Assembly (NCBI RefSeq): GCF_003285545.1
Contig: NZ_QLNV01000003.1
Location: 1-64,000 of the forward strand
Source of the DNA: Sinomicrobium soli
GTDB taxonomy: Bacteria > Bacteroidota > Bacteroidia > Flavobacteriales > Flavobacteriaceae
Reading direction: 5' to 3'
DNA: 64,000 nt
Shown here: positions 1 through 64,000 of the stretch, piece after piece
Layout: every line of letters starts with the position of its first letter
Numbering within the stretch: position 1 is the stretch's first letter
The notes under the pieces: generated by a model
The model's database searches: none
Told to the model about the DNA's origin: nothing
The model's input: the letters and a program-made list of their open reading frames with translations, nothing else
Translations under genes and position numbers: made by a program

Positions 1-1172
1 TAACCACTTGCTCCAGCATTGGTGTCGATGGTTGTGATCGTGTTGCCGGCGGCATCCGTAAAGGTATATACCCCGTCGATTTCCGTAACACTGGTCGTGT
101 TCGCATCAATCGTAATTACTGTACCATCTACGGAAGTATGGGTATAGGTACCGTTGCCATTATCCACTAAAATATCGGACCCGGCATTTAAGATATTGAC
201 GATCTCATTATAGATATCGCCCTGGTTGACGATATTGTCTGCAACTTCCTGTACCGGGTTAACCGTTACGGTATCGCCATTCTTATTGATAAAGGTATAA
301 GTGCCATCACCGTTGTCTGTAAAATTTCCGGTATTGGCATCAAAAAGGGTTCCGGTGGCCCCCGGTTTCAGGTTTCCTTCGGCATCGTAATCCTCTTCAT
401 TGTAATAAGTAAAAGTACCATCGCCATTATCTACGAGAGTAGTCACGGTTTCATTTGCCTCTACAATTTCCCTGATGGTGACTTCCCTGTTTTCTCCGGT
501 TTCGGTAACATAGGTAAATGTATCACCATCATAATATACATTTCCCCCGATATAGGAGTTGTTTATGGTCTCGAAAAGTTCGTTCCTGACTTCTTCGTTG
601 TTGATGATTTCCTCAAACTGATTGACTACGCTTGCGGGAATATCGATCACTACACCACTACCCGGAACAGGATTACCGGCCTCATCAAAAGCCGCTTCAT
701 TGTAATAGGTATAGGTACCATCGGCATTCTCTGTCAACCGGGTTACGGTCTCTGCTTCCCTTACCAGGTCCTCAAAACCGATGGTTACCTGGTCTCCTGA
801 TTCATTAATATAGTTAAACTGATTGGTCACCGGGTTATACACCACGATATTGTCCACTACATTTCCCCCGGAAATATCCTGCGGGGTAACCACGCGGTGC
901 CAGCTGTTGTCTAACCAGTAGTAGTAACCGGGTTTTATATCGCCGGCAGTTGCCGTATTAAAGACCAGCAGGCTTTCTACGTTACCACTTGTTATGGTCA
1001 TCACGTCTTTGGTGCCGGTCAGCGCTACCCGGGGGATCAAGATCCCCTTGTCCTGTGCGACTATATCGAGCTGTGCCGAGTTGTCGGGCATGGGGGTCCC
1101 GATACCTACCTGCGCATAGCCGGAATAAACCATTGTCAGAAAAAATACTAAAGCGTATAATTTTTTCATCAT
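1..1172 (-). CDS. repeat-bearing secreted surface protein, N-terminal part (cut by window start)
   Basis: The reading frame opens with two ATG codons (1172 and 1169) and runs off the window edge without a stop, giving at least 390 residues. The first 21 residues are a signal peptide with a hydrophobic core ending in YAQ. Next comes VGIGTPMPDNSAQLDI, a leader found in many flavobacterial secreted proteins that carry long repeat tracts and often a C-terminal sorting or tail-fibre-like domain. The body has at least four copies of a short unit built around D-N-G-D/N-G-T-Y/F-T, twice followed by YYNE and an acidic stretch. Asp/Asn/Gly-rich turns of this kind suggest beta-rich, possibly calcium-binding, stalk modules; that is inference. 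Function unknown; adhesin or cell-surface protein is the best guess. The C-terminus, which would settle the secretion route, lies outside the window. Confidence 0.8.
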   Translation of the reverse strand, partial: MMKKLYALVFFLTMVYSGYAQVGIGTPMPDNSAQLDIVAQDKGILIPRVALTGTKDVMTITSGNVESLLVFNTATAGDIKPGYYYWLDNSWHRVVTPQDISGGNVVDNIVVYNPVTNQFNYINESGDQVTIGFEDLVREAETVTRLTENADGTYTYYNEAAFDEAGNPVPGSGVVIDIPASVVNQFEEIINNEEVRNELFETINNSYIGGNVYYDGDTFTYVTETGENREVTIREIVEANETVTTLVDNGDGTFTYYNEEDYDAEGNLKPGATGTLFDANTGNFTDNGDGTYTFINKNGDTVTVNPVQEVADNIVNQGDIYNEIVNILNAGSDILVDNGNGTYTHTSVDGTVITIDANTTSVTEIDGVYTFTDAAGNTITTIDTNAGASG

Positions 1173-1377
1173 ACATCGATTAAGTTAGTTAGCAATCTTT
1201 TATCCGCGAGTTTCCCCGCAGCCCTTATAAAAACTATATTTGAATGAATGTTTTTGCCTTAAAAACAGGCAATAAAGAAGAGGGGCATTACTTCCGGTCG
1301 CGTAGTAACACCTCAAACTTATTCGGTATGAAAAAATGTGAATTAAGTAGTTCTCTCCCCTATATGCTATTTTTCAA

Positions 1378-1405
1378 CAAACTTAGACACGGCAATTTCC
1401 TGCAA
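1378..1405 (-). promoter_or_regulatory. candidate Bacteroidota-type promoter for the surface protein
   Basis: Read on the minus strand, TTG (1405-1403) is followed after 17 bases by TAAGTTTG (1385-1378). This fits the TTG/TAnnTTTG consensus of Bacteroidota housekeeping sigma factors. It would give a leader of about 200 nt before the ATG at 1172. A second TAAGTTTG (1321-1314) lies closer but lacks a TTG upstream. Confidence 0.35.
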
Positions 1406-1630
1406 TGGTGGGGTACCTCCTACTTTCGACAAAGTGCATTTTTATCCGATAAAATGTGTCAGTATGAGGTAGGGTGTAAACAAAAAATGTCATTTTGAAA
1501 TGTGGAAAAACAAAGTGGTATGTTATTTTTGGAAACCGGCCTGGAAAGCCCTCTCCCTACTCCTCACTTATTCTGTTTATTGCTGTAAAAAACCGGGAGA
1601 AGAAGGGACAGGCACAACAACAGGGCAGAA

Positions 1631-1658
1631 CACGAGACCCCCTCAGCGGGGGGTCGTG
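1631..1658. terminator. strong hairpin downstream of the efflux operon
   Basis: GACCCCC and GGGGGTC pair across a 6-base loop, extended by CAC/GTG with a two-base bulge. It lies about 55 bases past the stop codon of the adaptor gene, where a terminator for the minus-strand operon would be expected. No U-run follows on the minus strand, and on the plus strand the T-rich stretch starts several bases later, so the terminator assignment is tentative. Confidence 0.4.
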
Positions 1659-1713
1659 TATCTGCTTTTTATTAAGTTATATAGTTATATCGTCGTATTC
1701 CCGGATTATCCCG

Positions 1714-2793
1714 TTACCTGATTTCTTCAGACGGATTGCTCAGCACCTGCTCTCCGGGTGAAATATCTCCGAAGACCTCTACAATACTGTCCAGGCGTAT
1801 GCCCTCTTTTACGGGAATACGTTTGATCCCGTTGCCGTTCAATACCATCACAAAAACACCCGACTGCGTGTTCAGTACACTTTGCAGGGGTACCCAATAC
1901 GAAGGGTCTTTACGCTGCAATTTTAAGCTCACCTGTGCATAATCCCCGCCTTGTAATACTCCGGAAGAATTGTCGATATCAAATTCCAGTTTAAGCGCAC
2001 GGTCCCGCTGGTCGAGCAATCCCGAACTCCGGGAAAGCCGGGCATTAAAAATCTTCCCCGGCTGCGAACTGACCGTGAATTCTGCCTGCATTTCCTGTTT
2101 TACCGAAGCCGCGTGTTTTTCCGGAAGGGATAATGTCAGACGCAACCTGTTCTCCTGCGCCATCTCAAACAACGGCAGCTTGTCTCCCGTACCCGTCAAC
2201 GCTCCTACCGAAACGTTCCGCCGGGTGATCACGCCGTCAAAAGGTGCAGTAATACGGAGGTATCGCTGCAATTGCAAGGTCCGGGCAGTACCTGCTTGAG
2301 ATGCTTCATAGGCAGACCTGGCACTTTCCAGGGCACTTCTGGCCCGGTCCAGTTCGAGTTCTGCCACTGCCCCGGTTGTTTTGGAGGCTTCTGCCAATCG
2401 CTCATACGCCTGCCTGGCATAGCGGTAATCGCTGTGTACTTTTTGCTCGGTAGATTTATCAGACAGGTATTGCTGTTCCATTTCCGGAGCTTCCAGAACC
2501 GCCAGGAGCTGCCCTTTGCGCACATAATCGCCACGGTCTGCCTCCAGGCGTTTTACAAATCCGGAAACCCTGGCATATACCGAAACCTGTTCATAAGGTT
2601 TCAGTTCTGCCGGCACCGAGATCTCATATTCGGGGTTACCTGATCTCACGGCTGTCGTGGGATAGGTAACCGGCCCTGTTATTTGATCCGGTTGCTGTTC
2701 TTTTTTCTTTTCCTGTTGCGAACAGGACGCAAAAGTCAAAACCAATACGGAAGCTATTACCGATGTTATATTTTTTGAAATACGATGATTCAT
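1714..2793 (-). CDS. RND efflux periplasmic adaptor (membrane fusion) lipoprotein
   Basis: 359 residues. A lipoprotein signal ends at Cys24 (FASC), so the protein is probably anchored in the inner membrane facing the periplasm. After it come the barrel-sandwich half motif (around residues 60-95, with GDYVRKGQLLAVLE), an alpha-hairpin of about 80 residues, and the second half motif RITAPFDGVITRRNVSVG near residue 170, then beta-barrel and membrane-proximal parts. This is the HlyD/AcrA architecture. It links the RND pump encoded upstream to the TolC-like channel. Last gene of the operon, 32 bases after the pump gene. Substrate cannot be read from sequence; nothing points specifically to metals (no Met- or His-rich segment), so a small-molecule or drug pump is more likely. 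Confidence 0.9.
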   Translation of the reverse strand: MNHRISKNITSVIASVLVLTFASCSQQEKKKEQQPDQITGPVTYPTTAVRSGNPEYEISVPAELKPYEQVSVYARVSGFVKRLEADRGDYVRKGQLLAVLEAPEMEQQYLSDKSTEQKVHSDYRYARQAYERLAEASKTTGAVAELELDRARSALESARSAYEASQAGTARTLQLQRYLRITAPFDGVITRRNVSVGALTGTGDKLPLFEMAQENRLRLTLSLPEKHAASVKQEMQAEFTVSSQPGKIFNARLSRSSGLLDQRDRALKLEFDIDNSSGVLQGGDYAQVSLKLQRKDPSYWVPLQSVLNTQSGVFVMVLNGNGIKRIPVKEGIRLDSIVEVFGDISPGEQVLSNPSEEIR

Positions 2794-2825
2794 CTGTTCT
2801 TTTTTTAATTGAATAAATATTGGTG

Positions 2826-5800
2826 CTACGCTTTTTGTCCGGAAAAATACCTGCTCTCTTTATCATAGGGGTCCAGTGACGGGCTCACGATACCCGACCT
2901 TGACATCACGGACGAAAAGAAGTGTGGTAGCAGCAGGAGGATGGTTATCGTAGAGGCTATAAGCCCCCCGATCACCGCCCTGCCCAGGGGAGCTACCTGT
3001 TCGGCGCCATCCCCTATTCCCATGGCCATGGGCAACATTCCGGCAAACATGGCCCCGGCGGTCATCAATACCGGCCTGAACCGGGACGACGCGGCCAGTC
3101 TTGCCGAATTGACCGGTTTCAGGGCGAGTTTTTTCCGGTAATATTCTGCCTGGTTTACCAGTAATACGGCATTCGATACCGATACCCCGAGCGACATGAT
3201 GATCCCCATATACGACTGGAGGTTAAGCGTGCTTCCCGTCAGGAACAACACTATAAGGCTTCCGGCAATTACGGCCGGCAACACCGATAAAATGACCAGG
3301 GGTACCCTGAACGATTGGTAATAGGCCGACAACATCAGGAAAATCACTGCAATGGCAACCCCCAGCCCGGTCAAAAGACTGTCCAACGTCTCGTCCAGCA
3401 GGTTCAATGTGCCTTCAGTCCATACTGTAGTCCCCCGTGGCGGTTCTCCCGCATCGGCAATGGCTTGTTTTACTGCCACGGAAGCCGTTCCCAGGTCTTT
3501 TCCGTACAGATTGGCTACCACGGTTACATAACGGTTGGGGCCTTTCAGGTTTACCTGTGCGGGGGAAGTCACCCTGCGTACACTCGCCACATCTTCCAGA
3601 ACAGGGCGCATACTTCCTTTTTTCAGCGGAAGTGACCGCAGTTTTTCTTCCGAAGCCATTACGTGTTCCGGTATTTGTACCTGCACCTGGAATACACGCC
3701 CCGACTTCGGGTCTTTCCACAGGTTTTTGTTCGTATACCGGGTAGATGAAGTAGCAGTGACCAGGCTCCGTGAGATATCCTGCATGGTGAGTCCGAACTG
3801 CCCGGCAAGGTCACGGTCTACCTCTATTTCCAGGGTCGGGTAATCTATGGGCTCGGCAATACGGACATCCCGAAAATAGGGCACTTCTTTCAGCTTGTCC
3901 TCAATTTTTGAGGCATGGGCAAAAGCATTTTTAAGCTGTCCCGATCCTACTTTTATTTCAACAGGCGTCATGGCTCCCTGTCCCATAATTTTTTCGGTCA
4001 GCTCCATCGGTTCAAAATTGAACGTAGCCCCGGGATGTTTTTCGGCCATCATTGTCCGGATATCTTCCTTTAAATTTTCCATAGACCCGGTAAAGACCTC
4101 CCGGTTTACCGAAATCTGTAAAACCGCTTCGTGCGGTGCATTGGTAAAAAGAAAAATGTAATTGATGGGCGATCCGGGAGGGTGCATCCCCACAAAAGCC
4201 GAAGTCAGGGAAATACCATTCTCCGGAAGCTGCATTTTTATATCTTCGGTGATCTCCCTGACGAGTTGCTCGGTTTTTTCCAGCCTGCTCCCCTGTGGCG
4301 CCTGAATGCGCAGCTGGAGATCACCGCTATCGGAAACCGGCATTACATCTGTACCTACCACGTTGAGCAGAAGTGCCGCCGCTCCCCCGGCGATAACTAC
4401 ATACAGCAGGAACAACGGTACTGCCCTGCCGGACCACTTACGCATCCGGTAGGAATAGCCCAACCTGATCTTTTCAAAAAGGGCGCGCTCTTTCCGTATT
4501 TCGTTTTTTGTCCTTTTGCGAAGGAAGTAATATGTGATCCTGAATTTTTCAAAAAAAGCCCGTTTTCCCGGCGTACTGGCTTCTTTGCCGTGCTTGTCTT
4601 TCATCAACCGGTTGGCAAGTACCGGCACAAAAGTCTGCGACGCCAAAAACGAAAATATCATGGCAAAAGCGACGGCCATAGACAAAGGCATAAACATATC
4701 TTTTGGAATACCGGTCATAATAAACGCAGGGGTCAGCACCGCAAGGATACAGAGTAAGATCAGCAGCTTGGGAACGGAGATCTCATACAGTGCATCCGTG
4801 ATGGCCAGTGCTTTACCTTTACCCATCTCCATATGCTGATGGATATTTTCTATGGTTACGGTGGCTTCATCCACCAGAATACCGATAGACAAGGCAAGTC
4901 CGCTCAGCGTCATGATGTTGATGGTCTGCCCGAAAAGATAAAGCATCATTACTGCGGCAAGAACAGCTATCGGGATGGTGAGCACCACGATTACCGCCCC
5001 GCGGGTATCGCCGAGAAACAGCAATATCATCAATCCTGTAAAAACAGCGCTCAGCAGGCCTTCGTGGATCAATGTGGAAAGCGACCTTTCGATGTATCGG
5101 GACTGGTCGAACTCATAACGGATATCCACATCTTCAGGCAATTGTCTTTTCAGTTCCGGGATAGCTGCTTTCAGGTTCTGCACAGCATCCAGTGTAGAGG
5201 CATCCGCCTTTTTGATAATGGGAAGATAAACCGATCGTTTGCCATTGACCAGTGCATAGGCCACGGTTTTGTCGGCCGCATCTTCCACACGGGCTACATC
5301 CCTGATGTATATGGTCCGGTCTCCCCTTGTGGTTACCGGCGTATTTAAGAATTCCTCCGGGTTTTTGGCAATGGAATTGAGCGGGGCCATCAGGTTTTCG
5401 TCACCGATAAGGATATTCCCGGAAGGAGACGGAAGACTGTTTCTGGTCATCGCTATGGTTACTTCCTCCGGGCTTAGTCCGTTGGCCTGCAAGGCTTCCG
5501 GGTCTAAGCTGACGACAATAGACCGGATATTTCCGCCAAAGGGTGCGGGCGATGTTATACCGGGGATTTCCGTAAACATGGGCCTGACCCTGGTAATGGC
5601 CAGTGTCTGTAATTCGTTTACAGAGCGCAGGTCACTTTCAAACACCAGTTGCCCTACCGGAAGCGAACTGCCGTCGAACCGGACAACCATAGGAGGTACG
5701 GCCCCTTCGGGCAGGAACCCCATAGCGCGGGAAACCGATGTGGATACTTCCCCGGCTACCTGTGCCATGTCGGTCCCGGGATAGAAGGTCAGTTTCATCA

Positions 5801-6068
5801 GGGTCAGGCCCTGTACACTCTTGAAATCAATGTTTTTTACCCCGCTGACAAACAGCAGGATCTTCTGAAATTCATTGGCCATAAAACTATTCATATCCGA
5901 CGGAGAAAGTCCTCCGTAAGGCATGGCAATATATATCGCCGGTAATTCCACTTCGGGGAAGATATCTACGTTGATCTTCTTTATGGTACTATAGGAAAAA
6001 AAGACAATGGTCAGGACGCCAACCATAATGGCGACGGGCTTTCGCAATGCAAATCTGATCAGGTTCAT
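2826..6068 (-). CDS. RND-family efflux pump permease
   Basis: 1080 residues, the usual size for hydrophobe/amphiphile efflux RND pumps. It starts with the typical first transmembrane helix (residues 11-30) followed by DIFPEVELP, has two large periplasmic loops, and a central helix cluster from about residue 335. The helix-4 proton-relay site reads GILVDEATVTIEN (Asp400-Glu401), where AcrB-type pumps have two aspartates; the Asp-to-Glu change still keeps two acids. Around residues 510-545 there is a longer, highly basic cytoplasmic linker than usual. It uses proton motive force to expel substrates together with the adjacent adaptor and outer-membrane factor. Gaps to its neighbours are 9 and 32 bases, so it is surely co-transcribed. 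Substrate unknown. Confidence 0.93.
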   Translation of the reverse strand: MNLIRFALRKPVAIMVGVLTIVFFSYSTIKKINVDIFPEVELPAIYIAMPYGGLSPSDMNSFMANEFQKILLFVSGVKNIDFKSVQGLTLMKLTFYPGTDMAQVAGEVSTSVSRAMGFLPEGAVPPMVVRFDGSSLPVGQLVFESDLRSVNELQTLAITRVRPMFTEIPGITSPAPFGGNIRSIVVSLDPEALQANGLSPEEVTIAMTRNSLPSPSGNILIGDENLMAPLNSIAKNPEEFLNTPVTTRGDRTIYIRDVARVEDAADKTVAYALVNGKRSVYLPIIKKADASTLDAVQNLKAAIPELKRQLPEDVDIRYEFDQSRYIERSLSTLIHEGLLSAVFTGLMILLFLGDTRGAVIVVLTIPIAVLAAVMMLYLFGQTINIMTLSGLALSIGILVDEATVTIENIHQHMEMGKGKALAITDALYEISVPKLLILLCILAVLTPAFIMTGIPKDMFMPLSMAVAFAMIFSFLASQTFVPVLANRLMKDKHGKEASTPGKRAFFEKFRITYYFLRKRTKNEIRKERALFEKIRLGYSYRMRKWSGRAVPLFLLYVVIAGGAAALLLNVVGTDVMPVSDSGDLQLRIQAPQGSRLEKTEQLVREITEDIKMQLPENGISLTSAFVGMHPPGSPINYIFLFTNAPHEAVLQISVNREVFTGSMENLKEDIRTMMAEKHPGATFNFEPMELTEKIMGQGAMTPVEIKVGSGQLKNAFAHASKIEDKLKEVPYFRDVRIAEPIDYPTLEIEVDRDLAGQFGLTMQDISRSLVTATSSTRYTNKNLWKDPKSGRVFQVQVQIPEHVMASEEKLRSLPLKKGSMRPVLEDVASVRRVTSPAQVNLKGPNRYVTVVANLYGKDLGTASVAVKQAIADAGEPPRGTTVWTEGTLNLLDETLDSLLTGLGVAIAVIFLMLSAYYQSFRVPLVILSVLPAVIAGSLIVLFLTGSTLNLQSYMGIIMSLGVSVSNAVLLVNQAEYYRKKLALKPVNSARLAASSRFRPVLMTAGAMFAGMLPMAMGIGDGAEQVAPLGRAVIGGLIASTITILLLLPHFFSSVMSRSGIVSPSLDPYDKESRYFSGQKA

Positions 6069-6077
6069 ATCTGAAGG

Positions 6078-7463
6078 TTAAAGATTGTTAAACAAAAAGT
6101 CGAAATCTGCCGTCAGTTCCGCCTCGTAAGCCAGCAGCATCCAGTAATCACGGGAAGCCTCTATATGGTTGCCTTCCGCCTGTTCCAGCAGGCTGCGTAT
6201 CTGCAGGAGTTCACTCAGGGCAATAAGGCCGGTTTTATACCGTGCCAGGTACATGCCATAGGCCTCCTGCGATTGTTTTACGGCAAGGCTTGTTTTCTGA
6301 AGTCTTTCGTATTGTTGCAGTACCTCAGCCCGTGAAGCCGATAAGCCGGCCTGCATCGCCTGTTCGTGTTCCAAACGGAGCAGTTTTGTGCTTTCGGCAG
6401 CCTTAAAAAGGCTTTCCCCTTTTAAACGGTTGCTATGCAATCCGGTAATATTCCAGGTAATACCTATGCCGACAAGAATATTATCAGCCGTATTGGAAAA
6501 ACCGTCTCGCCATTTTGAGGATATTGTTCCGGAAGAGGCAATTCCCGTTCCGCGATAGGCATACCCGCCTATCAGCCGCAACGACGGAAGTGAAGCTCTC
6601 TTCTGCGCTTTTCCGCTAAGAGCGTAGTATTCGGATTGCCTGTTTAATACACTTAGAGCGGGATGTGCCTGATCTACCGTGTTTTCCCCGTTAAAATGGT
6701 TTCCGGCAGGATCTGAAAAACGCCTCGAAGAGGCCCCGTAATCAACGGTGTCGCCCGGATAAAGTTCCAGTAACCTGATAAGGGCCGCTTTCCGGTACCC
6801 GCTCCACCTGTCGTATTCACCCCGCGACTGCACATAAGACGACGATGCGAGCAAACTGTCTGCCGCCGGCCTGATCCCCGCCGCTGATAACCCGGACGTG
6901 ATGTGTCGTATATCGTCGAGGCGTTCGGTGTTCTTTACTGCCAGGTTTAGCCGGGCGTCGTTGTACAACAAGGAGATATACCGTTCTGACAATACTTTTT
7001 TAAGATGGAGTATATAGGCCTCCTTTTCACTCACCCTTTTGCGATACCGGGCGCTGGCAGCTTCGTTCCTCTTGTGAAGTCTCCCGAAGGAGAACAGCTC
7101 CCACTCTACCGTAGCGGAACCGAAACTGTTGGGCGCCATAGAACTGCTTCCTTCCGGAACATCTGCAGCACCGCTTACATTAAAGAAACCGGGTTGGGGG
7201 AAAAATGCACCTGCACTTCCTTCATAAGTAGCATAAGTGTTCTGTGCCTGGGCCTTTACCTGCGGGAGCCTGTCGCTCCTTACGGCCCTTTCGCCGAACT
7301 TCGCCGCATCCATGGCCGATATTTTTGCGCCGATACCCGGATAGTGCTTTTCCACAACCGGCCATAATTCACCGAGAGTATGTTGTTCCGGCTGCGCGTG
7401 AAGTTCCGGAGCAAACAGTGTCAGCCAGGAAATATATAAGGCTGACAGAAAAAATCTGATCAT
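6078..7463 (-). CDS. TolC-family outer-membrane efflux channel
   Basis: 461 residues from the ATG at 7463. A longer frame opens at 7520 but puts charged residues before the signal peptide, whereas the chosen start gives a clean one (MIRFFLSALYISWL ... HAQ). The rest is rich in long amphipathic helices with Ala/Gln/Ser, and has the duplicated pattern of outer-membrane factors, including a second-half segment resembling ARYKTGLIALSELLQ near the C-terminus that is common in this family. It would form the trimeric exit duct of the tripartite pump. The gene order outer-membrane factor, pump, adaptor differs from the more usual adaptor, pump, channel. Confidence 0.9.
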   Translation of the reverse strand: MIRFFLSALYISWLTLFAPELHAQPEQHTLGELWPVVEKHYPGIGAKISAMDAAKFGERAVRSDRLPQVKAQAQNTYATYEGSAGAFFPQPGFFNVSGAADVPEGSSSMAPNSFGSATVEWELFSFGRLHKRNEAASARYRKRVSEKEAYILHLKKVLSERYISLLYNDARLNLAVKNTERLDDIRHITSGLSAAGIRPAADSLLASSSYVQSRGEYDRWSGYRKAALIRLLELYPGDTVDYGASSRRFSDPAGNHFNGENTVDQAHPALSVLNRQSEYYALSGKAQKRASLPSLRLIGGYAYRGTGIASSGTISSKWRDGFSNTADNILVGIGITWNITGLHSNRLKGESLFKAAESTKLLRLEHEQAMQAGLSASRAEVLQQYERLQKTSLAVKQSQEAYGMYLARYKTGLIALSELLQIRSLLEQAEGNHIEASRDYWMLLAYEAELTADFDFLFNNL

Positions 7464-7576
7464 ATTAAAACGGAATTGATACCGGGGTAAGCTGTCCCGG
7501 TATGTAATTATTAGATACAATAACAGTTATGGCCAGTTCCCGGGGGAAAAGGCCTGAAAAACGGTATCGTATTATC

Positions 7577-7990
7577 CTATATGATCAGTTTCCGGTGCCG
7601 GATAAAGATAGGTGTGGCACCTGCTATGCGATTGCCGCCATACCCCGGATGTGCCGTAAAGGAACCCGGGACCCTCCCTGCAAAAAGAAAGTACAGCAGG
7701 GTACACGACAAAAGCAGGGCTGCGGTATACAGTGATAGCCCGGACTGTTCCTGCTGTATCACGGAATGGCCGGTAGCGGCCTGATAAGTACAATTTGCCG
7801 TAAAACTGCCGGTAAGTACCTTACCAGACCTTTCGGCGGGCACATGCTGTGCGGTAGTGTGCCGAAGCCCTAACAGGTCCTTTAACCCGGATTTTACGGT
7901 ACAGGAAGACAAAACAATACAGCAAACCGATACAACGGCAAAGAACAGCCTCCATACGTTTACCTTATCCTTTCTTGCTTTTGCTTCCAT
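7577..7990 (-). CDS. small hypothetical membrane protein at head of efflux operon
   Basis: 137 residues from the ATG at 7990; a TTG nine bases earlier is also in frame. Residues about 14-30 form a hydrophobic segment ending in VLSSC, which could be a lipoprotein signal or a membrane anchor. A second hydrophobic segment (SLYTAALLLSCTLLYFLFAG) lies near residue 90. The C-terminus is basic and Gly/Pro-rich. I do not recognise the family. It precedes the TolC-like gene by 113 bases on the same strand with no terminator between, so it is probably the first gene of the efflux operon. It could be an accessory membrane subunit or an envelope-stress sensor; neither is supported beyond position. Two Cys residues in the central periplasmic part or loop are notable. 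Confidence 0.6.
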   Translation of the reverse strand: MEAKARKDKVNVWRLFFAVVSVCCIVLSSCTVKSGLKDLLGLRHTTAQHVPAERSGKVLTGSFTANCTYQAATGHSVIQQEQSGLSLYTAALLLSCTLLYFLFAGRVPGSFTAHPGYGGNRIAGATPIFIRHRKLII

Positions 7991-8163
7991 ACGCTGCAAT
8001 AGTACTGTTTTTTTCTTTTCCTCCCAAACAAGGAATGCCTAACACTTTGTTAAAACCCAAAAATGATCTCCCTGTCATTATTCATCGGCACCCTGCATAA
8101 TACCGGGGTTTACACATTGTAAAGGAAAAAAACTATACTATTCCAATATTCATTTCCCCGTTG

Positions 8164-9501
8164 TCACTTCCTGAAATCCTCAATACGGTCGCCCAGGTCA
8201 TAAACCGGTATGCCCGTTATGTTCCCTGCGGCAATACTGCTGCCGGCAGCACTGCGATAACCTCCGGCACAGTGTACCACCAGGGGCTTGTCTGCCGGTA
8301 TTTCCTTTACCCGGTCGCGGAGTTCAGGCAGCGGGATATGGATCGCATGCCCGAAAAAAGGCTGCTGTGCCACTTCCGCCTGGTTCCGGACATCCACAAC
8401 GGTAAAGTCTTCAGGATTTCTGCGGAATGCTTCATAATCAAAAGCATCGGAAGCCTGCAATCTTCCGGTGCCGGGAATGATCACGGCTACCATCTGTTTT
8501 TCATACCCGATTTTCACTACCCGGTTCATTACATCCCGCTGGTGGTCTACATCCGGCACTACGAGATAGAAAGGCTCTCCGGGCTTTACGATACTTCCCA
8601 GCCAGGTCTCGAACTTATCATCTTCCGTCCTGGCCATGATATTAATGCTGCCGGGAAAGTGTCCTTCCCTAAATGCTTTCCCGTCCCGCACGTCCACAAA
8701 GGTAAAAGCATCTGTTTTCTGCGGATCGAGAAACCGGCGAACCCCGGCAATGGCTCCTTCAGCACTTTCCGCCCCGTTTCTGTTGAGCTCCACATCATAC
8801 CCGAAATACGCCGGAATAAAGGGCTGGTCTTTCAGAATGTTCTGCACAAAGGTCTCCTCATCCACAGTCCTGAACGCCCAGTTTCCCATACGTTCATTTC
8901 CGAGCGTACCGGAGGCTTCACTGCCGAGGTTCTTGCCACATAGCGACCCTGCTCCATGTGCCGGGTATACGACCGTAGTATCGGGCAGATGGTTGAATTT
9001 GTTGTGAACGGTACGGTACATGTCTCTTGCAAGTGCTTCCCGCTTTGCCTTCATGTTCCCGGCGTGCTCCCTCAGGTCCGGCCGCCCGACATCGCCGATA
9101 AACAGGGTATCGCCCGAAAACATGGCATATTCTTCTCCCTCACGGGCTATGACGGTAATACTGTCCGGCGAATGCCCCGGGGTATTTACAGCACTGAACC
9201 GGATCTGCCCCATCCGGAAGGTATCGCCCTCATCGAAAGGAATATGAGGGTAAGCGGCACCCACCAGCCTGCTCACATAAATACCGGCCCCGGTTTCCTT
9301 GTGAACCTGCAGGTGACTGCTGACAAAATCGGCGTGGGGATGTGTCTCGAACACGGCCACTATCCTCGCCTTCTTTTCAAGGGCATACCTGTAATAAGGC
9401 CCGGGGTCCCTGGAAGGGTCTACCAGGGCCATCTTGCCGTCGCTCACTATGGCATAGGAATAATGGGCGAGCGGTTTATCCTGAAACTGTTTTACATCCA
9501 T
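8164..9501 (-). CDS. CstB-like persulfide dioxygenase / rhodanese fusion (MBL fold)
   Basis: 445 residues. Residues 1-240 are a metallo-beta-lactamase-fold domain with the metal motif His54-x-His56-x-Asp58-Phe59. The fourth His of hydrolases is replaced by Phe, which suits the mononuclear-iron persulfide dioxygenases. Residues about 255-350 form a rhodanese-like domain without a catalytic Cys, and the C-terminal rhodanese has the active-site loop HCAGGYRS with Cys411. This three-part layout and length match staphylococcal CstB, which oxidises persulfides and yields thiosulfate and sulfite. It is likely cytoplasmic and involved in sulfide or persulfide detoxification. It stands alone: no CstR-type regulator or quinone reductase is nearby. 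An ordinary MBL/rhodanese hydrolase is the alternative. Confidence 0.85.
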   Translation of the reverse strand: MDVKQFQDKPLAHYSYAIVSDGKMALVDPSRDPGPYYRYALEKKARIVAVFETHPHADFVSSHLQVHKETGAGIYVSRLVGAAYPHIPFDEGDTFRMGQIRFSAVNTPGHSPDSITVIAREGEEYAMFSGDTLFIGDVGRPDLREHAGNMKAKREALARDMYRTVHNKFNHLPDTTVVYPAHGAGSLCGKNLGSEASGTLGNERMGNWAFRTVDEETFVQNILKDQPFIPAYFGYDVELNRNGAESAEGAIAGVRRFLDPQKTDAFTFVDVRDGKAFREGHFPGSINIMARTEDDKFETWLGSIVKPGEPFYLVVPDVDHQRDVMNRVVKIGYEKQMVAVIIPGTGRLQASDAFDYEAFRRNPEDFTVVDVRNQAEVAQQPFFGHAIHIPLPELRDRVKEIPADKPLVVHCAGGYRSAAGSSIAAGNITGIPVYDLGDRIEDFRK

Positions 9502-9565
9502 AACGGTATATTTTTGATATAAAAGTAATGGATAAATACCTTATGCAGGGTAACCTGGGTTACAC

Positions 9566-9602
9566 AAAAAAAGCCGCCCCCGAAACAGTCGGGGGCGGCT
9601 TT
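9566..9602 (-). terminator. intrinsic terminator of the ferredoxin gene
   Basis: Perfect 14-bp stem (AAAGCCGCCCCCGA / TCGGGGGCGGCTTT, 9570-9583 and 9589-9602) with a 5-base loop. On the minus strand it is followed by a run of T. It lies between the ferredoxin stop (9630) and the start of the downstream dioxygenase gene, so the two are separate transcription units. Confidence 0.85.
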
Positions 9603-9629
9603 CCATAGTTAAGAAAAATATCGCTATAC

Positions 9630-9980
9630 CTACTCCGGGTGCATGAAACGCTGTTTCCCGAGCAGTTCTTCTTCGCTCTCTACGTGATCGTCGTCCGGCA
9701 CACAGCAGTCTACCGGGCATACCGCGGCACATTGAGGTTCTTCGTGAAAACCTTTACACTCCGTACATTTGTCCGGAACAATATAATAGATCTCATCAGA
9801 CACCGGTTCCTGCGCATCATCGGCATTTACTTCACTCCCGTTGGGAAGCACAACATCACCGGACAGCGAAGTACCGTCGCTGTATCTCCAGTCGTCTGCC
9901 CCTTCGTAAATAGCCGTGTTCGGGCATTCCGGTTCACAGGCCCCGCAGTTTATACATTCATCTGTTATGATAATTGCCAT
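9630..9980 (-). CDS. two-cluster 4Fe-4S ferredoxin
   Basis: 116 residues. The first cluster motif is Cys9-xx-Cys12-xx-Cys15-xxx-Cys19-Pro. The second uses Cys72-xx-Cys75-x8-Cys84-xxx-Cys88-Pro, with two more Cys at 92-93. About 50 acidic residues separate the motifs, longer than in the clostridial type; the wide Cys75-Cys84 spacing is typical of Alvin-type ferredoxins. It is a soluble electron carrier. It is divergently placed from the acyl-CoA reductase gene, an arrangement that I recall as frequent in Flavobacteriaceae. It has its own promoter and terminator, so it is monocistronic. The electron partner is not evident here. Confidence 0.92.
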   Translation of the reverse strand: MAIIITDECINCGACEPECPNTAIYEGADDWRYSDGTSLSGDVVLPNGSEVNADDAQEPVSDEIYYIVPDKCTECKGFHEEPQCAAVCPVDCCVPDDDHVESEEELLGKQRFMHPE

Positions 9981-10011
9981 GTTTCTCTCTTTTTGGTGTA
10001 ACTTTGTGAAG

Positions 10012-10043
10012 CAAAAATACGGCGAAAAGGAATTCTATACAAA
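10012..10043 (-). promoter_or_regulatory. promoter of the ferredoxin gene
   Basis: On the minus strand TTTG (10043-10040), a 20-base spacer, then TATTTTTG (10019-10012). This is a full match to the Bacteroidota -33/-7 pattern. The predicted start site leaves a leader of roughly 25 nt before the ATG at 9980. Confidence 0.7.
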
Positions 10044-10203
10044 AAAACTAGACTTTTCATTTTTACGGGTTTTTCCGGGAACGCCCCAACCCGGCATAAG
10101 TTCCGGTTTTGCCTGTTTTTTGCCTGTTTTTCAAGATCTGAAAACACGATGAAATAGTCGGAAGTCGGAAGTAAATTTACTTCGGGCCTCGAAAACAAAC
10201 AAT

Positions 10204-11265
10204 ATGAATGCTATGCAGAAGAATACAGACGCTTTTGTACAACTGGGGGCTTTTATGGCACAGTTCGGAACGGAGGTCCCCGTTCGCAATGAAAGTGTGG
10301 CGCACAATGATCTCTTTTACGAAGCCTTTAAAAAGCAATTGCAGCTTGCAGAAACACACAACGGGTGGTTTACCCCTTCAAACCTGGCTTTTGCCCTGGA
10401 CCAGTGGGGGGCGGCACTGCGCAGGGAAAACCTGCTGGACTGGCTCTCGGCATATCCCCTGGAAAAAGCCACCCCGCAGCGTATCGCGGTTATCATGGCC
10501 GGGAATATCCCCCTGGTCGGTTTTCACGATTTTATGAGCGTACTGCTCTGCGGACATTCGGTGATCGTAAAACAGTCTTCAAACGACCGCCACCTGCTGC
10601 CTTTCCTGGCAAAGTACCTGGAACACGTCAACCCCGGATTCCGCGGAAAGATCCGTTTTACGGAAGACCGGATAGAGGACTACGATGCCGTAATCGCTAC
10701 GGGGAGCAATAATACGGCGAGGTACTTTGAATACTATTTCGGAAAAAAACCGCATATCATCAGGAAAAACAGGAATTCGGTAGCCGTCCTGAACGGCAGC
10801 GAAACCCCGGACCGGCTGGAAGCCCTGGGAGAGGATATTTTCAGGTACTTCGGACTCGGGTGCCGCAACGTATCGAAATTATTCGTTCCGGAACACTATG
10901 ATTTCGATATCCTTTTCAGGGCTGTATACCCCTATAAGGATATTATCGAAATACAGAAATACGCCAACAATTACGACTACAACAAGGCCGTATACCTGAT
11001 GAGCCTCTTTAAATTACAGGACAACGGATTCCTGATGCTCAAGGAAGACGAGAGTTACGCTTCCCCTATTGCCACCCTCTTTTACGAAACCTATTCGGAC
11101 CCCCGCGGGCTACAGGAAAAATTACGGGAAGATGCGGAGCACATCCAGTGTATTGTGGCCGAAGGATTTCCGGATTCCGGTATCCCTTTCGGACACACGC
11201 AGAAACCCGGACTGAAAGATTATGCGGACGAGGTGGATACGGTTGATTTCCTGTTAAAAATATAA
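10204..11265 (+). CDS. acyl-CoA reductase (LuxC-like)
   Basis: 353 residues. It resembles the LuxC/acyl-CoA reductase family: an aldehyde-dehydrogenase-like Rossmann fold, the segment AVIMAGNIPLVGFHDF (nucleotide-binding loop), VIATGSNNTARYFEYYF, and the region FGLGCRNVSKLFVPE carrying the likely catalytic Cys. The family reduces acyl-CoA or acyl thioesters to aldehydes with NADPH. It is shorter than LuxC (about 480), as in other flavobacterial members. The gene is followed by serC and serA on the same strand. This order suggests co-regulation but no obvious metabolic link with serine synthesis. Spacing to serC is 92 bases, so serC may have its own promoter. Confidence 0.85.
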   Translation: MNAMQKNTDAFVQLGAFMAQFGTEVPVRNESVAHNDLFYEAFKKQLQLAETHNGWFTPSNLAFALDQWGAALRRENLLDWLSAYPLEKATPQRIAVIMAGNIPLVGFHDFMSVLLCGHSVIVKQSSNDRHLLPFLAKYLEHVNPGFRGKIRFTEDRIEDYDAVIATGSNNTARYFEYYFGKKPHIIRKNRNSVAVLNGSETPDRLEALGEDIFRYFGLGCRNVSKLFVPEHYDFDILFRAVYPYKDIIEIQKYANNYDYNKAVYLMSLFKLQDNGFLMLKEDESYASPIATLFYETYSDPRGLQEKLREDAEHIQCIVAEGFPDSGIPFGHTQKPGLKDYADEVDTVDFLLKI

Positions 11266-11357
11266 CAAATATTTATTGTTCTTTTGTTCTGATTTCATTG
11301 TAATTTTAGCATTTTTGCATAGAACTCATTCAACACAACATTTGTCAAATCTACATA

Positions 11358-12425
11358 ATGAAAAAACACAATTTTAGTGCCGGCCCCTGTGTACTTCCAC
11401 AGGAAGTCATGAAGAAAGCTTCCGAAGCGATCCTCAATTTCAACGGACTGGATCTTTCGCTGATAGAAGTATCCCACCGCAGCAAGGATGTTATCGAAGT
11501 CATGGAAACCGCGCGTTCCCTCGCTGTCGAACTGCTCGGCCTGGAAGGCAAGGGATACAAGGCACTCTTCCTCCAGGGAGGTGCCAGCCTCGAATTTTTA
11601 ATGGTAGCCTATAACCTGCTGGAAAAGAAGGCGGCGTATTTAAATACCGGTACCTGGAGCAGCAAGGCCATTAAAGAAGCCAGAATGCTGGGAGACGTGG
11701 TAGAGGTAGCCTCTTCCAAAGACGCCAATTTCAATTATATCCCGAAAGGGTACAGCATTCCCGAAGACGCCGATTATTTTCACTGTACCAGCAACAACAC
11801 CATTTTCGGTACACAGATCAAGGAATTTCCCGAAACCGGGGTTCCGCTGGTCTGCGACATGAGTTCGGACATCTTTTCCAGGCAGCTTGATTTCTCAAAA
11901 TTCGATATCATCTATGCCGGGGCCCAGAAAAATATGGGGCCTGCCGGGACTACCCTGGTAGTGATAAAGGAAGACGTACTCGGAAAAGTTTCCCGAACCA
12001 TTCCTTCTATGCTCGATTACCGGGTACACCTCGACAAAGACAGCATGTTCAATACGCCCCCGGTATTTGCAGTATATGTATCCATGCTCACCCTGCAGTG
12101 GCTCAAAGACCTCGGAGGTGTACCGGCCATTGAAAAGATAAACAATGAAAAAGCTTCCCTCGTATACGGTGAAATAGACCGGAATCCGCTCTTTAAAGGA
12201 TTTGCCGCAGTAGAAGACAGGAGCCCGATGAATGCGACCTTTAATCTGACTGATGAAGCCCATAAGGATGCTTTCGACGCACTCTGGAAAGCAGCGGGCA
12301 TCAACGGCCTCAACGGTCACCGCAGTGTAGGAGGATACCGTGCCTCCATGTACAATGCGCTTTCCGTGGACAGCGCCAGGGTACTGGTGGAGGCCATGCA
12401 GGAACTGGAGAAAAAAGTAGGATAA
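11358..12425 (+). CDS. serC: phosphoserine aminotransferase
   Basis: 355 residues, full length for the family. It begins with the hallmark HNFSAGPCVLP and has the FLQGGAS substrate loop (72-78) and the pyridoxal-phosphate lysine Lys191 in YAGAQKNMGPAG. The C-terminal GLNGHRSVGGYRASMYN is also diagnostic. It converts 3-phosphohydroxypyruvate and glutamate into phosphoserine and 2-oxoglutarate; the same fold also serves pyridoxine synthesis in some bacteria. Cytoplasmic. It is followed 61 bases later by serA, forming a compact serine-synthesis unit. A possible promoter (TTTG, 23 bases, CATTTTTG) lies just upstream, near 11284-11320, but is not a perfect match. Confidence 0.97.
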   Translation: MKKHNFSAGPCVLPQEVMKKASEAILNFNGLDLSLIEVSHRSKDVIEVMETARSLAVELLGLEGKGYKALFLQGGASLEFLMVAYNLLEKKAAYLNTGTWSSKAIKEARMLGDVVEVASSKDANFNYIPKGYSIPEDADYFHCTSNNTIFGTQIKEFPETGVPLVCDMSSDIFSRQLDFSKFDIIYAGAQKNMGPAGTTLVVIKEDVLGKVSRTIPSMLDYRVHLDKDSMFNTPPVFAVYVSMLTLQWLKDLGGVPAIEKINNEKASLVYGEIDRNPLFKGFAAVEDRSPMNATFNLTDEAHKDAFDALWKAAGINGLNGHRSVGGYRASMYNALSVDSARVLVEAMQELEKKVG

Positions 12426-12486
12426 CCCGAATATAAACAACAACATCCTGTTCCCGAAGCGGAACGGGAACACAAAACAGCATAAC

Positions 12487-13440
12487 ATGAAAGTATTAGC
12501 CAACGACGGGATTTCCCAAAGCGGGATTGATGCCCTGGAACAGGGAGGCTTTGAAGTGATCACCACCAAAGTAGCCCAGGAACAGCTTGTAACCTATATC
12601 AACGAAAACAACATCGATGTTATCCTGGTCCGCTCCGCCACCAAGGTGAGAAAAGACCTTATCGATGCCTGTCCGGGTATCAAGGTTATCGGGCGCGGTG
12701 GCGTAGGAATGGACAATATCGACGTGGAGTATGCGCGTTCCAAAGGGCTCAGCGTTATCAATACTCCCGCGGCCTCTTCCGAGTCTGTTGCCGAACTGGT
12801 ATTTGCACACCTGTACGGCGGAGTGCGTTTCCTCTATGATGCCAACAGGAATATGCCGCTGGAAGGAGAGACCAAATTCGGCCAGCTTAAAAAAGCCTAT
12901 GCCGGAGGCGTGGAACTTCGCGGAAAAACCCTGGGGATCATCGGTATCGGGCGTATAGGTCTGGAAGTGGCCAGAATAGCGCTCGGTGTAGGGATGAAAG
13001 TTGTCGTTGCCGACAAATTCGTGGAAGAGACCGAGGTTACCGTCGATTTCTTTGACGGGCAATCTGTTTCCGTAAAACTCAAAACCATATCTCCCGAGGA
13101 AGTTTACCGGCAGGCAGACTTTATTACGCTGCATGTCCCCGCCCAGAAGGAATATGTGATCGGGGAAAAAGAACTGGGGCTTATGAAAGATGGTGCGGCC
13201 ATCGTGAATGCGGCCCGGGGAGGCGTTGTTGACGAAGTGGCACTGGTAAAAGCCCTCGACAGCGGAAAGCTGGCTTTTGCAGGACTTGATGTTTTTGAGA
13301 ACGAGCCCACTCCTGCCGTCAAGGTGCTCATGCACCCCAAAATATCGCTTACTCCCCATATCGGTGCCGCTACCAACGAGGCACAAAGCAGGATAGGTAC
13401 GGAGCTTGCAGAACAAATTATCAGCATTTTAAAGTCATAA
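12487..13440 (+). CDS. serA: D-3-phosphoglycerate dehydrogenase, short form
   Basis: 317 residues. NAD-binding motif GIGRIG (153-158) and the catalytic set Arg244 (NAARGG), Glu273 (ENEP) and His291 (TPHIGAAT) are all present. It lacks the C-terminal ACT domain of E. coli SerA, so serine feedback inhibition of that type is not expected. It catalyses the first committed step of serine synthesis. It lies directly after serC and is followed by a clear intrinsic terminator at 13472-13506, so serC-serA probably end one transcript. A related 2-hydroxyacid dehydrogenase with another substrate is possible, but the pairing with serC makes SerA by far the best call. Confidence 0.93.
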   Translation: MKVLANDGISQSGIDALEQGGFEVITTKVAQEQLVTYINENNIDVILVRSATKVRKDLIDACPGIKVIGRGGVGMDNIDVEYARSKGLSVINTPAASSESVAELVFAHLYGGVRFLYDANRNMPLEGETKFGQLKKAYAGGVELRGKTLGIIGIGRIGLEVARIALGVGMKVVVADKFVEETEVTVDFFDGQSVSVKLKTISPEEVYRQADFITLHVPAQKEYVIGEKELGLMKDGAAIVNAARGGVVDEVALVKALDSGKLAFAGLDVFENEPTPAVKVLMHPKISLTPHIGAATNEAQSRIGTELAEQIISILKS

Positions 13441-13471
13441 TCGGTACGATAATCGACATTATAGCAATTTC

Positions 13472-13506
13472 AAAAAGTCTCCTCGAATCATTTGAGGAGA
13501 CTTTTT
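13472..13506 (+). terminator. intrinsic terminator after serA
   Basis: Thirteen-base perfect stem AAAAAGTCTCCTC / GAGGAGACTTTTT with a 9-base loop and a T-run contained in the 3' arm. It lies 31 bases after the serA stop. Confidence 0.85.
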
Positions 13507-13546
13507 CGTATCTTGGGATGGCATAACATTCAAAAACATCAAACAC

Positions 13547-14176
13547 ATGGCAGGTATAGCAGACCTTTTAAACAGCGATCTGGGCAGACAAATTATAGGC
13601 GGGGTCAGCAGTGAGGCCGGAACTTCACAACAGGAAACCTCCAGCGTACTGTCTATGGCGCTCCCTGTGCTTATGGGAGCCATGCAGAAAAACGCCTCTT
13701 CACCCGAAGGAGCCTCCAGCTTGCTCGGCGCCCTCTCGGGCAGCAAACACACCGGGGGAATCCTCGACAACCTCGGAGGGTTTTTCGGAGGCGGGGTCAA
13801 CCAGGAAGACGAACAGGACGGCGCCGGGATCCTCGGGCATATTCTGGGCAGCAAACAATCGACCGTAGAAAACGCGATCAGCCAGAAATCCGGGGTGAGT
13901 TCGGGTACGGTAAGCAAGATCATAAAAATAGCCGCTCCTATTCTTATGGGATACCTGGCCAAACAGGCCAGAAACCAAAATGTAAATTCTACAGAGGGCC
14001 TGTCAGGCCTGTTAGGTAACCTTATGGGGGGCCAGGGAGACAAAAACCAGAGCCTGGTCACTTCCCTGCTCGACTCCGACGGAGACGGAAGCGTCCTCGA
14101 CGATATTGCCGGCATGGCCTTCGGAGGAAAAAAAGGCGGTGCAGGAGACCTGCTCGGCGGACTGTTCGGGAAATAA
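13547..14176 (+). CDS. DUF937 family protein
   Basis: 209 residues with no signal peptide or membrane segment. It starts MAGIADLLNSDLGRQIIGG, and is Gly/Ser-rich with repeated segments such as LPVLMGAMQ and APILMGYLA, the paired motifs of the DUF937 family (YidB-like proteins). The C-terminal third contains DSDGDGSVLDDIAG, an acidic loop resembling a calcium-binding or dockerin-like turn, then a GGKKGG...LLGGLFGK tail. Molecular role unknown; the family is small, soluble and widespread. The gene sits between two intrinsic terminators, so it is likely monocistronic. Confidence 0.85.
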   Translation: MAGIADLLNSDLGRQIIGGVSSEAGTSQQETSSVLSMALPVLMGAMQKNASSPEGASSLLGALSGSKHTGGILDNLGGFFGGGVNQEDEQDGAGILGHILGSKQSTVENAISQKSGVSSGTVSKIIKIAAPILMGYLAKQARNQNVNSTEGLSGLLGNLMGGQGDKNQSLVTSLLDSDGDGSVLDDIAGMAFGGKKGGAGDLLGGLFGK

Positions 14177-14204
14177 GCCCGTCTTTTACAGCACATATAA
14201 AAAT

Positions 14205-14238
14205 CACCCCGCAATGTTTTTGCGGGGTGGTATTTTTT
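14205..14238 (+). terminator. intrinsic terminator after the DUF937 gene
   Basis: CACCCCGCA (14205-14213) pairs with TGCGGGGTG (14221-14229) across a 7-base loop, followed by TATTTTTTT. It is 28 bases past the stop codon. Confidence 0.85.
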
Positions 14239-14286
14239 TATGATATTTCGGGGGTAGTAGGTTAATAAGTTATTTAGGCAAGCCGT

Positions 14287-14310
14287 AACTCAATAACCCA
14301 ATAACTCAAC
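14287..14310 (+). repeat. octamer tandem repeat, 3 units
   Basis: AACTCAAT, AACCCAAT, AACTCAAC in direct succession, ending 13 bases before the start codon of the next gene. Rotations and reverse complements of the same 8-mer recur after dnaA (19257-19288). Confidence 0.6.
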
Positions 14311-14323
14311 ATAAATCATCACC

Positions 14324-15028
14324 ATGAAAAACAAGACAGCATACATTACGGGAGGCTCCAAAGGCATAGGCCTCGGCATTGCACAGGCATTACTGAACAG
14401 CGGCATGAGGGTCGCCATCAGTTGCAGGGACGTAAAAACGGGAGAAGAAACCATGAAAAGCATTACCGATAAGAGCGATAGCTATATGGTGATCGCTTCC
14501 GACGTTCGTGAATTTGCCTCGGAGGAAAAAGCCATCGACAAGGTTCTCGAAGCCTGGGGACAGCTGGATGTAGTGGTGGCCAATGCCGGAATAGGCCGGT
14601 ATGCCCCCATAGACGAACTTACCCCTGAACAATGGCAGGACACTATAGACACCAACCTGACAGGCGTATTTCACACGGTAAAGGCTTCCGTAGAAGCATT
14701 GAAGAAGAGCAAGGGCTACCTGATCACCATTGCCAGCCTGGCCGGAACAAATTTCTTTCCCAAAGGGGCCGTGTACAACGCCAGCAAGTTCGGGCTCGTA
14801 GGGTTTACACAGGCCGTAATGCTCGACCTGCGCCCGTATGACGTAAAAGTCTCTACCATCATGCCCGGATCGGTTGCCACCTACTTTAACGGGAATATCC
14901 CCGACGCTTCCGATGCCTGGAAAATACAACCGGAAGATATCGGGCAAATGGTAGCCGATCTGCTCCGTATGCCTGCCAGGACACTGCCCAGTAAAATAGA
15001 GGTACGGCCGAGTAAGACTTCGTTGTAG
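14324..15028 (+). CDS. short-chain dehydrogenase/reductase (SDR)
   Basis: 234 residues, a classical SDR. It has the NAD(P) motif TGGSKGIG (9-16), ANAG near residue 87, catalytic Ser138, Tyr151 and Lys155 (YNASK), and the PGSVAT segment after them. A basic residue in the glycine loop (Lys13) and Arg at the end of beta-2 favour NADPH. The substrate is not predictable; similar flavobacterial proteins are annotated as 3-oxoacyl-ACP reductase-like or general oxidoreductases. Cytoplasmic. It is followed by a repeat-filled gene-free kilobase rather than an obvious terminator. Confidence 0.92.
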   Translation: MKNKTAYITGGSKGIGLGIAQALLNSGMRVAISCRDVKTGEETMKSITDKSDSYMVIASDVREFASEEKAIDKVLEAWGQLDVVVANAGIGRYAPIDELTPEQWQDTIDTNLTGVFHTVKASVEALKKSKGYLITIASLAGTNFFPKGAVYNASKFGLVGFTQAVMLDLRPYDVKVSTIMPGSVATYFNGNIPDASDAWKIQPEDIGQMVADLLRMPARTLPSKIEVRPSKTSL

Positions 15029-15037
15029 TAGTTGATT

Positions 15038-15058
15038 AGTTCTTAGTTCGTAGTTTGT
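15038..15058 (+). repeat. heptamer array (AGTTCTT type), 3 units
   Basis: AGTTCTT, AGTTCGT, AGTTTGT in phase, followed by a slipped TAGTTGTTG. The first two units recur in the same order at 22595-22608. The reverse complement (AACTAAG type) is found at 19290-19324. Confidence 0.6.
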
Positions 15059-15066
15059 TAGTTGTT

Positions 15067-15188
15067 GTCATTCCGACGATAGAGCCTGTCCCGGCCTTTT
15101 CGGTCGGGGAGGAATCTCCGGTGCTTCCTTTATGCTGTTGAAGTTCCCTTGCTCCTGGGTTGAGATTCTTCGCTTCGCTCTGAATGAC
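15067..15188 (+). repeat. dispersed repeat, copy 1 (GTCATTCC...GAATGAC)
   Basis: The 122-base element starts GTCATTCCGACGA and ends CTCTGAATGAC, so its ends GTCATTC/GAATGAC are inverted repeats. It shares blocks GGAATCTCCGG, TTATGCTGTTGAAG and GGTTGAGATTCTTC with the other copies. It contains an extra internal hairpin segment (CCGGCCTTTTCGGTCGG) not seen in copies 2 and 3. No open frame. Confidence 0.75.
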
Positions 15189-15195
15189 AAGCATT

Positions 15196-15301
15196 GTCAT
15201 TCCAACGAAAGGAGGAATCTCCGGGCTTTCGGTTATGCTGTTGAAGATTCTTTGCTCCGGGGTTGAGATTCTTCCCTCCGCTGCGCTTCGCTACCCATGA
15301 C
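15196..15301 (+). repeat. dispersed repeat, copy 2
   Basis: Starts GTCATTCCAACGAAAGG and shares GGAATCTCCGG, GTTATGCTGTTGAAG and GGGGTTGAGATTCTTC with copy 1. The right end is degenerate, CCATGAC instead of GAATGAC. Only 7 bases separate it from copy 1. Confidence 0.7.
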
Positions 15302-15326
15302 GTGTCTATCGTAAGTTGCTCCATTT

Positions 15327-15385
15327 CAAAAACTCCCCTCTTCAGACGAAGAGGGGTGGGCAGCTATGCTGGCCGGGGAGTTTTG
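15327..15385. repeat. hairpin element with AAAACTCCCC ends
   Basis: Outer arms CAAAAACTCCCC and GGGGAGTTTTG are inverted repeats. Inside is a second perfect hairpin, CCCCTCTTC / GAAGAGGGG around AGAC. Total about 59 bases. It resembles a small REP-like palindromic unit rather than a terminator, since no gene ends here. Confidence 0.55.
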
Positions 15386-15448
15386 AACGGCCTGAACTTT
15401 GGCGTATATTCCCAAAGGTTTGGGATTATCCTTATGATCCGGGCTTTC

Positions 15449-15504
15449 AAAACCCTCCGTCTCATCGAAGATGAGCCACCTCCCTTCGTCTGAAGGGAGG
15501 AGTT
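15449..15504. repeat. double-hairpin element (CTCCCTTC / GAAGGGAG)
   Basis: Contains CTCATC-GAA-GATGAG followed by CTCCCTTC-GTCT-GAAGGGAG, bounded by AAAACCCTCC and GGGAGGAGTT. The GTCTGAAG core is shared in reverse orientation with the neighbouring element at 15327-15385, which suggests the same repeat superfamily. Confidence 0.5.
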
Positions 15505-15597
15505 ATGTGTGGGTTTATCACATTTGATCTATGAAGACAAAAACGTCATCTTCATTTATGCGGTTGCTTAAACGTTAGGTCTCTGAATGACATTGTT

Positions 15598-15714
15598 GTC
15601 ATTCCGACGATAGGAGGAATCTCCGGTGCTTCCTTTATGCTGTTGAAGTTCCTTTGGGCTATGGTAGAGATTCCCTGCCGGCCGGACAGGCGGGTTCGCT
15701 TCGCTCTGAATAAC
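15598..15714 (+). repeat. dispersed repeat, copy 3
   Basis: Begins GTCATTCCGACGATAGG and shares with copy 1 the long block through GGTGCTTCCTTTATGC. It ends TTCGCTTCGCTCTGAATAACA, one base off the GAATGAC end. A stray CTCTGAATGAC just before it (15582-15592) looks like the tail of a further, mostly lost copy. Confidence 0.7.
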
Positions 15715-15909
15715 ACTTCCAACCCCGAAATATACATTAAAACCAGTATTCGCAAAATGAGAATATACATTTCTAAAAAAACATTACATATTCATTACCA
15801 GTTTTTTAAATATGATTACCTAAACTTATAATATAATATAAATATCACGGCTTAATAGCGACACAATCACACCATTACAAGCTGTAAAAATCGCTACTTT
15901 CACCGGATA

Positions 15910-15943
15910 TTGTGGCAGCTGAACAACTTAATCACTATCTTTG
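15910..15943 (+). promoter_or_regulatory. promoter of the rRNA methyltransferase gene
   Basis: TTG (15910-15912), a 23-base spacer, then TATCTTTG (15936-15943). It matches the Bacteroidota consensus and would give a leader of about 17 nt before the ATG at 15967. Confidence 0.6.
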
Positions 15944-15966
15944 CCCCCTGAAAAAATTAATGACCT

Positions 15967-17187
15967 ATGTCTATGCGCCTGCACAGAAATCTTGTATTTA
16001 CCGTAATCGATGCACTTAATGCCGTTTTTAATGAAGACGAATACGCCGACAAGGTGGTGGCACGCGCGCTTAAAAAAGACAAGCGGTGGGGAAGTTCGGA
16101 TCGCAGGTTTGTGGCGGAAACCATTTACGACATTGTAAGGTGGAAGCGGCTGTATGCGGAGATCGCAGACGTAAAAGAGCCCTTTAACCGGGATAAGCTG
16201 TGGCGTATTTTTGCCGTATGGGCCATATTGAGAGGATACAGGCTCCCCGACTGGAAGCAGCTCGGGGGCACCCCGGCCCGGCGGATCAAGGGGCGTTTCG
16301 AAAGCTTGTCAAAAATACGCGTATACCGGGAATCCATCCCCGACTGGATCGACAACACCGGGGTCGAAGAACTCGGGGAAGCTGTCTGGGAAAAGGAAAT
16401 AGCTGCCCAGAACCAGCAGGCCAGGGTGGTCTTACGGGTCAATACCATAAAGACCTCGAGGGAAAAACTCAAGGCCCTGCTCGACAGCGAAGGCATCGCT
16501 ACCGATACGCATAAAGACTACCCTGATGCCCTTATCCTCAGGGAACGGACCAACGTATTCCTGACACCGATGTTCAAGGACGGACTGTTTGAGGTGCAGG
16601 ACGCCTCATCCCAGCTGGTGGCGCCCCTGCTCGACCTTCAGCCCGGCATGAAAGTAGTGGATGCCTGCGCCGGTGCGGGAGGAAAAACACTGCATATCGC
16701 AGGGCTTATGCAAAATAAGGGGCAGGTCATTGCCATGGACCTGTACGAAAGCAAGATGAAGCAATTGAAGATCCGGGCCAGGAGAAACGATATTCACAAT
16801 ATAGAGTACCGGATCATCGAAAACAGCAAAGTGATCAAGAAACTGCACGGCAAGGCAGACCGCGTACTTATCGATGCCCCATGCAGCGGGCTGGGCGTAC
16901 TGAAAAGGAACCCGGATTCCAAATGGAAATTACAACCGGAGTTCCTCGACAACATAAGAGAAACCCAGCAGGAACTCCTGCAAAGCTATTCCAAAATGGT
17001 CAAACCCGGCGGTAAACTGGTTTACGCTACCTGCTCGGTGCTTCCTTCCGAAAACCAGGAACAGGTAAAAAAATTCCTGGATTCGGAAAACGGGAAATCC
17101 TTTGAACTGGTTAAAGACAAAAAAATACTCGCTTCGGAATCCGGCTTTGACGGATTTTACATGGCGCTGCTCGGGCATAAAGGGTAG
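15967..17187 (+). CDS. RsmB/NOP2-family rRNA (cytosine-5) methyltransferase
   Basis: 406 residues. An N-terminal helical region (1-140, NusB-like or linker) is followed by the Rossmann methyltransferase. The SAM loop is DACAGAGGKT (232-241); the two catalytic cysteines are Cys306 in APCSGLG and Cys356 in YATCSVLPSENQ, the latter being the nucleophile in this family. It transfers a methyl from S-adenosylmethionine to C5 of a cytosine in RNA, most likely 16S rRNA. Its length suits RsmB-like rather than RsmF-like enzymes, though the N-terminal domain is shorter than in E. coli RsmB (429). It has its own promoter and is convergent with the thioesterase gene downstream. Confidence 0.92.
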   Translation: MSMRLHRNLVFTVIDALNAVFNEDEYADKVVARALKKDKRWGSSDRRFVAETIYDIVRWKRLYAEIADVKEPFNRDKLWRIFAVWAILRGYRLPDWKQLGGTPARRIKGRFESLSKIRVYRESIPDWIDNTGVEELGEAVWEKEIAAQNQQARVVLRVNTIKTSREKLKALLDSEGIATDTHKDYPDALILRERTNVFLTPMFKDGLFEVQDASSQLVAPLLDLQPGMKVVDACAGAGGKTLHIAGLMQNKGQVIAMDLYESKMKQLKIRARRNDIHNIEYRIIENSKVIKKLHGKADRVLIDAPCSGLGVLKRNPDSKWKLQPEFLDNIRETQQELLQSYSKMVKPGGKLVYATCSVLPSENQEQVKKFLDSENGKSFELVKDKKILASESGFDGFYMALLGHKG

Positions 17188-17220
17188 GAAAAAAATTCCG
17201 GGACGGTTTCGGACCGTTTC

Positions 17221-17619
17221 CTATTCCCTTATTTTTTCCAGGATATGCCCCGGGCATCTCATCGGCTTTCCGGTACGCTTGTCCACAAAAACCAGTACCG
17301 TATTTCCCAGGGTCAGTACCTCGTCATTTTTTCCCAGGATCTCGTAGTCAAACTCGATCTTCACCCCCGGCTCCGAACGGAGCGAAGTCACCACCCTGAT
17401 CACATCGTCATACCGGGCAGGTTTTTTATAATCGAGTTTCAGCGATACTACCGGGAGCATAATACCCTCTTCCTCCATAGAACGGTAGGAAATTCCGATA
17501 TTCCGAAGCCACTCTACCCGCCCCATTTCCAGGAATTGCGCGTAATTGCCGTGATACACCACCCCCATCTGGTCGGTTTCGCCATATCTGATTCTTATGC
17601 TGATTTCATGTGTTTTCAT
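17221..17619 (-). CDS. YbgC/FadM-type acyl-CoA thioesterase (hotdog fold)
   Basis: 132 residues, one 4HBT hotdog domain. The N-terminal active-site segment RIRYGETDQMGVVYHGNY has the catalytic Asp16 and the following His23; WLRNIGISY is also typical of the family. These enzymes hydrolyse short- to medium-chain acyl-CoA or hydroxybenzoyl-CoA thioesters in the cytoplasm. The gene lies divergent from dnaA, a neighbourhood I recall from other Flavobacteriaceae. Substrate not predictable. Confidence 0.9.
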   Translation of the reverse strand: MKTHEISIRIRYGETDQMGVVYHGNYAQFLEMGRVEWLRNIGISYRSMEEEGIMLPVVSLKLDYKKPARYDDVIRVVTSLRSEPGVKIEFDYEILGKNDEVLTLGNTVLVFVDKRTGKPMRCPGHILEKIRE

Positions 17620-17824
17620 AAAAAATTATCGTATATTTCAGGTGTTAAGATAACGTAAAAATGCTGTTAACAGGCATGAGAAAAAAAAAGTGAATATTCA
17701 ACCGGTATTTGATTTTTTTTTTCAATTTTTTGTTCACATATTTGTTCAACCTAAGACGGGAAGATATATTATTTTCGATCTTCTTTATAATCACTAACCT
17801 AACAAAAAAAACTATTTAGAGGTA

Positions 17825-19252
17825 ATGAATTTAACTGCGCAATCGGTATGGGATAACTGTCTGTCTTTTATTGAGGATAATATTCAGCCCCAAGCTTACA
17901 AAACCTGGTTTGCCCCGATAAAGGCTGTCAAACTTACCGATAACGCTTTGAGTATACAAGTACCGAGTAAGTTTTTTTACGAATGGCTGGAGGAACACTA
18001 TGTAAAGCTGTTAAAGGTTGCGCTTACAAAAGAGCTGGGAGAAAATGCCAAACTGGTGTACATTATCAAGATGGAAAACACTTATGGCAACCAGCGCCCG
18101 TTTACCGAAAAGATCCCGAGCAGTAACCGTACCCACCTGCAACCGCAGGAACTGGACGTACCGGTAAAGCACAAGAACCCGGAATTAAAAAATCCTTTTG
18201 TCATTCCCGGGATCCGGAATATAAAGATCGAATCCCAGCTCAACCCGAATTACAATTTCGACAATTTCCTCGAGGGCGATTCCAATCGCCTGGCCCGTTC
18301 CGCAGGGCTGGCCGTGGCAAACAAGCCGGGAGGGACCTCGTTCAACCCGCTTCTTATATTCGGAGGTGTGGGGTTGGGAAAAACACATCTCGCCCATGCC
18401 ATCGGCGTGGATATCAAGGACAAATATCCCGAAAAGACCGTACTCTATATTTCTGCCGAAAAATTTACCCAGCAGTTTATAGAGTCTGTCAAAAAGAATA
18501 CCAGGAACGATTTCATTCACTTCTACCAGCTCATCGACGTGCTGATCATAGACGACGTACAGTTCTTTTCCGGAAAGTCCGGAACCCAGGACGTGTTCTT
18601 TCATATATTCAACCACCTGCACCAGAACGGGAAACAGGTGATACTGACCTCCGACAAGGCGCCGGTAGACATGCAGGATATCGAGCAGCGACTGCTTTCG
18701 CGCTTTAAATGGGGGCTCTCCGCAGAATTGCAGACTCCCGATTACGAGACCAGGATATCCATACTTAAAAACAAACTGTACCGCGACGGGGTGGATATGC
18801 CGGAAGAGATCATCGAATATGTGGCCAAAAACATCAAGACCAATGTCAGGGAACTGGAAGGCGCCATCATTTCGCTTATCGCGCAGTCTTCCTTCAACAA
18901 GAGGGAAGTCACCATAGACCTCGCTACCCAGATCGTCGAGAAGTTCGTAAAGAACACCAAACGGGAAGTCTCCATCGACTATATCCAGAAAGTGGTATCG
19001 GATTACTTCCAGATGGATGTGGCCACCCTGCAGTCCAAGACCCGCAAGCGGCATATCGTACAGGCGCGCCAGCTGGCCATGTTCTTTGCCAAGAAATTCA
19101 CCAAAGCCTCCCTGGCAAGCATAGGGTCACAGATAGGAAAAAGGGATCACGCTACGGTACTTCACGCCTGTAAAACGGTAGATAACCTGGCCGAAACGGA
19201 TAAACAGTTCAGAAAACACCTGGAAGACCTTTCCAAAAAGCTTTCGCAGTAG
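17825..19252 (+). CDS. dnaA: chromosomal replication initiator protein DnaA
   Basis: 475 residues, complete. Domain I spans about 1-80, a short linker domain II follows, the AAA+ domain III has Walker A GGVGLGKT (180-187) and Walker B LIIDDVQF with Asp243-Asp244, and domain IV ends with the DNA-binding signature IGKRDHATVLHAC near 440-453. It binds DnaA boxes and opens the origin. The intergenic region upstream (17620-17824) is very AT-rich with T/A runs but has only one near-match to a DnaA box (TTGTTCACA at 17730), so an origin is not shown. Followed by octamer and heptamer repeats, then a phosphatase gene on the same strand. Confidence 0.98.
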   Translation: MNLTAQSVWDNCLSFIEDNIQPQAYKTWFAPIKAVKLTDNALSIQVPSKFFYEWLEEHYVKLLKVALTKELGENAKLVYIIKMENTYGNQRPFTEKIPSSNRTHLQPQELDVPVKHKNPELKNPFVIPGIRNIKIESQLNPNYNFDNFLEGDSNRLARSAGLAVANKPGGTSFNPLLIFGGVGLGKTHLAHAIGVDIKDKYPEKTVLYISAEKFTQQFIESVKKNTRNDFIHFYQLIDVLIIDDVQFFSGKSGTQDVFFHIFNHLHQNGKQVILTSDKAPVDMQDIEQRLLSRFKWGLSAELQTPDYETRISILKNKLYRDGVDMPEEIIEYVAKNIKTNVRELEGAIISLIAQSSFNKREVTIDLATQIVEKFVKNTKREVSIDYIQKVVSDYFQMDVATLQSKTRKRHIVQARQLAMFFAKKFTKASLASIGSQIGKRDHATVLHACKTVDNLAETDKQFRKHLEDLSKKLSQ

Positions 19253-19256
19253 CTCA

Positions 19257-19288
19257 GGTTAACAGGTTATTGAGTTAATAAATTATCC
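19257..19288 (+). repeat. octamer tandem repeat, 4 degenerate units
   Basis: GGTTAACA, GGTTATTG, AGTTAATA, AATTATCC in phase, starting 4 bases after the dnaA stop. GGTTATTG is the reverse complement of a rotation of AACCCAAT, the central unit of the array at 14287. Confidence 0.45.
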
Positions 19289-19289
19289 A

Positions 19290-19324
19290 AACTAACAACT
19301 AAGAACTACAAACTAACAAACTAA
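19290..19324 (+). repeat. heptamer array (AACTAAC type), 5 units
   Basis: AACTAAC, AACTAAG, AACTACA, AACTAAC, AAACTAA in phase. The last unit ends one base before the ATG of the phosphatase gene, so the array forms its ribosome-binding region. Confidence 0.65.
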
Positions 19325-19325
19325 A

Positions 19326-19781
19326 ATGAAAACCAGGATCCTGATGGTATGCCTTGGCAATATATGCCGGTCTCCGCTGGCCGAAGGGATATTGCGTTCT
19401 AAAATATCTCCCGAAAAGGCAGAGATCGATTCTGCCGGAACGGCGGGGTATCATATCGGGGAAACCCCGGACCAGCGTTCGGTAGCTATTGCCCGGAAAA
19501 ACAATATCGACATCAGCAGTTTGAGAGGAAGAAAATTCGGGGTGTCCGATTTTGATCGTTTCGACCATATTTATGTCATGGACCGTTCTAATTACGACAA
19601 TGTCATAGAAATGGCACGGCACGAGGGCGACCGGGAGAAAGTGGCACTGATCCTCAACCTCAGCAACCCCGGCAGCAATACGGAAGTTCCCGATCCCTAT
19701 TACGGAGGAGCGGAAGGCTTCAGCGATGTTTACAGGATGCTGGACAAGGCCTGTGATGTCCTGGCGGCCAGTATCGGATAA
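19326..19781 (+). CDS. low-molecular-weight protein tyrosine phosphatase
   Basis: 151 residues, single domain. The phosphate loop Cys9-LGNIC-Arg15-Ser16 lies at the N-terminus as in all members, and the general acid Asp123 in VPDPYYGG is present. It dephosphorylates phosphotyrosine or other phosphomonoesters in the cytoplasm; in bacteria it often counteracts tyrosine kinases of capsule export, but no such kinase is nearby. It sits 28 bases before the RsmI-like gene, so the two probably form an operon. Confidence 0.93.
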   Translation: MKTRILMVCLGNICRSPLAEGILRSKISPEKAEIDSAGTAGYHIGETPDQRSVAIARKNNIDISSLRGRKFGVSDFDRFDHIYVMDRSNYDNVIEMARHEGDREKVALILNLSNPGSNTEVPDPYYGGAEGFSDVYRMLDKACDVLAASIG

Positions 19782-19809
19782 CCATGTACCGACAAATCCC
19801 ACTTTGAAA

Positions 19810-20538
19810 ATGACCACACCGGACACGCATAACGGTACCTTGTTCCTTATCCCCGTAACGCTGGGAGAACAGCCTCCGCTGGAGGTGCTCCCGTTATCGG
19901 TAAAAAGGGTGATCGGGGAAACCGATCACTACATCGTCGAGAACCAGAAATCCGCACGCCGTTTTATTAAAAAAATATGCCCGGACAAGGTTCAGGCCGA
20001 CCTTCACCTCTATCCCCTGAACAAACGCACCGACCCCGGGGAGCTCCCCGGTTTTCTGCAACCCTGCCTCGAAGGCAGGAACATGGGGGTGATCTCCGAA
20101 GCCGGTTGTCCCGGTATCGCAGACCCCGGCGCAGATGTGGTGGCCCTCGCACACCGGAAAGGTATCAGGGTCGAACCCCTGGTGGGCCCGTCGTCCATTC
20201 TGCTCGCCCTGATGGCCAGCGGAATGAACGGACAAAGTTTTGCGTTTAACGGCTATCTTCCCATCGACAAGGGACAGCGGAAACAGGAGATCAGGAAACT
20301 GGAGAAACGCTCCGCCGAACTCAACCAGTCACAGATATTTATCGAAACCCCCTATCGCAACAACCAGATGCTCGCCGACCTGGCCTCAACATTACAGGAC
20401 AACACCCTGGTTTGCGTAGCCTGCGACATTACCCTGCCTACCCAGTATATCCGTACTCAAAAAGCTTTACACTGGAAAAAAAACCGCGAAGACCTTCATA
20501 AAAGACCCTGTATATTTATAATTCACGCCGGGCGATAA
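19810..20538 (+). CDS. RsmI-like SAM-dependent methyltransferase (tetrapyrrole-methylase fold)
   Basis: 242 residues from the ATG at 19810; a longer in-frame extension overlaps the phosphatase gene and is rejected. It shows the family landmarks SEAGCPGIADPGADVV (near residue 95-110) and LVGPSSILLALMASGMNGQ, plus IFIETPYRNN. RsmI 2'-O-methylates C1402 of 16S rRNA. This flavobacterial form is shorter than E. coli RsmI (286) and starts differently (LIPVTLGE), so the exact target is uncertain. Immediately downstream (7 bases) begins a dispersed repeat. Confidence 0.85.
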   Translation: MTTPDTHNGTLFLIPVTLGEQPPLEVLPLSVKRVIGETDHYIVENQKSARRFIKKICPDKVQADLHLYPLNKRTDPGELPGFLQPCLEGRNMGVISEAGCPGIADPGADVVALAHRKGIRVEPLVGPSSILLALMASGMNGQSFAFNGYLPIDKGQRKQEIRKLEKRSAELNQSQIFIETPYRNNQMLADLASTLQDNTLVCVACDITLPTQYIRTQKALHWKKNREDLHKRPCIFIIHAGR

Positions 20539-20544
20539 AATTGT

Positions 20545-20659
20545 GTCATCCCGACCGCAGTCCCTCTCCCGGCCTTCCCCGATGCCCGGAACAAGTTAGT
20601 CGGGGGAGGGATCTCCGGCTTTTCGCTGCTGCTGTTGAAGGTTCTTTAAGCCGGGGTGG
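20545..20659 (+). repeat. dispersed repeat, diverged copy 4
   Basis: GTCATCCCGACCGCAG start, GGGATCTCCGGC, GCTGCTGTTGAAGGTTCTTT and GCCGGGGTGG match the blocks of the 15-kb copies in the same order. It carries the internal Cys/Gly-rich hairpin like copy 1 but longer (CTCCCGGCC ... GTCGGGGGAG). The GAATGAC end is missing. Confidence 0.6.
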
Positions 20660-20665
20660 AAAAAC

Positions 20666-20703
20666 AAAACCCCGGGCTTCATCATACTGAAACCCGGGGT
20701 TTT
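20666..20703 (-). terminator. intrinsic terminator between converging genes
   Basis: Eleven-base perfect stem AAAACCCCGGG / CCCGGGGTTTT with a 16-base loop and A/T-rich flanks on both sides. It serves the minus-strand transglycosylase gene (stop 20731) and can stop transcription from the left too. Confidence 0.8.
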
Positions 20704-20730
20704 GCAAACAATGTTTAATTTAAACCACAA

Positions 20731-21357
20731 TCAGATCTTCGCTCTTCTGTCCGGAAGGATATAAGAGGTATCATATCCGGAGAACTTCCTCATATAATAA
20801 CGGATGGAAGCCCCGTTGGCATCCTTAAAACCTTGTAATCCGCCGGAACGCAGGAATGTTTTTACATTTCCCGGGCCGGCCAGGTGGGCGGCAGCCAAAA
20901 TTCCCGACTCGGTAATATATACTCCTCCTATCTGCTGGCCTACACTTCTCTTTATATCCCTGCGCAATATCCACTTATTCCGGGCCGTATTGGCCACAAA
21001 AGCGCGTTCCTGCAGCTCGGGGTCATTCAGAAAACCGGAAGCATTACGAATTCCTATCAACCTGAGCGTGGAAGCACCGAACTGGTATTTCCCCATATAG
21101 CCCAGATGATTGGTCACAAAATAATCTCCGCGGGATTCCTTGAAGCCCAGGGCTTCCCTGAATCCTACGAATGATTTTCCAAGAAACGGGGGAGTGATTT
21201 CGGGAGCCTGTTCCCCTCGCGGGACTACAGTATACATCACCGGCTCGTAAACCCTGAAATTCTCATTCAGGATCACCTGTTTTTCGGGGGAGAACCCCAA
21301 ACTGATAAAGGTTAAAAGAATAACTAAAATAACATATTTTACTACATTCTTTACCAT
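20731..21357 (-). CDS. secreted lysozyme-like / lytic transglycosylase-like protein
   Basis: 208 residues. The N-terminal hydrophobic segment (5-22) is a signal peptide or anchor. The core has FKESRGDY (Glu74 then Ser-Arg, as in SLT-type lysozyme folds where ES flanks the catalytic Glu), followed by GYMGKYQFGASTLRLIG and an ILAAAHLAGPGNV segment, which together resemble the SLT catalytic domain. It probably cleaves peptidoglycan in the periplasm. Shorter than classical SLT enzymes and without LysM domains. It is transcribed away from mltG's start region with a separate terminator. The exact enzyme class is inferred. Confidence 0.75.
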   Translation of the reverse strand: MVKNVVKYVILVILLTFISLGFSPEKQVILNENFRVYEPVMYTVVPRGEQAPEITPPFLGKSFVGFREALGFKESRGDYFVTNHLGYMGKYQFGASTLRLIGIRNASGFLNDPELQERAFVANTARNKWILRRDIKRSVGQQIGGVYITESGILAAAHLAGPGNVKTFLRSGGLQGFKDANGASIRYYMRKFSGYDTSYILPDRRAKI

Positions 21358-21514
21358 TGATTTTTATTTCTTCGAGATTTACGGGAGCGAATCACTTTCC
21401 GGAAAAACGATCCGATACCTGGGGTATCCCCTACTCGAAATTAGCGCCTGCAAATATACGACTTTTTTTAAAAATCATAAAATCAACAGTTTAAGTCACA
21501 AACCCCCGGTAAAC

Positions 21515-22558
21515 CTACCGGTTTATCTGCTGCTTGTTGACCCAGTCTACATAATCCCTTTTATTGATATTGTGCTGCATCAGTGTCCTGGAAAACTTGT
21601 GATATCCCGGGTTTTCCACATCGGCCACAAAATAGAAATAATCGTGTCTTTCCGGGTTAAGTACGGCATCTATAGACGAAATATCGGGCATGGCGATAGG
21701 CCCCGGGGGCAGGCCGGCGTACTTATAGGTATTATACGGAGAATCGATCTCCAGGTCTTTATACAATACCCTCTTTATAATGGTGTCGTAGTTCCCGGTA
21801 TGTTTTTTCAGCGCATAGATCACGGTAGGATCGGCCTGTAGCAGCATATTCCTGTCCAGCCGGTTCAGGTAAACCCCGGCAACACGCGGCCTCTCGTCCG
21901 CTTTTGCGGTTTCTTTCTGCACTATGGCCGCCAGGGCCATCACCTGGTGTGGTGTCAGTTGCAGCGCACGGGCTTTGGCCAGCCGCTCTTCATTCCAGAA
22001 CCTCTTGTATTCTTTCAGCATCCTGTCGCGGAATTCACGGGCAGAAGTATTCCAGAAAAACTCGTAACTATTCGGGATGTACAGGTTTAATGCCTGCTCG
22101 CCGGTAAACCGGATACTGTCCAGGAATGCCGTATCCCCGAAAGCTTCCAGCAAAGATGTGCTATCGGCCTCGATCTGTCCGGAAATACGTCCTGCAAGCC
22201 TGGCCAGGCTTTCCTGGTTGTTGAAAGAGATATTGACCGGGGTATTACGGCTTCGCAGCGAATTGACAATGTCGTTATTGCTCATTCCCTTTTTGACCAC
22301 ATACCTTCCGGCCCGGGGTGCCCCCGTGTACCCTTTTTTATCGGCTACCCTGTCGAAAGTGCGGATATTTTTCAGCAAAGGCTCCAGTTGCTCCCTTACC
22401 TCCCCGTAAGATGCTCCCGTAGGAACATACACATACGCTTCCTTGTTATCAAATGCCGTATTCGGGGCAAATATGGACGTGTAGATATTATAAACAAAAA
22501 ACAACCCCCCGGCTACCCCCAGGAGTAAAACAACTACTATGATCTTTCGTATGTACAT
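21515..22558 (-). CDS. mltG: endolytic murein transglycosylase MltG
   Basis: 347 residues. One membrane segment (5-26), then a LysM-like region (40-105) and the YceG catalytic domain. The signature AAIVQKETAKADE places the catalytic glutamate at 216, with VAGVYLNRL and LQADPTVIYAL after it. It cuts nascent glycan strands at the outer face of the inner membrane. Downstream of the GNAT and dapF genes on the same strand, but 145 bases of heptamer repeats separate them, so co-transcription is uncertain. Confidence 0.95.
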   Translation of the reverse strand: MYIRKIIVVVLLLGVAGGLFFVYNIYTSIFAPNTAFDNKEAYVYVPTGASYGEVREQLEPLLKNIRTFDRVADKKGYTGAPRAGRYVVKKGMSNNDIVNSLRSRNTPVNISFNNQESLARLAGRISGQIEADSTSLLEAFGDTAFLDSIRFTGEQALNLYIPNSYEFFWNTSAREFRDRMLKEYKRFWNEERLAKARALQLTPHQVMALAAIVQKETAKADERPRVAGVYLNRLDRNMLLQADPTVIYALKKHTGNYDTIIKRVLYKDLEIDSPYNTYKYAGLPPGPIAMPDISSIDAVLNPERHDYFYFVADVENPGYHKFSRTLMQHNINKRDYVDWVNKQQINR

Positions 22559-22594
22559 GCGTTTACAAATTTAACTGTCGGTTGTTGGGTTTTT

Positions 22595-22629
22595 AGTTCT
22601 TAGTTCGTAGTTGTTAGTTCGTAGTTTGG
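22595..22629 (+). repeat. heptamer array (AGTTCTT type), 5 units
   Basis: AGTTCTT, AGTTCGT, AGTTGTT, AGTTCGT, AGTTTGG in perfect 7-base phase. Same unit family as 15038 and, in reverse complement, 19290. Confidence 0.65.
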
Positions 22630-22657
22630 GCATGCCTGAATATGGCTATAATTACCG

Positions 22658-22706
22658 ACTACTCAATACTCAATACTAACTACTCAATACTAACTACTAA
22701 CTACTA
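22658..22706 (+). repeat. heptamer array (ACTACTC type), 7 units
   Basis: ACTACTC, AATACTC, AATACTA, ACTACTC, AATACTA, ACTACTA, ACTACTA in phase. ACTACTC is the reverse complement of a rotation of AGTAGTG, the unit of the 14-copy array at 43236. The last unit contains the stop codon of the minus-strand acetyltransferase gene. Confidence 0.75.
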
Positions 22707-23228
22707 ACCACCAATCTTCTGATATAATACCTCGTCCCTGAACTCTCCTTCTGAAAATATCCAGTCTTTTTTCACTCCTACCTTTTCAAATCCCTGCCTG
22801 GTAAACAACCTTATACTCGCGGTATTATCTGCCGTGATATTGGCATAAAGCTGGTGTACCCCAAGGCGTGTAAAGGCGTAATCGGTGAGCAACCTTAAGG
22901 CTTCCGAACCTATGCCCCTGCTTCTTTGCGCTTTTTCAAACACAACGATCCCCACCCCGGCCCTCCTGTTTTTCGGGCAAAAATCAAAAAGGTCTATAAA
23001 TCCCAGGAGGTGAAGGCTATAGTCTGATATGGCCAGCCGCAACTGCTTGATCTCGTAAATGTCCTTATGACTGTTCTCGAGGTATTGCCGGAGCAGGTAA
23101 CGGGAATAAGGGGCCTGGGTCTCGCTCACCTCCCATACCGTCTCATCGTTTTCCAGCCGGTACAGGAAATCCAGGTCCTCCGGTTCCAGTGCCCTTAAAA
23201 AAATCCCTTCTCCCGAAAGTGTTACCAT
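22704..23228 (-). CDS. GNAT-family N-acetyltransferase
   Basis: 174 residues from the ATG at 23228. A TTG 14 codons upstream is in frame, but the RimJ/RimL-like domain starts right after this ATG with GIFLRALEPEDLDFLYRLEND. Acetyl-CoA binding motif A is KAQRSRGIGSEALRLL (Q/R-x-x-G-x-G/A), followed by HQLYANITADNTASIRLFTRQGFEKVG, typical of acetyltransferases acting on ribosomal proteins, polyamines or aminoglycosides. A SpeG-like or Rim-like substrate is possible; none can be proven. It follows dapF by about 50 bases and its stop codon TAG lies within a heptamer repeat. Confidence 0.88.
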   Translation of the reverse strand: MVTLSGEGIFLRALEPEDLDFLYRLENDETVWEVSETQAPYSRYLLRQYLENSHKDIYEIKQLRLAISDYSLHLLGFIDLFDFCPKNRRAGVGIVVFEKAQRSRGIGSEALRLLTDYAFTRLGVHQLYANITADNTASIRLFTRQGFEKVGVKKDWIFSEGEFRDEVLYQKIGG

Positions 23229-23278
23229 AAGCTTATTCCTTTTACCTGTCTCTGCCACTTCATACCGCAAAAACTGTG

Positions 23279-24058
23279 CTATACACGATCAACCTCGCCC
23301 CTGAACACTTTTTTGGCCGGCCCTTCCAGAAATATATTCCGGTACTGCCCGCCTTCCTCATCAAAATAAACCCGGAGTACACCACCGGGAGTCTGAAGGG
23401 TCACCGTATTCCCTTTTGTTTTCCCCGTGCGATGCATGGCTATGGCCACAGCCGTAACCCCGGTGCCACAGGAAAAAGTTTCGTCTTCCACTCCCCTTTC
23501 GTAGGTCCTTACCTTAAATACGGCATCATCTACCTTACTGACAAAGTTGATATTGCTCCCGGCTTTTCCGTATTTGCCATAACGCAGTTTTGCGCCCTGC
23601 AATTTCACGTCAAACCGGTCTATCTCCTGTACTTCCTGTACGTGATGCGGCGATCCCGTATCCAGGAAAACATAATTGTCGAATACATCCACACGATCCA
23701 CATCAGTCATCTGCAGCTTTACCTTTCCATCTCCCAAGGTGGCCCTGTGCACCCCGTCTACTGCCATGAAACGGGTGTCATTTTTTATAATCCCGAGAAA
23801 ACCTGCAAAGGCCACAATACACCGTCCCCCGTTACCACACATGGTACTCTCGTTACCGTCGGCATTATAATACACCATCCTGAAATCATAACCGGGTTCA
23901 TCCTCAAGCAGGATAAGTCCGTCAGCCCCGACCCCGAACCTCCTGTCGCACAATCCGCCGATAAAATCAGTATCGTCTTTGGGAAAACCTCCTTCCCGGT
24001 TATCTACCATGACAAAATCGTTCCCGGTTCCCTGATATTTATAAAATATAAAACCCAT
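23279..24058 (-). CDS. dapF: diaminopimelate epimerase
   Basis: 259 residues, complete. The two catalytic cysteines are present: Cys74 in MCGNGGR and Cys197 in ETFSCGTGVTA. YQGTGNDFVMVDN at the start is the family signature. It interconverts LL- and meso-diaminopimelate, supplying lysine and the cross-linking residue of peptidoglycan. It heads a minus-strand cluster with an acetyltransferase and mltG, so two of three genes serve the cell wall. A TATATTTG box (minus strand, 24112-24105) lies upstream but without a clear -33 element. Confidence 0.97.
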   Translation of the reverse strand: MGFIFYKYQGTGNDFVMVDNREGGFPKDDTDFIGGLCDRRFGVGADGLILLEDEPGYDFRMVYYNADGNESTMCGNGGRCIVAFAGFLGIIKNDTRFMAVDGVHRATLGDGKVKLQMTDVDRVDVFDNYVFLDTGSPHHVQEVQEIDRFDVKLQGAKLRYGKYGKAGSNINFVSKVDDAVFKVRTYERGVEDETFSCGTGVTAVAIAMHRTGKTKGNTVTLQTPGGVLRVYFDEEGGQYRNIFLEGPAKKVFRGEVDRV

Positions 24059-24595
24059 CGTGTTTCTTTTTAGACCGCTTGTAAAGTCATTTTTTCAAAT
24101 ACGACAAATATACGATTTACCGGCAATTGCTGTGCTTTTAACGGTTTTTAAAGTGGAAACACTCTGAATATCCACCCGGAAACCGGAAGCATCCGGACTT
24201 GCTATCCTTCCTTTCTGCCAGTTTTTCCGTTTTACCCCCCGCAAACAGTTTGGTATTATTTTTGAAAATAACCCTCCCGCAGGAAAACCGTAAATTTCGG
24301 GTAACGCGTGATTTTTCTTAAAACACTGCACACATAACGTTTACCGGAACGCTGTTAAACTGTCGTTAAAGTCGAAATGTTAAAATAATAAACTCCTAAA
24401 TTTGATCTGCAAAACCCCGGGAACCTGTCCCGGAGATCGATCGGGAAGTTTTAGTATAATAAACCCCGGCAAAAGGGATATCAGCCTTTATCCGGTCTTT
24501 GGATAAACAACGATACCGGGTATTACTCCTGCTGTTGCCGGAAAGACAGATATATTTTATAAAACAGATTTGTAAAAATTTAAATATCAAAACCA
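24059..24595. other. divergent intergenic region dapF / htrA
   Basis: No gene. It holds a TATATTTG box for dapF (24105-24112, minus) and a TAAATTTG box for htrA (24397-24404, plus), neither with a good TTG at the right distance. If the latter is used, the htrA leader is about 185 nt and contains a CCGGGA-ACCTG-TCCCGG hairpin (24417-24434) and a second GC-rich segment around 24465-24535. No known riboswitch was recognised. Confidence 0.45.
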
Positions 24596-25981
24596 ATGAA
24601 AAAGTTTATCGGTTTACTTTTCGTATCCATACTCGGTGGTTTTATAACCCTCGGGATCTACAGGGCTTTTTTTGAAAAAGAGCAGGTTGTCGTGGAACAG
24701 CGTACAACCACGCCCAATTTTGTCACGGCAAGTTATGACGCTTCTCCCCTGGCTGCAGCCGAGACCACGGATTTTACCGGTGCGGCGGAAAAGACGATCC
24801 ACGCTGTGGTTCACGTTACCAACCGCATGACCAGCAAGGCCCCCACAAGCTTCCAGGACCTTTTCTTCGGAGGAGGGCGCGAACGCACCCAGGTGGGAAC
24901 AGGTTCGGGGGTCATTATTTCTCCGGACGGGTATATCGTGACCAATAACCACGTTATAGACGGCGCCACGGAACTGTCGGTAACACTGAACAACAATAAG
25001 ACCTACGACGCAGAACTCATAGGTTCCGACCCCTCTACCGATATTGCACTGATCAAGGTGGATACGGATGAAGACCTCCCCTACCTGGCTTTCGGGGATT
25101 CCGACAATGCCAGGGTAGGCGAATGGGTACTGGCCGTGGGTAACCCCTTCAACCTGACCTCCACCGTAACCGCAGGGATCATCAGTGCCAAATCGAGAGA
25201 CCTCAGCGGTAGTAACAGCCAATCGTTCATACAGACGGATGCTGCCGTAAACCCCGGAAACAGCGGCGGTGCCCTGGTAAACAGCAGGGGCGACCTCATC
25301 GGTATCAACACCGCCATTACCTCGCGCACGGGTACCTATATCGGCTATGCCTTTGCCGTGCCCAGTAATATCGCCAAAAAAGTGGTAGAAGACCTTCTGG
25401 AATACGGCAATGTACAGAAGGGACTGCTCGGGGTTTCCATTATACAGAAAAATTCGCCCTATGCCGTTGAAAACGGGATCAACGAGATCGAAGGATTGTA
25501 TGTCGGTGGTGTGGAAGAAGATTCGGGTGCCGAAAAAGCAGGTATAGGAGAAGGCGATATCATTAAAAGTGTAGACGAGATCAAGATAAACAAGTTTGCC
25601 GACCTCACCGGTTACCTGAATTCAAAACGCCCCGGAAATACGGTTCAGCTGACCATCGAAAGGGACGGGAAAACAAAAACAGTACCGGTCACCCTCAGCA
25701 AGATCAATTCGTATACGCTGAACGAACTGGGCATACAGGTCAAAAACATTTCAGACAAGGACAGGAAGCAGTACCGTACCGATCACGGGGTAAAGATCAC
25801 CCGTACGGCACCGTATCTCAACAATGCCAACCTGGAAGGCAGGATACTGGTAGAGATCAACGGCAAGAAGATCCGGAACGGGGAAGATGCCGAGAAAATA
25901 GTTTCCGAAATAAACCCCAACGAAAGAAATGTTATTGTGATCCTCAACGAAAAAGGGGAAGCAGAGAGGTATTTGTTCTAA
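24596..25981 (+). CDS. DegP/DegQ-like serine protease (HtrA family)
   Basis: 461 residues. One N-terminal hydrophobic segment (4-21) exports or anchors it in the periplasm. The trypsin-like domain has the complete triad His119 (TNNHVIDGA), Asp149 (STDIALIK) and Ser223 (NPGNSGGAL). A first PDZ domain spans about 275-365, and the C-terminal 80 residues form a divergent second PDZ. It degrades or refolds damaged envelope proteins. It has its own leader and terminator, but a 157-bp mobile element sits between its stop codon and that terminator. Heat- or envelope-stress control is likely for the family but not visible here. Confidence 0.95.
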   Translation: MKKFIGLLFVSILGGFITLGIYRAFFEKEQVVVEQRTTTPNFVTASYDASPLAAAETTDFTGAAEKTIHAVVHVTNRMTSKAPTSFQDLFFGGGRERTQVGTGSGVIISPDGYIVTNNHVIDGATELSVTLNNNKTYDAELIGSDPSTDIALIKVDTDEDLPYLAFGDSDNARVGEWVLAVGNPFNLTSTVTAGIISAKSRDLSGSNSQSFIQTDAAVNPGNSGGALVNSRGDLIGINTAITSRTGTYIGYAFAVPSNIAKKVVEDLLEYGNVQKGLLGVSIIQKNSPYAVENGINEIEGLYVGGVEEDSGAEKAGIGEGDIIKSVDEIKINKFADLTGYLNSKRPGNTVQLTIERDGKTKTVPVTLSKINSYTLNELGIQVKNISDKDRKQYRTDHGVKITRTAPYLNNANLEGRILVEINGKKIRNGEDAEKIVSEINPNERNVIVILNEKGEAERYLF

Positions 25982-25996
25982 AACACAGCCCTCAGA

Positions 25997-26153
25997 GCTT
26001 GTTTAAACTAATTCCAATTGGCTGCAAAATGATCTTTTTACCCCATATTTCATCTTTTTCTTGCTCCATAGCTATGGCTATGCAGCGCAAAAAAGCCTTC
26101 ATCTGGGGCAGAAATCTCTATTTTTCGCTACAATCAAATCAATTTAAACAAGC
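25997..26153. mobile_element. MITE-like palindromic element with flanking direct repeat
   Basis: The 157-bp element has perfect 11-bp terminal inverted repeats, GCTTGTTTAAA (25997-26007) and TTTAAACAAGC (26143-26153). It is flanked by a direct repeat CCTCAGA (25990-25996 and 26154-26160), extendable to AGCCCTCAGA if the shared AGC is counted. The arms are imperfectly complementary along their whole length around a core CCATAGCTATGG, so the RNA would fold into one long hairpin. It has no coding capacity. These are the marks of a non-autonomous transposable element with target duplication. It sits between the htrA stop and terminator. Confidence 0.75.
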
Positions 26154-26168
26154 CCTCAGAACGAGATC

Positions 26169-26197
26169 AGCGGCGGGAAGTTCCCGCCGCTTTTTTT
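26169..26197 (+). terminator. intrinsic terminator of htrA
   Basis: AGCGGCGGGAA / TTCCCGCCGCT inverted repeat (26169-26179, 26181-26191) followed by TTTTTTT. Its distance from the htrA stop would be about 25 bases without the inserted element and is now about 190. Confidence 0.85.
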
Positions 26198-26213
26198 ATG
26201 TCCCTCGAAACCG

Positions 26214-28544
26214 CTACTCCAGTATCTCCAGCCTGGCAAAACGCAGCAACAGTTTTTTCAACTGCCCGTTATCGAACTTTATCTCTGCCTTTTTATCATT
26301 CCCGGCCCCTTCGAGTTTCACGACCACCCCCCTGCCGAAACGGGTATGGGACACACGGGTTCCTACCTCGAGAGCTGCGGTAGCGGCCTGCCCGTTCCCT
26401 ACGGGAGTAGACAGCTCCGGTTTTATTTTGCGCAGTTTCCTCAACTGGTTTTCCGTGGGTTTCTGCCGGGAGGGCGGCGTACTGCCCACCGGTTTGTGCT
26501 GTCTCAGTTTACTCTTGTCCACATCGCCGAAAATATCAGCGTCAATCATGGGTTTGTAACGGTATGAACCATCCAGGGGCGGGGTCAGGTATTCCAGGTA
26601 TTTCTCCTCTATTTCCTCGATAAACCTGCTGGGTTCGGCATCGATGAGTTTCCCCCAGCGGTAACGGCTTTGCGTATAGGTCAGGAAAGCCTGTTTCTCT
26701 GCCCGGGTAAGGGCTACGTAAAACAGGCGCCGCTCCTCTTCGAGCTCACTCCGTGTATTCATGCTCATGGCCGACGGGAAGAGGTCTTCTTCCATCCCCA
26801 CTATATATACGTAAGGAAACTCCAGGCCCTTGGCCAGGTGAATGGTCATCAGTGCCACCCTGTCGTCATCCCCGGTATCGTTGTCGAGGTCGGTGGCCAG
26901 GGCCACATCTTCCAGGAATTCCGGCAGCGACCCGGTAGCCCCGTCAATTTCCTGCTGCCCTTCCACAAAATCGCGGATACCGTTGAGCAGTTCTTCCACA
27001 TTCTCCATACGCGCTATCCCTTCCGGGGTACCGTCTTTCTTGAATTCGTGCAGCAGTCCCGTTTTCTTGGCCACGTGTTCTGCAAGCACAAAGGCATCTG
27101 CAGTCTGCGCCGTTACCTGAAAACTCTGTATCATGGTCACAAAATCCTCCAGTTTCCTTCGGGTACCTGCATTGATCTTGAGATCTATCCTGTCCAGGTG
27201 CTGTATCACTTCAAAAATGGAGCGTTTATAGTGATTGGCCGCTACGGTAAGCCGTTCCATCGTGGTCTGCCCTATACCCCTGGCCGGGTAGTTGATCACC
27301 CTGTTCAGGGCCTCTTCATCCTGCGGGTTGATAACAAGCCGCAGATAGGCCAGTACGTCCTTGATCTCCTTGCGCTGGTAAAACGACAACCCGCCGTAAA
27401 TGCGGTAGGGAATATCCCTTTTCCGAAGGGCATCCTCTATGGCCCTCGACTGGGAGTTGGTGCGGTACAATACGGCAAAATGATTGTTGGGCAACTGTTC
27501 CTGCATCCTGAGCTCAAAAATAGAACCCGCTACAAACCTGCCCTCTTCCGCATCGGTAATGCTGCGGTGCACCTTTATCTTTCCCCCGTCTTCATTGGCG
27601 GTCCACACCACTTTTTCGAGCCTGGTCTGGTTTTTCTCGATCACCGAGTTTGCCGCTTCCACGATATTTTTGGTGGAACGGTAATTCTGTTCCAGCCGGT
27701 ATACCTCCACCCCGTCGTAATCGCGCTGGAAGTTCATGATATTACTGATATTCGCCCCGCGGAACGCATAAATACTCTGGGCATCGTCGCCCACTACACA
27801 TATATTCTGGAACTTATCGCTCAGTGCCTTGACGATCAGGTACTGCGAATGATTGGTATCCTGGTACTCATCGACCAGGATATACCGGAAACGCTCCTGG
27901 TATTTGGCCAGCACTTCCGGAAAACGCGTAAGCAGTTCGTTGGTCTTTAGCAGCAGGTCGTCAAAATCCATGGCTCCGGCTTTAAAACAACGCTCCACAT
28001 AAGCCGCGTAGATCTCCCCCATCCTCGGCCTTTTGGCCATGGCATCGGCTTCCACCAGGTCGGGATTGTTAAAATAGGCCTTGACCGTGATCAGGCTGTT
28101 CTTATACGACGATATCCTGTTCTGTACCTGCTTGTACTTGTATACATCCTTGTCCAGTCCCATTTCCTTGATGATGGCATTGATAAGCCGCTGGGAGTCC
28201 TGGGTGTCGTAGATGGTAAAATTGCCGGGATATCCCAGTTTGTCTGCTTCGAAACGCAGTATCCTGGCAAAAACGGAGTGGAAAGTACCCATCCACAGAT
28301 TCTTTGCTTCACTGTTCCCTACTATACCGGCAATACGGGCCTTCATTTCACGCGCGGCCTTATTCGTAAACGTCAGCGCCAGGATATTAAAGGCATCGAC
28401 CCCCTTGTGCATGAGGTAGGCGATACGATAGGTAAGCACCCGGGTTTTACCTGATCCGGCACCGGCAATGACCATCAGGGGGCCTTCCAGATGTAATACG
28501 GGAGCCCTCTGGGCCTCATTCAGTTCTGCTAAGTAATTTTCCAC
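26214..28544 (-). CDS. UvrD/PcrA-type ATP-dependent DNA helicase
   Basis: 776 residues from the GTG at 28544, chosen because homologues begin (M)ENYL.ELNEAQ; an in-frame TTG 13 codons earlier would add PVRVIYLKRNSK. Walker A is AGAGSGKT (27-34), motif II DEYQDTNHSQY, motif III GDDAQSIYAFRGA, motif IV EQNYRSTKNI, and motif V/VI MTIHLAKGLEFPYV and ALTRAEKQ. The C-terminal tail (from about 650) ends with a Tudor-like PcrA module (RVSHTRFGRGVVVKLEG). It is a 3'-5' helicase of nucleotide excision repair and replication-fork or recombination control. Transcribed convergently with htrA, no operon partner. Confidence 0.95.
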   Translation of the reverse strand: MENYLAELNEAQRAPVLHLEGPLMVIAGAGSGKTRVLTYRIAYLMHKGVDAFNILALTFTNKAAREMKARIAGIVGNSEAKNLWMGTFHSVFARILRFEADKLGYPGNFTIYDTQDSQRLINAIIKEMGLDKDVYKYKQVQNRISSYKNSLITVKAYFNNPDLVEADAMAKRPRMGEIYAAYVERCFKAGAMDFDDLLLKTNELLTRFPEVLAKYQERFRYILVDEYQDTNHSQYLIVKALSDKFQNICVVGDDAQSIYAFRGANISNIMNFQRDYDGVEVYRLEQNYRSTKNIVEAANSVIEKNQTRLEKVVWTANEDGGKIKVHRSITDAEEGRFVAGSIFELRMQEQLPNNHFAVLYRTNSQSRAIEDALRKRDIPYRIYGGLSFYQRKEIKDVLAYLRLVINPQDEEALNRVINYPARGIGQTTMERLTVAANHYKRSIFEVIQHLDRIDLKINAGTRRKLEDFVTMIQSFQVTAQTADAFVLAEHVAKKTGLLHEFKKDGTPEGIARMENVEELLNGIRDFVEGQQEIDGATGSLPEFLEDVALATDLDNDTGDDDRVALMTIHLAKGLEFPYVYIVGMEEDLFPSAMSMNTRSELEEERRLFYVALTRAEKQAFLTYTQSRYRWGKLIDAEPSRFIEEIEEKYLEYLTPPLDGSYRYKPMIDADIFGDVDKSKLRQHKPVGSTPPSRQKPTENQLRKLRKIKPELSTPVGNGQAATAALEVGTRVSHTRFGRGVVVKLEGAGNDKKAEIKFDNGQLKKLLLRFARLEILE

Positions 28545-28694
28545 CTTGCTGTTTCTTTTCAAATATATGACTCTCACCGGCAAATATAAGAATACTGCCC
28601 AGGTTTTGTTACCGTCTTTAACAAATGATATGCTCCTGCCTCTTGATTATTACGCCTGCTTTCACGAAGTTTGCCGGTACGCTAACAACAATCT

Positions 28695-29942
28695 ATGGAA
28701 CCGACTACATTAAGCTATATCATAACCGGCATCCTCATCCTGGATTTTGCCATCGACCAGGTCCTGGACTATCTCAATGCCAGGCATTTCAACGATCCTG
28801 TTCCCCCGTTGCTGGACGATGTTTACGACAGTGACAAATACAAACGTTCCCAGGAATACAAAAAAGAGAACTACCGGTTTTCGATCGTGTCTTCCGCATG
28901 CTCCCTCCTGATCACCCTCGGATTTCTCTATGCCGGTGGTTTTGAGTTCACCGACCAGGTAGCGAGAGGCATTTCGGATAATGACATTGTCATCGCCCTG
29001 CTGTTTTTCGGGATGATCCTCCTGGCCAGTGACGTGATAAGTATGCCGTTTACATGGTACCACACCTTTGTGATCGAGGAAAAATACGGGTTCAACAAGA
29101 CCACCCCGGCCACCTTCTTTACCGACAAGCTGAAAGGATGGCTTATGGGAGCCGTATTCGGAGGGGGCATCATGGCCCTGGTTATCTGGTTCTACCAGCT
29201 TACCGGCAGGCACTTCTGGCTTTATGCCTGGGGAGCGGTCACCTTTTTTTCCATCCTGGTCAACATGTTTTACAGCCGGCTTATCGTTCCCCTGTTCAAC
29301 AAGCAGACCCCCCTGGAGGAAGGAACACTGAAAACCGCCATAGAGGCCTATGCTTCCAAAGCAGGATTTACGCTCAACAACATATTTGTCATAGACGGTT
29401 CCAGAAGATCGACCAAGGCCAATGCCTATTTCTCGGGCTTCGGACGGGAAAAGAGAATTACCCTCTACGACACCCTGGTCAAGGACCTGGACACCGAAGA
29501 GATCGTAGCCGTGCTGGCCCATGAAGTGGGCCATTACAAGAGAAAACACATCCTGTTCAATCTCGCGGTTTCCACGGGGCTTACGGGCCTCACCCTCTAT
29601 GTGCTGTCCCTGTGTATAAATTTCCCGGAACTGTCGTATGCCCTGGGTGTGTCGCAACACGGCTTTCATACCGGGCTTATCGCCTTCGGTATACTCTACA
29701 GCCCCGTTTCGGAAATCACCGGGATGGTCATGAACTACGTGTCGAGAAAATTCGAATACCAGGCCGATAACTATGCCCGCGATACTTATGCCGCCCCTCC
29801 CCTGGTATCGGCCCTTAAAAAACTGTCGCGGAACAACCTGGGCAACCTGACCCCGCATCCGGCATACGTAAAGGTACATTATTCACATCCTACCTTACTG
29901 CAACGGGTACAGAACCTGCAGTTTTACAGGCCTAAGGCATAG
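28695..29942 (+). CDS. M48 family metallopeptidase (Ste24/CAAX protease type)
   Basis: 415 residues with about seven hydrophobic membrane segments. The zinc motif His276-Glu277-xx-His280 (VAVLAHEVGH) and a third ligand region FEYQADNYA near residue 350 are present, as in Ste24/HtpX-like proteases. Membrane-embedded protease that may take part in membrane-protein quality control; bacteria lack CAAX prenylation, so that label describes only the fold. A GC-rich hairpin (29953-29971) lies just past the stop, between it and the converging TonB-receptor gene. Confidence 0.92.
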   Translation: MEPTTLSYIITGILILDFAIDQVLDYLNARHFNDPVPPLLDDVYDSDKYKRSQEYKKENYRFSIVSSACSLLITLGFLYAGGFEFTDQVARGISDNDIVIALLFFGMILLASDVISMPFTWYHTFVIEEKYGFNKTTPATFFTDKLKGWLMGAVFGGGIMALVIWFYQLTGRHFWLYAWGAVTFFSILVNMFYSRLIVPLFNKQTPLEEGTLKTAIEAYASKAGFTLNNIFVIDGSRRSTKANAYFSGFGREKRITLYDTLVKDLDTEEIVAVLAHEVGHYKRKHILFNLAVSTGLTGLTLYVLSLCINFPELSYALGVSQHGFHTGLIAFGILYSPVSEITGMVMNYVSRKFEYQADNYARDTYAAPPLVSALKKLSRNNLGNLTPHPAYVKVHYSHPTLLQRVQNLQFYRPKA

Positions 29943-29994
29943 AATGGCGGACCTCCGGTTCAGGTCCGGAGTTACCGGCGATTTGTCGTCCCTG

Positions 29995-32385
29995 TCAAAA
30001 CCTGTAGTTCAGGCTCAGCCGGAAGTTCCGTCCCGGTTCGGCCTGCCAGTATACGTATGTGCCGTAATTCGACCCGGAATACAGGTATTCATTCAAAAGG
30101 TTATTGATGTTCAGGCGTACGTCGAAATGGTCATCAGACCAGAAGATCCCTCCGTCCATTCTGAAATAATCGGGCAGTTCCGATTTACTGTCCGCCCCCC
30201 AGTTCCATGACGAACGGTCTACCTGGTACTGGTAGCCTACGGAAGCCCCGAAACCTTTTAATGCCGACGAGGGCTTAAAGGCATAATTCAGCCAGCCGTT
30301 GGTAATATGCCTGGCGTGGCCGGCAATCCGGTTATTGTCTTTGTCCTTCACCTCGGTAAAGGCGTAATTGAGTATCACATTCAGTTCCGGAGTAATTTTC
30401 CCCTGCATATCAAATTCCACTCCTTTGGAAACGACTTCCCCGATCTCTATGGAATACGGGTAGCTCATCCCGTCATTTTCATCAATAACCCCGTCGCCGT
30501 TGGTATCCGTGGTGGCAGGAACCCCGTTTTCATAATCCGTGACAGACATATTGTCCTTATTAATGCGATAAGCGGTAAGCGAAGTTCTCAGCCGGTCTTC
30601 GAACCAGGATTTCTTTATCCCGGCCTCCAGGTCTGAGGATTTGTTGGGACTTAAGGGTTCTCCCGGGTATTTCACCCCCTGTTGCGGGTAGAAAGACTGG
30701 TCGAATAACCCGTAAACCGTAAGATCGGGCATTACATCATAGCTCACACCGATACGGGGGGTAAACTCCGACCCGTCTGCGGGTACTCCGTACGCATATA
30801 TATCCGCCAGCGTATATCTTCCGGCCAGGCTAAGGCGAAGGCGGTCTTCCAGGAACCCCAGTTCATCCTGTACGTAAAATCCTTTTGTGGTCATCCCGAT
30901 ACCGTTGGAAGCCCCCCGGATCTTGATATCTACAGAGCGGTCGAATACCGGCATCTCCACATCGCCATAGTGCGGGTCCAGGACGTTGAAAGGACGCTCC
31001 TCCGTATCTATGGCTCCCCCCTGGTTCCAGTCTGCCCAGTACTGTTTTTCATTAAAATCGAATCCTGCCAGTATTTTATGGGTTACACTTCCGGTCTCGA
31101 AATTCCCGTTGACAAAGAACTGTGCTATGTGATAGCGCCCGAGGGCATCGGCACTGGTTACCGACCTTATCATATCCCCGTTCTGCTGTACTTCTCCTGC
31201 CGGCCAGAGCGTTACTCCCTCCTGCTCGTATCTCATATGCATGTACTGGGCCTGAAAGGTCCAGTTGTCATTGAATTTATGAGTGAAATTGGTAAAAGTA
31301 CTGTACTCATCAATATCCATATCCGGATAGTCCGGGTCCATGGCCGTAAAATCGCGGTCCAGTCCTCCGTAACCGATGCTTATGGGGGCAAACACATAGG
31401 CCGACCCTGCCTTCATCCTGGCTTTTTGCCAGGTAAATTCTGTGGTTACCGAGGTATTGTCACTGAATTCGTATTTCACCGACGGCACTACCGAAAACCG
31501 GCTCGACCTGTCATAATCGCGATTGGTTTCCTGGGTCTGTGCCATGGCATTCAGGCGGAACTGCAGCTTGCCGCCGGCTGCATAACTCCCGAGGTCTACG
31601 GCACCCCGGTAGGTATTAAAACTTCCCGTGGTAAAGTTGACTTCGGCAATATGCTCCTTCTTCGGTTTCTTGGTGACCACATTATAGAACCCTCCCGGCT
31701 CTCCCGCAGCCAGCATAAACCCGGCAGGGCCCTTTACGAATTCTATACGCTCCACCATGCTCATATCTTCGGCCAGCGGCCCCCATGTCATCTCTACATT
31801 CATGCCGTTCCTGAAAGCGGGGATCTTGAACCCCCTCATATTGATGCGGGAAAACCACCCCCAGTGCTCGATCATCTGCGCCCCGCTGACATTCCGGGTA
31901 ATGGCCTCCATCATCGTAAACGACTGCTGGTCTTTCAGCACATCTTCGGAGATCACCTGTATATTCTGCGGAATCTTAACCGGATCCCGGCCGAGACGAA
32001 GGGAGGAAGAAACTTCCCGGGCGGTATAACTTTCCTTTCTTCTGCCGGAAATGGTAACATCCTTCAGCTCACTTACCGTTTCCTCCAGGGCTATATCTGT
32101 ACGGGTATCCCCGGACACGGAAACCGACAACACCTGCTTTTTAAACCCTATGCTACTGGCTATAAGGGTATAATTGCCGAAAGGAACCTTTTTTATGACA
32201 AAATTACCACTGTTATCGGTTGAAGCTCCCAGGCCGGTCCCTTTGAGGATCACATTAATGGCAGCGAGGGGCTCCCCGTTCTGATCCGTGATATTCCCGC
32301 TCACACTGGCGGTTCCGTTTTGGGCCTGTAGCCCGAAAATAAGACTGAAGTACAGGAAAGAACAACAAAATATTTTATTGATCAT
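29995..32385 (-). CDS. TonB-dependent siderophore-type receptor
   Basis: 796 residues. Signal peptide (1-22), a carboxypeptidase-regulatory-like beta domain (25-110, SVSGNITDQNGEPLAAINVIL), then the plug (about 130-240, with PAGFMLAAGEPGGFYNVVTKKP) and a 22-strand barrel ending in the aromatic LSLNYRF. The plug signature fits ferric-siderophore receptors (FhuA/FoxA type). It imports a large ligand with TonB energy. It is the third gene of a minus-strand group with a sensor kinase and response regulator, 104 bases after the regulator's stop. A TAGATTTG box (32427-32420) in that gap may give it its own promoter. No Fur box was recognised. The ligand is not identifiable. Confidence 0.9.
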   Translation of the reverse strand: MINKIFCCSFLYFSLIFGLQAQNGTASVSGNITDQNGEPLAAINVILKGTGLGASTDNSGNFVIKKVPFGNYTLIASSIGFKKQVLSVSVSGDTRTDIALEETVSELKDVTISGRRKESYTAREVSSSLRLGRDPVKIPQNIQVISEDVLKDQQSFTMMEAITRNVSGAQMIEHWGWFSRINMRGFKIPAFRNGMNVEMTWGPLAEDMSMVERIEFVKGPAGFMLAAGEPGGFYNVVTKKPKKEHIAEVNFTTGSFNTYRGAVDLGSYAAGGKLQFRLNAMAQTQETNRDYDRSSRFSVVPSVKYEFSDNTSVTTEFTWQKARMKAGSAYVFAPISIGYGGLDRDFTAMDPDYPDMDIDEYSTFTNFTHKFNDNWTFQAQYMHMRYEQEGVTLWPAGEVQQNGDMIRSVTSADALGRYHIAQFFVNGNFETGSVTHKILAGFDFNEKQYWADWNQGGAIDTEERPFNVLDPHYGDVEMPVFDRSVDIKIRGASNGIGMTTKGFYVQDELGFLEDRLRLSLAGRYTLADIYAYGVPADGSEFTPRIGVSYDVMPDLTVYGLFDQSFYPQQGVKYPGEPLSPNKSSDLEAGIKKSWFEDRLRTSLTAYRINKDNMSVTDYENGVPATTDTNGDGVIDENDGMSYPYSIEIGEVVSKGVEFDMQGKITPELNVILNYAFTEVKDKDNNRIAGHARHITNGWLNYAFKPSSALKGFGASVGYQYQVDRSSWNWGADSKSELPDYFRMDGGIFWSDDHFDVRLNINNLLNEYLYSGSNYGTYVYWQAEPGRNFRLSLNYRF

Positions 32386-32489
32386 TTTTCTATTATTTAG
32401 ATTAAATACAAATAGCGCACAAATCTAAACAACAAATACTATTTATCCATACCAAATAAAAATAATATTGTTACAAATCCGTAAAAATA

Positions 32490-33089
32490 TTATATCCAGC
32501 CATAGGCCACCGACAGGGACACGAGTTCTATAAGGCTTTTCGCCCCTGTTTTCCGGAAGATATTTTTCCGGTGCGTAGCTACGGTAAGCGGACTGATATA
32601 CAGCTGATCCGCTATTTCCTCGGTAGTCCTGCTTTGGGTCATCAGCTCCAGGATCTCGAGCTCCCTCCGGCTCAGTTTGATGTCATTCCCGGGCCGGGCA
32701 TCACCGGGGCTGTGGATGAATTTCTTTTTGTGGTTTGCTATGGCCAGGTTAAGGGTTACAAGCAGGTGGTCCTTGCTGAAAGGTTTGGTAACATAAGCAT
32801 ACGGTACAGACCGTTCGGCGCGTTTCATGGTTTCCACATCGGAATAGGCAGTCAGGAAGATGACCGGCACCTCATCCCCCACATTATTCTCAATCAGGTC
32901 GAGCCCGGACACTTCACTGTTCAGGTTGATATCACTGATAATCGCATCATATCTTTTGGTCTCAATGGCTTTTCTGGCTTCTGCCGGGTCGGTGACCACC
33001 CTGCCCTGATAACCGTTGCGATCCAGGTGTATTTTTATACTATTGGCAATAATGGCTTCATCCTCGATGATCAATATCTGTTTGGACAT
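32490..33089 (-). CDS. NarL/LuxR-type response regulator
   Basis: 199 residues. Receiver domain 1-120 with phosphoacceptor Asp53, acidic pair Glu9-Asp10, Thr80 and Lys102. After a linker comes a LuxR-type helix-turn-helix (about 135-199: SRRELEILELM ... TEEIADQLYISPLTVATHRKNIF). It is a DNA-binding regulator. The start lies inside the end of the kinase gene (32-base overlap), so the two are translationally coupled and surely cognate. Target unknown; the TonB receptor next to it is the obvious candidate. Confidence 0.93.
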   Translation of the reverse strand: MSKQILIIEDEAIIANSIKIHLDRNGYQGRVVTDPAEARKAIETKRYDAIISDINLNSEVSGLDLIENNVGDEVPVIFLTAYSDVETMKRAERSVPYAYVTKPFSKDHLLVTLNLAIANHKKKFIHSPGDARPGNDIKLSRRELEILELMTQSRTTEEIADQLYISPLTVATHRKNIFRKTGAKSLIELVSLSVAYGWI

Positions 33090-36000
33090 CTGTGACGGTG
33101 TTTTTGGTAATGGTTAGTATTACGGTTGATCCTTTGCGGTTTACGATCCTTACATGGCCCTTGAGTGCTTCGGTAAGCGTATGAATAAGGTTAAGCCCCA
33201 TTTTCTTTCCTTCCCTGATCCCGGCAGGATCGAATCCTTTGCCGTTATCGCTGTATACCAGCCTGAGCTGCTGCCCCGTATCTTCGAGGCCGATACGGAT
33301 ACTTCTGTCTGATTGCCCTTCGTCGTACGCGTGCTTTACCGTATTTATGATCAGTTCATTGACGATAAGCCCGATATAGGTGATTTTCTCCGCGGGATAT
33401 TCTACCGGGACCAGATCCAGTTCCAGTTCGATCTCTTCTCCCGAAAAGCTGATCAGGTCGCGCGCTATCGATGCCAGGAAACGGTCTATCCTGAGGTATT
33501 TGTTATCGCTGTTGGCATTCAGAATGTCATGCACCCTCGATACCGTATAGATCCGGGACTGCAGCAGTTTGAATTTCTCCTGCAGCGATGTTTCCGATAT
33601 GTTGGTATTCTGGATATCGATAAGGCTGGTGATCAGCTGCAGGTTGTTTTTCACCCTGTGATTGAGCTCGCGCATGAGAAAGGCTATATTCTCCTTCTGC
33701 TGCCGGGTTACGGCAAGGGAATGGTTCAGGGCACCGTTGGTCTCGGTGAGTTCGGCGGTCCTTTCGTCGACCATTCTCGACAACCATTCGTTCATCTTTT
33801 TCTGCTGCAGGTTCTTATACAGGAAAAAAAGTGTAATGCACAGCAGCACAAACGATATGGCGACTACCTTGAACCACAGTGTTTTGTACCAGGGCGACTC
33901 GATCACCACTGCGATATTGTCGGGTGCTCCCCAGAGCAATTCGTTATTGCTCCCCATGACCCGGAACACATAAGCACCGGGGTCCAGATTGGTATACGTA
34001 GTGGTGCGTTCATGGGTTACGGGACGCCATTCCCGGTCAAAGCCTTCCAGGATAAAACGGTACTGGTTTCGCCCGGGCCATAAATAGTTGAGACTGGAAT
34101 AATCAAAGGTGATCACATTCTGGTCGTGCGAAAATACAAGGGTGTCGGAATACAGTATATTATTAGCGATCGGTTTGCCGAACAGTTTCACCTGTTCCAC
34201 CAGGGTCTTGCCTATTTTCCTGTTGACCTTCACACTGTCCGGATGAAACATATTAAATCCGTTCATCCCTCCGAAATACATGACCCCCAGGCTGTCCTTA
34301 TAGGCTGCTTTGCCGTTAAATTCATTATTCTGCAAACCGTCGTCCTCCGTATAATTCCTGAAGGTATTGCTTTTCCTGCTGAGCTCGGAAAGGCCGAAAT
34401 TGGTAGATACCCAGATATTCCCCTTATCATCCGATTCCACCCCGTAAATAAAGTCATTGGGCAGACCGCTCTGTGCCATATAATGCCTGATCGCCCCGCT
34501 TTCAGGATCGATCCGGTTGAGTCCCTTTGCCGTTCCTGCCCAGATATTCCCGAACGGATCTTCCGTAATACAGAATACCCTGGTATTGGACAATTCGTCG
34601 TCGTAATACGTAGTGCCGTCGTCACCGATCCTGTACAGTCCCTCGTCGCTCGCTATCCACAATGCACCCGAAGTATCCGTATAACTGTTCCTCGACCTTA
34701 CCAGTGTCTTGCCCCCGATGGCCCTGGGCCTTACCCCGTAATCCAGGGTATTGAGGGCATAGATCCCGCTGGACCAGGTATGCACCCATATCGTATCCCG
34801 GTGTACCGGAGTAATGTGTATAATATCGCTGTCCTGGAACGGCAAGGGAACGGGGTCAAAAACATCCTTTTCCCGGTTGTACTTTACCAGGCCGCTTTCA
34901 AATCCGCCTCCCCATATATTGCCCCGGAAATCCTTTTCTATCACATATTCCAGAAAACAGTTGGTCATATACAGCTTATACTCGTCTTTTTCGGTCCGGT
35001 AACGCACCCATCCCAGTTCGGTAGCCATCCAGATCGTCTTGTCATCCCTGAGAAAATTGAAAATACTGATAAAATCCTTCTTGGGAGATCCCGGAGCTTT
35101 TATACGATACGGACTGAATTTTTTGCGGTCGGGATGGTAATAGAAAATTCCGCGTTCCTGGGTGCCGATCCACATCCCGTCCTGATCGTCCTTTTTCGCA
35201 CATAAAACCCCGGATTGCAGGTACTTTCCGTCGGCACCTTTGAAAGCGACCTCATGCCACCCCGACTCACGATCCAGCAGGTAGGTATTCAGAAATCCCC
35301 CTATCAGCAGGGTCTCCTTATCCCATTCCATAATGCTTCTCACGGCAGGTTCGATATCGGGAGGATGATCTATACGGCTGATCTCCTTTTCATTGCGATC
35401 ATACATAAACAGGCCTTCCTGCATGCCGACCAGTACCCCGGTATCGGAAAACGGGTAGAAACAATTGATCTTGCTTTCCTTGAAACGATCGAATACCCTA
35501 TCGGTACTTACCGATTTCTGATGGAGATCGAACTTGTAAATACCGCTGAAATTGGTCCCGATAAGAAATTCATTATCACCAATATCCTGTATGGCGGTAA
35601 CATAATCATTTTCCCTGGACTGGGGGATGGGAATTACCGTAAAGTCGAGCTTTTTCCGGTCTACCAGCAGGCAGCCCCCTATGGCTCCCACCAGTAAATA
35701 CCGGTCGTCGACAACATACAGCACACTGCTGTACCTGGCCAGCGGATACGTATCAAAATCGATTTGATCTTTAAAATCCAGGAACCGGTCTTCAGAGAGT
35801 ACATAGGCCACCAGCGAATAGGTAGTTGTGGCAAGCCACAGGGTATCCCTCTCGTAAAACAGGTCGCTTACGTCGTCGTCGGGAAGGCCGCCGGGTTCGT
35901 CACCGGCGCGAAAAACCTTCATCTCATACCCGTTAAACCGGTTCAGGCCGTTTTCCGTAGCCCCCCAGATATACCCGTTGTCATCTATAGCTATGGCTCC

Positions 36001-36135
36001 CACTCCCAACTGGGACAACCCCTGTTCCTGGGCAATATTTTTAACCGTAAGCGTGTCTGTCGGAATAATTTGTGCCTTACATATCCCGGTGACTACAAGA
36101 AATACTGGTAAAAAAAAGCGTAGTTTTTTATTCAT
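33058..36135 (-). CDS. membrane sensor kinase with periplasmic beta-propeller (Reg_prop/Y_Y_Y)
   Basis: 1025 residues from the ATG at 36135, which begins a clean signal peptide (MNKKLRFFLPVFLVVTGICKAQ); the frame extends to a TTG at 36165. The periplasmic part (25-750) consists of repeated two-component-propeller blades with motifs such as GYIWGATENGLNRF, GMWIGTQERGIFYY and GNIWAGTAKGLNRI, then a Y_Y_Y domain. One membrane segment (about 752-775) leads to a HisKA_2-type dimerisation domain with His826 (ELNHRVKNNLQ) and an ATPase with N-box NELIINTVKHA and SDNGKGF. Ligand unknown. The sensor resembles that of hybrid polysaccharide sensors, but the regulator is separate. Confidence 0.92.
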   Translation of the reverse strand: MNKKLRFFLPVFLVVTGICKAQIIPTDTLTVKNIAQEQGLSQLGVGAIAIDDNGYIWGATENGLNRFNGYEMKVFRAGDEPGGLPDDDVSDLFYERDTLWLATTTYSLVAYVLSEDRFLDFKDQIDFDTYPLARYSSVLYVVDDRYLLVGAIGGCLLVDRKKLDFTVIPIPQSRENDYVTAIQDIGDNEFLIGTNFSGIYKFDLHQKSVSTDRVFDRFKESKINCFYPFSDTGVLVGMQEGLFMYDRNEKEISRIDHPPDIEPAVRSIMEWDKETLLIGGFLNTYLLDRESGWHEVAFKGADGKYLQSGVLCAKKDDQDGMWIGTQERGIFYYHPDRKKFSPYRIKAPGSPKKDFISIFNFLRDDKTIWMATELGWVRYRTEKDEYKLYMTNCFLEYVIEKDFRGNIWGGGFESGLVKYNREKDVFDPVPLPFQDSDIIHITPVHRDTIWVHTWSSGIYALNTLDYGVRPRAIGGKTLVRSRNSYTDTSGALWIASDEGLYRIGDDGTTYYDDELSNTRVFCITEDPFGNIWAGTAKGLNRIDPESGAIRHYMAQSGLPNDFIYGVESDDKGNIWVSTNFGLSELSRKSNTFRNYTEDDGLQNNEFNGKAAYKDSLGVMYFGGMNGFNMFHPDSVKVNRKIGKTLVEQVKLFGKPIANNILYSDTLVFSHDQNVITFDYSSLNYLWPGRNQYRFILEGFDREWRPVTHERTTTYTNLDPGAYVFRVMGSNNELLWGAPDNIAVVIESPWYKTLWFKVVAISFVLLCITLFFLYKNLQQKKMNEWLSRMVDERTAELTETNGALNHSLAVTRQQKENIAFLMRELNHRVKNNLQLITSLIDIQNTNISETSLQEKFKLLQSRIYTVSRVHDILNANSDNKYLRIDRFLASIARDLISFSGEEIELELDLVPVEYPAEKITYIGLIVNELIINTVKHAYDEGQSDRSIRIGLEDTGQQLRLVYSDNGKGFDPAGIREGKKMGLNLIHTLTEALKGHVRIVNRKGSTVILTITKNTVTDVQTDIDHRG

Positions 36136-36192
36136 TGGCAAACAGACAAAATTCCCTTTTAACAAACTTAGTAAAGGAATCCGTAAAAAAGG

Positions 36193-36215
36193 ATACCCTC
36201 TCCAGGGTATTTTTT
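36193..36215. terminator. short hairpin with T-runs on both strands
   Basis: ATACCCT-CTCC-AGGGTAT followed by TTTTT on the plus strand and CCTTTTTT on the minus strand. No plus-strand gene ends here, so in the minus direction it would lie in the kinase leader and might attenuate transcription. Confidence 0.35.
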
Positions 36216-36315
36216 GTGATATTTCGGTAATGTACCGGTTCCGGCGGTGGTGTAAACAAAGACATGACCAAGGGATTTAAGACATAAAACCGATCGTCAG
36301 TTTGCAAACGGGGAA

Positions 36316-36468
36316 ATGACGGAGAACCAAACGTTAAGAAAACAGCTGGTAGCTGTTTTTGGTGAAGGGGCCAGCTGGCGCATTGGCAACATAAAGGAAC
36401 CGAAGGATAAAATTCGGACAGTTTCTAAATCTATTCGTGAGAAAACAAGAATATCATTCCTTCCCTGA
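36316..36468 (+). CDS. possible small protein, 50 residues
   Basis: An ATG-to-TGA frame of 50 codons starting MTENQTLRKQLVAVFGEG and ending RISFLP, basic, without a signal peptide or membrane segment. It is immediately followed by a bulged hairpin and GATTTTT, as expected at a gene end, and lies in an otherwise empty interval. No promoter match was found. The start vaguely recalls the first helix of DinB-like proteins, so a decayed gene remnant is an alternative. The coding status is unproven. Confidence 0.3.
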   Translation: MTENQTLRKQLVAVFGEGASWRIGNIKEPKDKIRTVSKSIREKTRISFLP

Positions 36469-36469
36469 A

Positions 36470-36506
36470 AAGCGGGGGATTTCACGGATCCCGCTGATTT
36501 TTCGGT
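36470..36506 (+). terminator. hairpin after the small open frame
   Basis: AGC plus GGGAT (36471-36480) pair with ATCCC plus GCT (36488-36495) with a two-base bulge, followed by GATTTTT. It lies two bases after the TGA of the 50-codon frame. Confidence 0.45.
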
Positions 36507-36636
36507 TCCGGAGTTCCTAAGGCATGAAATTTGTAACGAATTTAAAAAAGATTTTTATTAACTTTATGTAAGGCCCCGTTTCCGGAGCTTCAGAAAAAAT
36601 GCGAATTTTGCAACGACCACAGAACAACAGGTGTAT

Positions 36637-38850
36637 ATGACAGTAGTTATCGATACGGAAAAAGAAAACAAGGAAATTGCCAAGCAGTACAAGGAACTGT
36701 TGCGCATCAGTTATCAGACGCTGAGCGATGAAGACAAAAAACTCATCCGGAAAGCGTTTGACACTGCTGTCGATGCACATAAGGACCAGAGGCGAAAGAG
36801 CGGGGAGGCCTATATATTCCACCCTATTGCGGTAGCCAAGATCGTGGCTTCGGAAATTGGGCTGGATGCCACTTCTATCGCTGCTGCCCTGTTGCACGAT
36901 GTGGTGGAGGATACCGATTATACCCTGGAGGATATCGAAAAAATGTTCGGAAAGACCGTAGCGGTCATTGTAGACGGGCTCACAAAAATATCGCACCTGA
37001 GCAAGGAAAAGGATATTTCACTACAGGCGGAGAACTTCCGCAAAATGCTGCTTACCCTCAACGACGATGTCAGGGTGATCATCATCAAGATCGCAGACCG
37101 GTTGCACAATATGCAGACCATGGCGTCGATGCCGGAGCATAAACAGGTTAAGATCGCCTCCGAAACCCTGTATATCTATGCCCCCCTGGCCCACCGGATA
37201 GGGCTTTACAACATAAAAACCGAGCTGGAAGATCTCGGCCTCAAATATACCGAACCGGAGGTATACAACGATATCCTCAACAAGGTGGAAGAGAGCAGGG
37301 AAGACCAGAAAGCTTATATAGAGGCCTTTTCGGATATCATACGGGAAAGCCTCGACAAGGAAGGACTGCATTACCAGATCAGGGGAAGGCCGAAGTCTAT
37401 CTTTTCCATCAGGCGGAAAATGAAGGCGCAGAGTGTAAGTTATGACGAGGTTTACGACAAATTTGCCATCAGGATCATCTACAAATCGGATTCGGCCAAT
37501 GAAAAATTCCTCGCGTGGAAAATATACTCCATCGTTACCGATCACTTCCGTCCCAATCCCGTACGCCTGCGCGACTGGATCTCTTCTCCGAAATCCACCG
37601 GTTACGAAGCGCTCCACATCACCGTAATGGGCCCCAAAGGACGCTGGGTGGAAGTACAGATACGCAGCGAACGCATGCATGAAATTGCCGAGAAGGGGTA
37701 TGCGGCACACTTTAAATACAAACACGGAGACCAGAAAGAACAGGGTATAGAAATATGGCTGAACCGGTTGCAGGAAGCACTGGAAAACCCCAATGCCAAC
37801 GCAGTGGATTTCGTGGAAGAGTTTAAACTCAACCTCTATTCGAAGGAAATTTTCGTCTTTACCCCCAAGGGAGAACTGAAATCACTGCCCAAAGGGGCTA
37901 CTGCACTCGACTTTGCCTTTAACATCCATACCGAGGTGGGAATGCACACCCGGGGAGCACGGGTAAACAGCAAGCTGGTACCGTTGAGTTATACCCTTAA
38001 AAGCGGAGACCAGGTAGAGATCATTACCTCGGAACATTCGAAACCCAATGCAAACTGGCTGGATTACGCCACTACAGCCCGGGCAAGGGCCAAAATAAAG
38101 ACCTCGCTGAAAGAGGACAAAAAGCTTATCGGGGAAGAGGGTAAGGAACTCCTGAGGCGAAAACTGAAGCAGCTCAAGATCACCCTGAACGAAAAGGTGG
38201 TGAACGAGCTGGTGGTTTATTTTAAGCTCAAGACCAGCCTGGACCTGTTCTTTCGTGTAGGTATAGGTACCATAGACAACCAGATGCTCAAGAATTTTGC
38301 ATCGAACCGGACCAATACCTTTATCAATTTCTTTAAAAACCGTATCCGGAAAGTGCCTTCGGCCCCGCAGGAAGAGGTGGAAAAAGACGAGGTCACCGCA
38401 ACCTATGACCTCCTGGTATTCGGCAAGGAAGAAGAAAAGCTCAGTTATAAGCTGGCCAGTTGCTGTAACCCGATCCCCGGAGATGACGTATTTGGTTTCA
38501 TTACGGTCAACGAAGGGATCAAGGTGCATAAAAAGGACTGCCCCAATGCCATAGCCCTGCAGTCCAACTACGCCTATCGCATTATCCCTGCAAAATGGGT
38601 AGACTCCAGCCAGCAGGAATTTGTGGTCATGCTCGGACTGTCGGGGATCGATAATATCGGGCTGGTCAACAATGTGACCAGGGTCATTTCCAATAATATG
38701 CACGTAAACATGAAGAATATCAAGTTCGATTCCAACGACGGTATTTTTTCGGGCAAGATCACCGTGGTGGTCAAAAACAATACCATCCTCAAGAAACTTA
38801 TAGATAATTTAAAGAAAATCAACGGAATAGATAAAGTTTCAAGATTATAA
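36637..38850 (+). CDS. bifunctional (p)ppGpp synthetase/hydrolase
   Basis: 737 residues from the ATG at 36637; a GTG two codons earlier is also open. Domains in order: HD hydrolase (about 40-155, with KSGEAYIFHPIAVAKI and LLHDVVEDTDYT), synthetase (about 225-340, RGRPKSIFSIRRKM and YDKFAIRIIYK), TGS (about 395-455, VFTPKGELKSLPKGATALDFAF), helical and zinc-finger-like region (ASCCNPIPGDDVFGF) and a C-terminal ACT domain. Both active sites look intact, so it makes and degrades the stringent-response alarmone, as a single long RSH enzyme does in most Bacteroidota. It is usually named RelA/SpoT or Rel. Monocistronic; the Fur-type gene follows after 290 bases. Confidence 0.95.
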   Translation: MTVVIDTEKENKEIAKQYKELLRISYQTLSDEDKKLIRKAFDTAVDAHKDQRRKSGEAYIFHPIAVAKIVASEIGLDATSIAAALLHDVVEDTDYTLEDIEKMFGKTVAVIVDGLTKISHLSKEKDISLQAENFRKMLLTLNDDVRVIIIKIADRLHNMQTMASMPEHKQVKIASETLYIYAPLAHRIGLYNIKTELEDLGLKYTEPEVYNDILNKVEESREDQKAYIEAFSDIIRESLDKEGLHYQIRGRPKSIFSIRRKMKAQSVSYDEVYDKFAIRIIYKSDSANEKFLAWKIYSIVTDHFRPNPVRLRDWISSPKSTGYEALHITVMGPKGRWVEVQIRSERMHEIAEKGYAAHFKYKHGDQKEQGIEIWLNRLQEALENPNANAVDFVEEFKLNLYSKEIFVFTPKGELKSLPKGATALDFAFNIHTEVGMHTRGARVNSKLVPLSYTLKSGDQVEIITSEHSKPNANWLDYATTARARAKIKTSLKEDKKLIGEEGKELLRRKLKQLKITLNEKVVNELVVYFKLKTSLDLFFRVGIGTIDNQMLKNFASNRTNTFINFFKNRIRKVPSAPQEEVEKDEVTATYDLLVFGKEEEKLSYKLASCCNPIPGDDVFGFITVNEGIKVHKKDCPNAIALQSNYAYRIIPAKWVDSSQQEFVVMLGLSGIDNIGLVNNVTRVISNNMHVNMKNIKFDSNDGIFSGKITVVVKNNTILKKLIDNLKKINGIDKVSRL

Positions 38851-38912
38851 CACCATATCGTCATCCCAAATTATCCCCGAATTTCTTACTGGCCTAAACA
38901 AAAATCTTTCCG

Positions 38913-39058
38913 TACCTTTGTAGCTTGACCGCTACCCGGGTACAGAAGGGATATGCTGTAAAATGCAATATTCCGGTCCGTGCGGGGTAGCTGATGATAC
39001 ATTTTAATATAAAAAAGTTAAAAAGGGAAAAACCGTTTCCCGTTACCTGTTTGTTTTT
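38913..39058 (+). ncRNA. possible small RNA or structured leader upstream of the Fur-family gene
   Basis: A textbook -7 box TACCTTTG (38913-38920) lies 63 bases past the relA/spoT stop, though no TTG is at the right distance. The following sequence has complementary blocks GCTACCC (38931-38937) and GGGTAGC (38985-38991), and GACCG with CGGTC. It ends with GGGAAA...TTTCCC and a T-rich stretch near 39045-39058. It could be a roughly 130-nt RNA or the leader of the Fur-type gene. No known family recognised. Confidence 0.25.
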
Positions 39059-39137
39059 AGAATCTTACATATTTCACGAATTATCGGAATAAGAAGGTAC
39101 GAAAAAAAAATATGTAAGTTTGTATGTTAATTTTTTG

Positions 39138-39608
39138 ATGTCCTATGTTATGGCAAACGATACCACAAATAAGAAAAACCAGGAGATAGTAAAAAATGTC
39201 TTTACACGCTTCCTGGAAGATAACGGCCACAGGAAAACTCCGGAGCGTTATGCGATCCTGCAGGAAATCTACGACAGTGATGAACATTTTGATATAGAGT
39301 CGCTGTACATCAAGATGAAAAACAAGAATTACAGGGTGAGCCGGGCAACCCTGTACAATACCATAGAATTATTGCTGGAATGCGGACTGGCCAGAAAGCA
39401 CCAGTTCGGGCAGAACCAGGCGCATTACGAGAAATCGTATTTCGACCGGCAGCACGACCATGTCATCCTTACCGATAGCGGGGAGGTCATGGAATTCTGT
39501 GATCCCCGTATTCAATCTATCAAGCAGACCATAGAAGAAGTATTCAATATCAAGATACACAACCACTCCCTGTATTTTTATGCTACCAGGGAAGAGGAAA
39601 AATCATAA
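39138..39608 (+). CDS. Fur-family transcriptional regulator
   Basis: 156 residues from the ATG at 39138; the ATG at 39150 (MANDTTNKK) is an equally likely start and the TTG at 39120 lies in the promoter. It has the winged helix ([16 protein letters not shown] ... [20 protein letters not shown]) and the C-terminal dimerisation domain with HxH-type metal residues in FDRQHDHVI. The Cys-x-x-Cys pair that usually follows (HDHLICxxCG) is replaced by ILTDSG, so the structural zinc site is absent or altered; one Cys remains in EFCDP. Probable metal- or peroxide-responsive repressor. A TAAGTTTG box (39115-39122) lies directly upstream. It precedes purA by 132 bases. Confidence 0.9.
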
Positions 39609-39740
39609 TTCGGAAAAAAGAGAAAAACGCAGTAAGGCCCCCTCGGGAACAACGGTAAGAGCCGTTATCATGTGAAAATTTCCCGAACGGAGGCCAGTAT
39701 TTTGTATTAACATCAAGACCAGATAAACACAAGTAACACC

Positions 39741-41012
39741 ATGGCAGTAGATTTACTACTCGGACTTCAATGGGGAGACGAGGGCAAAGGAAAGATTGTT
39801 GATGTACTCACCAGAAACTACGATATCATAGCCCGTTTCCAGGGCGGGCCCAATGCGGGACATACCCTTGAATTTGACGGTATAAAACACGTGCTCCGCA
39901 CCATCCCTTCCGGAATCTTCCATCCCAGCGCTGTCAATGTTATCGGCAACGGCGTTGTCATAGACCCGGTAGTACTGGTCCAGGAGCTCGAGGGACTGGA
40001 AAAATTCGATATTGACTACAGGAGCAAACTGATCCTCTCCAGGAAAGCCCACCTTATCCTGCCAACACACCGGCTGCTGGATGCGGCTTCCGAAGCTTCA
40101 AAGGGAAAAGCCAAAATAGGCTCCACGCTAAAGGGGATAGGCCCTACCTATATGGACAAAACAGGTCGTAACGGCCTGCGTGTAGGCGACCTGGAACTCG
40201 ATACGTTCGAAACGCGATACCGCGCCCTGGCCGAAAAGCACGAGACCATGATCCGCCATTACGAAGTAGACCTGGAATACGACCTGCCCGAAATGGAAGC
40301 GGAGTTTTTCAATGCCGTGGCCAAACTGAGGGAGCTGACTTTTATAGATAGTGAAGCCTATCTTAACGATGCCCTGAAACAGGACAGGAAAATCCTTGCC
40401 GAAGGTGCTCAGGGGTCGCTGCTGGATATCGATTTCGGTACTTACCCGTTTGTTACTTCTTCCAATACTACTGCTGCCGGGGCCTGTACCGGGCTTGGAA
40501 TCGGCCCCAACCGTATCGGCGAGGTATACGGAATATTCAAGGCTTATACTACCCGTGTGGGCAGCGGCCCCTTCCCTACCGAACTGTTTGATGAGACGGG
40601 AGAACGTATGGCCAAAACAGGGAATGAATTCGGAGCGGTAACCGGACGCCCAAGACGTTGCGGGTGGCTCGATCTCGTAGCCCTTAAATACGCCGTACAG
40701 GTGAACGGTGTTACACAGCTCATGATGATGAAAGCCGATGTACTGTCTAAATTCGAAACCCTTAAAGTATGTACCGCATATGAATACAACGGGGAAGTAA
40801 TAGAACATATGCCGTTTTCCATAGAAAAAGAAAATGTGACCCCCGTATATACCGAACTCAGGGGCTGGGACCAGGACCTTACGGAACTCACCTCGGCAGA
40901 CCAGCTGCCACAGGAACTCCAGGATTATATCACCTTCCTGGAAAAGCATCTGGACGTTCCCGTAAAAATAGTATCCGTAGGCCCCGACAGGACACAGACC
41001 ATATACCGGTAA
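39741..41012 (+). CDS. purA: adenylosuccinate synthetase
   Basis: 423 residues, full length. The GTP loop GLQWGDEGKGK (8-18) with catalytic Asp13, then GGPNAGHT with the catalytic His, GPTYMDKTGRNGLR, and the VTGRPRRCGWLD segment near 303-314 are all conserved. It condenses IMP and aspartate, driven by GTP, in the first committed step of AMP synthesis. Cytoplasmic dimer. Position after a Fur-type regulator is common in Bacteroidota; whether they share a transcript is unclear because 132 bases separate them. Confidence 0.98.
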   Translation: MAVDLLLGLQWGDEGKGKIVDVLTRNYDIIARFQGGPNAGHTLEFDGIKHVLRTIPSGIFHPSAVNVIGNGVVIDPVVLVQELEGLEKFDIDYRSKLILSRKAHLILPTHRLLDAASEASKGKAKIGSTLKGIGPTYMDKTGRNGLRVGDLELDTFETRYRALAEKHETMIRHYEVDLEYDLPEMEAEFFNAVAKLRELTFIDSEAYLNDALKQDRKILAEGAQGSLLDIDFGTYPFVTSSNTTAAGACTGLGIGPNRIGEVYGIFKAYTTRVGSGPFPTELFDETGERMAKTGNEFGAVTGRPRRCGWLDLVALKYAVQVNGVTQLMMMKADVLSKFETLKVCTAYEYNGEVIEHMPFSIEKENVTPVYTELRGWDQDLTELTSADQLPQELQDYITFLEKHLDVPVKIVSVGPDRTQTIYR

Positions 41013-41198
41013 ACGGTTATTGTAATTCCGGGCCGGAGCCTCGATACATTCCTTTTTTAGTTCAGAGTTCGGAATGCAGGGTTATGCGTTCAAAACTGTA
41101 AGTTATCGTTAGTTTTACCATAAACTTTATGCTCCGTGCTCTGTCCTTCATCCTCCTTAAATTCCTCTTAAAAGCAGTCCCCCCTCTGCAAAAAAGAT

Positions 41199-41206
41199 TA
41201 TTTTTG
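41199..41206 (+). promoter_or_regulatory. candidate -7 box of the OstA-like gene
   Basis: TATTTTTG, the Bacteroidota -7 element, ends 16 bases before the GTG start. A TTG at the expected -33 distance is not seen, so the assignment is tentative. Confidence 0.35.
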
Positions 41207-41222
41207 ACATAAATTCCAGAAC

Positions 41223-43226
41223 GTGCCCGCATATTTGAAACACATAATTTACACTTTTGTATTTCTGTCGTCTCTCACTGCCCCGGCACAGGAAAAGGCA
41301 GAGAAGAAGGAAAAGATAAAAGTCGTTTACGGAGGGGTCTACAATGAAGACAACCAGAAATATCCCGGGGCTACCGTACTGACCAAAAAGGAACGGCAGG
41401 TGCAATTTGAGCACGAAGGGGTAGACCTCTGGTGCGATGTTGCCGTCTTATATCCCGGCGACAACCTGCTCAAGGCTTTTGGCAACGTATTCCTGCAACA
41501 GGGGGATACCCTTCAACTGAACAGCGGTTACCTGGAATACAGCGGTAACAGCAAACTGGCGATGGCAGAAAAGGAGGTGGTCCTTCAAAACCCCGACATG
41601 ACCCTTACCACAGACAAGCTCTATTTCGACCGGAATATCCAGGAGGCCTATTACAACACCTCGGGTACCGTAGAAGACTCCACCAACGTGCTGACCAGCA
41701 AGGAAGGCAGATATTACCTGACCCCGAAAAAAGTCAAGTTTGTCAATGATGTTACGGTCACCAATCCCGACTACACGCTTCACTCGCTCCGGCTGGATTA
41801 TTATACCACCACCAAACACGCCTATATGTTCGGCCCGTCTACCATCATCGGAAAAGATTACACCATATACTGCGAAAGGGGTTTTTACAAGACACAAAGC
41901 GAAGAGGGGTACTTTGTCAAGAATTCCCGGGTAGAATACAGTGACCGTATTATCAACGGGGACAGCCTTTATTTCAACAAACCCGACAATTTTGCATCGG
42001 CTACCAATAATATCAAAATAACCGACACCATCAACAAGGGGATCGTAAAAGGGCATTACGCTGAAGTATTCAAGGAAAAAGACTCCGTATTCATCACCAA
42101 ACGCGCCGTGGCGGTAAACCAGATAGAGAACGATTCGATCTATATTCACGGGGATACCCTGATGGTTACGGGAGAACCGGAAAACCGTATTATCCGCGCT
42201 TATTACGACGCGAGGTTCTACAAGACTGACATGAGCGGAAAATGCGATTCCATACACTCTAACCAGAAAACCGGGATCACCCAGCTGATCAGGCGGCCGA
42301 TACTATGGTCGGGCGAAACACAGATGACCGGAGACAGCATTAACCTGCTGAGCAACCCGGAAACCGAACAACTGGATTCGCTGAGGGTATGGGACAATGC
42401 CTTTGTCATACAGAAAGACACCCTGACCAAAAACGGCTATAACCAGATCAAGGGAAAAGAACTGCTGGGATATTTTGAAGAAAACGAACTCCGGGTGGTC
42501 GATATCATCAAGAATGCAGAATCCGTATACTATACCCGCAACGACAAACAGGAACTGATAGGTATCGACAAGCACGTGAGCGGTAACATACAGTTCACGC
42601 TTGCCGAGAATGAGATACAGGACATCTCGTATTTCATCAACCCGGATGCCGTGCTGTACCCCGAGACAGACCTGCCCGAAAATGCGAGAAAACTGAGGGG
42701 TTTTGTATGGTATGGTGACGAGATGATACGGACAAAGGAAGATATTTTTGACGAGAACGACAATAATATCGAACTCGTGAAGATCAGGGGGATCGACAAT
42801 CCCATCGATATCGAGGCGGAGGAAGAAGAATACCGCAGGGCCATGATGGATTCCGTTCCGCAGCGGCTGCCTCCGAGGAAAGCCCCTCCGCAAACTTCCG
42901 GGCAGGGAAAAAGGGACAGTATCCCTCCTTCGACGGTTGACACGCTTGCCATAACAGGACAAAATGACAAAAACACCTCCGGTACCGGTACCACAGATAC
43001 TACCGGTATCGACACTACGACGGTGAATACCTTTATAAGAGACAGTACCGGCATCCATATTCCCGATACAACGGCCACGGACACTCTTCCGGCCGCACCG
43101 GTTCCGGCAGACAGTACGGGTATCCCCCGGAAAACGGATTCGGTGCCTCCCGGTAAAAAACCGGTTCCGCTTCCCCCCGATCGCCAATCCGGGGAAACCA
43201 CAAATCCGGAAGAAGAACCTCAGTAA
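41223..43226 (+). CDS. OstA/LptA-like lipopolysaccharide-transport family protein
   Basis: 667 residues from the GTG at 41223; the TTG at 41235 would give a cleaner signal peptide (KHIIYTFVFLSSLTAPAQ). The region of about 50-470 is beta-rich with repeated segments (VEDSTNVLTSKEGRYYLTPKK, DTLQLNSGYLEYSGNSKLAMAEKEVVL) of the OstA/LptA beta-jellyroll type, expected to bind lipid A and bridge the periplasm. Residues about 545-667 form a Thr/Pro/Asp-rich disordered tail with repeated D-T-T-G/A motifs. Much longer than E. coli LptA (185), as usual in Flavobacteria. A role in LPS or lipooligosaccharide transport is inferred from the family. Followed by a 98-bp heptamer array. Confidence 0.82.
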   Translation: MPAYLKHIIYTFVFLSSLTAPAQEKAEKKEKIKVVYGGVYNEDNQKYPGATVLTKKERQVQFEHEGVDLWCDVAVLYPGDNLLKAFGNVFLQQGDTLQLNSGYLEYSGNSKLAMAEKEVVLQNPDMTLTTDKLYFDRNIQEAYYNTSGTVEDSTNVLTSKEGRYYLTPKKVKFVNDVTVTNPDYTLHSLRLDYYTTTKHAYMFGPSTIIGKDYTIYCERGFYKTQSEEGYFVKNSRVEYSDRIINGDSLYFNKPDNFASATNNIKITDTINKGIVKGHYAEVFKEKDSVFITKRAVAVNQIENDSIYIHGDTLMVTGEPENRIIRAYYDARFYKTDMSGKCDSIHSNQKTGITQLIRRPILWSGETQMTGDSINLLSNPETEQLDSLRVWDNAFVIQKDTLTKNGYNQIKGKELLGYFEENELRVVDIIKNAESVYYTRNDKQELIGIDKHVSGNIQFTLAENEIQDISYFINPDAVLYPETDLPENARKLRGFVWYGDEMIRTKEDIFDENDNNIELVKIRGIDNPIDIEAEEEEYRRAMMDSVPQRLPPRKAPPQTSGQGKRDSIPPSTVDTLAITGQNDKNTSGTGTTDTTGIDTTTVNTFIRDSTGIHIPDTTATDTLPAAPVPADSTGIPRKTDSVPPGKKPVPLPPDRQSGETTNPEEEPQ

Positions 43227-43235
43227 CATTGGACC

Positions 43236-43333
43236 AGTAGTGAGTAGTGAGTAGTGAGTAGTGAGTAGTGAGTAGTGAGTAATGAGTAGTGAGTAATGAG
43301 TAATGAGTAGTGAGTAATGAGTAATGAGTAGTG
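43236..43333 (+). repeat. 14-copy heptamer array (AGTAGTG/AGTAATG)
   Basis: Fourteen perfect 7-base units without any indel: nine AGTAGTG and five AGTAATG in the order GGGGGG-A-G-AA-G-AA-G (G and A marking the fifth base). It starts nine bases after the OstA-like stop. On the minus strand it reads through as a spurious Leu-Ile-Thr-His-Tyr-Ser repeat, a familiar false ORF in this phylum. Confidence 0.9.
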
Positions 43334-43353
43334 AGTTTAAGCTGACCATTAAG

Positions 43354-43374
43354 AACTACAAACTAAAAAACTAA
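43354..43374 (+). repeat. heptamer array (AACTAAN type), 3 units
   Basis: AACTACA, AACTAAA, AAACTAA in phase, then AAAAACC. Same family as 19290-19324, and again placed 8 bases before a start codon (43383). Confidence 0.55.
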
Positions 43375-43382
43375 AAAACCAA

Positions 43383-44564
43383 ATGAAAAAGGATTTTTTA
43401 CGTTACCAGGCACAGACCTCTCCCCACCCCATCGCACTGGAAGTAGCCCGGGCCGGGGGGAGTTATATTTACGATACCGAAGACAATGCCTATCTCGATT
43501 TTATTGCGGGAGTCTCTGCCAATACCCTGGGGCATGGTCATCCCAGGATAGTAGAAGCGGTAACACGGCAGGCGGCACACTACATGCATGTCATGGTATA
43601 CGGGGAGTTTGTACAGGAACCGGCGGTGAAGCTGGCCAGGCTGCTGGCCGAAAACCTTCCCGGTCCCCTGGATACCACCTACCTGGTAAACTCCGGTACC
43701 GAGGCTACCGAAGGGGCGCTGAAACTGGCCAGGAAGGTTACGGGACGAACCGGGATCATCGCAGCACACCGGGCATATCACGGCAATACCCAGGGCTCCA
43801 TGAGTGTCATGGGATATGAAGAAAGAAAACGGGCCTTCCGCCCGCTTATTCCCGGGAACAGGTTTATCACCTTTAACAAGGAGGAAGAGCTGCAAAAGAT
43901 CACAGACAGGACGGCTGCCGTAATCCTGGAAACCATACAGGGTGGCGCCGGGTTTATCGTGCCGGAAGACAACTACCTGCAAAAAGTGAGAAAACGCTGC
44001 GACCAGACCGGGGCCCTGCTTATACTCGACGAGATACAGCCCGGTTTCGGAAGGACGGGAAAACTGTTTGGCTTTGAGCATTACGGCATTGTTCCGGATA
44101 TCCTTGTTATGGGCAAGGGTATGGGAGGCGGAATGCCGGTCGGGGCCTTTACGGCTTCCGGAAAACACATGGCCCTTTTAACAGACAAACCCTTACTGGG
44201 GCATATCACGACGTTCGGCGGAAACCCCGTAATAGCGGCCGCCTGCCTGGCAACCCTGCAGGAACTTACGGAAACCTCCATCATGTCCGGCATACCCGCC
44301 AAAGAGGCTCTTTTCCGTTCTTTACTGGTACATCCGCTGATTTCGGAAGTACGCGGCAAAGGACTTATGCTTGCCATTATGACAGCTTCCGCGGAACTGG
44401 CAGCCCATATCATGCAAGAATCGCTGATGCGCGGCCTGCTGTTATTCGGGCTCTTGTTTGAAAGAAAAGCCGTGAGGATCACCCCTCCCCTCACCATTTC
44501 GGAAGCCGAAATACGACAGGGCTGCAACATCATACTGAACATCCTTGACGAATGGCACGATTGA
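43383..44564 (+). CDS. class III pyridoxal-phosphate aminotransferase
   Basis: 393 residues, complete. The pyridoxal lysine Lys245 lies in VMGKGMGGGMPVGAF, the cofactor aspartate Asp216 in LILDEIQPGFGRTG, and SGTEATEGALKLARK (104-118) binds the phosphate. The class contains ornithine, acetylornithine, GABA and diaminobutyrate transaminases. Amino-acid or polyamine substrate cannot be settled; no arginine genes are adjacent. The gene is separated from the OstA-like gene by heptamer arrays and from the TPR gene by 91 bases. Confidence 0.92.
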   Translation: MKKDFLRYQAQTSPHPIALEVARAGGSYIYDTEDNAYLDFIAGVSANTLGHGHPRIVEAVTRQAAHYMHVMVYGEFVQEPAVKLARLLAENLPGPLDTTYLVNSGTEATEGALKLARKVTGRTGIIAAHRAYHGNTQGSMSVMGYEERKRAFRPLIPGNRFITFNKEEELQKITDRTAAVILETIQGGAGFIVPEDNYLQKVRKRCDQTGALLILDEIQPGFGRTGKLFGFEHYGIVPDILVMGKGMGGGMPVGAFTASGKHMALLTDKPLLGHITTFGGNPVIAAACLATLQELTETSIMSGIPAKEALFRSLLVHPLISEVRGKGLMLAIMTASAELAAHIMQESLMRGLLLFGLLFERKAVRITPPLTISEAEIRQGCNIILNILDEWHD

Positions 44565-44655
44565 TGTTAACTACTTTGTTGATAACAAATACCCGCAGAG
44601 ACCAGATTTTAGGGCATCAAGCCCTAAATTTATTATAGTGGAATTCTAAAAAAGC

Positions 44656-46062
44656 ATGCTTATGCCATTTAGTTCTGACGAAGACCGGAATTTCCCCGTT
44701 TCGAAATTCGAATCCATGCTGAAAACCAATGATGTGTATTTTTTTGATGCTGATGATTTTGAGAATATCATACATCATTATCTGGATACCGGCAAAGTAG
44801 CTCTCGCCAAGAAAGCCATACAGATCGGCCTGGGGCAGCATACCTCCTCTACCAATCTGAAGCTGTTGCAGATCGAGGTGCTTATTTTCGAGAACAGGTT
44901 TGATGTCGCCGAAAAAATGCTCGATGAACTGGCAGCCCTGGAAACGTCTAACGAGGAGATCTATATCCAGCGTGCCAATATCTATTCCAAAAGGGACAAG
45001 CACGAAATGGCTATCCGCTTTCTCCGGGAAGCCCTGGCATACACCAGTGACAATGCCGATATCTATTCGCTCATAGGTATGGAATACCTTTTCCTGGACA
45101 AATATGCCGAGGCCAGGGATTGCTTTATAAAATGCCTCGACGAAGATCCCGAAGACTATTCGGCCCTTTACAATGTCATTTACTGCTTTGATTTCCTGGA
45201 AGACCACGACGGTGCGATAAGCTACCTGAACTCCTACCTGGAATACAATCCGTACAGCGAGGTGGGATGGCACCAGGCAGGCAAGCAGTACTTTCAGAAG
45301 AAAATGCTTAAAGAGGCGCTCGCGGCCTTTGATTTTGCGATTATTTCCGACGATACTTTCGTAGGGGCATACCTGGAAAAAGGAAAGGTTCTGGAAAAAA
45401 TGGGCCGCTACGGGGAAGCCATAGAAAATTACGAGCTCACCCTGCGCCTGGACGACCCCACCTCGTTTGCATACCTCAGAATGGGGAAATGTTACGAAAA
45501 ACTGGGCAATGACAACGAAGCCAAAAAGTACTATTACAAAACGGTGCACGAAGACCCCCTGCTGGATAAGGGATGGATTGCCATTACCGATTTTTACCTG
45601 AAACAGCTCAACTATCAGAAAGCAAAATACTACATCAACAAAGCACTTCACATAGACAGTGAGAATATCACCTACTGGAAGCGGTCGGCAGAGATCAACA
45701 GGGAACTCCATCTCTACGAAGAAGCCGATATATCCTATCAGAAAACCATAGAGCTCGGAAACTACGAACTCGATACCTGGACTTCCTGGTGTGATATCCT
45801 CATCAAGATCGGGGAGTATGAAAACGCCGTTCATGTCCTGCTCCAGGCGCTGGAATTCTACCCTAAGGAAGCCCTGCTGGAATACCGTATCTCCGGACTG
45901 TATTTCCTGTTGACAGACCCCCTTAAAGGCCAGCAGCACCTGAAACGTGCCCTTGCGGAAAACTTTGACCAGCATGCAGTTATCAAGGAGCTTTTCCCGG
46001 TCGTGTTCCGGTCGAAAACCGTTAAGAGTATTATAACAGATTTTAAAAAGGCTTCTATCTGA
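44656..46062 (+). CDS. tetratricopeptide-repeat protein
   Basis: 468 residues, no signal peptide, so cytoplasmic. From residue about 60 to the end it consists of about ten TPR-like helix pairs of 34 residues (for example YAEARDCFIKCLDEDPEDYSALYN and YGEAIENYELTLRLDDPTSFAYLRMGKCYEKLG). It starts with an acidic MPFSSDEDRNFPVSKFE segment. TPR proteins serve as scaffolds; the partner is unknown. The order TPR, DUF368, DUF368, aroE, DUF349 recurs in other Flavobacteriaceae as far as I recall, so it probably belongs to a core cluster rather than an accessory one. Confidence 0.9.
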   Translation: MLMPFSSDEDRNFPVSKFESMLKTNDVYFFDADDFENIIHHYLDTGKVALAKKAIQIGLGQHTSSTNLKLLQIEVLIFENRFDVAEKMLDELAALETSNEEIYIQRANIYSKRDKHEMAIRFLREALAYTSDNADIYSLIGMEYLFLDKYAEARDCFIKCLDEDPEDYSALYNVIYCFDFLEDHDGAISYLNSYLEYNPYSEVGWHQAGKQYFQKKMLKEALAAFDFAIISDDTFVGAYLEKGKVLEKMGRYGEAIENYELTLRLDDPTSFAYLRMGKCYEKLGNDNEAKKYYYKTVHEDPLLDKGWIAITDFYLKQLNYQKAKYYINKALHIDSENITYWKRSAEINRELHLYEEADISYQKTIELGNYELDTWTSWCDILIKIGEYENAVHVLLQALEFYPKEALLEYRISGLYFLLTDPLKGQQHLKRALAENFDQHAVIKELFPVVFRSKTVKSIITDFKKASI

Positions 46063-46107
46063 GAAACTGTCTAAAAATGCCTATTTTTGTTCACCAAAGA
46101 ACAGAAA

Positions 46108-47082
46108 ATGCGCAGAAAACCTTTAGATTATTTCTTTGTGACCCTTAAGGGAATGGCCATGGGAGCCGCCGATGTGGTACCGGGGGTTTCGGGAGGAACC
46201 ATTGCCTTTATATCCGGCATTTACGAAGAACTGATAAGCGCTATTAACAGCATTAAACTGTCTTCCCTGAAAATATGGAAGACGGCAGGCTTTAAAGCCA
46301 TGTGGAACAGCTTTAACGGAAATTTTCTGCTGGCACTGGTTACCGGCATAGCCATCAGCATATTTTCCCTGGCCCGGCTTATTACCTGGCTGCTCGAAAC
46401 ACATCCCATAGCCGTCTGGTCGTTCTTTTTCGGTCTCGTCGTAGCCAGTATCTATATCATAGGAAGGCAGATCTCTTCCTGGTCTGCCGGCGTCATCACG
46501 GCAGTACTGGCAGGTGCCGCCCTTTCCTATTACATTACCATTGCCCACCCGGTAAGCTCTCCCGACAGTTACCCCTATCTTTTTCTCTCCGGGTTTATCG
46601 CCATTATCGCCATGATACTCCCGGGAATATCCGGGGCGTTCATATTACTCTTAATGGGGTCGTACAGCATTGTCATGAACACCATAAACCTGCTCAGGGA
46701 AGGAATTTTTCAGGGCGATCTCCAGGTGGCGGGACAGGCTTTCAGCAAAATGGCTGTCTTCGGGATCGGGGCGGTCATGGGCCTGAAGGTATTCTCGGGA
46801 ATACTCAACTGGATGTTCAAACACCACAAGAATACGACCCTTGCCCTGCTGACGGGTTTTATGATAGGGTCGCTCAACAAGATATGGCCCTGGAAGGAAA
46901 CCCTGTCATGGCGGATCAATTCGCATAACGAACAGGTACCCCTGCTGCAAAAAAGCATTTCTCCCTTTCACTTTGAAGGTGACAACCAGGTGTTCCTCGC
47001 CGTATTTGTGGCCATAGCCGGGTTCCTCACCATATACCTGCTGGAAAGAATCGCCGTAAAAGCTCAAAAGGCAGATGAATAG
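46108..47082 (+). CDS. DUF368 membrane protein, copy 1 (PopT-like undecaprenyl-phosphate translocase)
   Basis: 324 residues from the ATG at 46108; an in-frame TTG at 46087 lies inside a TATTTTTG promoter box (46082-46089), which argues against it. About eight or nine membrane helices. The family hallmarks are GAADVVPGVSGGTIAFISGIYEEL near the start and MILPGISGAFILLLMGSY in the middle, related inverted repeats. DUF368 (PopT) proteins in other bacteria recycle the lipid carrier undecaprenyl phosphate across the inner membrane, which supports cell wall and polysaccharide synthesis. It overlaps the next, paralogous gene by 8 bases. Confidence 0.88.
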   Translation: MRRKPLDYFFVTLKGMAMGAADVVPGVSGGTIAFISGIYEELISAINSIKLSSLKIWKTAGFKAMWNSFNGNFLLALVTGIAISIFSLARLITWLLETHPIAVWSFFFGLVVASIYIIGRQISSWSAGVITAVLAGAALSYYITIAHPVSSPDSYPYLFLSGFIAIIAMILPGISGAFILLLMGSYSIVMNTINLLREGIFQGDLQVAGQAFSKMAVFGIGAVMGLKVFSGILNWMFKHHKNTTLALLTGFMIGSLNKIWPWKETLSWRINSHNEQVPLLQKSISPFHFEGDNQVFLAVFVAIAGFLTIYLLERIAVKAQKADE

Positions 47083-48091
47083 TGCCAGAACATTAGGCGA
47101 TAAGATCTTCCTGGTGGTCAAGGGCCTGGCCATGGGGGCTGCCAACAAGGTTCCCGGAGTGTCCGGAGGTATTGTTGCCTTTGTTGCAGGTTTCTATGAG
47201 GAGTTCATCTACTCCCTCCAGAAAATAAACCTCAAAGCCTTCAGGTTACTTATAAATGGCAGGTTTGTCTCTTTCTACCGCTATATCAACGGAAAGTTCC
47301 TGGGCCTGCTGATACTGGGTATGCTCATAAGCTATTTCAGTGTTTCCCGTATTCTCGATTATTTCATAGCGAAAAAGGAACTCTATGTATGGGCTGCATT
47401 CTTCGGAATGATCATCGGGTCTATCTACTATATCTCAAAGGGATTTCAATGGAACCGCAAAACGGTACTCTGGGCTGTTCTGGGGCTGGTGTCGGGGGTA
47501 TCCATCAGTTTCCTGAACCCGGCTCGGGAAAACACCAACCTGGTCTTCGTATTCCTCTGTGGTATCATCAGTGTGTCGGGAATGACACTTCCGGGCCTTT
47601 CCGGGTCGTTTATCCTTATTCTGCTGGGCAACTATGTCCTGCTCCTGGTAGATTCGGTAAACGCCCTTTATTTTACCATGTCGGAAATATTCACCGGTGA
47701 TTTTTCCTTTGTGAATGACCCGGACCGCATGGATATGCTTACGATTCTCGTCGTATTCACCCTGGGGTCGGCCACCGGGCTGGTCACGCTGTCTCACCTG
47801 CTCAACTACGTCCTCAAACACTACCGCAATGTCACTACGGCCATTATCATAGGGTTTATTTCAGGATCATTGGGCGTGGTATGGCCCTGGAAGCGCACCG
47901 TGTTCCGTACAGATGCATCCGGCAGCGTCCTGCTCGACAGCGAAGGCCATCCCATTATCCTGAATTACCAGAGGTACGTTCCCGATTTTTCCGGCCGGGA
48001 GACCTGGATCGCCATTGCTTTTATTATATTTGGGGTACTTGTTGTTCTGGGGCTCGACTGGTACGGCCGGCGCTCGCGGAAGATCAGATAG
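47075..48091 (+). CDS. DUF368 membrane protein, copy 2
   Basis: 338 residues, starting inside the end of copy 1 (ATGAATAG overlap), so the two are translationally coupled. It has the same landmarks: MGAANKVPGVSGGIVAFVAGFYEEF and MTLPGLSGSFILILLGNYVLLL. It ends with a long basic cytoplasmic tail (WYGRRSRKIR). Clearly a paralogue of copy 1 by old tandem duplication, because many loop residues differ. The two could form a heterodimer, or move different lipid carriers; nothing in the sequence decides this. Confidence 0.88.
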   Translation: MNSARTLGDKIFLVVKGLAMGAANKVPGVSGGIVAFVAGFYEEFIYSLQKINLKAFRLLINGRFVSFYRYINGKFLGLLILGMLISYFSVSRILDYFIAKKELYVWAAFFGMIIGSIYYISKGFQWNRKTVLWAVLGLVSGVSISFLNPARENTNLVFVFLCGIISVSGMTLPGLSGSFILILLGNYVLLLVDSVNALYFTMSEIFTGDFSFVNDPDRMDMLTILVVFTLGSATGLVTLSHLLNYVLKHYRNVTTAIIIGFISGSLGVVWPWKRTVFRTDASGSVLLDSEGHPIILNYQRYVPDFSGRETWIAIAFIIFGVLVVLGLDWYGRRSRKIR

Positions 48092-48136
48092 ACCAATAAT
48101 TTACAGGGGATAGCCCCGAAATATCACTATTACGTT

Positions 48137-48886
48137 ATGCCATTATTCGGACTTGTCGGAAAAAACATTTCATACTCCTTCTCACAGGTATACTTCAGGG
48201 AGAAATTTCAGAAACTGCAGCTTCAGGATCATTCCTACACAAATTTCGATATCCCAGAAATAGGGGAATTCCCTTTACTGGTAAAAAGACATCCCGACCT
48301 CGGCGGAATGAACGTCACCATCCCGTACAAGGAGGCGGTTATCCCCTATCTGTCTGCGCTCAGTGACAAGGCTAAACGCATAGGGGCGGTCAATGTCATC
48401 AAGGTATCCCGATCCGGGCTCACCGGTTACAACACCGACTATTACGGTTTCCTGGCCTCCCTGCAACCCCTGCTCCAGCCCCATCACAGGAATGCACTTA
48501 TCCTGGGTACGGGAGGAGCTTCCAAAGCCATTGCTTTCAGCCTCGAGGAGCTGGGCATAGCCTATACTTTCGTATCCCGGAGCCCCGCTCCGCAGCAACT
48601 CTCCTATAAAGACCTCGACAGGGAGATCATGGAAAAATACAGCATCGTCATAAACTGCAGTCCCATAGGCACATTTCCCGACACCGGACGGAAACCCGAT
48701 ATCCCTTACGAACATATAGGCAGGGGACATCTGCTGTACGACCTGATATACAACCCTTCGGAAACGGCCTTCCTCAGGGAAGGCAGGAACAGGGGGGCCG
48801 CCACGAGCAACGGGTTAAAGATGCTGGAACTGCAGGCGGAAAAAGCCTGGGAAATCTGGAACAGCCCGGAACAGCAGAACAAATAG
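48137..48886 (+). CDS. aroE: shikimate dehydrogenase
   Basis: 249 residues. Substrate motif SYSFS (12-16), catalytic Lys65 (NVTIPYKEAV) and Asp101 (GYNTDYYGF), and the nucleotide loop LGTGGASKA. The C-terminal NGLKMLELQAEKAWEIWN is family-typical. It reduces 3-dehydroshikimate to shikimate with NADPH in aromatic amino-acid synthesis. A little shorter than E. coli AroE (272), as is common in this phylum. It follows the second DUF368 gene by 45 bases and is probably co-transcribed with it. Confidence 0.95.
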   Translation: MPLFGLVGKNISYSFSQVYFREKFQKLQLQDHSYTNFDIPEIGEFPLLVKRHPDLGGMNVTIPYKEAVIPYLSALSDKAKRIGAVNVIKVSRSGLTGYNTDYYGFLASLQPLLQPHHRNALILGTGGASKAIAFSLEELGIAYTFVSRSPAPQQLSYKDLDREIMEKYSIVINCSPIGTFPDTGRKPDIPYEHIGRGHLLYDLIYNPSETAFLREGRNRGAATSNGLKMLELQAEKAWEIWNSPEQQNK

Positions 48887-49083
48887 CTGCATCTCCCTTC
48901 CGCCGCAGGGAAATACCCCGGCAGGAACAGCTTTCAAAAGTACCTTATCATCCCTTTTAAAGCAGTACAGGCTACTTTTCCCGGAATATATCCCGGTCGA
49001 AAATTTGCTGTTTTACACGCTCGTAAAAGCCGTAAAAGTTTTGCCAATTTCCCAGTTGTTAGTATCTTTCACATTCTAAAGCA

Positions 49084-51096
49084 ATGATGAACCTTAAACA
49101 TTTCAAGATGTTAGACCAAAACGAAAAAGATCTGCACCGGCCCGATGAACAGGAAGAGGTAAAAAATACGGGAGGAGAAGCCGGAAACGTCAGCCATACC
49201 GAAAACACTGCCCCGGAATCACCGCCGGAACCACTGCCCGGAGCGGCATCTGACGATACGACCGGGCCTGAAAAGACCGCTGCTCCAACGGGGAACGGCG
49301 ATGATGCCAGGGCCATTGATGAAATAGATGAATCCAATGCCGAGGATGCCGAGGATGAAGATAATGTCAAGAGGCACTCCATCCCCATGCCCGATTACCA
49401 TGCCATGAGCGTGGAAAAACTGGTCTCTGAACTGGAAAAACTCCTGCGCAGTGAAAAGGTACAGGCCATCAAGGAACATGCAGACCATATAAAATATGAA
49501 TTCGACCAGAAATTCCAGGAGATCCACGACGAAAAAAAAGAGGAATTTCTCCATGACGGCGGTAATGAAATAGATTTCCGTTACCACCCTCCCATAAAGC
49601 AGAAATTCAACAAGGTTTATGGCGAATACAGGGATAAAAGAAACCAGTATTACCAGAACCTGGAGCAAAACCTCAAGAACAACCTGGCTAAGCGCCAGGA
49701 GATCATAGAGGCCTTAAAAGGTCTTATCAGCGTCGAAGAAGATATCAACACCACGTACAAACACTTCAAGGAGCTCCAGGACCGCTGGAGGGTGGCCGGA
49801 CCGGTGCCGAGGGTAAACTACAACGATGTGTGGCGTACCTATCATCACCACGTCGAGCGGTTCTACGATTTCCTCGACCTGAACCGCGATCTCAGGGACC
49901 TCGATTTCAAACACAATCTGGAGGAAAAGGAAAAGATCATATCCCGTGCCGAGGAACTGGCGGCAATACCCGATGTAAACATTGCTTTTCGCGAACTGCA
50001 GTCACTACACAAAATATGGAAAGAGGATCTCGGCCCGGTAGACCGCGAACACCGGGAGGATATCTGGAACCGGTTCAGTGCAGCTACCAGGGTTATCCAC
50101 GAAAGGAGACAGCAGTATTTTAAGGAAATGGACAAGGTTCATGAACAGAACCTGGAGCGCAAGCGGGGAATCATAGAAAAGATCAACACCATCGTCCGCA
50201 ATAAGGCCGGTTCTCACAGGCAATGGCAAAAACAGATCGGGGAGATCAAGGAGCTGAGAGAAGCGTTTTTCAATGCGGGCCGTGTACCTCGCAATGTCAG
50301 TGATGAAATATGGACGGCCTTTAAAACGGCTACGCGGTCGTTCAACCGGCAGAAGAACGAATTTTATAAAAACCTGAAAAGAGAGCAACAGGAAAACCTT
50401 ACCCGGAAAAAGGAGCTGATCCGGATCGCCAGGGAAAACATGGACAGCGAAGACTGGGAAGTCGTTACCCCGCTCATGAAAAAGATACAGAACGACTGGA
50501 AAAAGATAGGGCATGTGCCGAGAAGGTACTCAGACAGGGTATGGGATGAGTTCAAGTCCGCGTGCAATCATTATTTCGATCGGCTTCACACCAACAGGAA
50601 CCGGGGGAGCAAAGAAGAAACGGAAGCCCTTCAGAACAAGGAAAAACTGATGGACAGGCTCAGGGATTTCCAGCTCGGCGACTCCCGGCAGGACGACCTG
50701 GAAACACTGAGTGGAATTGTATCGAACTGGAGGTCGTACGGAAAAGTTCCGCATTTCAAGCGAAACATAGAAAGCAAGTTCAACAAAATTATCGATGCCC
50801 TGCTAAAAAAACTCCAGGTCAGCCGGCAGGATATTGAACTTATAAAATACGGCAATAAGCTGGAAGAACTGGCCAATTCTGATAAGGACGGACTTATAGA
50901 CAACGAAAAAATATTCATACGCCGCAAGATCGACGAGGTAAAAAACGAGATCCGGCAGCTGGAAAACAACCTGCAGTTCATCAATGCCGATGACGATAAT
51001 CCCATAGTAAAAGAGGTGAACAGGAACATCGACAAGCAAAAGGAATCCCTGGCCCTGTGGAAAGCCAAACTGCAACAGCTCCGGAAAATAGACTGA
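49084..51096 (+). CDS. DUF349 coiled-coil protein
   Basis: 670 residues. Residues 1-100 are acidic, Pro/Glu/Asp-rich and disordered. The rest is almost all helix and highly charged, with four to five DUF349 repeats marked by W-[KRS]-x2-G-x-V/I-P (for example WRVAGPVPR, WKKIGHVPR, WRSYGKVPH) about 70-75 residues apart. The repeat predicts a long helical-bundle rod. Role unknown; cytoplasmic since no signal is present. It follows aroE by 197 bases. The mRNA-rich acidic N-terminus has codon use like its neighbours. Confidence 0.9.
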   Translation: MMNLKHFKMLDQNEKDLHRPDEQEEVKNTGGEAGNVSHTENTAPESPPEPLPGAASDDTTGPEKTAAPTGNGDDARAIDEIDESNAEDAEDEDNVKRHSIPMPDYHAMSVEKLVSELEKLLRSEKVQAIKEHADHIKYEFDQKFQEIHDEKKEEFLHDGGNEIDFRYHPPIKQKFNKVYGEYRDKRNQYYQNLEQNLKNNLAKRQEIIEALKGLISVEEDINTTYKHFKELQDRWRVAGPVPRVNYNDVWRTYHHHVERFYDFLDLNRDLRDLDFKHNLEEKEKIISRAEELAAIPDVNIAFRELQSLHKIWKEDLGPVDREHREDIWNRFSAATRVIHERRQQYFKEMDKVHEQNLERKRGIIEKINTIVRNKAGSHRQWQKQIGEIKELREAFFNAGRVPRNVSDEIWTAFKTATRSFNRQKNEFYKNLKREQQENLTRKKELIRIARENMDSEDWEVVTPLMKKIQNDWKKIGHVPRRYSDRVWDEFKSACNHYFDRLHTNRNRGSKEETEALQNKEKLMDRLRDFQLGDSRQDDLETLSGIVSNWRSYGKVPHFKRNIESKFNKIIDALLKKLQVSRQDIELIKYGNKLEELANSDKDGLIDNEKIFIRRKIDEVKNEIRQLENNLQFINADDDNPIVKEVNRNIDKQKESLALWKAKLQQLRKID

Positions 51097-51354
51097 CAGG
51101 CCACCCTTTACTTTTCCCGGGCCCGATATTCTTTTTCAGCCCGACCTGTACCGGACATCGCAGGCGGGAAAAGGCCTTCCCGGCCCGGGGTCCCGGCACA
51201 GGCGGGCCATTCCGTTATTCCCGGCAACCTGAAGGCGACAACTACCTGCCGGGCACCGCGTTGCCGGAAAAGAACAGGTCCTGAACAATCAAGTGACTAA
51301 CCGTTATTGCCCAATCAATCTCTAATCTTTAAACTCATAAACCGTAAATTCACA

Positions 51355-52053
51355 ATGAGAAAAACAATGTTTCTATGGCTTTTTGCAGCCTGTTTGCTCC
51401 TCCCCGGGCTCTCCTCCGCCCAGATCAACAAAAACAAGACCGGAGGCTGGTACATGTATTTCTGGAATACCACGTTGCGCGAAAGCCGTTTCGGTTTCCA
51501 GGGAGATATCCAGTACCGCAACTGGGATGTCATGGGAGATCTCGACCAGTTGTTATTACGCGGGGGGCTCACCTACCGGCCGGAAAAAGCCAATGTCAAA
51601 TTCACCCTGGGGTACGGATACATACTGTCCGGTGCCTACGGAGACAGCAACGACACTTCCGACGAAAGCCGCATATACCAGGAAGCGCTCATGCCCCATA
51701 AAGTGGCGGAACGCTTTTACCTGACACATCGTTTCCGGTTTGAACAGCGCTGGGTGGAAAGCCAGGACTTTCGTACCCGGTTCCGGTACAACCTCTTTCT
51801 GAACATCCCCGTAAACCAGGTTTCCCTGGATAAAGGGGCCCTCTATATCGCATTGTACAATGAAGTATTTATAAACGGCCAGAAAGATACCGGAAACGGC
51901 AATACGGTAGATATTTTCGACCGCAACCGGCTGTATACCGCCATAGGCTACAGCATAACCGACAATCTGAAGATACAGGCAGGTTATATGAGGCAGTCTA
52001 CCCCTGTCATAGACAAGGGGCAATTGCAGTTAAGCCTTCATCATACCCTATAA
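51355..52053 (+). CDS. DUF2490 outer-membrane beta-barrel protein
   Basis: 232 residues from the ATG at 51355, which opens a signal peptide (MRKTMFLWLFAACLLLPGLSSAQ); an upstream frame extending to 51307 is rejected. The mature part is rich in alternating hydrophobic and polar strands with aromatic belts and terminates in LSLHHTL. The pattern of WYMYFWNTT, FQGDIQYRNW and YTAIGYSITDNLKIQAGYM fits the DUF2490 barrel family. Outer-membrane protein of unknown cargo. It is convergent with the SusD gene; the terminator between them is shown separately. Confidence 0.85.
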   Translation: MRKTMFLWLFAACLLLPGLSSAQINKNKTGGWYMYFWNTTLRESRFGFQGDIQYRNWDVMGDLDQLLLRGGLTYRPEKANVKFTLGYGYILSGAYGDSNDTSDESRIYQEALMPHKVAERFYLTHRFRFEQRWVESQDFRTRFRYNLFLNIPVNQVSLDKGALYIALYNEVFINGQKDTGNGNTVDIFDRNRLYTAIGYSITDNLKIQAGYMRQSTPVIDKGQLQLSLHHTL

Positions 52054-52060
52054 ATATACC

Positions 52061-52090
52061 AAAACCCCCGGCAGAAATTCTTCCGGGGGT
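52061..52090 (-). terminator. intrinsic terminator of the susCD transcript
   Basis: ACCCCCGG / CCGGGGGT (52064-52071, 52083-52090) with an 11-base loop. On the minus strand it is followed by TTTTGG. It lies between the convergent DUF2490 gene and SusD gene and can act in both directions. Confidence 0.7.
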
Positions 52091-52122
52091 CATATCATTA
52101 TTAATTTTCAGGAAACCTCGAC

Positions 52123-53853
52123 CTAATATCCGTCATTCTGAACGAGATATCCCTCTACTCCCGAGGCACCGTCGATGGCCGATTGCGGAATGGGAAAAAG
52201 CCGGTGCCTCACATCATTGTCCGTCTTTTCCGTCCAGCTGTCTTCATAATGCCCGAAACGGATCATATCGGTTCTCCGGGACATTTCCCAATAGAATTCA
52301 AATCCCCTTTCCCTGTACAGGGTTTCCAGGTCCAGGCTTGTAAGCGGTGCAGGCACGGGCTCCCTTGCCGAACGTGAGGTCCTTACCGTGTTTACATCGG
52401 CCAGGGCCTGCCCGGTGTCTCCACCTTTTCTCAGGCGCGCCTCCGCCCTCATCATAAAGATCTCGGCATAACGCAGCAACACGAGATCGACATTGCTGTA
52501 ATTATTTCCGTTGGGGGAGGTATGGCTGAACTGGTATTTGGAGACCCTGTAGCCACTGGCATAGCCATTATTGTCGGTAAAATCGATCTCCAGCGTATGA
52601 TCTACATAATATTCCATATCCGCTTCCCTTCGTTCCCCCAGCGCGTAGATCCTGTATCCGCCGTCGCAGGTATAAAAATTGCCATCGGAATCTTTCCGGG
52701 GGCCCCAGGGAGTCCCCCTCAGAATTCCCCGGTCTATTTCAAAGCCTTCGGCAGGAATACAGATATAACGGTCTGCATCATTCCTCGGGGTATACCCGGT
52801 AAGATCTCCGTATTCGGCAGGGACATCTACATTGCGCTGATAGAACCTGGCATCTGCTTCCGCAGGATCGGCAGTTCCGTAAGCATCTGCCCAGGTCTGG
52901 TAAAATTCGGGAGTAATGGCCGGACCGTCAGTACCGTCTGCATTCGGATATTCGGGTCTGGGAAACAGCGAACCTGACATCGACCAGTAAGCCCAGCGGC
53001 TATGATCATTATTGAGAATGCCCCGCTGGTCCAGGGCAAATATCAGCTCCGGATTGTCGTGATTATCATCGTTGAAGAGGTCGAAATATTCCGGAGAAAG
53101 GGAGAACTTTCCCGAATCGATAATACTGTCGGAATAGGCGATGACCTTGTCCATTTCCTCCAGGCTGAAATCAGGGGTTCCGTAGGGGTTGCGGTATATT
53201 GCGGCATTGAGATTCAATTTAGCCAGAAAACCCCATACGGCAGCCCTTGTCATCCTTCCCGGGCCTCTGTCGTCATTGATAACACCTGCCACTGCGAGAA
53301 ATTCACCCTCGACATAGTCTACGGCATCCTGCCCGCGAAGTATTTCGGAAATTTCATCCGGTCCCTCCTTTTTAAATACCAGTCCCCAGCTATCCAGCAC
53401 CAGCATATTGAGATAGGCCCTCAGGGCCCTCATTTCATACAGGGCCTCCCTGGCTTCTGCGTCCTCTTCCGCCAGGGGCGTTAATACCTCAACGGCCAGT
53501 ACTGCCCTCGAGATATTGGTGGTCAGGTAATTCCATGTCTCCCCCACCAGTCCGTTGCCGGGAGTAATGTTATGTGTATGAACTTCAAGGAATTTTCCTC
53601 CGTCATACCACTGGTCGCCTCCCCGTGCCGGGAGTATGGCTTCATCCGAAGGTATCAGCTGTAACCCGTAATACGCGGTGTGCAGGAAGGTCTGCGGAAG
53701 AAGCCCGTATGCGGGAGCAATAACCCCGCTTACAGTTTCAGATTGCCCACTCCCCTTCAGGGACTCGTCCAGCACCTCTTCTTCCAGATCGGAACACCCC
53801 GGGACGATCAATACGCTGCATGCCAGTAAGGCCGTAAATATCTTATTTTTCAT
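52123..53853 (-). CDS. SusD/RagB-family nutrient-binding outer-membrane lipoprotein
   Basis: 576 residues. Lipoprotein signal with Cys20 (LIVPGC). The TPR-like helical scaffold includes ALYEMRALRAYLNMLVLDSWG (112-132 region), VWGFLAKLNLNAA and, near the end, LVLLRYAEIFMMRAEA and REREF-type LYRERGFEFYWEMSRRTDMIRFG, all diagnostic. It caps the SusC channel and hands oligosaccharide or peptide ligands to it. It is downstream of SusC by 20 bases. Unlike most polysaccharide utilisation loci, no glycoside hydrolase or binding lipoprotein follows. Confidence 0.95.
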   Translation of the reverse strand: MKNKIFTALLACSVLIVPGCSDLEEEVLDESLKGSGQSETVSGVIAPAYGLLPQTFLHTAYYGLQLIPSDEAILPARGGDQWYDGGKFLEVHTHNITPGNGLVGETWNYLTTNISRAVLAVEVLTPLAEEDAEAREALYEMRALRAYLNMLVLDSWGLVFKKEGPDEISEILRGQDAVDYVEGEFLAVAGVINDDRGPGRMTRAAVWGFLAKLNLNAAIYRNPYGTPDFSLEEMDKVIAYSDSIIDSGKFSLSPEYFDLFNDDNHDNPELIFALDQRGILNNDHSRWAYWSMSGSLFPRPEYPNADGTDGPAITPEFYQTWADAYGTADPAEADARFYQRNVDVPAEYGDLTGYTPRNDADRYICIPAEGFEIDRGILRGTPWGPRKDSDGNFYTCDGGYRIYALGERREADMEYYVDHTLEIDFTDNNGYASGYRVSKYQFSHTSPNGNNYSNVDLVLLRYAEIFMMRAEARLRKGGDTGQALADVNTVRTSRSAREPVPAPLTSLDLETLYRERGFEFYWEMSRRTDMIRFGHYEDSWTEKTDNDVRHRLFPIPQSAIDGASGVEGYLVQNDGY

Positions 53854-53872
53854 TTATCTCTATTTAATCGTA

Positions 53873-56800
53873 TTAAAATGATATGTTCAGGCCAAAGAGG
53901 AATGTCCTGGCCTTGGGATACGTATACCGGTCAATACCAAAAGTCTGGATACCTCCCGAAGCGCTTCCCGTATTCACTTCAGGGTCAAAACCACTATAGT
54001 CTGTAAGTACGAACAGGTTTTGCCCCGTGACACTGAGCCGGATGGCATGGACATAATCCCTGATCCCGAGCATTCCGGGGTCCAGGTTATATCCCAGGGT
54101 AGCGTTGTTCAGCCGGAGAAAATCACCGCTTTCCAGGTATCGGTCCGACACCTCGTTAGTATTGTTAACCACTTCTTCGGGATACTCGACTGCCTTGTCG
54201 GTTGTATTGAACGAGAGGGCCAGGCTTCCTTTGGTAAAATTGGACATGGCGGTATGATTATACACCTGATTTCCGGCTACTCCGTTAAAATTCAATCCGA
54301 GATCGAAGTCTTTGTAGGAGAAATTCATATAAAAGGCATAAATAAGATCGGGAAGTGCCTTGCCTACCACCAACCGGTCGTTATCGAGGATCTCGCCATC
54401 TCCGTTAAGATCCCGGAACCTGCTGAATCCTTCTTCATTGATGCCGATAAAATCCTTCATATAAAAAGCGCCGATAGGCTCCCCGTTGATGTATCCGTTG
54501 ATGGTAGCCCCGGTCTGTCCGGCTCCCTGAGCTGCCCCGGTAGCAAGTACCTTATAGGGAGAATTGGCCACCCTGTTCCTGGTCAGGGACAGGTTTCCCC
54601 CGATATTATAGGAAAAGTCACCTCCGGAAATATCACTCCTGTAATCCAGGGCGACTTCTATCCCGGTGTTGCGTATCTCCATATCCGGAATATTGGTCCA
54701 GAACGTATTGGTAGGCTGTATGGGATCTGAAGGAACTACTTCCAGCAATACATTTTCAGATACTTTCCTGAAGACATCGAGCGTACCTGTCAGCCTGTTA
54801 TTAAGCACACCGAAATCCAGCCCTATATTGGTCTGCGAAGATACTTCCCATTGTATATCCGGGTTGGCCAGACGGGTGTATACCGTACCGTAAGGATAAT
54901 CGCCCAGGCCGTTTATATCATCGCCCAGGGGATAAGTGTTATCATCCGCCCGGCTATCGGTATAACTCAGCTGGGTGATCTTGGAAGGGATCTCCTGATT
55001 TCCTGTTTTCCCCCAACTGGCCCGCAGTTTGAGGGATGAGAAGGGACTATCATCCATAAAACCCTCCCGGCTTATATTCCACCCGGCAGCTACCGAAGGA
55101 AAATATCCGTACTTGTTGTTCTTGCCGAACTTGGACGATCCGTCGGCACGCATGGTAAGGGTAATCAGGTACCTGCCATCGAATCCGTAATTTATCCTCC
55201 CGAAAAAAGACTGTAATTCGTTTTTAACAGCTTCCGACCACCGGGTTAACGAATTCCCGGCCGCCTCTATCTGGTACCTGGGTTCAATACCGTTATCCGG
55301 AAAGTTCTCATAGGTCCATCCCCTTACCTTGTAAAAGGTTTTCTGGTAGGTATGCCCTAACAGGAAACCTGCAGTATGCTTGTCTTTCTCAAGATCATAG
55401 GTAATATAATTCTCTACCAGGGTATTGGAATTGCTGGTATAGTTGATCTCCAGATTCCCGATCTCATCTTCCCGCACGGTATACGGCATATTCTGCTCTT
55501 CTCTTTCAGTCGACGAATAATCCACTCCCAGGTTCAGTTTATAGGCAAGCCCTTCTGTGATTTCGAAAGAGGGAGATATATTTGCCAGTATACGGTTATT
55601 ATTGGCAAAATCCCCGTACAGCTGCTCCCTTATCAAGGGATTAAACTGGTCTCCGCTCAGTACGGGAACCGGTATACCGTTGGCATATGCCGGGTAGGTG
55701 GGATTAGACCGCAACATGTCTGAAATAATGGTAGTGGTCAGCGGGCGCTGGTTTTCGGTACGGGTACCGGAAAGGTTGAGCTCCACCTTAAAGCGGTCAT
55801 CCAGTCCTTTTTGGGCCAGGTTAATACGCCCGGAATAAGTTTTCAGTTCACTGTTTCTCAGGATACCTTCCTGGTCATTGACTCCTGCCGAACCGAAATA
55901 GGTGAATTTTTCAGTGCCCCCTCTCATCGAAAAGTTCATATCTTTCGATATGGCTGTCCTGGTGAGTACATCCTGCCAATCGGTACTGCCTCCTTCATCT
56001 CTGAGCTCCCCGCCTATGGCATTCACCCGTTCCCTGAATTCAGAAGCACCGAATACATCAATTTTATCAGCCAGCGAGGAAATTGCCGCAGATACCGAAA
56101 AATTCATCTCCGTCCTGCCTTCCTGTCCCTTTTTGGTGGTTATCACGATTACGCCATTGGCGGCCCTTGCCCCGTATATGGCTGCTGCAGAAGCATCCTT
56201 GAGTACATCTATCTTCTCGATATCGTGTGCATTGATAAAATTCAGCGGATTTGCCGGCACCCCGGTATCAGTATTGTCCAGGGCAAACCCGTCCACCACA
56301 TAAAGCGGGGTGGTACCGGAACGCAGACTCCCTATCCCGCGGATAATCACATCCTGCGAGGCCCCGGGTTCTCCACTTACGGCAGACACATTGACCCCTG
56401 CCACCTTGCCCTGCAATAACTGCCCCGGATTGGATACGATTCCCTTATTAAAATTTTTCTCGCCCAGGGAAGCAATGGCTCCTGTCACATCCGTCTTCCG
56501 CTGTGTACCATACCCTACCACCACCACATCTTCCAGCAGGGCCATATCCGGAATCATCTGTATATCAACCTCCCGAAGGTCGTTTACAGGGATATACTGT
56601 GTTTTATAACCTATATAGGAAATTTCAAGTACGGCACCCTCTTCTTCTACCTCTAAACTAAAAACCCCGTCAAAATCAGTACTGGTACCGTTTGATGTTC
56701 CTTTTTCCACGACGGCCGCCCCGGCCAGGGGAACACCGTTTTCATCGGTTACCGACCCGCTTACCGTACGGTAGGCCACCTCCACCACCCTTTCGGGAGC

Positions 56801-57157
56801 TGTACGGTTGACATCTATGGATACAGTCTGGTTCACCCTCCTGAAAGTAAGCCTGCTCTCACGGGCTATCAGTTCAAGGACCAAACGCAATGATATATTG
56901 CGGCCCGAAATATCGTAGGTATCACTTATTCGTGCCACTTTCCTGTCATAGACAAACCTGAAGGAAGTCTGTGCTTCTATATCCCTTAATATTTCTACAA
57001 CTGTAGCATTCCCGACAGCTATGTTTACATTATAGCTTTCCAGCTTCTGTCCCCTCACACCGGCAGCCAGTACCGGATTGAACAGTGACAGCGCCATAAA
57101 CAAGAAAAAAGTTTGGAATGTCAATGTGATAAATTGTTTTAATGTTGGCAATTTCAT
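53873..57157 (-). CDS. SusC/RagA-family TonB-dependent receptor with STN domain
   Basis: 1094 residues. Signal peptide (1-32), an STN signalling domain (about 44-115, NVNIAVGNATVVEILRDI), a carboxypeptidase-like domain (130-210, VSGSVTDENGVPLAGAAV), plug with the SusC hallmark EDVVVVGYGTQRKTDVTGAI (214-233), then a 22-strand barrel ending in LFGLNISF. STN domains contact an anti-sigma factor in the periplasm, matching the FecR gene 148 bases upstream. So this receptor both imports its ligand and probably signals its presence. Substrate unknown. Confidence 0.95.
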   Translation of the reverse strand: MKLPTLKQFITLTFQTFFLFMALSLFNPVLAAGVRGQKLESYNVNIAVGNATVVEILRDIEAQTSFRFVYDRKVARISDTYDISGRNISLRLVLELIARESRLTFRRVNQTVSIDVNRTAPERVVEVAYRTVSGSVTDENGVPLAGAAVVEKGTSNGTSTDFDGVFSLEVEEEGAVLEISYIGYKTQYIPVNDLREVDIQMIPDMALLEDVVVVGYGTQRKTDVTGAIASLGEKNFNKGIVSNPGQLLQGKVAGVNVSAVSGEPGASQDVIIRGIGSLRSGTTPLYVVDGFALDNTDTGVPANPLNFINAHDIEKIDVLKDASAAAIYGARAANGVIVITTKKGQEGRTEMNFSVSAAISSLADKIDVFGASEFRERVNAIGGELRDEGGSTDWQDVLTRTAISKDMNFSMRGGTEKFTYFGSAGVNDQEGILRNSELKTYSGRINLAQKGLDDRFKVELNLSGTRTENQRPLTTTIISDMLRSNPTYPAYANGIPVPVLSGDQFNPLIREQLYGDFANNNRILANISPSFEITEGLAYKLNLGVDYSSTEREEQNMPYTVREDEIGNLEINYTSNSNTLVENYITYDLEKDKHTAGFLLGHTYQKTFYKVRGWTYENFPDNGIEPRYQIEAAGNSLTRWSEAVKNELQSFFGRINYGFDGRYLITLTMRADGSSKFGKNNKYGYFPSVAAGWNISREGFMDDSPFSSLKLRASWGKTGNQEIPSKITQLSYTDSRADDNTYPLGDDINGLGDYPYGTVYTRLANPDIQWEVSSQTNIGLDFGVLNNRLTGTLDVFRKVSENVLLEVVPSDPIQPTNTFWTNIPDMEIRNTGIEVALDYRSDISGGDFSYNIGGNLSLTRNRVANSPYKVLATGAAQGAGQTGATINGYINGEPIGAFYMKDFIGINEEGFSRFRDLNGDGEILDNDRLVVGKALPDLIYAFYMNFSYKDFDLGLNFNGVAGNQVYNHTAMSNFTKGSLALSFNTTDKAVEYPEEVVNNTNEVSDRYLESGDFLRLNNATLGYNLDPGMLGIRDYVHAIRLSVTGQNLFVLTDYSGFDPEVNTGSASGGIQTFGIDRYTYPKARTFLFGLNISF

Positions 57158-57304
57158 ATTTTCACATAAGGTTTAATGATTATTTTTTCTGAATTGTTAA
57201 ACATCAGGTGGCCCGTTACCGCTCGCCAAAGTGTTTCGGGCTGCCTTTTTTACGGTGGATATTCTCTCATAAGCATGTTTATTTAGTACGGTTAGTTTAG
57301 GTTG

Positions 57305-58261
57305 TTATTCGGCACACGTCCCCTTTATCAGGATCTTATGATCTTCGCCGTATTCGAACCGTATTCCTTTTTTGGCATACCGGATACTCTCCAGGACTAC
57401 CGCCAGTAACTGATTGTCATAGGTTGCGGTGAGGTGGCATTCCTTCAGTGCCCTGTTTTCAAAAATAAACCTTACCCCGTACCATCGTTCCAGCCGGGAA
57501 GCTACCTCTTCCATTGTGGCATCATCAAACCTGATAATCCCGTCTTTCCAGAGCAGGAAAGAATCCGGGTCTACGGTATCCTTCGAAAATGTCCCCGAAT
57601 CCCGGTCGTATACACCCTGCTCATACGGGTCGAGATACATTTCATTTCCGGCAGAAGCTACTTTCACCTTACCGGTAGCTACGGTTACCACTACCTGCTT
57701 TTCACCGGGAAAGGTGCTCATGTTGAAAGAGGTCCCTAAAACGGTGGTCTCTACTTCACCCGAACTGATAACAAAGGGGCTTTCAGTATCTTTGGCTACA
57801 TTAAAGAAGGCTTCCCCGCTAAGCTCTACCCTGCGTAAGGGAGCCGTAAAATCTTTCGGAAACCGGATCGTACTCCCGGAATTCAAACGGACTTCCGTCC
57901 CGTCTGAAAGGGTAAGATTCAATTTCTGCCCCCAGTCGGTACTCTTTTCTACCATTACCGGTTCCGCCTCGTTTTTTACATCAGCCTGCTGATACCATAT
58001 CCTGATCCCGAGAAATACAACCAGCAATGCAACGGCGGCTTTCCATATGGCAGTATGCCGAAGGCTCCTCTCTCTTCTTTGCCATTGTATTTTGCGCTGC
58101 AACCGTTCCCTTACCTGCCTTCTGTGCGCAGCATCCCTGAAAACCATTTTCCTGCCGGTTATCAGGATACCGTCAAACTGCTCCAGGAGCATTTCTTCCT
58201 CTGTCGTAATAGTACCCTCAAGGTACTTGTCCATCAGCTTTTTTATTTCCTTTTCAGTCAT
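57305..58261 (-). CDS. FecR-type anti-sigma factor
   Basis: 318 residues. N-terminal cytoplasmic part (1-70) expected to bind the sigma factor, one membrane helix (71-90), then the periplasmic FecR domain (about 115-220, LNLTLSDGTEVRLNSGSTIRFPKDF and ELSGEAFFNVAKD) and a C-terminal DUF4974-like STN-interacting domain (about 245-315, HLTATYDNQLLAVVLESI). It holds the ECF sigma factor until the STN domain of the SusC protein signals. Lies 121 bases after the sigma gene on the same strand. Confidence 0.93.
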   Translation of the reverse strand: MTEKEIKKLMDKYLEGTITTEEEMLLEQFDGILITGRKMVFRDAAHRRQVRERLQRKIQWQRRERSLRHTAIWKAAVALLVVFLGIRIWYQQADVKNEAEPVMVEKSTDWGQKLNLTLSDGTEVRLNSGSTIRFPKDFTAPLRRVELSGEAFFNVAKDTESPFVISSGEVETTVLGTSFNMSTFPGEKQVVVTVATGKVKVASAGNEMYLDPYEQGVYDRDSGTFSKDTVDPDSFLLWKDGIIRFDDATMEEVASRLERWYGVRFIFENRALKECHLTATYDNQLLAVVLESIRYAKKGIRFEYGEDHKILIKGTCAE

Positions 58262-58382
58262 TGCAGATACGTTACAGTTAATAGTATCTGAAACATCCTG
58301 TCACGCACATCCGGTGAGCAAGGATTAACAATTACTTAAAATTGGGGATCCCGGGGTTAACATTTAGATAAAAATGACCTTG

Positions 58383-58925
58383 TTAAAGAAGAAACAAAAT
58401 AAACAGGGCAAGATCTTCACGGAACTTACGCAGGGCAAATGAGATCTGGTTTTCTACGGATCGTCTTGAAATATTGAGTATTCCGGCAATTTCCCCATTA
58501 CTCATATTATTTACACGGCTCATGATGAAAATTTCCCGGCAGCGGTCAGGCAAGGTAGATAATACCGCGTCTACACGACCGGCGAGATCAGTGAGGTCTT
58601 CTTCAAGAACAGCTTCAGAAGGGGTGGTCAAGGCATATGCAGCCTCTACCTGCGTCCTGTCAAATCTGCGGTTTTTCAGGGCATAATAACAGCGGTAACG
58701 AATCGCCTTGTAAAGATAAGATCTGATATTCCGTATCTCTGTCTCCTTTCTCCGTTCCCAGTAATCAATCCAGACTTCCTGTACCAGGTCTTCTGCCACG
58801 GCACTGTCGGCAACAACAGAACAGGCATAGGTATACATCGGCTCCCATAACAGGTCGAACAAATTGCTAAATGCAGTTGTATCCGAGTTGCGCACCCGTA
58901 CGGCATATTTGTCTGTGATATCCAT
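58383..58925 (-). CDS. ECF-type RNA polymerase sigma-70 factor
   Basis: 180 residues. Region 2 (about 15-85, FSNLFDLLWEPMYTYA ... AEDLVQEVWIDYWERR) and region 4 (about 120-175, LSTLPDRCREIFIMSRVNNMSNGEIAGILNISRRSVENQISFALRKF). The sigma, FecR, SusC, SusD order with all genes on one strand is the classical SusCD/iron-type regulatory layout. It probably transcribes susC and susD in response to the receptor's ligand. It lies 212 bases from the rny stop. Confidence 0.95.
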   Translation of the reverse strand: MDITDKYAVRVRNSDTTAFSNLFDLLWEPMYTYACSVVADSAVAEDLVQEVWIDYWERRKETEIRNIRSYLYKAIRYRCYYALKNRRFDRTQVEAAYALTTPSEAVLEEDLTDLAGRVDAVLSTLPDRCREIFIMSRVNNMSNGEIAGILNISRRSVENQISFALRKFREDLALFILFLL

Positions 58926-59077
58926 AAATTTTTCAGATGCCTGCTTACACGCAAATTACTTAAAAATAAAACATACGGATATTACGTTATTGTAAATTCG
59001 GGATCAGGAATGGCATACTTTCCCGGAAAGACTTAAGGTAAACCATGCCCTTCCTTCACCTCTCCGATATCTACAAA

Positions 59078-59116
59078 AACAAAAACGGCAGGAATGTGCT
59101 ATTACACTCCTGCCGT
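59078..59116 (-). terminator. intrinsic terminator of the rny gene
   Basis: ACGGCAGGA / TCCTGCCGT (59085-59093, 59108-59116) with a 14-base loop. On the minus strand it is followed by TTTTTGTTTTTG. It starts 22 bases past the rny stop. Confidence 0.85.
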
Positions 59117-59137
59117 CATCATATACGGTGGCTCTTC

Positions 59138-60700
59138 TTATTTGGCAATATTCACCGACCTGGTTTCCCTTATTACGGTGATCTTTACCTGTCCCGGATA
59201 GGTCATATCGGTTTGTATCTTTTGCGATATCTCAAAAGAGAGCTCGGCTGCCTTGTCGTCATTTACCCTTTCACTTTCCACAATTACCCTCAGCTCCCGG
59301 CCCGCCTGTATGGCATAGGCTTTCTTAACGCCGTTAAACCCGAAAGCTATGTCCTCGAGATCCTTAAGACGCTGTATGTATGAATCCAGCACCTGCCTTC
59401 TGGCCCCGGGCCTTGCACCACTGATCGCATCGCACACCTGTACTATGGGGGCTATCAGCGATTTCATCTCCACCTCGTCGTGGTGCGCCCCGATAGCATT
59501 GCACACATCGGGCTTCTCCCCGTATTTCTCCGCCCATTCCATACCGAGGATGGCGTGGGGCATTTCGGTTTCCGATTCCGGCACTTTTCCTATGTCGTGA
59601 AGCAACCCTGCCCTTTTGGCAAGTTTCGGGTTGATCCCCAGTTCAGCCGCCATTACGCCACAAAGCTTGGCCACTTCCCTGGAATGCTGCAACAGGTTCT
59701 GTCCGTATGAAGAACGATATTTCATACGCCCCACCATCTTTATGAGCTCAGGATGAAGACCGTGGATACCGAGGTCAATCACAGTTCTTTTACCCACCTC
59801 GATGATTTCCTCCTCGATCTGCCTGGTTGTTTTCTGCACGACCTCTTCAATACGTGCCGGATGTATCCTTCCGTCGGTCACCAGCTTGTGCAGCGACAAA
59901 CGGGCGATTTCCCTTCGCACGGCATCAAAACAGGACAATATAATGGCTTCGGGCGTATCATCAACAATAATTTCAACTCCGGTAGCCGATTCCAGTGCCC
60001 TGATATTACGGCCTTCCCTCCCGATAATCCGCCCTTTGATATCGTCAGATTCCAGGTTAAATACCGATACGCAGTTCTCTATGGCCTCTTCCGTACCGAT
60101 ACGCTGTATCGTGTTTATGATCAGTTTTTTGGCCTCCTGCTGTGCAGTAAGTTTTGCCTCTTCCAGCGTATTCTGGACATAGCTCATGGCATCAGACCTG
60201 GCCTCCGACTTCAGGGATTCCATCAACTGGCTTTTGGCTTCTTCCGCCGGTAACCCGGAGATAATTTCCAGCTGTTTTACCTGGCTCTTGTGCAGTTTGT
60301 CTACTTCCGCCTGTTTCTTTTCGAGAATTTCCAGCCTGTAGTCGTAGTCCTTTGATTTTACCTCCAGCTCGTCGTTGAGTTTTTTGTTCTTCGAAAGCTC
60401 CCCGTTCACCTGGGCCTCCTTGTCGCGGGTACGCTTTTCTATCTCTGCAATTTTCTTGTCCTTTGCCACGATCACCTTTTCGTGCTCTGCCTTCAGTTCG
60501 AGAAACTTTTCCTTGGCCTGGAATATCTTGTCCTTTTTTATACTCTCACCTTCCGCCCGGGCTTCCTTTACTATGGAAGCAGCTTCTCCCTTTGCATCGG
60601 AAATAATTTTGGAAGCGTTTTTCTTCTCCATAATCTTCGCGAAAACGATCCCGAGGGCTACTCCAATTATACCCGCTACAATAATCATAGTTATATCCAT
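59138..60700 (-). CDS. rny: ribonuclease Y
   Basis: 520 residues, the normal length. One N-terminal membrane helix (2-22), a long charged coiled coil (30-200), a KH domain ([24 protein letters not shown]) and the HD domain with the metal motif LLHDIGKV near residue 372, ending with a C-terminal [16 protein letters not shown] region. Membrane-anchored endoribonuclease that initiates mRNA decay. The start codon lies only 18 bases after the U-run of the 6S-type RNA encoded on the same strand, so rny is either read through from the 6S/zapA transcript or has an unusual promoter inside the RNA gene. Confidence 0.97.
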
Positions 60701-60717
60701 CTTATTATCAGTTTAAT

Positions 60718-60898
60718 AAAAAAAAGCCTACATCGGCAAGGGTTATGTATAAACTCCTATAGACAAGTTTAGGGCTAACCGGCTGATCAAGGATCCGTCC
60801 TGTCCGGAAAACCGGCAACGGCATGCTTTTACAACCGCAACTCACCCTTTTTAATTTGAATAATGTTGAGTTTATCAAACTATAATACCAATGTAGGC
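60718..60898 (-). ncRNA. ssrS: 6S RNA (6S-Flavo type)
   Basis: About 173 nt plus an 8-base U-run. The 5' end GCCTACATTGG pairs with the 3' end CCGATGTAGGC (11 pairs with one G-U). Inside, ATAAACTC pairs with GAGTTTAT. Next comes a large unpaired bubble on both sides, then an apical hairpin around CCGGTTTTCCGG. Closing stem, central bubble and terminal hairpin is the fold by which 6S RNA mimics an open promoter and sequesters RNA polymerase. It lies 35 bases after zapA, the same neighbour as ssrS in E. coli. I matched the layout from memory to the 6S-Flavo family, not to an alignment. No canonical promoter lies directly upstream, so processing from the zapA transcript is possible. Confidence 0.75.
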
Positions 60899-60932
60899 AG
60901 TACCTTATTTCTATTTAAAGAACTTCTTTCAT

Positions 60933-61226
60933 TTATGAACTAAGTTGAGAATGAAGCAGTTCGTTCAACGCCTCCAGGCGTTTTACGACCTCATCATCCC
61001 CTCTTTCCTTATCTATACTTTTCTGCTCCAGCTGCGAGGCAAACTGCAAGGCACACATGGCCAGTACATCCTGTTTGTCCCTGACGGCATAGTTCTGTTC
61101 AAACTGTTTTACAAGCCCCTCTATACTCTTGGCCGCCTTCCTCAGTCCCTCTTCCTGGGAAGGATCTATGGTAAGCGGATATACCCTGTCGGCTATGGAT
61201 ATTTTTATTCTGAGCTTGTCATCCAT
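60933..61226 (-). CDS. zapA: cell-division protein ZapA
   Basis: 97 residues from the ATG at 61226; the 14 codons upstream to a TTG are not needed. Typical ZapA: beta-rich start DKLRIKISIADRVYPLTIDPSQE, a helical AAKSIEGLVKQFEQ segment, and the CALQFASQLEQK helix leading into a coiled-coil C-terminus. It cross-links FtsZ filaments at the Z ring. It follows the coiled-coil gene by 17 bases, so both share the promoter at 61562-61592. Confidence 0.92.
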   Translation of the reverse strand: MDDKLRIKISIADRVYPLTIDPSQEEGLRKAAKSIEGLVKQFEQNYAVRDKQDVLAMCALQFASQLEQKSIDKERGDDEVVKRLEALNELLHSQLSS

Positions 61227-61243
61227 GTTTTTTACAGATCGCC

Positions 61244-61534
61244 TTATTCCGAGAGTTGTGCAATACAACTGTCAATCTCCCGTATTAAAGTATTTATCTT
61301 AAGCTTAGTTTCTGTTTTGCTTTCACTACTGCCCAACATTGCATTTGCCAGCTTGAGGGCCTTATACTTTTCCTCCCAGTCGGTTATGACGGTCTCTTTT
61401 TCCGCCAGAACCTTTCGGGAGAGGGTTAATTCCTTTTCAAGTTTAAGATTGTGTTGCCTTAAAATCTCCATTTTGTGAAGCAGCTTACTGATCTTATTTT
61501 CCAAGGAATCAACTATTTCGGTAATATTCCCCAT
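61244..61534 (-). CDS. small coiled-coil protein next to zapA
   Basis: 96 residues from the ATG at 61534. Nearly all helical with heptads of Leu/Ile (VDSLENKISKLLHKMEILRQ and further), charged, with no signal peptide. Position upstream of zapA and the coiled coil suggest a ZapB-like division partner, but no family motif proves it. First gene of the operon that ends with the 6S RNA. Confidence 0.75.
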   Translation of the reverse strand: MGNITEIVDSLENKISKLLHKMEILRQHNLKLEKELTLSRKVLAEKETVITDWEEKYKALKLANAMLGSSESKTETKLKINTLIREIDSCIAQLSE

Positions 61535-61561
61535 ACCTGCAAATAACAATTCATCTGTCTA

Positions 61562-61592
61562 CAAAGTTAACATACCTGTTTATACTTCGCAA
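61562..61592 (-). promoter_or_regulatory. promoter of the coiled-coil protein / zapA / 6S operon
   Basis: On the minus strand TTG (61592-61590), 20 bases, TAACTTTG (61569-61562). It matches the Bacteroidota consensus well and predicts a leader of about 20 nt. Confidence 0.65.
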
Positions 61593-61681
61593 TAGTTTAT
61601 CATTTTTTTATCGCATTTCATCAACGGTCCCCGGAGTAAAAAACGGGGTTTCTCCTGTCCTGAAGGGGCTAAACACCGGCT

Positions 61682-62575
61682 CTAAAACAGTTTCTGTTGT
61701 TTATCAGCAAGGGTTTGGGGTATTTTGAGTCCGGCCTTTAGAGCACTGTTAAGCTGCTCTATAAGATACGCTGATAATAAGGGGGAAGCCTGCTCGAGGT
61801 TCTGGTGCACAAAAAAATGTATGCGTTTTAATCCCTGGTCGGTCCATAGCTTTAAACGTTTTACCCAATCGTCCAGCCTGTCGTAATCGCTGGGGTGATT
61901 GGCACCCACATAACGTACAAAGGCTTCATTATTGGTCAGTCTCATATGCATGAGATCCCTTCTGCCCGCAGTATCCACTACAATATTGGCCACATTGTTC
62001 TCCCGTAGCAAATGACAGAGCTCATCGGCAACCGCAGCATCGTTGAACCAATCGGTATGCCGGAACTCCACGGCAAGGGGAATCCCGGCAGGCCACTGTT
62101 CTATAAAAGGGATTACCCGGTCAAAATTTTTAGGTGCAAAATTATTGTGCATCTGCAAAAATACCGTGCCGAGTTTTTCCCTGAGGTGCACCACACCTTC
62201 CAGGTATTCTTCCAGCGGGGCTTCGAAATCGAGCAAACGCTTAAGATGGCTTACCCGCTGGTTGACCTTCGGAAAAAAACGGAAGTCCTCCGGCACCTTA
62301 TCATACCATGCGGAGAATTGCGACGGGGGAAAATTCCTGTAAAAGGTAGCATTCAGTTCTATAGCGTTAAATTGCGTAGCGTAATACGCCAGTTCGTCTT
62401 TTGTTCCCCTCGGGTAAAAGTTCTTCAGGTCCTGCCGGTTCCACTTGGCGCAGCCTATACAGATCTCCGGGGCTCCCTTCCCTTTGCCGGATGCCAGTAC
62501 CCCTGCCGTATCCGGATGGTCTTCCGGGAAAGAGAAATTAACGTTTTCGGGATGGTCTACTTTTCCAAATTTCAT
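61682..62575 (-). CDS. DUF72 protein
   Basis: 297 residues from the ATG at 62575, the usual start of DUF72 proteins (MKFGKVDHPENVNFSFPEDHP). It has the TIM-barrel-like landmarks ICIGCAKWNRQDLKNFYPRG, YYATQFNAIELNATFY, FLQMHNNF and VEFRHTDWF. Function unknown; the family is often near nucleotide- or cofactor-related genes. The frame stays open for 56 more codons to an ATG at 62743, so an N-terminally extended form cannot be excluded. It stands alone, away from the 6S operon by the promoter at 61562. Confidence 0.9.
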   Translation of the reverse strand: MKFGKVDHPENVNFSFPEDHPDTAGVLASGKGKGAPEICIGCAKWNRQDLKNFYPRGTKDELAYYATQFNAIELNATFYRNFPPSQFSAWYDKVPEDFRFFPKVNQRVSHLKRLLDFEAPLEEYLEGVVHLREKLGTVFLQMHNNFAPKNFDRVIPFIEQWPAGIPLAVEFRHTDWFNDAAVADELCHLLRENNVANIVVDTAGRRDLMHMRLTNNEAFVRYVGANHPSDYDRLDDWVKRLKLWTDQGLKRIHFFVHQNLEQASPLLSAYLIEQLNSALKAGLKIPQTLADKQQKLF

Positions 62576-62794
62576 GTATGCGGTTTTAATCAGTTTTTTA
62601 CAAAGTACGGATAATTCTTTAAAAGCAGACGGAACATTGGCTTTTCCATGAAGAGAGCTGTATGCCGGAACACGACCCCACACCTCCGGAGGACGAGCTT
62701 GTATCTGATCCTGCCACTTTTCCTGAGCGGCCGTCAATGACATTGCCCCCAAGGTGTGCAGAGATTTCAGAATACTATTAAACTCTGATCCGGT

Positions 62795-64000
62795 TTACTG
62801 TAAACTGTTGTGTTCCAAAAAATAATTGGTGATCAGGGTATATAGGTGAATTGAAGTATTTGTTCCTTCAGAAATACCGTGGGATCGGTTTGGATAGGCC
62901 ATCATGTCAAACTGTTTGTTGTTTCTTATAAGTTCATTCACCAGATATTCCATATTCTGATAATGCACATTATCATCCCCTGTACCGTGAATGAGCAATA
63001 AATTTCCTTCCAGGTTTTTCGCATAAGTGGCCGGAGAGCCTTCAATAAACTTCTCTTTATCCATACCCGGCAACCCCATGTAGCGTTCCTGATAAATATT
63101 GTCGTAAAACAGCTGATTCGCCACACCGGCCACGGCCACACCTGTCTGGTAAATTTCAGGATATCGGAAAAGCAGGTTTTGCGTCATGGACCCCCCACCG
63201 CTCCAGCCCCATACATTCACACGTTTTTCATCTAAAAAACCGTACTTGTTGAGTACTTGTTGCGCTGCCAGTGCCTGGTCGCGGGTATTGAGAACGCCTA
63301 CTTTCCGGTAAATGCTTTTACGCCAGTCACTTCCTTTTAAACTCGGCGTTCCCCTATTGTCGATGTTTATAACCACAAAACCTTTTTGTGCCATAAAAAT
63401 CTCATATAATCCAATCCACTGATCTATCGCCACCGCTCCCCAGGGTTCCCCGTATACATGAAATAATACCGGATATTTTTCAGAGTCCTCGAAATTGGCA
63501 GGTTTGGTCATCCGGCCATCCATCTGAATGCCTTCTTCTGTAGTTACCTTAAAAAATGAAGTTTCGGGTAGCGCCAGTGTTTGCAGTTTATCTTTTAACT
63601 CTTGATTACCAACCAATGTTTTTATGGTCTTATGGTTGGGCAGGCTTACTAAACTCACGGTATTCGGGATGCTTACATTTGAGTATTTATGGATCGCGTA
63701 TTTGCCATTTGGCGAAACATCATAAATGTTTACACCTTCAAATTGCCGGGGGGTAATTTTGGTGAGTTTCCCTTTTCCGTTTAGCGGAACACTGTATAAA
63801 TAACGTTGTGTAGCATTGTCCGGGGAAGCTATCAGGTATAAGTTTTTCCCATCGGTTTCGTAATAAGCCGCAACATCATAATTTCCGGGGGTCAATAAAG
63901 TTTTCTTTCCGGTTATCAGATCAATCTTGTAAATATGTCTCCAGCCGTCATTTTCTGTCATTCTCAAAAAGGCCCTGCCATTATCTACGATCAACTGATC
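62795..64000 (-). CDS. prolyl-oligopeptidase family (S9, DPP-IV-like) peptidase, C-terminal part
   Basis: At least 402 codons from the window edge to the stop at 62795; the start lies outside. The first half shows DPP-IV propeller strands (WRHIYKIDLITGK, YLIASPDNATQRYLY). The hydrolase domain has the nucleophile Ser in GWSGGGSMTQNLLF, an Asp in HGTGDDNVHYQN and a His in NRSHGI, completing the triad. The nucleophile elbow is GWSGG as in DPP-IV. It probably cuts dipeptides from peptides in the periplasm. Expected full length about 700-730 residues. Confidence 0.92.
   Translation of the reverse strand, partial: DQLIVDNGRAFLRMTENDGWRHIYKIDLITGKKTLLTPGNYDVAAYYETDGKNLYLIASPDNATQRYLYSVPLNGKGKLTKITPRQFEGVNIYDVSPNGKYAIHKYSNVSIPNTVSLVSLPNHKTIKTLVGNQELKDKLQTLALPETSFFKVTTEEGIQMDGRMTKPANFEDSEKYPVLFHVYGEPWGAVAIDQWIGLYEIFMAQKGFVVINIDNRGTPSLKGSDWRKSIYRKVGVLNTRDQALAAQQVLNKYGFLDEKRVNVWGWSGGGSMTQNLLFRYPEIYQTGVAVAGVANQLFYDNIYQERYMGLPGMDKEKFIEGSPATYAKNLEGNLLLIHGTGDDNVHYQNMEYLVNELIRNNKQFDMMAYPNRSHGISEGTNTSIHLYTLITNYFLEHNSLQ

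Follow-up and report, generated by a model that had tools for sequence, protein, structure and literature searches.

Among the closest described systems, ISLrh of the IS1031 group is presented in the accessible part of its report as an element of 857 bp with 17-bp ends (GAACCTGTCTAGTATCT), a TNA target and orfA and orfB in two overlapping frames (PMC12016507). The Correia/NEMIS elements of Neisseria are, in the available portions of two accounts, MITEs of ~107 and 155 bp that give hairpin transcripts subject to RNase III processing (PMC2229807, PMC10969869). In Streptococcus pneumoniae, RUP, BOX and SPRITE appear in the available text as proposed MITEs with strong folding, of which BOX is modular and RUP has ends resembling those of an IS (PMC3049150). 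Within Bacteroidota, the consulted portion of one report describes MITECca01 of Cardinium, a 240-bp, IS982-derived element said to be unique to one strain (PMC9769881).

The window analyzed here is the whole stretch of 64,000 nucleotides from Sinomicrobium soli (contig NZ_QLNV01000003.1, positions 1 to 64,000). On sequence grounds, the palindromic element found in it is a non-autonomous IS1031-type MITE that has inserted in the spacer between genes encoding an HtrA-like protease and a PcrA-like helicase, both identified by their Pfam domains. The features are as follows:

24596..25981, plus strand: htrA/degP-like gene for a serine protease, with the element downstream of it (ORF; Trypsin_2 and PDZ_2 domains).
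25992..25994, no strand: target duplication TCA (3 bp), left copy (from the sequence; of the 24 accepted elements that share this end type, 18 have identical TNA flanks).
25995..26155, no strand: MITE of 161 bp (boundaries from comparison with other copies).
25995..26007, plus strand: left terminal inverted repeat GAGCTTGTTTAAA (its motif GAGCYTGTTTAAA occurs exactly 14 times in the genome).
26016..26134, minus strand: conserved hairpin body (match of 119.8 bits to the covariance model R1, for which this body was itself one of the 27 building sequences, and strand test).
26067..26082, no strand: apical stem-loop CATAGC-TATG-GCTATG (sequence, folding and an apical stem kept in an alignment whose sequences were gathered in part via the apical motif itself).
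26143..26155, minus strand: right terminal inverted repeat, GGGCTTGTTTAAA on the minus strand (one change from the consensus).
26156..26158, no strand: right copy of the target duplication TCA (from the sequence).
26169..26191, plus strand: hairpin resembling an intrinsic terminator, downstream of htrA (its T run is on the plus strand).
26214..28583, minus strand: pcrA/uvrD-like helicase gene, convergent with htrA (UvrD-helicase, UvrD_C and PcrA_UvrD_tudor domains).

The element resembles the IS1031 group of the IS5 family, as far as the latter's available descriptions go, in its 3-bp TNA duplication and its ends, which are similar to those of ISLrh and of an IS in the genome G335 (GAGCCTGTTTAAATTTT). 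Those two kinds of IS are alike in length, at about 850 bp, whereas the window element has no transposase and no such IS was found in its own genome. The present or absent internal 50-bp piece of Correia/NEMIS, as given in the available text, has a counterpart here in a module of ~55 bp (PMC2229807, PMC10969869). The Correia/NEMIS termini carry TA in these same partial accounts, unlike the TNA target of the window element. We know of no sequence relation between the two. MITECca01 is likewise an IS-derived MITE from the same phylum, but its described length of 240 bp and IS982 origin set it apart from a 161-bp element of IS1031 type. The strand-specific pair bias and the exchange of ends reported below go unmentioned for RUP, BOX and SPRITE in the part of the account available (PMC3049150).

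An earlier note, made from the letters of the window alone, had described inverted terminal repeats, an imperfect palindrome over the full length, a central CCATAGCTATGG, no coding capacity and a location between the htrA stop codon (25979-25981) and its terminator, and each of these points is borne out: the terminal repeats extend over 13 bp with one mismatch, the right end reading CAAGCCC instead of CAAGCTC, and there is no evident gene, the single crossing ORF (with a TTG start) being taken as chance. The length that it gave, 157 bp, has to be corrected to 161 bp, since the other copies have the ends GAGCYTGTTTAAA...TTTAAACARGCTC. The direct repeat of 7 (up to 10) bp that it took for the target duplication is present in its 10-bp form AGCCCTCAGA (25987-25996 and 26151-26160), but only its 3-bp TCA is duplicated target, and the remainder consists of the terminal repeats themselves (with the one change at the right end) and coincidence. 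A target duplication of 7-10 bp is ruled out by the 18 identically flanked elements, whose duplications fit a 3-bp TNA. On the minus strand, the left element junction (25987-25999) makes a terminator-like hairpin that is weak and has a short run of T.

A 191-bp query around the element recovered 38 matching stretches in its own genome, a figure that counts the element itself and also the repeated detection of a copy in parts or on its opposite strand; two other copies are near full length, with 95-96% identity. With one mismatch allowed, the end motif gives 39 matches against 5 for a reversed control pattern, and these ends are therefore, together with the 14 exact occurrences, not attributable to chance. 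R1, built from the 27 sequences of alignment A1, places the hairpin at no fewer than 22 distinct sites in this genome, the window's included, among 150 scored candidates of 2463; the other rows, of 33 in all, are these palindromes read on the opposite strand. Copies that share the ends and have target duplications of their own, which the earlier note had proposed looking for, are thus found, and so are the empty sites: with positions 25200-26900 of the window searched in 40 genomes, the htrA and pcrA ends were recovered in all five other members of the genus, and in 5/5 the spacer is without the element. In one of them (G004), the two BLAST matches are 26 bases apart, against 188 in the window, and in another (G003, contig C45, locus L100) they are separated by 713 bases of other sequence without the element. 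By eye, the extra part of this last spacer could be gene remains. When 39 loci with flanks of up to 1.5 kb were compared, only L004 and L064 had flanks that align with each other for more than 300 bases, and in these two the elements occupy different sites. BLAST with the element finds matches in 7 of 60 genomes, its own included, namely the six Sinomicrobium genomes and one from a different genus of Flavobacteriaceae; neither the element against phage and plasmid records nor the exact body pattern against viral contigs gave a match. The element is therefore noncoding and below 300 bp, with inverted repeats, a target duplication, dispersed copies and empty sites in relatives, all features of a MITE, and its standing as a non-autonomous transposon is further supported by full IS with comparable ends and target rule in other Flavobacteriales.

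The target rule was derived from elements of Sinomicrobium genomes whose ends were paired without using the flanks, which gave 56 rows; eight (L022, L036, L052 969-1185, L089, L133, L142, L162 245-342 and L166) were dropped as chance end pairings, and L064 was counted under the second end type. Of the 24 elements with GAG- or GAAACTG-type ends, 18 are flanked by identical 3-bp sequences, TNA in every case, and the other 6 are without an identical duplication; elements with GAACTC-type ends have identical flanks in 19/24, none of them TNA. Restriction to elements with an R1 body (E <=0.01) leaves identical flanks in 17/21 of the former, all TNA, and in 17/21 of the latter, none TNA. A single genus thus has the body attached to two kinds of ends, each with its own target rule (identical flanks that are TNA in 17/17 versus 0/17). 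A separate set of end calls, with identical flanks at 24 of 41 loci and no ends at three, was left out of the evidence for this rule, because identical flanks raised the score by which its ends were chosen. For the second end type (GAACTCRTCTTGA), exact pattern matches in 11 genomes included no pair at the distance of an autonomous transposon, and among the scanned loci a single pair, in L209, lies 2.5 kb apart, with flanks that do not match.

Individual loci depart from these two arrangements. Three forms with ends of the second type (L135, L138 and L156) measure 52-76 bp and are without the body, with identical 3-bp flanks in two of the three. In the genome of the window, a 30-bp palindrome of just two ends with TAA on both sides (L028 1501-1530, C38:25195-25224) represents the element in minimal or collapsed form, and a 180-bp element (L017, C11:415466-415645) with TAA flanks is a hybrid of one GAAACTG-kind and one GAGCTTG-kind end. 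In other Bacteroidota, bodies found with R1 in L220, L224 and L238 lie inside repeats starting with TACCAA, possibly a third end kind; those of L224 and L238 have identical TAA or TTA flanks.

The ends and the TNA rule match those of IS5-family IS of IS1031 type in other Flavobacteriales, which is why we classify the element as a non-autonomous MITE of this type; the mobilizing system is assigned in this way, by ends and target rule, because no partner was found in the same cell. Part of the transposase from an IS in the same genus (G003, L089), searched against 395 genomes of the order, gave matches at E <=1e-15 in eight genomes. Two of these (G335 and G348) hold at least 20 copies of an IS that is 845-859 bp long and whose ends are GAGYCTGTTTAAA, and identical TNA flanks are seen in 19 of the 20 copies scored, at most 10 per genome; the protein of a G335 copy matches NF033580 IS5_3 (186.6 bits, cut-off 110), PF13340 and PF01609. 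The IS of a third genome (L110) has similar ends with non-identical flanks (TTA/TAA), and the copies of a fourth are cut by contig ends. The only same-genus IS with similar ends that was found is that of G003, which has 928 bp, ends GAGACTGTCTAAATTTT, non-identical TTA/TAA flanks and a transposase in two overlapping frames; by analogy with ISLrh, this arrangement may be natural. The suggestion of the earlier note that the element is moved in trans by a transposase elsewhere thus holds as regards its non-autonomous nature, and similar-ended full IS do exist in other Flavobacteriales, but neither a transposase of the matching family nor a full transposon with these ends was found in its own genome: the assembly (99.7% complete, 43 contigs) has 0 matches to PF13340 and NF033580 and so no detected IS5_3/DUF4096 transposase. 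An autonomous partner could have been lost or could lie within assembly gaps, and once it is lost, its presence is not strictly required for MITE status. Two loci of the genome that match PF01609 were considered as partners and rejected, both being without such ends. The scan for terminal repeats with matching flanks found none around an intact IS5_3 copy in G001 (L246).

The body has a wider distribution than the ends. The apical-body pattern occurs in 41 stretches of the GTDB collection, from Sinomicrobium, Kordia, Arenibacter, Maribacter, Pricia, Confluentibacter, Aquimarina, Galbibacter and Croceivirga, together with Saprospiraceae bins and some records with less specific names, and 28 of the 38 loci with called ends measure 159-163 bp with several kinds of ends. 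At E <=1e-4, R1 is found in at least 9 of 395 genomes of the phylum, that of the window included, under stricter filters with up to 9 candidates scored per genome, so that misses are likely; eight of the nine have two or more copies. The ~160-bp hairpin body is sporadic across Bacteroidota. On a tree of 43 bodies, built without the ends and labeled with the end type by motif, the end type changes at least four times, with three or more of these changes forced by well-supported branches. Since the body is joined to at least two kinds of ends, it probably spreads by borrowing different transposases. The element family is known in kind but apparently undescribed as a family, as none of the literature searched, in titles and starts of abstracts, contained a description that we recognized.

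Folded as RNA, the window element is more stable than its shuffled versions on either strand (z of -7.9 on the minus and -4.5 on the plus strand, with 0 of 200 shuffles as good in either case), and the minus strand, which is opposite to the htrA mRNA, reaches -63.8 kcal/mol versus -42.2 for the plus strand; part of this difference is composition, for the shuffle energies already differ by strand (-34.0 versus -25.9). The earlier note had envisaged a hairpin in the htrA mRNA upon transcription: that strand does fold, but the better-folded and constrained strand is the opposite one. Among 75 elements, a set in which at least three loci appear twice (L181, L207 and L213 repeat L062, L073 and L067), the strand opposite htrA has the lower energy in 71 (mean -64.8 versus -49.9), and one of the four exceptions, L155, is probably turned the wrong way, as R1 matches its other strand. 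In the R1-derived set of 25 loci, the minus strand is lower in 23, with 118 G.U and 63 A.C, although R1 was built on that strand.

Because composition affects the energies, we made a strand-neutral test in which pairs were defined by Watson-Crick (WC) votes alone in 43 of the 75 elements (158-164 bp, less than 97% alike) and changes were counted by parsimony, which lessens rather than eliminates the dependence between cells of related elements. Over all 58 pairs, WC pairs changed to G.U 73 times and to A.C 36 times (p 5e-4), the reverse steps numbering 27 and 32; by column, G.U is favored in 33 and A.C in 12. The bias resides in the inner 42 pairs, with 58 changes to G.U versus 20 to A.C on the minus strand (p 2e-5), whereas the first 17 bp, comprising the terminal repeats, show none (15 versus 16), and a Fisher test between the regions, taking the inner one without the apical and loop pairs, gives p 0.012. 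In 27 diverse bodies, a 36-pair structure has 89% of its cells paired and changes on both sides in 23 pairs; its covariation score is 0.382, against 0.135 (sd 0.012) when shuffled and at most 0.155 when slid, the slid versions being disfavored in part because the structure scored was itself partly drawn from the same alignment. Covariation beyond chance and strand-specific G.U tolerance, both expected of structured RNA, are therefore present. The apical pair 77/92 runs counter to the bias, with 23 A.C cells and 0 G.U, and is the very pair at which the body search pattern had allowed exactly the A.C change; the excess of G.G cells (26) over C.C cells (2) is not explained by RNA pairing. Rfam yielded no match up to E 1 for window positions 25500-26600, and one match in five other loci, at E 0.46 and outside the element. 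Since the elements are present in both orientations relative to their neighbors, any mutational bias that follows transcription or replication should mostly average out, and it should also appear in the terminal repeats. Together, the G.U bias and the compensatory changes suggest selection on base pairing of the minus single strand, with RNA as the simplest candidate.

Our preferred reading, which we consider probable, is thus that of an IS1031-type MITE with a body of ~120 nt that is kept by pairing on one strand, would most likely act in cis and is carried by at least two kinds of ends. On a broader version, of which we are no more than evenly persuaded, the body would be a selfish RNA hairpin found phylum-wide, its RNA fold selected on one strand and inherited apart from the ends, served by at least two, and perhaps three, transposition systems that differ in target rule. 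An ordinary MITE from an IS5-type element, whose hairpin is a by-product without RNA function and whose arms are kept matched by quasi-palindrome correction through template switching, would account for the standard MITE features, and such correction at the DNA level would also produce matching changes on both arms. Yet correction predicts no strand bias, which fits the terminal repeats but not the inner arms, and the body is common to elements with different ends; we regard this explanation as unlikely. A stand-alone small RNA gene riding on the transposon, with its own promoter and an action in trans, strikes us as decidedly unlikely: the conserved apical sequence and structure speak for it, as do small RNAs from QMITE2 of Coxiella, cited in the available part of a 2024 MITE review (PMC10969869). 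Against it, a scan of 25900-26300 found no sigma-70-type promoter, although Bacteroidota promoters differ and lie outside the reach of such a scan, and the Rfam searches gave no match for the window copy and only the weak one outside the element elsewhere. G.T is tolerated better than A.C in DNA as well, and strand-specific folded DNA sites exist, such as the attC sites of integrons, so that the constrained molecule might instead be minus-strand single-stranded DNA, folded during replication, transfer or transposition; this is very improbable in our estimation, given that the ends, target duplications and related IS indicate a DDE enzyme acting on double-stranded DNA, for which a folded strand is unneeded. 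Finally, an ordinary immobile hairpin, part of the htrA terminator region and conserved by descent, would suit the position between stop codon and terminator but is contradicted by its absence from that place in all five other genus members and by copies at unrelated places with duplicated targets, which leaves it a negligible chance.

Returning to the MITE with a selected fold, we propose that an IS1031-type DDE transposase would act in trans, recognizing the GAGCYTGTTTAAA ends and placing the element at a TNA triplet, and that the folded RNA from the strand opposite htrA would be what selection maintains. At this locus, read-through from pcrA would yield the minus-strand hairpin RNA with the stronger fold, and the htrA transcript would carry the weaker one; the hairpin may therefore matter more for pcrA read-through than for the htrA mRNA. 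As its most likely mode of action, the hairpin might work in cis whenever a neighboring transcript crosses the element, in the manner reported for Correia elements and RNase III (PMC10969869, PMC2229807), and a compact block of double-stranded RNA might conceivably make the insertion tolerable or feed an RNase specific for double strands. Fifty elements have both neighbors within 400 bases, 20 of them between divergent genes, 15 between tandem genes on the minus strand, 10 between tandem genes on the plus strand and 5 between convergent genes, with strands given in the window orientation of the element and genes taken from crude ORF calls that may run open into it. In 72 rows, 46 of 62 left neighbors and 35 of 59 right neighbors point away from the element. 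The left-neighbor excess would place minus-strand RNA ahead of a gene, and we take it as a lead only.

MITE bodies are usually regarded as leftovers of IS that need just their ends. In this family, it is the body that persists, with a signature of selection on one folded strand, and the ends that are exchangeable; this strand-specific constraint and the exchange of ends are unusual. If true, the element would provide a clear bacterial example of selfish spread whose unit is itself a non-coding RNA. Comparing the inner arms, which are biased here, with the terminal repeats, which are not, is a simple test applicable to other MITE families.

Some members of the family carry further inserted pieces. 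A module of ~55 bp with a hairpin of its own (AACAGC...GCTGTT type) is inserted in either arm of elements whose ends differ (L004, L005, L011, L014 and L016 in the genome of the window, L056, and L191 and L202 in Arenibacter); by eye, it varies on both sides, and it makes forms of 215-216 bp in the genome of the window. Small palindromes of the CCTGCCTGCCGGCAGGCAGG (imperfect in L177) or CCCGATNATNATCGGG type are nested in one arm in L177, L191, L193, L195, L086 and L076.
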